A stretch of DNA of 40,669 bases from Betaproteobacteria bacterium (lineage in GTDB: Bacteria > Pseudomonadota > Gammaproteobacteria > Burkholderiales > Burkholderiaceae_C). This document shows, one piece after another, positions 1-40,669 of the stretch. Each line of letters opens with the position of its first letter. Positions within the stretch are counted from its first letter, which is position 1. The DNA is taken from assembly GCA_024641925.1 (NCBI GenBank), contig JAHECB010000003.1, forward strand, positions 8,975 through 49,643, written 5' to 3'. A program made the translations under genes and the position numbers. The notes under the pieces were generated by a model. It was not told where the DNA came from. It was given only the letters and a program-made list of their open reading frames with translations, and ran no database searches.

Positions 1-1074
1 CTTCACGCTGATGCCTTTTTCGGTCAGCTTGGCGGCCAGTTCTTTCACCGCGTGCTGGGCGCGTGCGACTGCAAGCCCATACCCCGGCACGATGACCACG
101 GTTTCGGCGTTGCCCAGCACGAAGGCGGCGTCGTCGGCGCTGCCGCTTTTCACGTTGCGCTGCGCACCGCCGCCGGCTGCCGCCGGGCCCACCGCGTCAC
201 CCCCAAAACCGCCCAGGATGACGTTGAAGAAGCTGCGGTTCATGGCCTTGCACATGATGTAGCTCAGGATCGCCCCTGAACTGCCCACCAGGCTGCCGGC
301 AATGATCAGCATGGCGTTGTTCAGGCTGAAGCCGATGCCTGCCGCCGCCCAGCCCGAATAGCTGTTGAGCATGCTCACCACCACCGGCATGTCGGCGCCG
401 CCGATGGGGATGATGATCAGCACGCCCATCACGAAAGCCAGCGCCAGCATCGCGAAGAAGGCAGGCCAGCTTTCGGTGAAGGCAAACACCAGGCCCAGGG
501 CCAGCATCACCAGGCCCAGCACCAGGTTGATCTTGTGCTGGCCGGCAAACGTGACCGGCGCACCCTGGAACAGGCGGAACTTGTACTTGCCCGACAGCTT
601 GCCAAAGGCAATGACCGAACCGCTGAAGGTGATGGCACCGATGGCCGCACCCAGGAACAGTTCAAACCGGTTGCCGGTGGGGATGTGCGCGCCCTTTTCC
701 ACGATGCCAAAAGCCCAGGGCTCGGCCACCACGGCCACGGCAATGAACACCGCAGCCAGGCCGATCATGCTGTGCATGAACGCCACCAGTTCGGGCATCT
801 TGGTCATTTCCACGCGCTTGGCCATCAGCGTGCCGGCGGCACCGCCCAGCACCAGGCCGCCCAGCACCCAGACCATGCCTTGCGAGCGGGTCTGGCCCAT
901 CTGGCCTGACAGCTGCACGATGAGTGCGGCCGTGGTGAACACGGCAATGGCCATGCCGATCATGCCGAACAGGTTGCCGCGTATCGACGTGGTGGGGTGG
1001 CTCAGGCCCTTCAGCGCCTGGATGAAACAGACGCTGGCCACCAGGTACAGCAGCGTGACGAGGTTCATCGACAT
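1..1074 (-). CDS. pntB: NAD(P) transhydrogenase beta subunit, PntB (partial, C-terminus off the left edge)
   Basis: This is the membrane-bound and NADP(H)-binding subunit of the proton-translocating transhydrogenase, which moves hydride between NADH and NADP+ using the proton gradient across the inner membrane. The frame is open from the ATG at 1074 to the window edge, giving 358 residues of the roughly 460 expected. It begins MSMNLVTLLYLVASVCFIQA, followed by many hydrophobic segments (domain II). The start of the NADP-binding domain III is visible near the cut, with the typical VIVPGYGLAVARAQHAV stretch. The start codon lies one base after the stop of the pntAB gene, so the three pnt genes form one operon read leftwards. 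The family assignment is clear; only the C-terminal part of domain III is missing, because of the window boundary. Confidence 0.95.
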   Translation of the reverse strand, partial: MSMNLVTLLYLVASVCFIQALKGLSHPTTSIRGNLFGMIGMAIAVFTTAALIVQLSGQMGQTRSQGMVWVLGGLVLGGAAGTLMAKRVEMTKMPELVAFMHSMIGLAAVFIAVAVVAEPWAFGIVEKGAHIPTGNRFELFLGAAIGAITFSGSVIAFGKLSGKYKFRLFQGAPVTFAGQHKINLVLGLVMLALGLVFAFTESWPAFFAMLALAFVMGVLIIIPIGGADMPVVVSMLNSYSGWAAAGIGFSLNNAMLIIAGSLVGSSGAILSYIMCKAMNRSFFNVILGGFGGDAVGPAAAGGGAQRNVKSGSADDAAFVLGNAETVVIVPGYGLAVARAQHAVKELAAKLTEKGISVK

Positions 1075-1075
1075 G

Positions 1076-1399
1076 TCAGTGACCCTCCTTCACGGCCACA
1101 GGGGCCTTCTTTTCTTTCTTCTTGAACATCTCCAGCATGCGCCGGGTGACCAGGAAGCCGCCGAAGACGTTGACCGCGCACAGCACCACGGCCAGAAAGC
1201 CCATGGTCTTGCCCAGGGGTGTTTCGGTCAGCGCCGCGGCCAGCATGGCGCCGACGATGACGATGGCTGAAATGGCGTTGGTCACCGCCATCAGGGGCGT
1301 GTGCAGCGCGGGTGTGACGGTCCAGACCACGTGGTAACCCACGTAGATGGCCAGCACAAAGATGATCAGGTTGGTGATGGTGGGGCTGACGAAGTCCAT
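1076..1399 (-). CDS. pntAB: NAD(P) transhydrogenase alpha-2 subunit, membrane anchor PntAB
   Basis: This 107-residue protein is the small membrane part of the alpha subunit in organisms where PntA is split in two. It contributes transmembrane helices to the proton channel. Three or four hydrophobic segments are visible, starting from MDFVSPTITNLIIFVLAIYV, and the C-terminus is lysine-rich and probably cytoplasmic. The ATG sits two bases after the TAA of pntAA, and its purine-rich ribosome site (AAAAAGGAAA) lies inside the last pntAA codons, so translation is probably coupled. Its own TGA is one base before the pntB ATG. In E. coli the same segment is fused to PntAA; the split form is common in Burkholderiales and alphaproteobacteria. 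Confidence 0.93.
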   Translation of the reverse strand: MDFVSPTITNLIIFVLAIYVGYHVVWTVTPALHTPLMAVTNAISAIVIVGAMLAAALTETPLGKTMGFLAVVLCAVNVFGGFLVTRRMLEMFKKKEKKAPVAVKEGH

Positions 1400-1401
1400 G
1401 C

Positions 1402-2517
1402 TTATTTCCTTTTTACTTCGCCGGCCTGGGTCATCAGGCAGGCCACAACAATGTCGTCGTCCATCGGCACGTTGAAGCTGCCTTCCTTGGTGAGGACGAG
1501 TTTCAGAAAGTCCAGCACGTTGCGCGCATACAGGCTGCTGGAGTCGGCCGCCACCAGGGCCGGGATGTTGGTTTCGCCAATCAGCGTGACGCCGTGTTTG
1601 ACCACCGTCTTGCCAGCCTCCGTCAGCGGGCAGTTGCCGCCGGCGGGGGCCGCCATGTCCACGATGACGCTGCCGGGTTTCATGCTTTTCACCATGTCTT
1701 CGGTGATCAGCACGGGTGCTGCGCGGCCCGGGATCAGCGCGGTGCTGATCACGATGTCGGCGGCGGCCACCTTCTTGGCCACTTCTACTTTCTGGCGGTC
1801 CATCCAGCTTTGCGGCATGGGCTTGGCATAACCGCCCACGCCCACCGCGGCTTCCTTTTCTTCGTCGGTCAGGTAGGGCACATCGATGAACTTGGCGCCC
1901 AGCGACTCAACTTGCTCTTTCACCGAAGGCCGCACATCGGACGCTTCAATCACCGCGCCCAGGCGCTTGGCCGTGGCGATGGCCTGCAAGCCCGCCACGC
2001 CCACGCCCAGGATCACGATGCGCGCCGCCTTGATGGTGCCGGCCGCTGTCATCAGCATGGGAAAGAGGCGCTGGTATTTGTCGGCGGCCAACATCACGGC
2101 TTTGTAGCCGGCAATGTTGGCCTGGCTGGACAGCACGTCCATGCTCTGTGCGCGGGTGGTGCGCGGCGCGGCTTCCAGCGCAAAGCTGGTGATGCCTGCA
2201 CTGGCCAGGCGCGCCAGGTTGTCCTGGTCGAAGGGGTTGAGCATGCCCACCAGATTGCTGCCGCTTTTCATCAGCGCCAGTTCTTCGGGGCTCGGGCTCT
2301 TGACCTTCAGCACCAGGTCACAGGCCAGGGCGCCGCCTTGGTCGGTGATTTCGGCGCCAGCGGCCACATAGGCGTCGTCGGTGGCGCTGGCGGCCAGGCC
2401 AGCACCCGACTGAACGCGGATGGTGTGGCCCTGGGCCTTGAGTTTTTTGGCCGTCTCGGGGGTGACGGCGACGCGGGTTTCACCCGCAGCGGTCTCTAGC
2501 GGAACGCCGATGTGCAT
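1402..2517 (-). CDS. pntAA: NAD(P) transhydrogenase alpha-1 subunit, NAD-binding PntAA
   Basis: This is the soluble NAD(H)-binding domain I of the transhydrogenase, related to alanine dehydrogenase, 371 residues. It begins MHIGVPLETAAGETRVAVTP, typical for the family, and carries the nucleotide-binding turn GVGVAGLQAIATAKRLGA followed by the EASDVRP segment. The frame stays open upstream to 2730, but the ATG at 2517 is preferred. It has an AGGAG ribosome site six bases upstream, and the family's proteins start at this point. It is the first gene of the pntAA-pntAB-pntB operon. The 145-base gap upstream, shared with the divergent Nudix gene, must hold the promoter, but I see no convincing -35/-10 pair. 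Confidence 0.95.
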   Translation of the reverse strand: MHIGVPLETAAGETRVAVTPETAKKLKAQGHTIRVQSGAGLAASATDDAYVAAGAEITDQGGALACDLVLKVKSPSPEELALMKSGSNLVGMLNPFDQDNLARLASAGITSFALEAAPRTTRAQSMDVLSSQANIAGYKAVMLAADKYQRLFPMLMTAAGTIKAARIVILGVGVAGLQAIATAKRLGAVIEASDVRPSVKEQVESLGAKFIDVPYLTDEEKEAAVGVGGYAKPMPQSWMDRQKVEVAKKVAAADIVISTALIPGRAAPVLITEDMVKSMKPGSVIVDMAAPAGGNCPLTEAGKTVVKHGVTLIGETNIPALVAADSSSLYARNVLDFLKLVLTKEGSFNVPMDDDIVVACLMTQAGEVKRK

Positions 2518-2523
2518 GCTTGG

Positions 2524-2528
2524 CTCCT
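2524..2528 (-). promoter_or_regulatory. Ribosome binding site deciding the pntAA start
   Basis: AGGAG lies six bases before the ATG at 2517 and rules out the longer upstream reading. A small hairpin (CCCG-TAAG-CGGG with a bulged extension, 2534-2554) sits just upstream in the untranslated leader. It could influence translation, but a stem this short arises easily by chance in GC-rich DNA. Confidence 0.6.
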
Positions 2529-2662
2529 CTGGGCAACACCCGCTTACGGGCTTGTCGCCGATCTTTTGGTTGGTGGTGAAAGTATCACAGAGTCTTGCGA
2601 TACCGCCTGACGACAAACCCGGTTGCAATCTGGCGCGCAAGGCACCGCGATAGCATGCGCAG

Positions 2663-3187
2663 ATGAGTGCCGACCCGGAAAAACCCACGCCCGCCGCGCG
2701 CTGGTCGCCCAGCGTCACCGTGGCCGCCATCGTCTGCGATGGGGCCCAGCCCCCACGCTATCTGCTCGTCGAAGAGCGCACGCCCGAAGGCCTGAAGCTG
2801 AACAATCCGGCCGGCCACCTGGACCCAGGCGAAACGCCGCAGGCCGGTGTGGTGCGTGAAACGCTGGAAGAAACCGCCCGCCACTTTGCGCCCGAAGCGC
2901 TGCTGGGCGTGTATCTGTCGCGATTTGTGCGGCCCGCCACGGGCGAAGACGTGACCTACCTGCGGTTTGCCTACAGCGGCGCGGTGGGCGAGCCGGTTGC
3001 GGGCCGCGTACTGGATGAGCCCATCGAACGCACATTGTGGATGACGCTGGAAGAGATCATCGCCGCCGCACCGCGCCTGCGCAGCGAGCTGGTCTTGCGC
3101 TGCGTGCAAGACCACGCCGCCGGTGTGCGGCACCCGCTGGGTCTGGTGGTCACCGACGGCAGCCTGCTCCAACCCACCGTCAAGTGA
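2663..3187 (+). CDS. Nudix hydrolase, NudJ-like
   Basis: This is a 174-residue Nudix-fold pyrophosphohydrolase. The Nudix box runs from about residue 50: GHLDPGE, then seven residues, then RETLEET. It keeps the metal-binding REx2EE core, but the glycine normally two residues after the EE pair is alanine. The flanking pattern (VTVA, LLVEE, NNPAGHL, TYLRFAYSG, RSELVLRCVQD) resembles E. coli NudJ (YmfB), which hydrolyses nucleoside tri- and diphosphates and the thiamine precursor HMP-PP. The N-terminus is about 15 residues longer than in NudJ. It is transcribed alone, divergently from the pnt operon. The exact substrate cannot be read from the sequence. Confidence 0.85.
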   Translation: MSADPEKPTPAARWSPSVTVAAIVCDGAQPPRYLLVEERTPEGLKLNNPAGHLDPGETPQAGVVRETLEETARHFAPEALLGVYLSRFVRPATGEDVTYLRFAYSGAVGEPVAGRVLDEPIERTLWMTLEEIIAAAPRLRSELVLRCVQDHAAGVRHPLGLVVTDGSLLQPTVK

Positions 3188-3291
3188 ACTCTCGACGGCT
3201 GTCGTCATCGGTTTTGCAGGTGTTGTAAAGCTGCTGTGACTGGTGGGGTTGGGCTGGGGTTGGGCGGACGCCGGCGCTATGCTTTCGACCC

Positions 3292-3738
3292 ATGCAAACC
3301 GAACGCAAAACAACCCCCGGAACCGCACTGGCGCCTTTTCACCTGGCGTTTCCAGTTGACGATCTGGCAGCCGCGCGCCACTTCTATGGCGGCATGATGG
3401 GCTGCCCTGAAGGCCGCAGCAGCGCCGAATGGATTGATTTCGACTTTTTCGGCCACCAGATCGTGGCGCACCTGGCGCCGCCGCGGCCCAAGGCGCACCA
3501 CAATGAGGTGGACGGCCACGACGTGCCCGTGCCGCACTTTGGCGTGGTGCTGGACTGGGACCACTTTCACGGCCTGGCGGCGCGCCTGCGCGAACACGGC
3601 GTGAAGTTTGTCATCGAGCCCTACATCCGTTTTGCCGGGCTGGTGGGCGAGCAGGCCACGATGTTTTTTTACGACCCGGCGGGCAACGCGCTGGAGTTCA
3701 AGGCCTTTCGCGACCGCAGCCAGCTGTTCGCCAAGTGA
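3292..3738 (+). CDS. VOC-family (glyoxalase/dioxygenase fold) protein
   Basis: This 148-residue single-domain protein has the vicinal-oxygen-chelate fold. It shows two beta-alpha-beta-beta-beta halves: the first starts at [17 protein letters not shown] and the second at [17 protein letters not shown]. The end has the usual [15 protein letters not shown] segment. Likely metal ligands are the histidine in FHLAF, the histidine in PHFGV and the glutamate in ALEFK. The family includes glyoxalase I, ring-cleaving dioxygenases and resistance proteins, and the sequence does not decide among them. It is the first gene of a coupled trio: its TGA overlaps the GTG start of the phosphatase gene by two bases. 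Confidence 0.85.
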
Positions 3739-4427
3739 GCCCCACTGGAGCGGACGCTGCAGCCACGCCGCTGCTGTTCATTCGCCACGGCGAAACCGAC
3801 TGGAACCGCCAGCTGCGCTTCCAGGGCCATATCGACGTGCCGCTGAATGCGGCCGGGCAGGACCAGGCCGCCCGGCTGGGCCAGCGCCTGGCCTCGCAGC
3901 CTTGGGACCGCCTGTTCAGCAGCGACCTGAAACGTGCGCAGCAGACCGCACAGCCGCTGGCGCTGGCCTGGGGCCAGACGCCGGAATTGCTGCCCGGTTT
4001 TCGTGAACAGCACTTTGGCCGGTGGGAAGGGCTGGATGCACCCACCATCCAGGCCCGTTACCCGCAGTTGTGGCCGCACTGGTTGCAGCACGACGGCGAC
4101 TTTGCCGCACCCGGCGGTGAAAGCCTGAAGCAATTCCACACCCGGGTCTGGCAGGCCGTGACCCAATTGGTGGCCCGTTACCCCGGCCAGCGCCTGGTGG
4201 TGGTCACCCACGGTGGTGTGCTGGACATGTTGTGGCGCAGCGCGCAGGGCCTGCCGCTGTCGGGCCTGCGGGCTTGCGACATCCCCAATACTGGCCTGAA
4301 CCAGTTGCGCTGGGTCGGCGGCAAGCTGCATGTCGACAGCTGGGCCGACGCCCGGCACCTTGACGGGCTGCCGGCGCAGGCCTTCGCCGGCGCGGGTGTA
4401 CCGCCTGTACCGACAGTGGCGCCGTGA
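3735..4427 (+). CDS. Histidine phosphatase family protein (phosphoglycerate-mutase-like)
   Basis: This 230-residue member of the histidine phosphatase superfamily has the catalytic RHGETDWN motif near residue 18, which contains the histidine that is phosphorylated. A matching second half has [10 protein letters not shown] (acid residue region) and [11 protein letters not shown] (second catalytic histidine). The pattern fits the cobalamin phosphatase (CobC)/GpmB group, but nothing nearby points to cobalamin synthesis. The GTG start overlaps the VOC stop in a GTGA junction, and the same GTGA junction links it to the deiminase gene downstream. The three are therefore very probably one translationally coupled operon. 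Confidence 0.88.
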
Positions 4428-5803
4428 CGCGGCCTGCATCTGCCGACCCCCGGCGTCGCCGCCTGCTGGCTGCCGGCCTGGGCACGGGCGCCTGGCTGGC
4501 GGGTTGCGCGGCGGGCTTGTCCGGCAATGCTGCTGCCCAGGAGGCCGTGTTTGCGCCGGCGCAGGCCGACGAAGCCGGCTTTCGCCTGGTCGGCGACTTC
4601 GAACCCACCCGTGCCATCTGGCTGGGCTACGACCAGGGCCACCACGACTTCACCGGTGCCTTGGCCCGCGCCTTGATACCGCATGTGCAACTGCGGGTCT
4701 GGGTGGCCGACGACGGCCAGGTCGACGACGCTCGAACGCTGCTGCGCAGCCACGGCATCGACGTGTCGAAGGTGCAATTCGACGTGGACGAGCAGGCGCT
4801 GTACTTCGTGCGCGACACGGCCGTGTTTGCACGCCGGCCGGCCTTGCCGGGGACCACAGGCCCTGGTCGCCTGGGCATGGTGGACTTCCGCTGGAGCCAC
4901 TACGGCATGGTGGCCTGGTGCAACCGCCGCCACACCGGCGACGCTGCGGGCTTTGCGCGCTGCGCGGCACCTGCGCTGGCCGCCAGGCGCGAAGAATTGG
5001 ACCGCCACATGGCGCGCGTGGCCAATGCCCGCGTCATCAGCACGCCGCTGTACCTGGAAGGTGGCGGCATCGAAAACAACGGCGCCGGCGTGGTGCTGGT
5101 GTCATTGCCTTTGGCCCAGCAGCGCAACCCTGGCGTGCCGGCCGACCTGTTGAAGGCCCAGTTTGAGCAGCTGCCTGGCGTGAGCAAGCTCATCTGGATG
5201 GCCGAGGGCCTGGCCAGCGACCCGCACCTGCGCGGCACCATCACCGGCGACTACGTGGCCTGGGGCACGGGTGGCCACACCGACGAATTTGTGCGTTTTG
5301 CCGACGCCCGCACGATCCTGCTGGCATGGCCAGACGACGCCGACGTGGCCGGCCACCCTGTGGCACGGCTGAACCGCCAGCGCATGCAGCGCAACTTCAA
5401 TATCCTGGCGGAGGCCACGGACGCGGCGGGGCAACCGTTTCGCATCGTCAAGGTGCCGGTGCCGCGCAGCGTCGAGCGGCGCTTGTTCCTGTCCGCGGCG
5501 TCAGACGACCGGTTTTCGGCGGAATGGAGCGCGGACTACTTTCCGCCCAGTGAACGCCGCCGCGAAGGCCAGCCGGTGATCCAGGTGGCCTCGTCCAGCT
5601 ACCTGAATTTTGTGGTGGCCAACGGCGTGGTGCTGGTGCCGGGTTACGAGGCGCACGGCACGCCGAGCGTGGTGGAACAACGCGTGAAGCGGCTGTTTCA
5701 ACAAGCCTTTCCGGGCCGCGAGGTGATGTTCATTGACGCGCTGGGCGCCAACTGGGTAGGCGGCGGGCCGCATTGCGCGACCCTGAACGAGCCGCGTGTC
5801 TGA
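4424..5803 (+). CDS. Exported agmatine deiminase / peptidylarginine deiminase family protein
   Basis: This 459-residue protein belongs to the guanidine-modifying (agmatine deiminase / Porphyromonas-type peptidylarginine deiminase) superfamily. Visible active-site segments are YLEGGGIENNGAG, GTGGHTDEFVRF with the catalytic histidine and acid, and the C-terminal GGPHCATLNEP with the nucleophilic cysteine. All catalytic positions look intact. The N-terminus has a run of arginines followed by a hydrophobic stretch (RRRRLLAAGLGTGAWLAGC), which looks like a Tat-type signal and also contains a possible lipobox (LAGC). It therefore probably acts outside the cytoplasm, unlike metabolic agmatine deiminases. 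The GTG start overlaps the phosphatase stop. The substrate, free agmatine or protein arginine, is undetermined. Confidence 0.85.
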   Translation: MTRPASADPRRRRLLAAGLGTGAWLAGCAAGLSGNAAAQEAVFAPAQADEAGFRLVGDFEPTRAIWLGYDQGHHDFTGALARALIPHVQLRVWVADDGQVDDARTLLRSHGIDVSKVQFDVDEQALYFVRDTAVFARRPALPGTTGPGRLGMVDFRWSHYGMVAWCNRRHTGDAAGFARCAAPALAARREELDRHMARVANARVISTPLYLEGGGIENNGAGVVLVSLPLAQQRNPGVPADLLKAQFEQLPGVSKLIWMAEGLASDPHLRGTITGDYVAWGTGGHTDEFVRFADARTILLAWPDDADVAGHPVARLNRQRMQRNFNILAEATDAAGQPFRIVKVPVPRSVERRLFLSAASDDRFSAEWSADYFPPSERRREGQPVIQVASSSYLNFVVANGVVLVPGYEAHGTPSVVEQRVKRLFQQAFPGREVMFIDALGANWVGGGPHCATLNEPRV

Positions 5804-5916
5804 GTGCGTTTGAAGCCGCCTGGAGCCGCCTGTGCCCAGGGCATGCTTCTGACCCTGCCGAACGGCCGTTGTGGCTGCGTCGGCAGACCTTCGCCGCGCT
5901 GATATCCTGCGGCGGC

Positions 5917-8900
5917 ATGTCGTCTGAGCAAGCACAACTCGAAGCCGGGATCAACGCCTTCGAAGGCCAGCGCGCGCTGTTGGGCGACGCGGTGGTCGAT
6001 CTGGCTGTCGCGCCGCTGAAGGCCAGGCTGGCCGCACTCGGCGCCCCATTGCCGCCGCCTGTTCCCGCCCAGACGCTCAGGCAAGTGAGTATCCTTTTCC
6101 TGGACGTGGTGGGCTCCACCACCCTGAGCCAGCATCTGGATCCTGAGGCCATCAGCAGCGTTTTCGACGGCGCAATGGCACGCTGCGCGGCCGTGGTGGC
6201 GGCGCATCGCGGCAAGGTGATGCAGTATGCAGGCGACAGCGTGATGGCCGTCTTCGGCGCCGTTGAATCGCGCGAAGACGATGCTGAGCGCGCCGTGCAG
6301 TGCGGCTTGGCGCTGCTGGCGCTGGGCAAGACCCTGGGCGCCGAGGTGCTGGCCACCCACGGCCAGGCGGGCTTCAATGTGCGCGTGGGCATCCACACCG
6401 GCGGCGTGCTCCTGGGCGGCGGTGTGGATGGCGACCGCAACGTGCGCGGCATCGCGGTGAACATCGCTGCGCGCATGGAACAGACCACGCCCACCGGCAC
6501 CTTGCGCGTCAGTCACGACACCTATGCCCAAGTTCGTGGGCTGTTCGAGGTGGATGCGCAAGAGCCGCTGTGGGCAAAGGGCGTGGACACGCCCTTGCAG
6601 ACCTTCCTGGTGCGGCGCGCCAAGCCGCGCCAGTTTCGCATCCGCACCCGTGGCATCGAAGGCGTGGCCACGCGGATGATCGGCCGCGATGCCGAACTGG
6701 AGGTGCTGCAAGCCGCCTTCAAGCGCCTGTTTGCCGAGCGCCAGCTGGCTGCGGTGACGGTGGTGGCCGAGGCGGGCATCGGCAAGAGCCGGTTGCTGTA
6801 CGAGTTCGAAGCCTGGAGCGAGGCGCGGCCCGAGAGCTTCTACCTGTTCCGGGGTCGCGCCACGCCGGCCACCGGCACGCAGGCCTTCGGGCTGCTGCGC
6901 GACATCATCGCCTGGCGCTTCCAGATCCATGACGATGACAGCATCGAGGCGGCGCGCCAGAAGATGGAGGACGGCATCGTGCCGCTGTTCGTCGATGACG
7001 ATGGCCCCGACCTTGCCGAAGGCCACGCCCACCTGCTGGGCCACCTGATCGGCATCGAGTGGAAGGACAGCCGCCACCTTCGCGGCATCCTGGACGACCC
7101 CAAGCAGATCCGCAACCGTGCCTTCCACGCCGCCGCGCAGCTGTTTCGCCGCGTCAGCGTCAGCGGTGGGTCAACCCGCGAAGATGCAGTCGGTGCCGCC
7201 CCTGTGGTGCTTCAACTCGACGATCTGCAATGGGCCGACAGCGAGAGCCTGGACTTCCTGAACTACCTGGTCGAGGTAAACCGCGACGTGCCGCTGCTGG
7301 TGCTGAGCTTCACACGGCCGACGCTGTTCGAGCACAGAACCGGCTGGCACAGCACCGAGGGCATTCACCAGCGCATCGACCTGCAGCCGCTGAGCAAGGA
7401 CTACAGCCGTGACCTGGCCAACGAGTTGCTGAAGAAGCTGCCCGAGATTCCGGCCGCGCTGCGCGAGCTGCTGACCAGCAGCGCCGAAGGCAACCCCTTC
7501 TACATGGAAGAATTGACCAAGATGCTGATCGACCAGGGTGCCATCCTGATCCGGTCCGAGACCGATGACGCCTGGAAGGTCAACGCCGAGAGGCTGCTCG
7601 TCACCCACGTGCCGCCCACGCTCACCGGCGTGCTGCAGGCGCGGCTGGACGGCCTGCCGGCGCCCGAGAAGCGGGCCTTGCAGCAGGCCAGCGTGGTGGG
7701 CGCGGTGTTCTGGGACCAAGCCCTGGCGGCGGTTGAGGTGCAGGCGGCCGAACAGCTGCCGGCGCTGGTGCAGCGCGAACTGACGCTGCCGCGGGCAGAC
7801 GCAAAACTGGAAGGCTTGCGCGCTGGCATCCGTGAATACGCCTTTCGCCATCAGGTGCTGCACCAGGTGACCTACGACACCGTGCTCAAGCGCGACAAAC
7901 GCGAGGGGCATGCGCAGGTGGCGCAGTGGCTGGCAGGCCTGGCCGAGCAAGGCAGCCTGCGCGCGGGCGACTTCCTGGGCCTGGCGGCCGAGCATTTTGA
8001 GCTGGCGGGAGACCCGGCCCATGCCGCCGAGTTCCATGCCCGCGCGGCCGAGCAGGCCAGCCAGCGCCTGGCCCATGACCGTGTGCTGGGGCATGTCGAG
8101 CGGGCGCTGGCGCTGCTGGATGATGCGCAGGCGGGTGATGCCCAGACAGCATCACCCGAGCAGGCCGGATTGCGCTGGCGGCTGCTGTGGGTGCGCGAGC
8201 AGACACTGACCCTGCAGGCCCGGCGCGACGCGCAGGCGGCCGACCTGGACGTGCTGGACCAACTGGCCGATGTGCTGGACGACGACCGCCGCCGCGCCGA
8301 GGTGGCCCGGCGCAGGGCCATGCGCGCCCTGCGCATGGCCGACTGGGCGGCGCAGGAGCGCGCGGCGCGCCGCAGCATGGATTGCGCCACAAGGGCCGGC
8401 GACGAGGGCCTGCGGCTGCACGCGCTGCGCTTGCTGGCAGCGGCACAAATCACCGGTGGCGACATCGACACCGGCCGGACCCTGGCGCTGCAGGGCCTGG
8501 CCGAAGCGCGCAGCCTGAAATTGCGCGGCATCGAGGCGCGGCTGCTCAACACGCTGTCGGTTGCCGCCGAGAAACAGGGTGACCTGGTGGGCTTGCTGGA
8601 TCTGTCGCGGCAGAGCCTGCTGATCTACCGCGAAACCGGCGACCGGATCAACGAAGCCAGCGGCCTGTCGAACCTGGGCGAAGGCTGGATGAAGCTGGGC
8701 GACCTGCCGCAGGCCACACGCGAGCTGCACGCGGCGCTGCAGATGCTGCGCGCCAATGGTGACCGAACCATTGAAGGCGCAGCGCTGTGCCATCTGGCCA
8801 CACTGTCGTTGTGGCAAGGCGACGAGACGCGGGCGCTGTCACTGGCGCGGCAAGCGCTGGACATCGCCGTGGCGACGCAGGCGCGCGACTACGAGGTGCT

Positions 8901-9372
8901 GGCCGGGCTCAGGCTGGGCGACGCTGAGCAGGCGCTGGGCCGCAGCGCGGCTGCGCGGCAGGCGTTCACGCAGGCGCGATTGCGCGGACTGGAGATCGAC
9001 GACCCCGAGCAGCACGCTGCCAGCGCCGGCCTGGCGCGCGTGGCGCTGGCCGAGGGCGACGCCCGCGCGGCGCTGGCCGCGCTGCAGCCGCTCATGGACC
9101 ACGCCGCTGCCGGCGGGTCGCTGGATGGCGCTGAATACCCGCGCCAGATTGAACTCACCCTTTACCAGACCCTGGCCCGTAACCAGGACCCACGTGCCAA
9201 CAACTGGCTGGCCCGCGCCCACACAGCGCTGATGGCCCAGGCCGACGCCATCACCGACCGATCGTTGCGCCAGGGCTTCCTGCGCCACATCCCGCATCAC
9301 CGTGCCATCGTTGCTGCCTGGGAGGAGCATCAGGCCGCGACCGGTGGCTCGCCAGCAGGGCCCGCGGGCTGA
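5917..9372 (+). CDS. Class III nucleotide cyclase - AAA/STAND ATPase - TPR regulator
   Basis: This is a large multidomain signalling protein of 1,151 residues. Residues of about 55-225 form a class III adenylate/guanylate cyclase domain: FLDVVGST with a metal-binding aspartate, YAGDSVMAVFG with the second, and AVNIAARME with the Asn/Arg pair of the active site. Next is a P-loop ATPase of the AAA/STAND type, with Walker A AEAGIGKSR (lysine near residue 290) and Walker B VVLQLDDLQWAD (near 435). The last 450 residues are helical TPR-like repeats. No transmembrane segment is visible, so it is likely cytoplasmic. The frame is open back to 5773, but that would overlap the upstream gene by 31 bases. 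Relatives I remember begin near the ATG at 5917, although its ribosome site is weak. Confidence 0.88.
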   Translation: MSSEQAQLEAGINAFEGQRALLGDAVVDLAVAPLKARLAALGAPLPPPVPAQTLRQVSILFLDVVGSTTLSQHLDPEAISSVFDGAMARCAAVVAAHRGKVMQYAGDSVMAVFGAVESREDDAERAVQCGLALLALGKTLGAEVLATHGQAGFNVRVGIHTGGVLLGGGVDGDRNVRGIAVNIAARMEQTTPTGTLRVSHDTYAQVRGLFEVDAQEPLWAKGVDTPLQTFLVRRAKPRQFRIRTRGIEGVATRMIGRDAELEVLQAAFKRLFAERQLAAVTVVAEAGIGKSRLLYEFEAWSEARPESFYLFRGRATPATGTQAFGLLRDIIAWRFQIHDDDSIEAARQKMEDGIVPLFVDDDGPDLAEGHAHLLGHLIGIEWKDSRHLRGILDDPKQIRNRAFHAAAQLFRRVSVSGGSTREDAVGAAPVVLQLDDLQWADSESLDFLNYLVEVNRDVPLLVLSFTRPTLFEHRTGWHSTEGIHQRIDLQPLSKDYSRDLANELLKKLPEIPAALRELLTSSAEGNPFYMEELTKMLIDQGAILIRSETDDAWKVNAERLLVTHVPPTLTGVLQARLDGLPAPEKRALQQASVVGAVFWDQALAAVEVQAAEQLPALVQRELTLPRADAKLEGLRAGIREYAFRHQVLHQVTYDTVLKRDKREGHAQVAQWLAGLAEQGSLRAGDFLGLAAEHFELAGDPAHAAEFHARAAEQASQRLAHDRVLGHVERALALLDDAQAGDAQTASPEQAGLRWRLLWVREQTLTLQARRDAQAADLDVLDQLADVLDDDRRRAEVARRRAMRALRMADWAAQERAARRSMDCATRAGDEGLRLHALRLLAAAQITGGDIDTGRTLALQGLAEARSLKLRGIEARLLNTLSVAAEKQGDLVGLLDLSRQSLLIYRETGDRINEASGLSNLGEGWMKLGDLPQATRELHAALQMLRANGDRTIEGAALCHLATLSLWQGDETRALSLARQALDIAVATQARDYEVLAGLRLGDAEQALGRSAAARQAFTQARLRGLEIDDPEQHAASAGLARVALAEGDARAALAALQPLMDHAAAGGSLDGAEYPRQIELTLYQTLARNQDPRANNWLARAHTALMAQADAITDRSLRQGFLRHIPHHRAIVAAWEEHQAATGGSPAGPAG

Positions 9373-9601
9373 GCGTGTGGGACGTCCTGGCAAGGTTCGC
9401 GGCGGCCAGCGCCTGGGCGCACCGCGTGGAGGCGGTCGGGCGCAGCAGCGTGTCGAGCCCAGGATCAACGCCCCATCCGAACCCAGGGGGCAACCTGGCT
9501 GGAATCGGGGCGGTTATGGATCGCAGTCACGCGCGCCCTGGGGCCCGGACACCAAGGCTGAACCGCCAGACCCGACGTCGGACCTGTGAGGTGCCCCGTT
9601 T

Positions 9602-10669
9602 TCAGTGCGCCAGCCGTTTGCACACGGCCGCTGTCACCTGCGCCGTGGTGGCCTGGCCGCCCAGGTCGCGGGTGTGCAGCGCGGGGTCGGCGGTGACCGC
9701 TTCAACGGCCGCCATCAGTCGCGCTGCCGCCGCGTCTTCGCCCAGGTGCTGCAGCAGCATCACGCAGCTCCAGAACGTGCCCACCGGATTGGCCACCCCC
9801 TGGCCCATGATGTCGAACGCCGAGCCGTGGATGGGCTCGAACATGCTGGGGTAGCGGCGCTCGGGGTCGATGTTGCCCGTGGGCGCAATGCCCAGGCTGC
9901 CGGCCAGCGCGGCGGCCAGGTCGCTCAGGATGTCGGCGTGCAGGTTGGTGGCCACCACGGTGTCGATGCTGGCCGGGCGGTTGACCATGCGCACGGTCAT
10001 GGCGTCCACCAGTTCCTTGTCCCAGTGCACGTCGGGGAAGTCCAGGGCCACGCTGGCGGCAATCTCGTCCCACATCACCATGGCGTGGCGCTGGGCGTTG
10101 CTCTTGGTGACCACCGTCAGGTGCTTGCGCGGCCGGCCTTGCGCCAGTTTGAAGGCATAGCGAATGATGCGGTCGACACCGGCGCGCGTCATGATGGACA
10201 CGTCGGTGGCCACCTCGATGGGGTGGCCCTGGTGCGCACGGCCACCCACGCCGGCGTATTCACCTTCGCTGTTTTCGCGCACGATGACCCAGTCCAGGTC
10301 CTGCACGCGGCAGTTTTTCAGCGGCGTCTGGATGCCGGGCAGAATGCGGGTGGGCCGCACATTGGCGTACTGGTCAAAACCCTGGCAGATCTTCAGTCTC
10401 AAGCCCCACAACGTGATGTGGTCGGGAATGTGCGGGTCACCGGCACTGCCAAACAAAATGGCGTCCTGATGGCGCAGCGCGTCCAGGCCGTCGGCGGGCA
10501 TCATCACGCCGTGCTGGCGGTACCAGTCGCCGCCCCAGCCAAAGTTTTCGAAGCTGAAGGCAAACGAGCCGGCAGCCGCGGCCAGGGCTTTCAGCACTTC
10601 GGCGCCGGCCGGAATGACTTCCTGGCCAATGCCGTCGCCAGGGATGGTGGCTATGCGGTAGGTTTTCAT
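9602..10669 (-). CDS. Isocitrate/isopropylmalate-type dehydrogenase (tartrate/D-malate dehydrogenase-like)
   Basis: This 355-residue NAD-dependent beta-decarboxylating dehydrogenase starts MKTYRIATIPGDGIGQEVIP. It has the YANVRPTR substrate-binding arginines, VIVRENSEGEYAG, the NLHADILSDL metal-binding aspartates and the GNIDPERRYPSMFEPIHGSA nucleotide-binding loop. The pattern matches the tartrate dehydrogenase / D-malate dehydrogenase (TtuC, DmlA) branch better than LeuB. The likely reaction is oxidation and decarboxylation of D-malate or related 2-hydroxyacids. A longer TTG-initiated reading from 10702 is unlikely. It is divergent from the crotonase gene, with only 47 bases between the starts. 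The 229 bases on its 3' side (9373-9601) hold no gene I can support. Confidence 0.9.
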   Translation of the reverse strand: MKTYRIATIPGDGIGQEVIPAGAEVLKALAAAAGSFAFSFENFGWGGDWYRQHGVMMPADGLDALRHQDAILFGSAGDPHIPDHITLWGLRLKICQGFDQYANVRPTRILPGIQTPLKNCRVQDLDWVIVRENSEGEYAGVGGRAHQGHPIEVATDVSIMTRAGVDRIIRYAFKLAQGRPRKHLTVVTKSNAQRHAMVMWDEIAASVALDFPDVHWDKELVDAMTVRMVNRPASIDTVVATNLHADILSDLAAALAGSLGIAPTGNIDPERRYPSMFEPIHGSAFDIMGQGVANPVGTFWSCVMLLQHLGEDAAAARLMAAVEAVTADPALHTRDLGGQATTAQVTAAVCKRLAH

Positions 10670-10716
10670 GGGGGGCGAGGATAGACTGATTCCTACCCCC
10701 AATTCGAGGCCACAAC

Positions 10717-11628
10717 ATGCCCGACTTCACCACGCTGTGCATCGAAGCCGACGCCGCACATCCGCGCGTTGCACGCCTGCTGCTGAACCGCCCGGAACGC
10801 TACAACGCCATCAACGAAGCCATGCCGGGCGAAATCGCTGCCGCCGTGGCCTGGGCCGAGGCGCAGCCGCAGGTTCACGTCATCGTGGTGCAAGGTGCAG
10901 GCAAAGGCTTCTGCGGTGGTTACGACCTGGCCGAATTTGGCGAAGGCACCATCGACCACCCCTGCCAGCAGGAAGGCAAGCCCTGGGATCCGATGCCGGA
11001 CTACGCCTACATGAAGCGCAACACCGAGCAGTTCATGGCGCTGTGGAGATGCAGCAAACCCACCATCGCCCAGGTGCACGGCGCTGCAGTGGCCGGCGGC
11101 AGCGACATCGCGTTGTGCTGCGACCTCTTGGTGATGGCCGACGATGCCCGCATCGGCTACATGCCCACCCGTGTCTGGGGCTGCCCCACCACGGCCATGT
11201 GGACCTACCGCCTCGGTCCCTTGCGCGCCAAGCAGTTGATGTTCACTGGCGACACCATCACGGGCCGTCAGGCCGTCGACTGGGGCCTGGCCAACGACAC
11301 CGTGCCTGCCGAGGCGCTGAACGCTGCGGTGCTGAAACTGGCCCTGCGCATCGCCAGTGTGCCATCGTCACACCTGGCCATGCACAAGCTGGTGGTCAAC
11401 CAGGTGATGCTGAACATGGGCCTGGAACAGGCGCAGATGCTGGCCACGGTGTTTGACGGCATCACCCGCCACAACCCCGAAGGCCTGTGGTTTCGCCGCC
11501 AGGCGCAGGCCGAAGGTTTCAAGTCGGCGGTGAACTGGCGCGACAGCGGCCGGCCCATTCCTGAAGGCGACGAAGCTCGGGCGCTGATCGCCGAACTCGA
11601 AGCGCGGCTGAAGGCACAAGGCGGCTGA
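10717..11628 (+). CDS. Crotonase / enoyl-CoA hydratase-isomerase family protein
   Basis: This 303-residue protein has the crotonase fold. The two oxyanion-hole segments are [13 protein letters not shown] and [18 protein letters not shown]. It has the extended form of the family, with the [16 protein letters not shown] stretch and a long C-terminus ([10 protein letters not shown]). The two glutamates that act as acid and base in classical enoyl-CoA hydratase appear to be absent: aspartate stands at the first position and a Thr/Pro stretch at the second. Classical hydratase activity should therefore not be assumed; another CoA-thioester reaction is possible. It is transcribed away from the dehydrogenase gene and towards the lipoprotein hydrolase gene. 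Confidence 0.88.
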
Positions 11629-11633
11629 CCCGA

Positions 11634-11657
11634 CGCGCCCGAAGAACAGCGGGCGCG
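11634..11657. terminator. Hairpin between two convergent genes
   Basis: An eight-base-pair GC-rich stem (CGCGCCCG / CGGGCGCG) with an eight-base loop lies between the crotonase stop and the stop of the convergent hydrolase gene. Its position and symmetry suit a bidirectional terminator. Neither side has a clear U-run, so it would be an atypical one. Confidence 0.45.
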
Positions 11658-11673
11658 GCCATGACATGGCGCG

Positions 11674-12561
11674 CTACTCCGCCGCCGTGGCCGGTGTTTC
11701 CACAAACGCCACCACGTCGTCCAGCACCGGCGCCAGCCAGCGCAGCGGCAGTGCAAAGGCGCCCACCAGCGTCACATGGTTGACGCGCGCGTAGCGCCGC
11801 AGCACCACCGGCACACCGGTCGCTTTCAACTTCGCGGCCATCGCCTCGGTATTGCGTTCGGGGTTCACCAACTTGTCTTCGTTGGCCGCACCCAGAAAGC
11901 TGCGGGGCGCGGCGGCGCCGGCGTAGGCCAGGGGCTGGGTACCGGGCGGGTAGTCGGGGTGGAAAAACACCGGCTTCACGTCGGGGTTGATGATGGGCAG
12001 GAAGTCATAGGGGCCGGCCAGGCCGATGAAGCCGGCCAGCTCCTCTGGTTTGTGCCCCACTGCCGAAAGCCAGCGGCCGTCCAGCGCCAGCATGGCTGCG
12101 TTGTAGGCGCCGGCGCTGTGTCCCATCACAAACACGCGTTTGCGGTTGCCGCCCAACGCCGCCGCCTGGTCCAGGCCGTAAGCCAAAGCCGTTGCGCTGT
12201 CACGCAGGAACTCGGGGTATCGCACCTCGGGGTAGAGCCGGTAGTCGGCCACCAGCGTCAACACCCCGCGCGACGCCAGGGCCTCGCCCACAAACAGGTA
12301 TTGCGCCCGCTCGCCGCGGTTCCACGACCCACCGTAAAAAAACACCACCACCGGCCAGCCGCCTGGGGGCGCGGGGGTGGTGGGCACATAGACATCCAGC
12401 TTCTGGCGCGGCAGCGGGCCATAGGCCACGCCGGCCTGCACGGCGTGGGAGTCGCCCGAGGCCAGCATGTTCAGCGTGGCCGTGGGCGCACAGGCCGCCA
12501 TGCCGAGCGCCAGCAGCGCGGCCGCGGCACACATCAACAACAGGGATTTGATCGAGGTCAT
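11674..12561 (-). CDS. Alpha/beta hydrolase, carboxylesterase-like, probable lipoprotein
   Basis: This 295-residue alpha/beta hydrolase resembles the BD-FAE / hormone-sensitive-lipase-like esterases. The nucleophile elbow is GHSAG, the oxyanion segment is VVVFFYGGSWNRG, an aspartate in NEDKLVNPE is a plausible charge-relay acid, and the histidine in RVNHVTL completes the triad. In the oxyanion motif tyrosine replaces the usual histidine of HGG. The N-terminus is a signal peptide ending in ALGMAAC, an approximate lipobox, so it is probably a lipoprotein acting in the periplasm on a small ester. It is transcribed alone. The 247 bases between its start and the tRNA-Sec gene contain a hairpin (12784-12805) but no gene. 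Confidence 0.85.
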   Translation of the reverse strand: MTSIKSLLLMCAAAALLALGMAACAPTATLNMLASGDSHAVQAGVAYGPLPRQKLDVYVPTTPAPPGGWPVVVFFYGGSWNRGERAQYLFVGEALASRGVLTLVADYRLYPEVRYPEFLRDSATALAYGLDQAAALGGNRKRVFVMGHSAGAYNAAMLALDGRWLSAVGHKPEELAGFIGLAGPYDFLPIINPDVKPVFFHPDYPPGTQPLAYAGAAAPRSFLGAANEDKLVNPERNTEAMAAKLKATGVPVVLRRYARVNHVTLVGAFALPLRWLAPVLDDVVAFVETPATAAE

Positions 12562-12783
12562 GGGGCTTCTCTACGCGCCCCACAGCGACCTGGATGCCCA
12601 CAAAGCGGGCCACGGATGATGGCGAGGCCGTCGGCGGGGTCCGGCTTGGTGGGCGCGGGCGTCCGGATTGCAGAAGCGATCATAGGCTCGGCTTGCTCAG
12701 GCCCGGATGAGCTGGCGGTGGGCGGCCCCGTGGCGCAATCGGGCGGCCTCGGCAACCGGCAGGTCGTGTAAACCGGCGCCGCG

Positions 12784-12805
12784 CCGCCGCACCAGGCAGC
12801 GGCGG
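12784..12805 (-). terminator. Hairpin just downstream of tRNA-Sec
   Basis: A perfect seven-base-pair stem (CCGCCGC / GCGGCGG) with an eight-base loop starts a few bases after the 3' end of the tRNA-Sec gene. It is placed where a transcript-ending structure would be expected for the selB-selC unit. There is no strong U-run after it, so the call is tentative. Confidence 0.4.
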
Positions 12806-12810
12806 GTCGG

Positions 12811-12903
12811 CGGAAGGGCATGGGAGTCGAACCCACCAGACGCGACTGGCGCATCTCTCCGGTTTTGAAGACCGGGCGCTCCACCGGGAAACGTAGCCCA
12901 TCC
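12811..12903 (-). tRNA. selC: tRNA-Sec (UCA anticodon)
   Basis: This is the selenocysteine tRNA that decodes UGA, found by folding the minus strand. The anticodon arm is CCGGT-CTTCAAA-ACCGG with anticodon UCA. The D-stem has six pairs, longer than in ordinary tRNAs. The long variable arm has seven pairs (AGAUGCG / CGCGUCU). The T-arm is GUGGG-UUCGACU-CCCAU. The acceptor stem has the eight-base length of bacterial tRNA-Sec, but position 4 is a U facing U69, giving seven pairs and one mismatch. The discriminator is G and the genome continues CC-G, so the terminal A of CCA is not encoded. It lies 48 bases after selB on the same strand, which fits a joint function. Confidence 0.93.
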
Positions 12904-12951
12904 TTGTGGCTATTGTTGCCCCGACAGTTCATGGCCAGGCTGCCCCGTAGC

Positions 12952-14910
12952 TCAAGACAGCAGCCGGTGGTGTGTGCCGTCAAAGTGCGTCAGGCCCTCG
13001 CGTCGAAAAAATTCCAGCACCTGCACCGTCAGGTTGCGCCCGATGCCGGTGTGATCGCGGTAGCTTGCGGCGTCGAAACGCCCCGCGGGTTGACGGGCAG
13101 CCAGCACCTGCGCTTGTTGCAGCAATTCGGTGGCGGTATCGGGCAGGTAAAAACGGTTGGGCGCTACGTGCACCAGCTGGCCTTGGGCGGCCAGCCTTGC
13201 CAGCTGGTCCAGCAAGCCGTCTCGCGGCAGGCCCAGTTGTGTGGCGAGTTCACCCACGATGGGTGGGCGCAGGCCCGCAGGCTGCAGCAGCGTGCTGACC
13301 CGGGCCAGCAAGTCCTGGTCGGCCGTGTTCAGGCTGGGGCGGTGGGCCGGCAGGTGGTGGCACAGACCGTTGCGCGACACCTGGCCTTCTTGCACCAGTT
13401 CGGCCAGCACGCCCTGCATGACCCGATGTGCGGCGTCCGCCGGGCTGGTGTGGGCGCTGGTGGGCCGGGCGGGGCGCTGTTGTTCATCCAGCGCCCTGCG
13501 CAGGGCGCCGGGCTGCGGGCCCAGGCTGTCAGGATGCCGGGCATGCCAGGCGGCCAGCGCGGCCAGCACACGTTCGCGCCAGGTTTGCCAGTGCGTGGGT
13601 GACAAGCCCAGCAGGCCTGTGGTGCCGGGCACCGTTTTCAGCGACAAGGTCTGATGGAGCTGGTGCGCCTCGTCGGGCAAGAGGTTGCGCGCCTGGGCAA
13701 AGCGGTCCAGGTCCACCCCATCGGGCGCCAGCGCCAGCCATCCACACAAGGCCTGTGCGGGGTCCAACACCTGCATGGCCGCCAACTGGTCCAACCGCAG
13801 GGCCTGGCGGCGCCCCGGGGCTGCTGCAAAGGGGTCCACCACCCAACCGCCGGCCACACTGCGGTTGCCGGCGGGCTCCCGCAGGATGAAGCGGTCGCCA
13901 TGGGCAGCGGCCACCGGCTGGTCCAGCCGCAGCTGCACCAGGCCCACGCTGCCGGGCAACAGACCCTGTGGGGTCAAGGGCGTGGCGTGTGCATTCACCA
14001 CCGCAGCGCCCAGGTGCAGTTGCAGGGCGCTGCGCGGGCTCAGTGGCGCGGCTTCGCTGGCCAGCACCCGCAGCCAGACGTCCAGCCGCTGGGTGGGCCG
14101 GTGTGCGGCCGCGGCCAGAACCCAATCACCACGCTGGGGTGGTGAACGTTTCAGTTCGGCGCCCGAGAGGTTCAAGGCGCAGCGCTGGCCCGCCGACGCG
14201 GCAGTGGCCGCTTGCTGGTACTGCTGCACGCCACGCACACGCACGGCCACGCCGCTGGGGGACACGCGCAGCTCGTCGCCCACGTGAACCTGCCCGGACA
14301 GCACCACGCCAGTGATCACCCGTCCAGCACCACTGATCGAGAAACTGCGGTCCACGGCCATGCGGAAATGGCCCGCCACCGGGCGCCGCGCGAGCAGCCG
14401 TGCTGCCTGCGCCAGGTGCTGGCGCAAGGCCGGCAGGCCCTGCTGCCGCGGCGCCACCACCTCAAAACGCGGCGCCTGGGTGTAGGGGCCCGCAGCCAAC
14501 AGCGCATCCATTTCCCGGTGCACCTGCTGCAGGCGCTGCGGCGACACGCGGTCGACCTTGCTCAACACCAGGGCCAGTTGCGGCACCGCCAGCAGTTGCA
14601 GGATCGCCAGGTGTTCGTGCGTCTGCGGCATCGGCCCGTCGTCGGCGGCCACCACGAGCAGGCCCAGGTCCACACCGTGCACCACCGCCAGCATGTTGCG
14701 CACAAAACGCTCGTGGCCGGGGACGTCTACAAAACCCAGCCGTTGTGGTGCTGGGCTGTCGCCGTCGGCCCATTCGGCCACCGCAAAACCCGGCTCGATG
14801 GTCATGCCGCGGCGCTGTTCTTCGGCCAGCCCGTCGGTGTTGATGCCGGTCAGGGCCTGGACCAGGGTGGTCTTGCCGTGGTCCACATGGCCAGCGGTGG
14901 CGATGATCAT
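12952..14910 (-). CDS. selB: Selenocysteine-specific elongation factor SelB
   Basis: This 652-residue translational GTPase brings Sec-tRNA to UGA codons that carry a SECIS hairpin. The start MIIATAGHVDHGKTTL contains the G1 loop; G3 is DVPGHERFV and the SKVD segment is the G4 equivalent of NKxD. The EF-Tu-like domains fill the first half. The C-terminal half contains winged-helix repeats (for example RFDAASYRDHTGIGRNLTVQ near the end) that bind the SECIS RNA in known SelB proteins. The length is close to the usual 610-650. It lies between the UGSC selenoprotein gene, 102 bases upstream, and tRNA-Sec downstream. No selA is adjacent, unlike the common selA-selB arrangement. Confidence 0.96.
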   Translation of the reverse strand: MIIATAGHVDHGKTTLVQALTGINTDGLAEEQRRGMTIEPGFAVAEWADGDSPAPQRLGFVDVPGHERFVRNMLAVVHGVDLGLLVVAADDGPMPQTHEHLAILQLLAVPQLALVLSKVDRVSPQRLQQVHREMDALLAAGPYTQAPRFEVVAPRQQGLPALRQHLAQAARLLARRPVAGHFRMAVDRSFSISGAGRVITGVVLSGQVHVGDELRVSPSGVAVRVRGVQQYQQAATAASAGQRCALNLSGAELKRSPPQRGDWVLAAAAHRPTQRLDVWLRVLASEAAPLSPRSALQLHLGAAVVNAHATPLTPQGLLPGSVGLVQLRLDQPVAAAHGDRFILREPAGNRSVAGGWVVDPFAAAPGRRQALRLDQLAAMQVLDPAQALCGWLALAPDGVDLDRFAQARNLLPDEAHQLHQTLSLKTVPGTTGLLGLSPTHWQTWRERVLAALAAWHARHPDSLGPQPGALRRALDEQQRPARPTSAHTSPADAAHRVMQGVLAELVQEGQVSRNGLCHHLPAHRPSLNTADQDLLARVSTLLQPAGLRPPIVGELATQLGLPRDGLLDQLARLAAQGQLVHVAPNRFYLPDTATELLQQAQVLAARQPAGRFDAASYRDHTGIGRNLTVQVLEFFRREGLTHFDGTHHRLLS

Positions 14911-14989
14911 CGCAAGGCCCGTCGCTGCCAGGGCACTGTCTGCGGTAGCCCAGCCACCGGTGCGCCGCGGGCTGACAGCCGTTCAACCG

Positions 14990-15008
14990 GGCCGGCGCGA
15001 AGCCGGCC
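14990..15008 (-). other. GC-rich hairpin between the selenoprotein gene and selB
   Basis: A perfect seven-base-pair inverted repeat (GGCCGGC / GCCGGCC, five-base loop) starts just after the stop of the UGSC gene. It has no U-run, so it could be a weak terminator or attenuator, an mRNA-stability element, or a chance structure in GC-rich DNA. Confidence 0.35.
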
Positions 15009-15012
15009 GGGC

Positions 15013-15546
15013 TCAGGCCGCTGGCGTGGCCAGCAAACGCTGCAGGATGCCGGGCAGCGCGGCGTCTGCCAGCGCCCGCATTTCATCGTCGCTGCGGTCC
15101 TGGATCGGGTGGGCCACAAACACCAGCGCGGGGGACAAGCCCAAGGTCTTGGCCTGCATGGCCGCAGCCTCTTCAAAAGCCTGCGAGGCCACACCCACGC
15201 CGGGAAGACCGCGGGACTCCAGGTCGGCAATGTCATGCATACAGCACGACGTGCACGACCCTCAGTCCGCCAGGCCTTCGATGACGAGTTGGTTTTCGGC
15301 CGCAATTTGCTGGCGCAGCGCCACGGGTGCTGGCCGCGTGTAGGTGGGTTTGCGGTAGCGATTGACGCGTATCCCTTGTGCCGTCAGCAGGTGTGCCACG
15401 CGGTCCAGGAAAATGTTGCCGCGTGCCTTGGAGATGTCCAGCACGGCCACGGCCAGACCGTGCAAGGCAGCGGGGCGTGGGGCCAGCGCGCGTGCAACCG
15501 CGCCGCGTTCGGAAGTGGGGTCCAGCAGGACCCGAGAGGCCTTCAT
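15013..15546 (-). CDS. UGSC-family selenoprotein with in-frame UGA (Sec95)
   Basis: The reading frame from the ATG at 15546 meets a TGA at 15264-15262 and then continues in the same frame to a true stop at 15013. Read through, it gives 177 residues. The residues around the TGA are EGLAD-U-GSCTSCCMHD, which is the defining (U/C)GSC motif of the UGSC (seleno)protein family known from marine metagenome surveys. The parts before (LLDPTSERGAVARAL) and after (LESRGLPGVGVASQAFEEAA) both look like one continuous domain. Support is strong: selB and tRNA-Sec are next to it and a SECIS-like hairpin follows the UGA. Three more cysteines stand close to Sec (98, 101, 102), suggesting a redox centre. The family's biochemical role is unknown to me. 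Its ATG overlaps the TGA of the thioredoxin-fusion gene. Confidence 0.92.
15232..15250 (-). promoter_or_regulatory. Candidate bacterial SECIS hairpin
   Basis: Eleven bases after the Sec UGA the mRNA can form a seven-base-pair stem (GUCGUGC / GCAUGAC, including one G-U pair) with the loop UGUAU. The loop G is the twentieth base after the UGA, inside the roughly 16-37 base window described for bacterial SECIS elements, and it sits in one of the first two loop positions, as the consensus requires. A competing eight-pair stem (GUCGUGCA / UGCAUGAC, larger loop) is possible. Folding was done by eye. Confidence 0.7.
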
Positions 15547-16988
15547 ACAGCGATCTCCTTGGTGACAGGGGTGGAACCGGTGGCGCCCGAGGCGGCCCAG
15601 CCGGCAATGATGGCGGAAAACAAACCCGCGTTGCCGCCGGCACGCACGATGAGCAGGCCGCCCTTGCGAAACTTGGGCACCTGCTGGCCGGCCAGGGCTG
15701 CGGGCACGCCTTCGGCAATGCCGCCGGCGCCCACCACCAGCTCGTCGCCGTTGAGCATCAGCAGCGTTTCCAGCTCTTGCAGCAGCCTGGCCTTGGACCA
15801 GCCCGCTTCGATGAAAACCCGGCTGTGGTCGGGCGACACCACCAGCAAGGCGTCGCCGGCCTGCGCCAGCTTGGGGTGGTCCACGGCGCGCAGGCACAGC
15901 GCAAAACTGCGGGCCAGCGATTCCGGCGTGCGCGACTTCTGGTCCACCACGCCTTGCACGCCCTCGCCCGCAAACAGCGTGACCGTGGACGCTTGTGGCG
16001 CAAAACCGCGCTGCACCGACAGCGGCTCCCAGACCGAGTTTTCGGCCTCGGCAAAACAGAAGCTGTACTTGCCTGGCGTGCCCAGGGTGGCGCGGTCAAC
16101 TCCGCCCGGGCGACCGCCGCCCACGTTGCGGATGACCAGTTGCAGCGCGCGCCCGATGCTGGCGTTGGCGCGGTGGCCCTGGCCCAGCGCATTGACACCC
16201 GAGTTCAGCCCCACGGCACGCGCCAGGGGGCCGTTGACGATGACCACCGGCCCGGCAAACATGGTGGTGCACAGCACGCCGTGCATGCCGAATTCGTCGA
16301 TCAAGGCCGCTTCGACCGACGCCAGCACGATGGGAAAGTACTCTGGCTTGCACCCCGCCATCACGGCATTGATGGCCACCTTTTCCACCGTGCAGCTTGC
16401 CAGGTCGGGTGGCACCAGGCCCAGCACCTCGTCGGGCCGTCGCGTGGTGCCCTGCAGCATGCGCAGCACGCGTTCGGCGGTGGGTGGCACCACCGGCAGG
16501 CCGTCGGTCCAGCCGCGATCAAAACAGGCCTCGATGGCGTCTTCCGCATCGCCCAGCTCAACCTGGCGCGCTGCCAGCCCGGTGTTGCCAAAGCGGATGG
16601 CCAAGGCCTCGGCGATGCCGGGCTCCAGGGTCTTGGAGCCGCAGCCGGGGCGCATCTCGGGCAGATCGGCGCCCAGATCGGGCAGGCCGCTGATCTGCTG
16701 CCAGTCGCCGCGGTGCCAGCCGTAGGTGCGCGCCACCTCGCGGCCCCCCTGCACGCGAATCAGCGTCGGCACAAACTCGATGTCGAGCTGGTAAGAGTGC
16801 GCCAGCGTGGTGTCGTGCACCAGACCCGCCAGCCCGGTGGCAAAAGCAGCGTCGTCCTGTTGAACCACCGTCAACGTCTGGCCACTTTGGGCCAAGGTGT
16901 GCAGCAGCGGCTCGATCAGCACGCAGGTGGGGCACTCGGCCTTGGCCACGACGATCAGGCCATCCACCAGGTCAGGCAACTTGGGCAT
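15543..16988 (-). CDS. Thioredoxin-fold fusion protein, partner of the UGSC selenoprotein
   Basis: This 481-residue protein has two parts. Residues 1 to about 110 look like a thioredoxin domain: LIVVAKAECPTCVLIEP with a CPTC active site at 19-22, and FVPTLIRV with the expected cis-proline near 74. From about residue 115 (PGCGSKTLEPG) it continues into a large domain I cannot name, with DGLPVVPPT (162-170), AINAVMAGCKPEYFPIVLA and a glycine-rich C-terminus. Many cysteines are scattered in it. The final codons overlap the selenoprotein start (ATGA), and the selenoprotein's ribosome site lies inside this gene, so the two are made together. The start at 16988 is chosen because the thioredoxin fold begins there; the frame is open to 17051. 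From memory, similar proteins adjoin UGSC genes elsewhere. Confidence 0.82.
   Translation of the reverse strand: MPKLPDLVDGLIVVAKAECPTCVLIEPLLHTLAQSGQTLTVVQQDDAAFATGLAGLVHDTTLAHSYQLDIEFVPTLIRVQGGREVARTYGWHRGDWQQISGLPDLGADLPEMRPGCGSKTLEPGIAEALAIRFGNTGLAARQVELGDAEDAIEACFDRGWTDGLPVVPPTAERVLRMLQGTTRRPDEVLGLVPPDLASCTVEKVAINAVMAGCKPEYFPIVLASVEAALIDEFGMHGVLCTTMFAGPVVIVNGPLARAVGLNSGVNALGQGHRANASIGRALQLVIRNVGGGRPGGVDRATLGTPGKYSFCFAEAENSVWEPLSVQRGFAPQASTVTLFAGEGVQGVVDQKSRTPESLARSFALCLRAVDHPKLAQAGDALLVVSPDHSRVFIEAGWSKARLLQELETLLMLNGDELVVGAGGIAEGVPAALAGQQVPKFRKGGLLIVRAGGNAGLFSAIIAGWAASGATGSTPVTKEIAV
15555..15560 (-). promoter_or_regulatory. Ribosome binding site of the UGSC selenoprotein gene
   Basis: AAGGAG lies eight bases before the ATG at 15546, inside the last codons of the thioredoxin-fusion gene. 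Together with the ATGA overlap it fixes the selenoprotein start and indicates coupled translation. Confidence 0.75.
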
Positions 16989-17126
16989 GGTCTTGATGCA
17001 GGTTGGATGTCCAGGCTGGGCCGCGACGGTGTGTCGCCAGCTCCAGCCCATGGCGCATTGTCAACCTTCTTGCGCAACCCGCGACGGCGAGCCGCGCCGC
17101 GCCGTGACGGCTCTGAACGCGGCGGT

Positions 17127-18091
17127 TCAAACCGCCGGCAGCTCGGCGCCGCAAGCGCGGTTGCGCCCCATCGACTTTGCGAGGTAGAGCTGGGCATCGG
17201 CCTCGCGCAACAGGCTGGCTGCGGTGCCTGGCGCCTTGCCGGGCTGCGTGCACACGCCCAGGCTGACCGTCACCACGGGGGCCGCGGTGGAGTCACCATG
17301 ATCGATCTGCAGGGCGTGAACGGCGGCACCCAGTTGCTGCGCGAGCAGCATCGCACCGGCCAGGCCGGTTTCCGGCAGCACACAGACAAACTCCTCGCCG
17401 CCATAGCGCGCCACCAGATCACCAGGCCGGCGCACGCCCGCTTTCAGCGCCGTGGCAACGCGGCGCAGACAGTCGTCGCCGGCCTGGTGGCCATGGCGGT
17501 CGTTGTAGCGCTTGAAAAGGTCGACGTCGATCAACACCACGCTCAGCGCACCACCAGTGCGCGCCGCGCGGCCCCACTCGGAGGCCAGCCGTTCATCAAA
17601 GTGGCGCCGGTTGTAAACACCCGTCAGGCCGTCGATGTAGACCCATTCGCGCAGCAGGTCGGACTGCGCTTTCAGCGTCAGGTGCGTGCGCACACGGGCA
17701 CGAACGATCTTGGGATTGATGGGTTTCGAGATGAAGTCCACCGCACCCAGCTCCAGACCCAGGGTCTCGGCTGACTCGTCGCTGTGGGCCGTCACAAAGA
17801 TGATGGGAATGTCCCGTGTGGCCGGATCGGCCTGCATGCGGCGGCAGACTTCGTGGCCGTCCATGCCGGGCATGACCACGTCCAGCAGCACCAGATCGGG
17901 CCGTTTGCTGGCGCACAGCGCCAGCGCCTGCTCACCATTGGTTGCCATCAGCACCTGATGGTCGGCTGCAAAGGCCTGGTACAGCGCCTGGATGTTGACG
18001 GGCTGGTCATCGACCACCAGCAGGCAGGCACGGCGCTGGGGCGCGCCAGGCAACTCGGGTTCAGGGCGCTTGATGGATTCAGGCACAGCGA

Positions 18092-18095
<4 letters not shown>
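17127..18095 (-). CDS. Response regulator diguanylate cyclase (REC-GGDEF)
   Basis: This 322-residue protein has an N-terminal receiver domain (phospho-acceptor Asp72 in LVLLDVVMPGMDG, lysine in FISKP) and a C-terminal GGDEF domain (IDGLTGVYNRRHF to about residue 310). The active-site motif is GGEEF at 232-236, with the metal aspartate in VLIDVDLFKRYND, so it should make cyclic di-GMP. The inhibitory I-site RPGD at 223-226 lies exactly five residues upstream, so product inhibition is expected. Its ATG overlaps the stop of the giant hybrid kinase gene (ATGA), which makes that kinase the obvious phosphoryl donor through its HPt domain. Its stop lies 138 bases before the thioredoxin-fusion gene. 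Confidence 0.93.
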
Positions 18096-23710
<5,615 letters not shown>

Positions 23711-23933
23711 GTTCCGTCACCCCCGAGGCATGCGGGTCGGACACAGGCGGGGGTCGCCCGGCGAGATCAACGCCGCATCGACCGATACTGACGCGCCAGG
23801 GACACCCTGGCCCTGCGAACAGCGGTGGGTTCTCCGGTCTTTCCTGCCCCCGAAATGGGCGTACGGGCAGCGGGCGCCAAGCTGGCAGCGCGGTTCACCG
23901 ATCGGGTCGGCTGCGGCCGACCCCGACCCGGCT

Positions 23934-24806
23934 TCAGGCGGGGCCGCCCAGCCCCAGCAAGCGCATGGCGTTGTCCTTCAGGATCAGGGGTTTGACCTTG
24001 TCCTTGAAGCCGGCTTCGTCGAAATCCTTCATCCAGCGTTCGGGCGTGATCAGCGGGTAGTCGCTGCCAAACAGCATGCGGTCTTTCAGCAGCGTGTTGG
24101 CGTATTGAATCAATTGCGGTGGAAAGTACTTGGGGCTCCAGCCCGACAGGTCGATCCATACATTGGGTTTGTGCAGCGCCAGGCTCAGCGCTTCGTCCTG
24201 CCACGGCCAGCTGGGGTGGGCGATGACGATCTGCATGTCCGGGAAGTCGATGGCCACGTCTTCCAGCAGCATCGGGTTGCTGTTCTGCAGCCGCAGGCCG
24301 CCGCCGCAGCGCATGCCGCTGCCGATGCCGCTGTGCCCGCTGTGGAAAATGGCCGGCAGCTTGTACTCGGCAATCACCTCGTACAGCGGCCAGGCCATGC
24401 GGTCGTAGGGCAGAAAGCCCTGCACCGTGGGGTGGAACTTGAAGCCGCGCACGCCATGCTCTTCCACCAGGCGGCGCGCTTCGCGCGCGCCCATCTTGCC
24501 CTTGTGCGGGTCGATGCTGCCGAAGCAGATCATCATGTCGGCGTTTTTCTGCGCCGCTTCGGCGATCTCTTCGTTGGGAATGCGGCGCCGGCCCAGCTGC
24601 GCTTCGCTGTCCACGGTGAACATCACCAGGCCGATCTTCTGCTCGCGGTAGTAGGCAATCGTCTCTTCGATGGTCGGCCGGCGGTTGCTGCCGAAGTACT
24701 TGTCGGCGGCGCGGTCGTACTCTTCGCCGTAGTTGTCGAAGGGGTTCCAGCACGACACTTCAGCGTGGGTGTGGACGTCAATGGCTCGCAGCTGGTCGGT
24801 CTTCAT
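23934..24806 (-). CDS. Amidohydrolase family protein (amidohydrolase 2 type)
   Basis: This 290-residue TIM-barrel metal-dependent hydrolase or decarboxylase has the N-terminal AIDVHTHAE metal motif (HxH), then GFKFHPTVQGF, IFHSGHSGIGSG, IVIAHPSWPW and FGSDYPL with the metal-binding aspartate. This is the amidohydrolase 2 branch, which includes ACMS decarboxylase, gamma-resorcylate decarboxylase and 4-oxalomesaconate hydratase. The substrate is not evident and no aromatic degradation genes are nearby. The ATG at 24806 (MKTDQLRAIDVHTH) is preferred over an upstream start at 24860 because family members begin just before the HxH motif. It sits on the same strand between two signalling units, with 223 bases to the next gene. 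Confidence 0.88.
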   Translation of the reverse strand: MKTDQLRAIDVHTHAEVSCWNPFDNYGEEYDRAADKYFGSNRRPTIEETIAYYREQKIGLVMFTVDSEAQLGRRRIPNEEIAEAAQKNADMMICFGSIDPHKGKMGAREARRLVEEHGVRGFKFHPTVQGFLPYDRMAWPLYEVIAEYKLPAIFHSGHSGIGSGMRCGGGLRLQNSNPMLLEDVAIDFPDMQIVIAHPSWPWQDEALSLALHKPNVWIDLSGWSPKYFPPQLIQYANTLLKDRMLFGSDYPLITPERWMKDFDEAGFKDKVKPLILKDNAMRLLGLGGPA

Positions 24807-24970
24807 GGCGGCTGGTCTGGGCGGTTGAAGGGTGCGCTCAGTGTAGGCGCCAGCGCGCATGCCGCTTCAGCACGCCCGCAGCCAGGCCGTCGGTGTCGGC
24901 GCCAAGGCGCAAGGCCGCTATTGGTTCCAAGGCTGCCAGTTCACGGGCAGGCGCTGCAGGCATTCCTACA

Positions 24971-25993
24971 CTAGTGACACCAGGTCGCGGGCCGCAGGCC
25001 TGGTTCGACGGCGCGTGCCAGCGCCGGCGCGTCGCGGTCAAAGATGTCCAGCCGCCAGGCCTGCGCGTGCCCGGCTTGCTTGGCGGCTCGCAATGCCGCT
25101 CGCGCCGCGTCGGACAGCTCCTTTTCAGAGCAATGCAATTCATGGGCACCGCCCATGCGCGATTCCGCCGAGGGCTGGATCCAGCGCGAACTCTGGCTGT
25201 CGTAGGACGACAGGCCGATGCTCAGTGTCACCGTTGGGGCGGTTTGAGACGTTTCGTGCGGAATTTCCATGGCTTCGACGGCGTACAGCATGCGGTTGGT
25301 GACTTGCTCTGCACCCTCCCGCGGCGTGTTGGGCAGCAGGGCCACAAATTGTTGGGGGTTCACGCGTGCGATGAAGTCCGCCGGCCGTCGCAAGGCCAGA
25401 TGCAGCTCGTTGGCCACCAGCTTGAGGCAACGCGCCGCTGCAGGCTGCCCATAACGGGTTGTGTAGCTGTCGAACTCGTCGATTTCAATGTGCAGCAGCG
25501 AAATCGGCGTGCCTTCGCGCATGCCACGGCGCCACTCCCGATCCAGCAAGGATTCAAACCCCAGGCGGTTGGCCAGCCCGGTCTGGCCGTCGATGGTGGA
25601 CAGGAGCAACTGCCGGTCGGCGATGTCCTTGGCGCGCAGGCGGGCCTGCACCCGGCTGCGGAGCAGCGGGGCGTTGAAAGGCTTGGTGATGAAGTCGTCC
25701 GCGCCCAGCTTCAAGCCCTTGATCTCGAGTGCCGGGTCGAGATGGCTGGTGACAAAAATAACCGGCACCGCTTGCAGCACCGGATCGGCCTTCATGGCCT
25801 TGCACACCTGAAAACCGCTCATGCCGGGCATCTCGGCATCCAGCAGCACCAGGTCCGGGGCGTTTTCCATGGCGATGCGCAGCGCCGAAACGCCGTCAGT
25901 GGCCACGCAATGCCGGCCCACGCCTTCCAGCGCCCGGCCCATCATGTGCAGCACCGACGGGTCGTCGTCAACCATCAGGATGTTTTGGGTCAC
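24971..25993 (-). CDS. Response regulator with degenerate GGDEF domain
   Basis: This protein of about 340 residues has an intact receiver domain (Asp52 in LVLLDAEMPGMSG, lysine in FITKP) followed by a GGDEF-fold domain recognisable from IDGQTGLANRLGFESLLD and VTLSIGLSSYD. The catalytic motif is NPQQF (212-216) instead of GGDEF, so cyclic di-GMP synthesis is not expected. The I-site RPAD (203-206) is kept with the normal five-residue spacing, so it could bind cyclic di-GMP as a receptor. The start is uncertain. GTG at 25993 has AAAGGTG upstream and begins right before the receiver fold; GTG codons at 26002 and 26047 are alternatives. It follows the second hybrid kinase gene after about 220 bases. 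Confidence 0.87.
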   Translation of the reverse strand: MTQNILMVDDDPSVLHMMGRALEGVGRHCVATDGVSALRIAMENAPDLVLLDAEMPGMSGFQVCKAMKADPVLQAVPVIFVTSHLDPALEIKGLKLGADDFITKPFNAPLLRSRVQARLRAKDIADRQLLLSTIDGQTGLANRLGFESLLDREWRRGMREGTPISLLHIEIDEFDSYTTRYGQPAAARCLKLVANELHLALRRPADFIARVNPQQFVALLPNTPREGAEQVTNRMLYAVEAMEIPHETSQTAPTVTLSIGLSSYDSQSSRWIQPSAESRMGGAHELHCSEKELSDAARAALRAAKQAGHAQAWRLDIFDRDAPALARAVEPGLRPATWCH

Positions 25994-26213
25994 GTTGGGC
26001 ACCTTTGTTCGTGAAAGACCTGCGATACCACGCCGGGGTACACGCACTTATCGGACGTGCCCGCCAGAACTTGAGCCGATGCGGGGTCGATGCGTGCCGG
26101 GCCTGCGAACACAAGGCCCGGTCGTTCGTCGATCAGGCTGTTCGGCTCATCGCCATCAGGCTGGCGTCGGCGGGCCAAGCCCTTGACAACGCAGGCACTC
26201 AGCGTCGGCGAAT

Positions 26214-29200
26214 TCAGGGCCGCGTGCTTCGCAGCGGTCGCACCAATGCCAGTGCACGGCTGAAGTCGAATTCGTCCAGGGCGTCGCGCAGGCTGGCAAA
26301 GTCTTCGGCGGACAACGCGGTTCGCAGCGCCGGCTCCAGGCGGTTGAGCAGCGGCATCACGTCCAGGCTCTGGCGTTCCATCAGGGCGACCAGCGCCGTC
26401 ACTTCATCTGGCGGCAGCGCCACAGGCGCACGCGCGGCGCTGTGCTGGGCTTGTGCATCGGCCGTCGCCATCCGGTCGGCCTGGGCGTGCAGCGACGCGG
26501 CAGCCGCTTGCGTCAGGCTGTGCAGCCGCTGTTGCAGCTCGATCTTCAAGGTCTCCAGCGCAGGGTCGCCAGACCGCTGCGCGGCGACCTCCAGGCGGCC
26601 GGCTGCGGCCGCCACGGCCATGGCGCCCACGACCTGTGCGCTGCCCCGCAACTTGTGCAGCCGCTGGGGCAGCTCGGCCATGGGCGTGTCGGTGACGGTT
26701 TCGAACTCGGCCAGAAAACGCTTCAGCAGTGACAGGTAAAGGTCGTTGTCAATCCGCAGCGGCCAGGAAACCGCCGTGTCGTCGATGCCATGGATGTTGA
26801 TGGCCGTGGGCGTTTCCACTGTGCCACGGGTGGCCCGGGGCAGCACCGGCACCGTGGCGCCACGTGCGCGCTCGACCAGTCGCCGAACGCAGCGCACCAG
26901 GCGTGGCGGGTCCAGCGGCTTGGACAAGAAGTCGTTCATGCCGGCGGCCAGGGCGGCTGAGCGTTCGCGCGGTTGCACGCCGGCGCTCAGCGCTACCACA
27001 GGCAGGTTCTTCAGCCCGGGTTGCTGGCGCAGCTGTCGAACGGTTTGATTGCCGTCCATCTCCGGCATCTGCACGTCCATCAGCACGATGTCAAAAGGCG
27101 GTGACGTTTCTTTCAGCAAGGTCAGTGCCGCCGCGCCGCTGCTGCAGCACACCGCCTCGGCGTGTTCCAGCGCCAGCACGCGTTGGGCCACTTCCAGGTT
27201 CAAGCTGCTGTCGTCCACCACCAGCACCCGCACGCCGGCCAGCCAGATCGATTCCCCGCCGCTGATTTCGCTGGCCTCCAGCAAGCGGTTCTGTGCGCCC
27301 TTGTTGCGCCCGATGGCGTTGTTGACGGCGTTGAACAGCGCCGAAGCGTCCACCGGCTTGATCAACAGGGCGTCGGCCAGCTCCACGTGTTCCGCTGCTC
27401 GTAATTTGTCCAGTTCGTGTGCACTGACGATCACGGCGGCCGGTGGCGGCTGTTCATGCAAGGCCTCGCGCAATTGCGACAGCGCCGTCAAGCCGTCCAG
27501 GTCCGGCATGTCCCAATCGGAGATCACGGCTTCGAAGGGGTGACCTTGCTGCGCGGACTCCACCGCCAGTTCAACCAGCGACCGCCCGCCCGGCACTTGC
27601 GCCACCGCCCAACCCAGCGACGTTGCCATGCGCACCAGCGCAGCACGCTGCACATCGTCGTCCTCGGCCACCAGCACACGCACCGGTGTCGGGCGTCCAG
27701 GTGCTGCCGGCAGCAAGGCCGCATCCACGGCCGGCAGCTTCAGCGTCACCCAGAATTCGCTGCCCTGGCCCGGTGTGCTGCGCGCGCCGGCAGCACCGCC
27801 CATCATCTCGGCCAGCTTCGCCACGATGGACAGGCCCAGGCCGGTACCGCCAAATTGCCGGCTGACGCCGGTGTCGGCCTGCGCGAATGGCTTGAACAGC
27901 CGCGACAAGGTTTCCGGGCTCACGCCGATACCCGTGTCGGCTACGGTGAAGCCAAGGGTTTCGGCGCCATCGGCAGGCTCAACTTTCAGGCTGACCGTGC
28001 CGGCGGACGTGAACTTGATGGCATTGCCCAACAGGTTCTGCAGGATCTGGTGCAGGCGTTGGGTGTCGCCCAACACCACGTCGGGCAAATCCGGTGCCGC
28101 CAGCAGTTCCAGCGTCAGACCTTTGGCCTGCGCGCTGGCCGCGTGCAGGTCCATGGCCTCTTGCAGCGCGGGTCGCAGCGCAAAGGCGTCGTCGTCGATG
28201 GTGAACTGGCCGGCTTCGATCTTGGCCAGGTCCAGCACGTCGTTGATCAGGCTCAGCAAGGCCCGCCCGGCCAGCTGGATCTGGCCCACCATGCGCTGCG
28301 GGTCGCTGGGCAAGGTCTCGCGTTGCAGCAGGTAGGTCAGACCCAGGATGGCGTTCAGCGGTGTGCGGATCTCGTGGCTGGTGTTGGCAAGAAAGTCGCT
28401 CTTGGCGCGTGATGCCGCTTCCGCCGCTTCGGTGGCGCGAGCCAGATCGGTGACGTCCAGCCGCAGGCTGACCAGCTGGCCGTCGGGCAGCAGGTGTTCA
28501 ACGATGCGGATGTGGCGGCCGTCGGTCAGCCGCCGGGTCCACTCACCGCCCACGCGGTGATCGCGCATGCGCTGGCGGATCCAGGCTTCGTCCACCGCGC
28601 CTGAATTGGTCGGCGCGTAAACCTGAACACTCAGCCGCAGAATGGTTTCGAACGGTGTACCCGGCACCAGCACCTCGCGGGCCAGCGGGAACATTTCGCG
28701 GTAGCGTTCGGTACAGAAATTCAACCGGTCTTCGGTGTCGTAGATGGCCATGCCGGCGCCCACTGCGTCGATCGAATTGCGCATCAGGGTCAAAGCCCGT
28801 TCACGTTCGCTCTCGGCCAGCCGCCGTGACGAGATGTCGCTGATGGCGGCCAGCGTGAACAAGCCGTCCTCGGTTTCAACGGGGCTGAGGGCAATTTCGA
28901 GCGGCATCTCGGTGCCGTCCCGGCGCAAGCCCACCAGCTCGCGGCCTTCGGCCATCTTGCGATGGTCGCCTTCGCCAAAAAATTGCTCGATCAGCGCGCC
29001 GTGGCCCGCGCGGGCACGCTCGGGCAGCAGCATGCCCACCGCACTGCCCAGCAGATCGGTGCGGTTGTAGCCAAACAGGACTTCGGCCTGCCGATTGACC
29101 AAGGCAATCCGGCCTTGCCGGTCGACCATCATGTTGGCGTGTGGCGCGGCTTCGAACGTGACACGAAACCGCTGTTCGGCGTTTTGCGCCTGGATCACCA

Positions 29201-31010
29201 GCGCGGCCAGCCGCGCCTGTGCGTGCTTCAGGTCGGTGACGTCGTGCACCAGCACGTAAAAGCCCAGTACCTCACCGTTCTGAAATTGCGGAATGTAGTG
29301 CGCCAGCGTATGGCGAATGCCCGAGCCGTCCTGCAAGTGCAGTTCGCGTTCGAACCGCTGGTCCTCACCGCGCAGTGCGGCTTCGATGAAGGGGCGGTTG
29401 GCCTCGTACAGCGTGTCGCCCAGCACCTCGGTCATCGACTTGCCCGCCATCGTGAGGTGGTCGCCTCCGAAATAGCGCGAATAGGCCGCGTTGGCAAAAC
29501 GGTTGCGCAGCTCGCGGTCCCAGGACCCCACCAGGGATGGCAGGGCGTCCAGTACCGTGCGCATGTCCTGGCTGGTCTGTTCCAGCTGTTGTGTGCGTTC
29601 GGCCACCAGGGCGGCCAGCTCTTCGCCGTAGGCGCGCAGGCCCCGCACCTGGTCCAGGCGTTCGGCAATGGGCCGCAAAATCTTCACCACGCCCACCACC
29701 TGGCCACGCTGATCCAGAGCGGGTCCGCCGGAGATTTCCACGTCCACCAGCGCACCGCTGCGGTGTTGGCGCTGTGTCTCGAAGGGCGCGGTGGGCTGGC
29801 CCTGCCGGGCGTTGTCGATCAGCAGCTGGTCCTCGGCCACTTGTGTCGGTGCGGCGCCCAGGGCGGTGATCGGATGGCCCACGGCCTCTTCGCGGGTGTG
29901 GCCAAAGATCCGGCTGGCGCCGCGGTTCCAGAACGTCACCACGCCGGCCAGGTCCATGCCGATGATGGCGTCACTGGCCTGGTCCAGCATGGTGGTCAGA
30001 CCCATGTTGCGGACCACTGTTTCTTGCCGACTGGCGCGCAGCCGGATGATGGTGGTGGTCAACAGCGCGGCCAAGGCGGCGGCGAGCAAGCCCAGCAGCA
30101 AGACCGTGGGTGGTGGTGTCAGGTTCAGGCCCCGCACCAGGGCAGGCTGCGCGTGAAATTCGAATCGCCACTGCCGGCCCAGGACGTCACGGGTCAGGCT
30201 GGCCTGCCCCAAGGCTTTCTGGGTTGAAGCCGGGGCCGGCATCTGCAGCCCGATCGGCTTGGCGGGATCGGTGATGTCCGCAATGTCCAGACGCACCAGT
30301 TCGGATTTCAGGCCGCCGGCGATCAGCAGGTCGTCGACTTGAATGGGTGAATACACAAAAACCGGCGACGCGGCGATAGGTGCCTTCAGGCCCAGGTTGA
30401 CCGGCTGCACGGCGAGCAACATCAACAGCCCCATGGAGCTGCCCGGTTGGGACTGCACCAGCCGAATGGGGCCGGTGATGACTGCGTGGCCTGACGTCAA
30501 TGCCGCGTTGGTGGTGGCCAGGCGCATGGACTCCGACGCCACGTCCAGTCCGACGGCCGCACGGTTGGAATCCACCGGCTCGACCAGCTGGATGACCCGC
30601 CGTTCGCCGGCATGCGGCGTCAGCTGCTTGATGCTGAAGTCCGGCGCGCCACGGTCTCTGACGCTTTGCAGGTAAGCCACCTCGTTTTCGGGTGGCACCC
30701 GCACGATCATGCCAACACCCAGGATGCCGGGCAGTTCCACCGCCAAATCCCTGGATTCGAAGTACCGCCTGAAATCGGCAGAGGTGACTTTGTCCGGCCC
30801 CGCGCCCATGACAAAACCGCGCGTGCCGCGCAACATCATTTCGCTGCGTTCCAGGCGATTCAGCGCGCTGTCCACCACGTCGGACCCGCGCTCCAGGGTC
30901 TCCAGCTGCACGGCTCGCTGGATGCGATGCTGCTGCCACACGGTCAACCCGGTGGCCAGCGCGCCGCCCGTCAGCGCCACGATCAGGCCCCAGCGCAGCG
31001 CGGGGGTCAT
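26214..31010 (-). CDS. CHASE - multi-PAS hybrid histidine kinase with two receivers and HPt (second copy)
   Basis: This 1,598-residue membrane sensor kinase has the same plan as the gene at 18092-23710 but fewer PAS domains. There is a transmembrane helix near residues 6-24, a periplasmic CHASE-like region (ELPGILGVGMIVRV, IQLVEPVDSNRAAVGLDVAS) and a second helix near 300. About four PAS domains follow. HisKA has His879 in NTSHEIRTP, the ATPase domain has DTGIGV and GGTGLG, receivers have Asp1165 (ISDWDMPDLDG) and Asp1312 (LMDVQMPEMDG), and HPt has His1452 in LHKLRGSAQ. The ATG at 31010 overlaps the TGA of the upstream GGDEF gene (ATGA); a longer frame to 31097 would run deep into that gene and is rejected. 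The ligand is unknown. Confidence 0.93.
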   Translation of the reverse strand: MTPALRWGLIVALTGGALATGLTVWQQHRIQRAVQLETLERGSDVVDSALNRLERSEMMLRGTRGFVMGAGPDKVTSADFRRYFESRDLAVELPGILGVGMIVRVPPENEVAYLQSVRDRGAPDFSIKQLTPHAGERRVIQLVEPVDSNRAAVGLDVASESMRLATTNAALTSGHAVITGPIRLVQSQPGSSMGLLMLLAVQPVNLGLKAPIAASPVFVYSPIQVDDLLIAGGLKSELVRLDIADITDPAKPIGLQMPAPASTQKALGQASLTRDVLGRQWRFEFHAQPALVRGLNLTPPPTVLLLGLLAAALAALLTTTIIRLRASRQETVVRNMGLTTMLDQASDAIIGMDLAGVVTFWNRGASRIFGHTREEAVGHPITALGAAPTQVAEDQLLIDNARQGQPTAPFETQRQHRSGALVDVEISGGPALDQRGQVVGVVKILRPIAERLDQVRGLRAYGEELAALVAERTQQLEQTSQDMRTVLDALPSLVGSWDRELRNRFANAAYSRYFGGDHLTMAGKSMTEVLGDTLYEANRPFIEAALRGEDQRFERELHLQDGSGIRHTLAHYIPQFQNGEVLGFYVLVHDVTDLKHAQARLAALVIQAQNAEQRFRVTFEAAPHANMMVDRQGRIALVNRQAEVLFGYNRTDLLGSAVGMLLPERARAGHGALIEQFFGEGDHRKMAEGRELVGLRRDGTEMPLEIALSPVETEDGLFTLAAISDISSRRLAESERERALTLMRNSIDAVGAGMAIYDTEDRLNFCTERYREMFPLAREVLVPGTPFETILRLSVQVYAPTNSGAVDEAWIRQRMRDHRVGGEWTRRLTDGRHIRIVEHLLPDGQLVSLRLDVTDLARATEAAEAASRAKSDFLANTSHEIRTPLNAILGLTYLLQRETLPSDPQRMVGQIQLAGRALLSLINDVLDLAKIEAGQFTIDDDAFALRPALQEAMDLHAASAQAKGLTLELLAAPDLPDVVLGDTQRLHQILQNLLGNAIKFTSAGTVSLKVEPADGAETLGFTVADTGIGVSPETLSRLFKPFAQADTGVSRQFGGTGLGLSIVAKLAEMMGGAAGARSTPGQGSEFWVTLKLPAVDAALLPAAPGRPTPVRVLVAEDDDVQRAALVRMATSLGWAVAQVPGGRSLVELAVESAQQGHPFEAVISDWDMPDLDGLTALSQLREALHEQPPPAAVIVSAHELDKLRAAEHVELADALLIKPVDASALFNAVNNAIGRNKGAQNRLLEASEISGGESIWLAGVRVLVVDDSSLNLEVAQRVLALEHAEAVCCSSGAAALTLLKETSPPFDIVLMDVQMPEMDGNQTVRQLRQQPGLKNLPVVALSAGVQPRERSAALAAGMNDFLSKPLDPPRLVRCVRRLVERARGATVPVLPRATRGTVETPTAINIHGIDDTAVSWPLRIDNDLYLSLLKRFLAEFETVTDTPMAELPQRLHKLRGSAQVVGAMAVAAAAGRLEVAAQRSGDPALETLKIELQQRLHSLTQAAAASLHAQADRMATADAQAQHSAARAPVALPPDEVTALVALMERQSLDVMPLLNRLEPALRTALSAEDFASLRDALDEFDFSRALALVRPLRSTRP

Positions 31011-32050
31011 GCGGGCCCTTTGGGCTTGCTGTCCGCTTTGTGCGCCGTGTTCATGCCCACTGCCACCGCGGCCTGGCTGCCCAAGACCTTGTACCAAGCC
31101 TGGTTGCGGCCATTTGATTTGGCGCTGTACAGGGCCATGTCGGCGCAGCGCAATAAAGCGGCTGCATCGGCCGGCGACTGGTCCGGCGGTGATGCACTGT
31201 CCGCTGTTCGCAGCGCCGGCCCGGCCTGCGCCGAATTCAGCGATGAAAGCCCGATGCTGACGGTCAGGTGATCTGCCACGCTTGACGCGCCGTGGGGTAC
31301 CTGGGCCATGCTGACGGCGGCCAGCACGGACTGCGCCACCGTGCAGGCGCCTTCCAAGTCGGTTTCGGGCAGGACAAAGGTGAATTCTTCGCCGCCGTAG
31401 CGGGCCACCAGATCAGCCGGTCTGCGAGCCACCGACTTCAGGGCCGCAGCCACCTCTCGCAGTGCGTCGTCGCCGGCCTGGTGGCCGTGGTGGTCGTTGT
31501 AGGCCTTGAAGTGGTCGACGTCCACCATCATCACGGCCAGGGGTTTGCTGTTGCGCAGGGTGCGCAGCCATTCGACCTGCAACACCTCGTCCAGGCGCGC
31601 CCGGTTGGCCAGGCCCGTCAGGCCATCGGTCACGGCCTCGCGGCGCAGCCTGTCGGCCAGCCGCTTCATGCGCACCAGGTTGCCCACCCGGGCCTTCACG
31701 ATGGCGGCGCGGGGGGGCTTGGCCAGAAAGTCGGCGCCGCCGCTGTCCAGCGCACGCAATTCACTGGCCTCATCGGCATTGGCGGTGAGAAAAAGCACCG
31801 GCACGTCGCTGGTCGACGGGTCTTGCTTGAGCTGGGCACAGACCTCGTGGCCGCCCAGGCCGGGCATTTCAACGTCCAGCATCACCAGATCGGGTGGATC
31901 CAGCCGCGCCAGCCGAAGCCCGTCTTGGCCGGTGCGCGCAACCTGCACCGCAAACCGGCCGTTCAGCATGCGGCTGAGCGCGATCAGCATGGTGGTGTCG
32001 TCATCAACAATCAACACCCGCGGCATGTCTGCCGCCAACAACTCAGGCAT
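31007..32050 (-). CDS. Response regulator diguanylate cyclase (REC-GGDEF)
   Basis: This 347-residue protein has a receiver domain (Asp59 in LVMLDVEMPGLGG, lysine in FLAKP) and a complete GGDEF domain: TDGLTGLANRARL, MMVDVDHFKAYND, GGEEF at 219-223 and the I-site RPAD at 210-213. It should make cyclic di-GMP under phosphorylation control and be product-inhibited. The ATG at 32050 has GGGAAGC upstream and is preferred over a start at 32128, which would add a non-homologous leader. The stop overlaps the ATG of the second hybrid kinase, so here the cyclase precedes its kinase. In the other pair the order is reversed. Confidence 0.92.
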   Translation of the reverse strand: MPELLAADMPRVLIVDDDTTMLIALSRMLNGRFAVQVARTGQDGLRLARLDPPDLVMLDVEMPGLGGHEVCAQLKQDPSTSDVPVLFLTANADEASELRALDSGGADFLAKPPRAAIVKARVGNLVRMKRLADRLRREAVTDGLTGLANRARLDEVLQVEWLRTLRNSKPLAVMMVDVDHFKAYNDHHGHQAGDDALREVAAALKSVARRPADLVARYGGEEFTFVLPETDLEGACTVAQSVLAAVSMAQVPHGASSVADHLTVSIGLSSLNSAQAGPALRTADSASPPDQSPADAAALLRCADMALYSAKSNGRNQAWYKVLGSQAAVAVGMNTAHKADSKPKGPA

Positions 32051-32111
32051 GGGCTGCTTCCCGAAAGTGGCGCTGGGCGCGGTCAACCCTCCCAGCACCT
32101 GCAACCGATTG

Positions 32112-32127
32112 TGACGAATTTGTAACA
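32112..32127 (-). promoter_or_regulatory. Possible PhoB-type direct repeat upstream of the GGDEF gene
   Basis: In the 109-base gap the minus strand carries TGTTA, six bases, then CGTCA. This resembles the Pho-box unit (TGTCA-N6-TGTCA) with one mismatch per half. A full Pho box normally extends further and no promoter boxes are evident, so this may be chance. Confidence 0.2.
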
Positions 32128-32159
32128 TCTTGGCGGCTCGGCCGCTGGTAGGAATTGGC

Positions 32160-33380
32160 TTAAACCAGGGGGTTCAACAGGGCCAGGTTCAGCGCACGTT
32201 CCGCCAGCCAGACCAGCGCCAGCAGGGCAATGGCTGCAGAGCCGGCCTGAACGGCGCCGACGCGGTAGGCGCGCTGCGGCCGCAACAGCCAGGCTATCGG
32301 CACAAACACAGCCACGATGGCCAGTTGCCCCAGTTCAACGCCCAGGTTGAAGCCCAGCAGCGGTGACAACAGCGATCCCGAGCCCAGCCCCAGGTCTTTC
32401 AGCGCACCTGCAAAGCCAAAGCCGTGCACCAGACCAAACAAGAAGGTGATGACCCAGCGCTGGCGCTTGATCAGCGGGTGCAGGTTGTTCAGCGCAGCCA
32501 GCACCACACTGGCGGCGATGACGGACTCCACCCACCGCGACGGCGGGTTCACCACGTCCAGCACGGCCAGTGCCAGGGTGATGGAGTGCGCGATGGTGAA
32601 AGCCGTGACGATGCCGGCCACTTCCAGCAGCACCGGTTTCAGCGCGGGGGCCGGCAGCCATCGGCCGCCCTGCCTGATCAGCACTGCCGGCAGCAACAGT
32701 GCCAGCAGGAACAGCACGTGGTCGATGCCGATCCAGATGTGCTGCATGCCTTCTTTGACAAAGCCCGGAAAGCCCATCGGTGCGGCGCTGCCGGACGCGT
32801 CGGCTGATAACCCGGCCGCGGCACCCCAAAAGGCGGTTGGCTTGTCGCCGGCGGCCAGCACGGCAGTCTGCGTTTGGGTGCCGTTAACCGCGCGTACGAT
32901 GCCGCGGTGGGTGGGGTCGGTGTTGGCAAACAGGCGGTAATTGATGGTCAGGCCCGCGGCTGCACCCGGGCAATTCAGTGTCTGTTGCAGCACGGCGTAG
33001 CGGCCGTCGCTGTGTTCGTCGAGTTTGGGCGTGTCTTGCTGTTGCACGGTGCAGGCCTGGCCGCCGGCGCTGACCTGCACGCCCGCTTGTGCCAGTTGCT
33101 GGATATCGGCCCAGCGCTGCCGCACTTCGCCCCAGGTGAGCTGGCTGTCGTTGTTGGTGTCCAGCACCAGTTCGCGGTCCAGGTCGCGCAGGTGGATGTC
33201 CAGGCGCTGCTCGATCGTCGTGCCCTGCGCACTCAGGTTCAGGTAGGCGTCGCTGGGCTTGTGTGCCTGGGCCGAAAGGCTCGCCGTGGCCATCAGCAGC
33301 GCACCCAGAACCAGCCCACAGGTGCGCCACACGGACGCGCGGCCTGTTCTAACGCCGGAAAGGGCAAGGGTCGATGTCAT
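32160..33380 (-). CDS. HupE/UreJ-family membrane protein with periplasmic EF-hand-like domain
   Basis: This 406-residue protein has a signal peptide (LVLGALLMATASLSAQAH), then a soluble part to about residue 190 and a C-terminal membrane domain with about seven helices. The membrane part has the HupE/UreJ signatures GIDHVLFLLALLLP, AHSITLALA, LVHGFGFAGAL and FNLGVELGQLA. HupE-type proteins are linked to nickel or other metal uptake, but the metal here is not known. In the soluble part DTNNDSQLTWGE (74-85) fits an EF-hand calcium loop, with acids or amides at positions 1, 3, 5 and glutamate at 12. Its ATG overlaps the stop of the TPR-like gene upstream (33377-33380), so the two are coupled. 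Confidence 0.85.
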   Translation of the reverse strand: MTSTLALSGVRTGRASVWRTCGLVLGALLMATASLSAQAHKPSDAYLNLSAQGTTIEQRLDIHLRDLDRELVLDTNNDSQLTWGEVRQRWADIQQLAQAGVQVSAGGQACTVQQQDTPKLDEHSDGRYAVLQQTLNCPGAAAGLTINYRLFANTDPTHRGIVRAVNGTQTQTAVLAAGDKPTAFWGAAAGLSADASGSAAPMGFPGFVKEGMQHIWIGIDHVLFLLALLLPAVLIRQGGRWLPAPALKPVLLEVAGIVTAFTIAHSITLALAVLDVVNPPSRWVESVIAASVVLAALNNLHPLIKRQRWVITFLFGLVHGFGFAGALKDLGLGSGSLLSPLLGFNLGVELGQLAIVAVFVPIAWLLRPQRAYRVGAVQAGSAAIALLALVWLAERALNLALLNPLV

Positions 33381-34588
33381 GGCTGCAAGCTCCGGTCAAC
33401 CAGGGCCAGGCGGCCGTCCACCCAATGGTTGTCGTTCACGAAACGGCGCAGCGGCTGCAGGGCCTGCGGTGCACCGGCGGCCTGCGCGGCACGCGCCAGC
33501 AGCACCGCGTCGGCGGGCTCTTTCTGCAGCTGCCACTGTTGTTGGGCCAGCTTCAGCGCGCCGGCGGCGTCGCCTTGCACCTCCAGCAAAAAGCGCGCTT
33601 CTTCACGCTGGTGCAGGGACTCGCCACGCTGGCGCGCGGCGTCAAATCGGTCCCGCAGGTCTTGCGCCGCGGCGCCAGCCTGGGGGCTGTGCAGACGGTG
33701 CAGCGCGATGGCGCGGCGCAAGGCCAGCGCGTCGGCGGCGGCGCTGTCGGGCGGCAACAAGGCCAGCACGTCAGCGTCACGCCGCTGATCCAGCAGCCAG
33801 TCGGCATAGGCGGCTCGGGCGTACACGCCGGCATCGTCGCCCAGGGCCTGTGGCCACAACACGGCCGCCAGCTGGGTGTCGCCGCGGCGGTGTGCCAATT
33901 CGGCGCGCACCAGCAGGATCCAGCTGTCGGGGCGGGTCTGGCCATCGCCGCGGGACAGCTTGGCCAAGGCCTGGTCTGCGGCTTGGGCCTGTCCTTGCAG
34001 GCTCTGCAGTTCGGCCAGGCAAACCTGTGCGGGCAGCGTCACGGCGGCGCCCAGCGGGGCAAAGCGCGGGGCCAACAGTGCTTCGCAGCTGGCCTTGGCG
34101 GGTTGAAGCCGGCCGGTCACTTGCAAGACCGTGGCGCGGGTCAGTTCGGCCTGGGCTTGAACCACCAGCGGGACTTGGGCGCCAGGTCGCACCAGATCAT
34201 CCAGTTCGGCCAGCGCGGCATCAAAGCTGTGCTGGCTCTGGTGCACTGTGGCGCGCAGCAGCCGCACGGCAGGCGGCGGCGTCGGCTGTTGCCACCAGGG
34301 CGCCAGCGCCGCTTGCGCCAGACCCAGTTCGCGCGGGTCGCCAAAGCGACGGCTGCGTTCGATGGCGGCTTGCGCAGCCTGCAGGGCCTGGGGCAGCGGC
34401 AGTGCACCACTGGCGACATCAGCCTGCTGTGCGCGCTGGCTGCGATCCAGACGATAGGGCAATTGTTGGACGACCGTCTGGTCGTCCACAGGGGCATAAG
34501 GTGCAGCCAGGGCGGGCGCACAGGCGCCCGCCAGGCTCAGAGTCCAGCACAAGGCGTATCGAAAAAACAGGGTTGTCCGATCAAGCAC
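33377..34588 (-). CDS. Exported TPR-like repeat protein, function unknown
   Basis: This 403-residue protein begins with a hydrophobic signal sequence (ALCWTLSLAGACAPALA), so it is probably periplasmic. The remainder is alanine- and leucine-rich helical sequence with TPR-like periodicity, for example ELAHRRGDTQLAAVLWPQAL and RFLLEVQGDAAGALKLAQQQ. TPR arrays usually hold protein complexes together, so an assembly or scaffolding role beside the HupE-like protein is possible, but I cannot name a function. The start is a GTG with a poor ribosome site, only 18 bases after a strong hairpin, so expression may depend on readthrough or RNA structure. It is translationally coupled to the HupE-like gene. 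Confidence 0.75.
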   Translation of the reverse strand: MLDRTTLFFRYALCWTLSLAGACAPALAAPYAPVDDQTVVQQLPYRLDRSQRAQQADVASGALPLPQALQAAQAAIERSRRFGDPRELGLAQAALAPWWQQPTPPPAVRLLRATVHQSQHSFDAALAELDDLVRPGAQVPLVVQAQAELTRATVLQVTGRLQPAKASCEALLAPRFAPLGAAVTLPAQVCLAELQSLQGQAQAADQALAKLSRGDGQTRPDSWILLVRAELAHRRGDTQLAAVLWPQALGDDAGVYARAAYADWLLDQRRDADVLALLPPDSAAADALALRRAIALHRLHSPQAGAAAQDLRDRFDAARQRGESLHQREEARFLLEVQGDAAGALKLAQQQWQLQKEPADAVLLARAAQAAGAPQALQPLRRFVNDNHWVDGRLALVDRSLQP

Positions 34589-34606
34589 GATTTTGAGAGT
34601 CCATCA

Positions 34607-34638
34607 CCCCGCAGGGGCCTGAAACGGCCCGTGCGGGG
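34607..34638 (-). terminator. Second of two tandem hairpins after the lipoprotein gene
   Basis: The arms CCCCGCA-G-GGGCC and GGCCC-G-TGCGGGG make twelve pairs interrupted by one G-G mismatch, with a six-base loop. It lies between the first hairpin and the GTG of the TPR-like gene and could act as a back-up terminator or cover the ribosome site of that gene. Confidence 0.55.
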
Positions 34639-34647
34639 CCGGGGAAA

Positions 34648-34674
34648 GGGTCTGGCCTGTCAGAGGCCAGACCC
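34648..34674 (-). terminator. First of two tandem hairpins after the lipoprotein gene
   Basis: A perfect eleven-base-pair stem (GGGTCTGGCCT and its complement) with a five-base loop lies 15 bases after the lipoprotein stop and is followed on the minus strand by TTTCCCC. This is the best intrinsic-terminator-like structure in the window, although the U-run is short. Confidence 0.65.
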
Positions 34675-34689
34675 CATCGCTGGAGGTTG

Positions 34690-34938
34690 TCAGAGCACCG
34701 TGATCGGCAACTCGGTTTCCGAGGCGGGCGCTGTGGTGGTGGCGTCCATTTCCAGCAAGTCGCGGTCCTCGTTGCTGTCGGCCACCGTGGCCACAAAGGC
34801 CGTGTAGGCCGTGGGCGACGCCCACGCGCTGGTCGGTATCTTGGTCTGGTCGGCGACAGGCTCGTCGCTGTCGCCGCCAAAACAACCACTCAGCGTGGAC
34901 AGCACCGCCATTGAAGCCAGCAGGTATTTCAACTTCAT
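34690..34938 (-). CDS. Small lipoprotein, function unknown
   Basis: This 82-residue protein starts MKLKYLLASMAVLSTLSGCF, a clear lipoprotein signal with lipobox LSGC, so the mature protein is about 64 residues anchored at its N-terminal cysteine. The mature part is acidic and threonine-rich (DSDEPVADQ, DSNEDRDLLEMDATTTAP). I recognise no domain. An AAGGAG ribosome site (34945-34950) lies six bases before the ATG and overlaps the stop codon of the DUF4331 gene, so the two are made from one transcript. Two tandem hairpins follow it. It may assist the DUF4331 protein at the cell envelope. Confidence 0.8.
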   Translation of the reverse strand: MKLKYLLASMAVLSTLSGCFGGDSDEPVADQTKIPTSAWASPTAYTAFVATVADSNEDRDLLEMDATTTAPASETELPITVL

Positions 34939-34948
34939 GGTGATCTCC

Positions 34949-36523
34949 TTACTTGGCGCCCGGGATGGGCGTGTTCAGGTAAGGGAAGGCCGGCAGCAAG
35001 GGCACCACGGCCTGGTCCACTGCGTCGTGCAGCCTGAAGGCAGTCGCACCCAGTGGCACGGCCGAGGGCTTGCAGGTGGTGCCCAGCTTCAGCGCGTTGG
35101 TATCGCCGTTGGCCATGCACAGCCCGCCCATCACCGCCACCAGCGAGATGTCGACCACGTCGTCCTTGGGGCGGCGTCCGTTGGGGTAACCGGCGTTGTC
35201 GCTGCCACCGGCCAGGATGTTGCCCACCACGCCCAGGCGGTTTTGCTGTGCAAAGGGCACGGCCGGGATGGCCGTGTTCAGACGCAGCATTTCCGAGCCC
35301 ACGACACCGGCAGGCTGGTTCAAGCCCTGGATGCCCGTGAGGAAGGTGGTGACCAGATCGGTACGCGGGAAGTTGGTGGGTGCCGTGCCCGGAATGTTCA
35401 GCGCGATTTCAAGCAGAGCGGGCAGCGTGGGGTTGGTCACGTAGTCGGCAAACTGGGCGTCGTCCGAGGGCTTGGAGGCGTTGAACTTGTCCTTGTCCTT
35501 CAGGCCGATGACGACTTCGTTGACCAGGGGCATGCCCAGTCGCGACACCTGCACCCAGGCGCCGCCCGGCTTTTCGCTGCCCTGATGGCCAGACGCGGGT
35601 GACGGATTCAGCAAACGAGCCTGGCGCAGGCTGGCCGTGGTCCAGCCACCGATGACGCTGTCGTTGGCCTTCAGGCAGCTGGCGTGCACTTCAAGGGCCA
35701 GCGTGGTGACGTTTTTATCGCCGATGGTGTTGGGCACGGCGCCGATCAAGGCCGGGTCGGTGATGACGGCCAGCGGCGCATTCACCAGGTCGAAAATCGT
35801 GCCCAGGTTGACCGCAAACGGGTCTTGGCGCTGACCGACAAACAACTTGGCGGGCATGTTGCAGCCAGGGATGTTGACGGAGTAGATGTGCTTGGCGGCA
35901 TAACCCGCGTAGTCGGGGATGGTCTTGGTGCCGATGTAGTCCACCGGCTTGTCGAACACGTTGGCACCGTTGCCGGCGTTGGTCACGGCCTGTGCGCCAC
36001 CGTTGCGGCGGTCACCACGCAGCACGCTGACCTGGAAGCTTTCGCCCAGTTGCAGGTTGGCGTCTTTCACGTTGCTGATCTGGCCGGCCTGGATCAGCGG
36101 AATGCCGACCATCTTGCCGCCAATGTTCAGGCTCACGCCGGCGCCATTGCCCGCCAGTTTGTTGCTGAAGCGGAACTGGAAGGTCAGGTCTTCCTTGGCG
36201 TCGCCGTTGTTGTCGATGTGGATTTCATACAGCGCGTTGGGGTCCATCGCGAAGTAGTTGGGGCCGCCGTAGGCGTCTTGGAGCGGCTGGTAGTTGGCAA
36301 TCAACGTGACGTAGGCGCCGCGGCCCGTCTCGTAGCTGTTGAACATGTAAAAGTCGGTGGCGTCGACCTTGGGCGTGGTGGTGATGAACGGTGCTTCGCG
36401 GTGGCTTGAGGCCTGTGCATCGCTCATGCCCGCAGCCAGTGCTGCCACGGCCAACGGAATGGCCGCCAGCATTTGAAGTCGTTTGGTTGAACGGCCCGGA
36501 TGGGCGGCAGTGCGGTGGGTCAT
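34949..36523 (-). CDS. DUF4331 domain-containing exported protein
   Basis: This 524-residue protein has a signal peptide (LAAIPLAVAALAAGMSDAQA) followed by SSHREAPFITTTPKVDATDF, the hallmark start of the DUF4331 family. It has further family-like segments such as DNNGDAKEDLTFQFRF and the later GGRPKDDVVDISL-type region (here NGRRPKDDVVDISL). The function of DUF4331 is not known. The DNNGDAKED stretch resembles a calcium-binding acidic loop. It has a strong AAGGAG ribosome site (36530-36535) six bases before the ATG. A candidate ECF-type promoter lies about 100 bases upstream and a terminator-like hairpin separates it from the anti-sigma gene, so it is probably a main target of the sigma factor next door. 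Confidence 0.9.
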   Translation of the reverse strand: MTHRTAAHPGRSTKRLQMLAAIPLAVAALAAGMSDAQASSHREAPFITTTPKVDATDFYMFNSYETGRGAYVTLIANYQPLQDAYGGPNYFAMDPNALYEIHIDNNGDAKEDLTFQFRFSNKLAGNGAGVSLNIGGKMVGIPLIQAGQISNVKDANLQLGESFQVSVLRGDRRNGGAQAVTNAGNGANVFDKPVDYIGTKTIPDYAGYAAKHIYSVNIPGCNMPAKLFVGQRQDPFAVNLGTIFDLVNAPLAVITDPALIGAVPNTIGDKNVTTLALEVHASCLKANDSVIGGWTTASLRQARLLNPSPASGHQGSEKPGGAWVQVSRLGMPLVNEVVIGLKDKDKFNASKPSDDAQFADYVTNPTLPALLEIALNIPGTAPTNFPRTDLVTTFLTGIQGLNQPAGVVGSEMLRLNTAIPAVPFAQQNRLGVVGNILAGGSDNAGYPNGRRPKDDVVDISLVAVMGGLCMANGDTNALKLGTTCKPSAVPLGATAFRLHDAVDQAVVPLLPAFPYLNTPIPGAK

Positions 36524-36609
36524 CGGGATCTCCTTGGCGGGTGTCAGGTTTGGCGCCGCAGGTTTTGCAGTTGCGGTGCCGGGCTGTGACGCGGCTGTTG
36601 CTGCGTCTG

Positions 36610-36632
36610 GACCTGTTTACGCAGGCCGTTCC
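36610..36632 (-). promoter_or_regulatory. Candidate ECF-sigma promoter upstream of DUF4331
   Basis: On the minus strand GGAAC (36632-36628) is followed after 15 bases by GTC (36612-36610), the general layout of ECF-sigma -35 and -10 elements. It lies in the 179-base gap between the anti-sigma gene and the DUF4331 gene. The consensus of this sigma subgroup is not known to me, so this is tentative. Confidence 0.35.
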
Positions 36633-36670
36633 CGACTGGATGCAACAAAGCAGGAGATCGATGCGATGAA

Positions 36671-36696
36671 ACCGGCGTCGCGGGACGCGACGCGGT
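36671..36696 (-). terminator. Hairpin after the anti-sigma factor gene
   Basis: An eight-base-pair perfect stem (GCGTCGCG / CGCGACGC, three-base loop), extendable by three pairs across one bulged G, begins six bases after the anti-sigma stop codon. The sequence after it on the minus strand has only TTTC-like weak U content. It suggests the sigma/anti-sigma transcript ends here. Confidence 0.5.
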
Positions 36697-36702
36697 GTTG
36701 TC

Positions 36703-37407
36703 CTACAACTGCAGCTTGCCCACCGACACGATGGGGCCAGTGGGCGCGCCCGTGGGCGAGCCGCCAGCGGGCTCCATGCTGACGGCAAAAGCGGCCGTGT
36801 TGGCCAGCAGCGCCGTGCGCAGCAGTTTGGTGTCACCCGTGGCTTGCACCAGGCCCAGCGAACGTGGTGCACCTTGCGGCGGCACGGCCCACAGTTCCAG
36901 CGCACGGCCCGGCGCCAGTGCCAGGTCGTTCAAGGGCTTGAGCACCAGGGCGCGCCCGTCGGCGCTGACGCTGGCCACAAAGCTGGCGTTCAAGGCCGCG
37001 GCGGCTTCCGGGTTGGAACCCAGCACGATGATGATGGGGGCCTGCGCCGGCTGCAGCGGGGGCACCTGGCTGGTCACCAGCCACAGCGCCAACGCCGCCG
37101 TGGTGGCCACGCCGGTGAAGCCGCGCCAGACGCCCAGGCGCTGCCACCACGGCAGGGCAGGCGCTGGACTCGGCGCTGCATCGAACAGGCGTTCTTCAAT
37201 GCGCGTCCAGACCGTGGCCGACGGCAAGACCTCGGGCACGCTGTCGGTCAACGGCCCCAGGCGGGACTGCCACGCACTGACGGCCGCCCGCAGGGCGGGG
37301 TGGGCCGGCAGCAGTTGTTCAAAACGCGTTCGTGCACGGCCCTGCAGGGTGCCCAGCACGTATTCGCTCGCCAGACGGTCGGCCAGTTCGGGTTTGCTGT
37401 AGTCCAT
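36703..37407 (-). CDS. Anti-sigma factor, RskA-like
   Basis: This 234-residue single-pass membrane protein has a cytoplasmic N-terminal part (ELADRLASEYVLGTLQGRARTRFEQLL), the typical sigma-binding region of the RskA/anti-sigma-K family. A transmembrane helix lies near residues 97-113 (GVATTAALALWLVTSQV). The periplasmic C-terminal domain has ALELWAVPPQGAPRSLGLV and AAFAVSMEPAGGSPTG, characteristic of the RskA domain. It should hold the adjacent sigma factor inactive until an envelope signal triggers its release, probably by proteolysis. Its ATG is one base after the sigma stop codon, so the pair is co-translated in a fixed ratio. No CxxC or HxxxCxxC zinc motif is seen. Confidence 0.88.
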   Translation of the reverse strand: MDYSKPELADRLASEYVLGTLQGRARTRFEQLLPAHPALRAAVSAWQSRLGPLTDSVPEVLPSATVWTRIEERLFDAAPSPAPALPWWQRLGVWRGFTGVATTAALALWLVTSQVPPLQPAQAPIIIVLGSNPEAAAALNASFVASVSADGRALVLKPLNDLALAPGRALELWAVPPQGAPRSLGLVQATGDTKLLRTALLANTAAFAVSMEPAGGSPTGAPTGPIVSVGKLQL

Positions 37408-37408
37408 G

Positions 37409-38038
37409 TCAGGCCCTGTCTGGCGCTGCGGCGCGTGTCAGGCAATCTTTCAGCGCCATCAAGGCCCGGCGAACCCAGCTCTTCACGGTGCCCAGGGGTT
37501 GGGACAGATGCTGCGCCACCTCGGCGTGCGACAGCCCCTGGTAATAGGCCAGCGCCATGCATTGCTGCTGCTCTGCGCTGAGCACACCGATGCAATGGGT
37601 CAGCTGGCGCGATTCAGCGGCCTGCTGCAGCAGCTCCAGGGGGCCGGCATCCTGACTGGGCATGCGGGCCAGCAGGTCGCTGTCGCTGCCGTCGTCGGCC
37701 AGCACGGTGGTGCTGACGGTGGCCACCTCGGCCTTGCGGCGGCGCAGGCTGTCGATGGCACGGTTGCGCGCAATGCTGCTCAGCCAGGTCATGGGTTGGC
37801 TGCGCGCGGCTTCGTAGCTTTGCGCGGCGCGCCAGATGTTGACAAAACACTCCTGCAAAACGTCTTCAGCCTGCGCGCGGTTGTTGTTGATACGCAGGAT
37901 CACGCCCAGCATGTGCGCGCTGCTCAGCCGGTAGAGCTCGGCAAAGGCTGCACGATCGCCCAGGGCCACCCTCGACAGCGCTTGCGACAGCGCCTGGCTG
38001 CGATCGGTGACCGGTGTTGCAGAAGGGGTTGGGGTCAT
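37409..38038 (-). CDS. ECF-type RNA polymerase sigma factor (SigK-like)
   Basis: This 209-residue extracytoplasmic-function sigma factor has region 2 from about residues 28-95 (RAAFAELYRLSSAHML, AEDVLQECFVNIWRAA, PMTWLSSIARNRAIDSLRRR). Region 4 is at about 148-198 (LTHCIGVLSAEQQQCMALAY, YQGLSHAEVAQHL, PLGTVKSWVRRALMALK), which carries the -35-binding helix-turn-helix. The linker is acidic. Pairing with an RskA-type anti-sigma suggests the SigK-like group. It heads a row of same-strand envelope genes (DUF4331, lipoprotein, TPR-like, HupE-like), which are its likely regulon. The 125-base region upstream must carry its promoter; I see no convincing boxes there. Confidence 0.92.
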   Translation of the reverse strand: MTPTPSATPVTDRSQALSQALSRVALGDRAAFAELYRLSSAHMLGVILRINNNRAQAEDVLQECFVNIWRAAQSYEAARSQPMTWLSSIARNRAIDSLRRRKAEVATVSTTVLADDGSDSDLLARMPSQDAGPLELLQQAAESRQLTHCIGVLSAEQQQCMALAYYQGLSHAEVAQHLSQPLGTVKSWVRRALMALKDCLTRAAAPDRA

Positions 38039-38163
38039 GGGGGCATAGGGTTGCGGCGGCCGGGGTCAGTTCCTGGGTCGCCTGTTGCGGACGCTGTTGA
38101 TGAAGCTGTCCCCAATCTACGCAGCCGCTGCCGTGGCGGATGCGTGAGCGGGTGCCAAGCATG

Positions 38164-39213
38164 TCACAGCTGGGCGTCGCCGTCTTGCGGCTTGTCCGCC
38201 GGTGCATGCTGCAGCCGTCGCCGGCTGATGAAACACCGCGGCTGTCCGGTGACGGGGTCGGTGAAACGCAGCGCGCGGGCCAGTAACTGCAGCGGCTGGC
38301 TGTAGTCGGGTGCGGCGTCGGGTGCTGCTTCGGGCAACAGATCGGGATAGATGCGGTCGCCCAGGATGGGTATGCCCAGCGCATGGAGCTGCGCCCGCAG
38401 TTGGTGTTTCTGCCCCGTTCGGGGCGTCAGGCGGTACAGTGCCCGCCCGCCCGGTGGCGACGATTGCGGCGTGTCGAGTTCGGGCGGGACATCGGCGATG
38501 CGCTGGATCAGTTCCACCGTCAACTCGGCATTGGGCGGGCCGTCCACCACCTGCATCTGCATGAAACCGTTGCCGTCGCGCTGTTGCAGGCGGTGGTGGC
38601 AAGTCAGCGGCAAGGCCAGGTCTTCACGCCAGGCTGCGACGGCCTCGTAGACCTTGTGGGCCTGCCGGTCGCGCAGCAGCGACTGGTAGGCATGGCGTGT
38701 GGCCGGCTGCACGGTGAACACCAGCACGCCGGCGGTGTCGCGGTCCAGCCGGTGCATGGGCGCCAGGGTGTTGATGCCCAGTTGCCGCTTCAATCGCACC
38801 AGCACGGTTTCCTGCAGGTGGCGGCCACCCGGTGTCACGGGCAGGAAGTGCGGTTTGTCGACCACCACCAGGTGCGCGTCCTGGTGCAGCAGCTCCACCT
38901 CAAACGGCACACGCAGCTCGGCTGGCGGGCTGCGCCAGTACCACAGCAGCATGCCGGGCGGGCAGGGCGCATCGGCCGCCAGCGGCTGTCCGCGGCTGTC
39001 CAGCACGTTGCCCTGCGCCAGACGTTGAGGCCAGTTTTCAACTGCGGGGAAACGTCCCGTCAGAAAGTGCAACACGCTGGCAAAGTGTCCGGCGCCAACA
39101 CCCACACGGCTGGCGCCGACGCCGTCGCGCAGCGGCGGTGTCCACGGGGCTTCAGGCCGGGTCACGCGGGCTGGTCGCTGCGCCGGTGGGCGGCACAACG
39201 GGCTGCTCAACAC
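38164..39213 (-). CDS. RluA-family RNA pseudouridine synthase
   Basis: This 349-residue pseudouridine synthase of the RluA/RsuA superfamily has the catalytic motif MHRLDRDTAGVLVF with the essential aspartate, preceded by LVVVDKPHFLPVTPGG and followed by YRLTPRTGQKHQLRAQL and GDRIYPDL. These are the normal conserved blocks in order. The N-terminal 90 residues are a looser leader with part of an S4-like region. Which uridine, tRNA or rRNA, it modifies cannot be told from sequence alone. The GTG start overlaps the last seven bases of the trhO gene, so the two RNA-modification genes are likely co-expressed. Confidence 0.88.
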   Translation of the reverse strand: MLSSPLCRPPAQRPARVTRPEAPWTPPLRDGVGASRVGVGAGHFASVLHFLTGRFPAVENWPQRLAQGNVLDSRGQPLAADAPCPPGMLLWYWRSPPAELRVPFEVELLHQDAHLVVVDKPHFLPVTPGGRHLQETVLVRLKRQLGINTLAPMHRLDRDTAGVLVFTVQPATRHAYQSLLRDRQAHKVYEAVAAWREDLALPLTCHHRLQQRDGNGFMQMQVVDGPPNAELTVELIQRIADVPPELDTPQSSPPGGRALYRLTPRTGQKHQLRAQLHALGIPILGDRIYPDLLPEAAPDAAPDYSQPLQLLARALRFTDPVTGQPRCFISRRRLQHAPADKPQDGDAQL

Positions 39214-40070
39214 GCCGCATCATCCAGCCGGCGTGCCCGCTGCAGGCGCCAGGCCTCGTCGGGATGGTTGCTGTCAAACACCCGTTCGGCCGTGGTGTCG
39301 GTTTCGTTCAGGCTGCTGTCCAGGGCCACGCGGTTGTCAAAGACAAAACACTCACCCTGCCAGTCGCGGCTGGCGTCGTCCAGCTGATGGAAGTAGTTCA
39401 GGATGCCGCCCTCCAGCTGCCAGACCTGCAAACCCAGGCTGCGCAGCCAGGGCGCGGCCTTGTCGCAGCGAATGCCTCCGGTGCAATACATGGCCACCGG
39501 TCGCTTGGCGGCACGCCAGGCCGGCGCCTGGGCCTGCACGTAGTCCACAAAGTCGCGGAAGTGGTGAACCTGGGGGTCGACCGCGCCGCGAAAGTGTCCC
39601 AGCCGGACTTCGAAGTGGTTGCGGTTGTCCAGCAGCACCACGTTCTGCCGCGACATCAGCGCGCGCCAGGCCAGCGGGGACAGGTGGCTGGCGTCGTCCT
39701 GGGTCGGGGGTGGCAAGGCGTTCCGTTCCGGGTGGCCGGTTGCAGAGGGCAGCCCCAGCGCCACGATTTCCGGCTTGACGCTGACCTTCAGGCGACCAAA
39801 GGGCGCGGTGACACAGGCGCTGTGCCTGAAGGGCATGCCACTCAGCGCACCACCCAGCACGCTGGCTTGCTGCAGCGCGGCTTCAAAGGCGGCTACAGCC
39901 TCGGGCGCGCCTGCCAGCGTGCCGTTGATGCCTTCGTGGGCCACCAGCAGCACGCCCTGCAGGCCTTGCGCCAGTGCGCGCAAGGTGTCGGCTGCGGCAT
40001 GCGGATGGGCCAGCGGCACAAAGCGGTAGAAGGCGCTGTGCAGCAAAGAAGTTGACGCCTGGTCGGTCAT
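39207..40070 (-). CDS. trhO: tRNA uridine-34 hydroxylase TrhO (YceA-like rhodanese protein)
   Basis: This 287-residue protein has an N-terminal ferredoxin-like domain (VLLVAHEGINGTLAG) and a rhodanese domain with VVLLDNRNHFEVRLGHF and the active-site loop MYCTGGIRCDKAAPWL containing the catalytic cysteine. This matches E. coli YceA/TrhO, which uses oxygen to hydroxylate U34 of certain tRNAs, the first step towards 5-methoxyuridine or cmo5U. The length is slightly shorter than E. coli TrhO (about 350), as in many betaproteobacteria. It lies upstream of, and overlaps, the pseudouridine synthase gene. It is divergent from the aldehyde dehydrogenase gene across a 142-base gap. Confidence 0.9.
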   Translation of the reverse strand: MTDQASTSLLHSAFYRFVPLAHPHAAADTLRALAQGLQGVLLVAHEGINGTLAGAPEAVAAFEAALQQASVLGGALSGMPFRHSACVTAPFGRLKVSVKPEIVALGLPSATGHPERNALPPPTQDDASHLSPLAWRALMSRQNVVLLDNRNHFEVRLGHFRGAVDPQVHHFRDFVDYVQAQAPAWRAAKRPVAMYCTGGIRCDKAAPWLRSLGLQVWQLEGGILNYFHQLDDASRDWQGECFVFDNRVALDSSLNETDTTAERVFDSNHPDEAWRLQRARRLDDAAC

Positions 40071-40212
40071 GGGTGCCCATTCTCTCAGCCAGCGTCGCCA
40101 TCACGCCCGGCGGCCGGTGTGCAACCCACATGACAGCGGTGCCGCGCTTTCCGTGTCACCATCCAAGGCTGAATTTTTTACTCTGCAACACGCCAATCCA
40201 GAAGGGGCCCTC

Positions 40213-40669
40213 ATGCGCAACTACCTCAAGTTCTATATCAACGGCAGCTGGGTCGACCCGATCACCGCCAAGACCCTGGACGTCATCAACCCCGCCACCG
40301 AAGCCGTGGCTGGCCGCATTTCCATGGGCTCTGCGGCCGACGTGGATGCCGCTGCCAAGGCCGCGCGGGCTGCTTTTGCCAGCTACTCGCAAACGTCGGT
40401 GGCCGAACGGGTGGCGCTGCTGGAACGCATCATTGCCGAATACAAGCTGCGCTACGCCGACATGGCCGCCGCCATCACCGAAGAAATGGGCGCGCCGGCC
40501 ATGCTGTCGCAAAAAGCCCAGGCCGCCATGGGCGTGGGCCACCTGCAGACGGCACTGGCCGTGTTGAAGGACTACGCCTTCAGCGAATTGCGCGGCACGA
40601 CGATGATCAGCAAGGAGCCGATCGGCGTCTGCGGGCTGATCACACCCTGGAACTGGCCCGTCAACCAGA
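40213..40669 (+). CDS. Aldehyde dehydrogenase family protein (partial, C-terminus off the right edge)
   Basis: This is the first 152 residues of an NAD(P)-dependent aldehyde dehydrogenase. It begins MRNYLKFYINGSWVDP, followed by TLDVINPATEAVAGRI, the ERVALLERI segment and the conserved EPIGVCGLITPWNWPVNQ nucleotide-binding stretch just at the window edge. The catalytic cysteine and glutamate are beyond the edge, so activity and substrate cannot be judged. The start has AAGGGG upstream. The gap before it contains a T-rich stretch but no clear promoter. Confidence 0.9.
   Translation, partial: MRNYLKFYINGSWVDPITAKTLDVINPATEAVAGRISMGSAADVDAAAKAARAAFASYSQTSVAERVALLERIIAEYKLRYADMAAAITEEMGAPAMLSQKAQAAMGVGHLQTALAVLKDYAFSELRGTTMISKEPIGVCGLITPWNWPVNQ

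Follow-up and report, generated by a model that had tools for sequence, protein, structure and literature searches.

Here, we provide comparative evidence that the UGSC-family selenoprotein encoded in the window (the whole 40,669-nt stretch of DNA analysed) belongs to a gene pair that is near-constant among the loci compared, that its partner gene is linked to thioredoxin, and that the selenoprotein is probably a remote relative of PrdB and GrdB, with selenocysteine (Sec) placed over Sec. These three points, the last of them as a probable one, are new here. Chances are even, in our judgement, that UGSC supplies the catalytic subunit of a thioredoxin-fed reductase of PrdB/GrdB character made of two subunits, the other being the product of the gene at 15543-17051. 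UGSC ranked among the commonest selenoproteins of an ocean survey, according to the accessible part of that paper (PMC2398784), and the accessible part of a 2026 review counts it among selenoproteins of largely uncharacterised function (PMC13188914). The available portions of the literature on UGSC selenoproteins, supplements aside, yielded no function, substrate or link to PrdB/GrdB.

The selenoprotein gene of the window is a new member of the known UGSC family (Table 1). Its frame reads as the earlier note had described it: an ATG at 15546, a TGA at codon 95 within the motif AD-U-GSCTSCCMHD, and 82 further codons before the final TGA (15015-15013). The family identity proposed there is borne out by the curated UGSC_fam model NF041046 (142.2 bits across residues 30-171, cut-off 125) and by PF24696 (136.3 bits over residues 7-171, cut-off 25). 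Only a single copy was found in the genome, which is 93% complete, and the family is present in 5 of 398 genomes of the phylum, including this one. Three cysteines close to Sec had been taken as signs of a likely redox centre. Cysteines at +3, +6 and +7 are indeed there, but Cys98 alone is invariant together with the Sec or Cys of position 95 in 50 diverse members; a redox centre is still likely, in the form of a UxxC pair and in company with a partner that the earlier note had omitted.

Table 1. Coordinates of the UGSC gene, its partner and the Sec-decoding elements in the window
Feature	Position	Strand	Basis
UGSC-family selenoprotein gene, 177 residues with Sec95	15013..15546	-	NF041046 and PF24696 scores
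In-frame TGA, Sec95	15262..15264	-	Homologues with Cys or UAG in this column
Cys98 codon, second residue of the UxxC pair	15253..15255	-	Invariant with U/C95 in 50 members
AAGGAG, Shine-Dalgarno-like, 5' of the UGSC start	15555..15560	-	Read directly
Apical SECIS hairpin, 7-bp stem, UGUAU loop, 11 nt past the UGA	15232..15250	-	Fold z, stem conservation
Partner gene, thioredoxin domain and conserved C-domain	15543..17051	-	No named family
CPTC active-site motif of the partner thioredoxin domain	16923..16934	-	Conserved in 74 partner sequences
selB, Sec-specific elongation factor	12952..14910	-	TIGR00475, 338.3 bits (cut-off 242.25)
selC, tRNA-Sec, UCA anticodon	12809..12903	-	ARAGORN; Rfam RF01852, 70.9 bits

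Decoding of the UGA at codon 95 as Sec is well supported by sequence comparison, namely by a conserved hairpin, by Cys homologues at the UGA, by the adjacent selB and tRNA-Sec genes, and by selA and selD, which lie on other contigs of the same genome and make the Sec machinery complete. The adjacency of selB, tRNA-Sec and a SECIS-like hairpin, already pointed out in the earlier note, was confirmed with TIGR00475, with ARAGORN and RF01852, and by folding, as the 51 nt after the UGA reach -23.7 kcal/mol (z -2.98), a value equalled by 2 of 200 shuffles. In 97 distinct Sec genes 89.4% of the pair cells of the 7-bp stem are kept and all seven pairs are intact in 64, as compared with 67.5% and 2 of 11 in the Cys genes, a control that is small and mostly more diverged; sliding one side of the stem by 1-3 bases left 9-50% of the pairs. 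Part of this stem conservation is due to the protein, because the coding sequence at the hairpin is itself conserved. Directly past the UGSC stop and before selB lies a further G+C-rich hairpin (14985-15013, minus strand, -20.6 kcal/mol), possibly a terminator or attenuator. The closest named relative among the best 80 of at least 585 partner matches, an Aquabacterium MAG with a 79% identical partner, has the same order of partner, UGSC, selB and tRNA-Sec as the window; tRNA-Sec was found on 5 of 55 scanned loci. On plasmid pFER4 of Paracoccus ferrooxidans, selB (L215, 10416-12191) lies approximately 3.3 kb from a Sec-type UGSC-partner pair.

Cys homologues aligned at the UGA were found, as the earlier note had suggested checking: across 110 UGSC genes (loci L054-L196 and the window, counting matches of at least about 350 nt and E 1e-10 or better), the site is UGA in 99 and Cys in 11. 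Two more genes, from Blastococcus and Geodermatophilus and outside this count, have UAG at the site; UAG-coded Sec in the UGSC family is already published, as the accessible part of PMC5330540 states. The expectation that routine annotation would split or truncate such genes is borne out in plasmid records. In the PLSDB gene table, which is itself incomplete, the gene on pFER4 appears as two hypothetical proteins flanking the UGA, and that on p2-T1 of Acidovorax T1 as one hypothetical protein terminating at the UGA. Where listed at all, UGSC is a 'hypothetical protein' in the annotated plasmid records inspected.

The partner gene lies upstream of the UGSC gene and overlaps it as ATGA; its true start is probably the ATG at 16988. 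A thioredoxin domain (approximately residues 23-123) precedes a C-domain of about 340 residues (approximately 160-500). The former is recognised by its sequence motif, with C40, T42 and C43 conserved in at least 90% of 74 sequences, and by a confident structural model. The whole protein belongs to no NCBIfam family and matches no Pfam family above cut-off. An alignment scan of named genomes matched at least 592 stretches, of which at least 585 were confirmed relatives and the best 80 were kept; these 80 include Proteobacteria, Actinomycetota, Acidobacteria, Anaerolineae, Myxococcota and Hydrogenedentota. Two long open frames on the plus strand opposite UGSC and the partner (14212-16725, 837 aa; 15378-17774, 798 aa) are most probably a by-product of high G+C.

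Pairing of the two genes was near-constant in the loci compared. Of the best 80 of at least 585 partner loci, 67 have UGSC downstream on the same strand, no more than 307 nt away; in two it lies 4.9 and 7.4 kb downstream, and in two others it stands on the opposite strand about 540 nt away. It was not found in the remaining nine of these best 80, three of which stop at a contig edge, while six lack it despite 1.4 to 10 kb of remaining contig; all six of these genomes carry UGSC elsewhere. Seen from the other gene, a partner is no more than 400 nt away from 37 of the 38 UGSC genes in genomes and 3.5 kb away from the last one; with eight plasmid loci, which were chosen by partner matches, the count becomes 45 of 46. 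All nine records with a UGSC match in the plasmid collection have an adjoining partner match, and the same 9 of 61 related genomes contain both. The UGSC and partner distance matrices are correlated, at r 0.82 for 19 paralogues of one genome (G041) and at r 0.64 across 67 named loci, values that none of 2000 permutations reached in either case. Even so, the two proteins share a nearest neighbour in no more than 8 of the 19 and 38 of the 67. UGSC was found in many Proteobacteria and Actinobacteria among the matches listed, and fused UGSC-partner genes also occur.

Partner genes without an adjoining UGSC were recorded at L118, L123, L127, L129, L130 and L133; the next frame in L123, L129 and L133 resembles SecG. 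Fused proteins on plasmids of Sporomusa termitida (L170, 6281-8005) and Vibrio europaeus (L172, 5401-7086) give weak, partial UGSC matches of about 24 bits each; downstream of them comes an FAD oxidoreductase or an enolase gene, with aconitase X nearby. The accessible part of PMC2398784 reports UGSC fused to Unknown_1 in Global Ocean Sampling data, possibly the same association.

The genome with 19 paralogues, a 6.2-Mb genome of the same order, is an unusual expansion of one selenoprotein family. Each of its UGSC genes (L134-L152) has one in-frame TGA, and a partner lies within 400 nt of 18 and at 3.5 kb from one; a 20th partner copy (L153) has no UGSC on its 16-kb stretch. TctC transporter receptors account for 20 of the 125 neighbouring proteins (127 called genes minus two, one of them a wrong-frame call), a modest enrichment given at least 150 TctC genes among 386 candidates genome-wide. 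Taking the loci of this genome and of plasmids together, the neighbours include, besides transporter receptors, enoyl-CoA hydratases, CoA transferases, members of the PEP mutase family and phosphosulfolactate synthase-like genes, which suggests small organic acids with no particular substrate indicated. Around loci with a thioredoxin-fused partner, no family dominated 147 genes (largest 7 members; 150 drawn at random from 228 called, minus three long ones). In the window itself, the minus strand also encodes two hybrid histidine kinases of the CHASE-PAS type, both very large (18095-23710 and 26217-31097), near three response-regulator GGDEF proteins.

A thioredoxin domain is present in 83 partner genes and missing from 49, two of which are cut by a contig edge. 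On three plasmids, partners without the domain stand near separate thioredoxin genes, in the order trxB-trxA-partner-UGSC in Arthrobacter and partner-UGSC-trxB in Roseovarius, and with two genes separating trxB from the UGSC-partner pair in Variovorax SRS16. Under a fixed rule (loci with both genes; TrxB-like defined as phmmer E <1e-30), a TrxB-like gene lies within 2 kb on the same strand in 9 of 40 Trx-less loci but in none of the 74 with a Trx-fused partner (Fisher p 4e-5), a test that leaves out the two contig-edge loci, includes the three plasmid cases that prompted it and treats loci that are not independent. The corresponding counts are 6 of 40 versus 0 of 74 within 300 nt (p 0.0014), and 9 of 40 versus 1 of 74 within 3 kb on either strand (p 3e-4). 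Eight of the nine TrxB-like genes were scanned; three exceeded the TrxB cut-off (343 bits) and five scored 195-251 bits. No TrxB-like neighbour occurs in 31 of the 40 Trx-less loci, nor in 16 of 17 Trx-less loci with UGSC in the genome rich in paralogues. At L181, a Trx-fused locus, a strong TrxB match sits on the opposite strand at a distance of 2.3 kb, and in Variovorax boronicumulans, seen later, a TrxB-like gene (159 bits) stands one gene before a fused UGSC-partner gene.

Profile comparison places UGSC, probably, as a remote relative of PrdB/GrdB. A profile of 50 UGSC sequences aligned by hhalign with six PrdB/GrdB-type sequences at a probability of 91.3% and E 9.6e-7 in a single comparison, which aligned the UGSC Sec to the Sec/Cys of PrdB/GrdB; swapping query and template gave 81% and E 1.2e-5, and two GrdB-type sequences by themselves 37% and E 3.5e-4. 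The real score of 49.2 compares with 14.9 for the reversed alignment, at most 25.6 in 40 column shuffles and at most 42.9 in 40 block shuffles. Removal of 12 motif columns reduced it to 28.7 (E 0.0016); the signal leans on the motif and the following helix. A UGSC HMM run on 1633 proteins with filters off found two of the six PrdB/GrdB sequences with E-values of 3.8e-5 and 1.2e-4, as against 0.007-0.08 for the remaining four, and the top nine hits of a PrdB/GrdB HMM among 1627 locus proteins were all UGSC, with two strong (2.3e-7 and 1.6e-4) and the ninth at 0.13. The window protein gave no match to PF07355 at E up to 10 with HMMER filters on, and this family was absent from those listed (25 of 28) for the 50 UGSC members; in the phylum PF07355 occurs in 2 of 200 genomes.

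The accessible text of PMC3091704 describes a proposal for D-proline reductase in which the alpha carbon is attacked by the PrdB Sec, whereupon a PrdB Cys frees the product and a selenide-sulfide bond remains; for glycine reductase it describes an exchange fed by NADPH, thioredoxin reductase and thioredoxin. Betaine reductase is likewise thioredoxin-fed (PMC8547467, available part). The partner C-domain would bind a small organic substrate. By analogy with PrdB/GrdB, Sec95 would attack this substrate so that a C-N, C-O, C-S or C-halogen bond is reductively cleaved. The invariant UxxC pair suggests that Cys98 may then resolve the intermediate as a selenenyl-sulfide. Re-reduction would fall to the fused CPTC thioredoxin domain of the partner or, in other lineages, to separate TrxA/TrxB, a step indicated by domain fusion and gene neighbourhood. 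Sequence comparison shows the recoding evidence and the pairing, the PrdB/GrdB kinship is probable, and reductive cleavage, the substrate class and a physical complex of UGSC with its partner are what we infer.

The UxxC motif, the thioredoxin domain and the occasional TrxB-like neighbour would also suit a general thiol-disulfide oxidoreductase or peroxidase that serves redox defence without substrate specificity, and a title cited in PMC3091704, in the part available, mentions peroxidase activity of GrdB. We nevertheless regard this reading as rather unlikely, since the approximately 340-residue C-domain with 29 invariant positions over 10 diverse members resembles a substrate site, and 19 diverged copies near transporter receptors and CoA-type enzymes fit catabolism better, even with the receptor enrichment being modest. 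Somewhat less likely again is a non-reductive role in group transfer or as a lyase or isomerase, in which the selenolate acts as nucleophile and thioredoxin only keeps Sec reduced. It finds an echo in a weak match of the partner fold to class I fumarases (Foldseek E 2.5e-3, TM 0.23) and in lyase-type plasmid neighbours (isocitrate lyase/PEP mutase family, phosphosulfolactate synthase, aconitase X), but profile comparison of the partner with fumarase gave nothing, and TrxB neighbours would suggest stoichiometric use of electrons.

A guess in the 2008 ocean survey, found in the accessible part of PMC2398784, had UGSC as a thioredoxin-like protein; that it is free-standing and the partner a mere neighbour appears highly improbable in view of the near-constant pairing and of the predicted structure (pLDDT 89.8). 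Five strand-helix units make up the model, and Sec95 falls in the stretch that joins the third strand to the helix after it. Its nearest structural matches are flavodoxin-like chains (Foldseek 4e-5, TM 0.44), which predicts a beta-alpha alternating, flavodoxin-like fold. That the TGA is a genuine stop in a truncated or decaying gene, as gene callers including the public Acidovorax table have it, can practically be dismissed given the conserved hairpin, the complete Sec machinery, Cys and UAG versions of the codon, and NF041046 and PF24696 similarity on both sides of the UGA, past which homologues continue.

UGSC becomes a testable enzyme now that it has a near-constant partner, an electron donor and, probably, a relative whose reaction type is known. 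If the thioredoxin-fed reductase that we favour is real, chemistry of the Grd/Prd type extends past the proline, glycine and betaine reductases, and a family that the inspected plasmid records label 'hypothetical protein' gains a role. Going further, and with more doubt than confidence, it is tempting to propose a third branch of the Grd/Prd kind that combines the same nucleophilic Sec subunit with a substrate subunit that is non-pyruvoyl, belongs to a new family and often brings its own thioredoxin, in bacteria and, in its Cys form, in haloarchaea, with the 19 Sec copies of one relative serving many substrates.

Compared with the UGSC family as described, the window gene passes the cut-offs of both NF041046 and PF24696 and shares the UxxC motif, with Sec or Cys in the same column; both entries, as displayed, mention no partner gene. 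Its surroundings resemble those of the selB gene and UGSC-partner pair on pFER4. D-proline reductase has the pyruvoyl proprotein PrdA as a subunit, whereas partner alignments showed no similarity to two PrdA sequences truncated at their start (E 0.61 and 0.85 in hhalign), so that the substrate would be held differently. UGSC further differs from PrdB/GrdB (PF07355) in being shorter, in the lack of a reported PF07355 match, in a partner unlike PrdA by profile with these two partial sequences, and in being found also on plasmids of haloarchaea, there in the Cys form, and in many Proteobacteria and Actinobacteria. It is like them in the register of the Sec/Cys motif, in the same following helix and in profile matches both ways. 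PrdB and GrdB work with a second subunit, and glycine and betaine reductase also with thioredoxin and its reductase (accessible parts of PMC3091704 and PMC8547467). A thioredoxin supply, sought here as a trait of the D-proline/glycine reductase system, is encoded with the pair, as a fused domain in the partner of the window or as trxB/trxA near some of the pairs whose partner lacks it.
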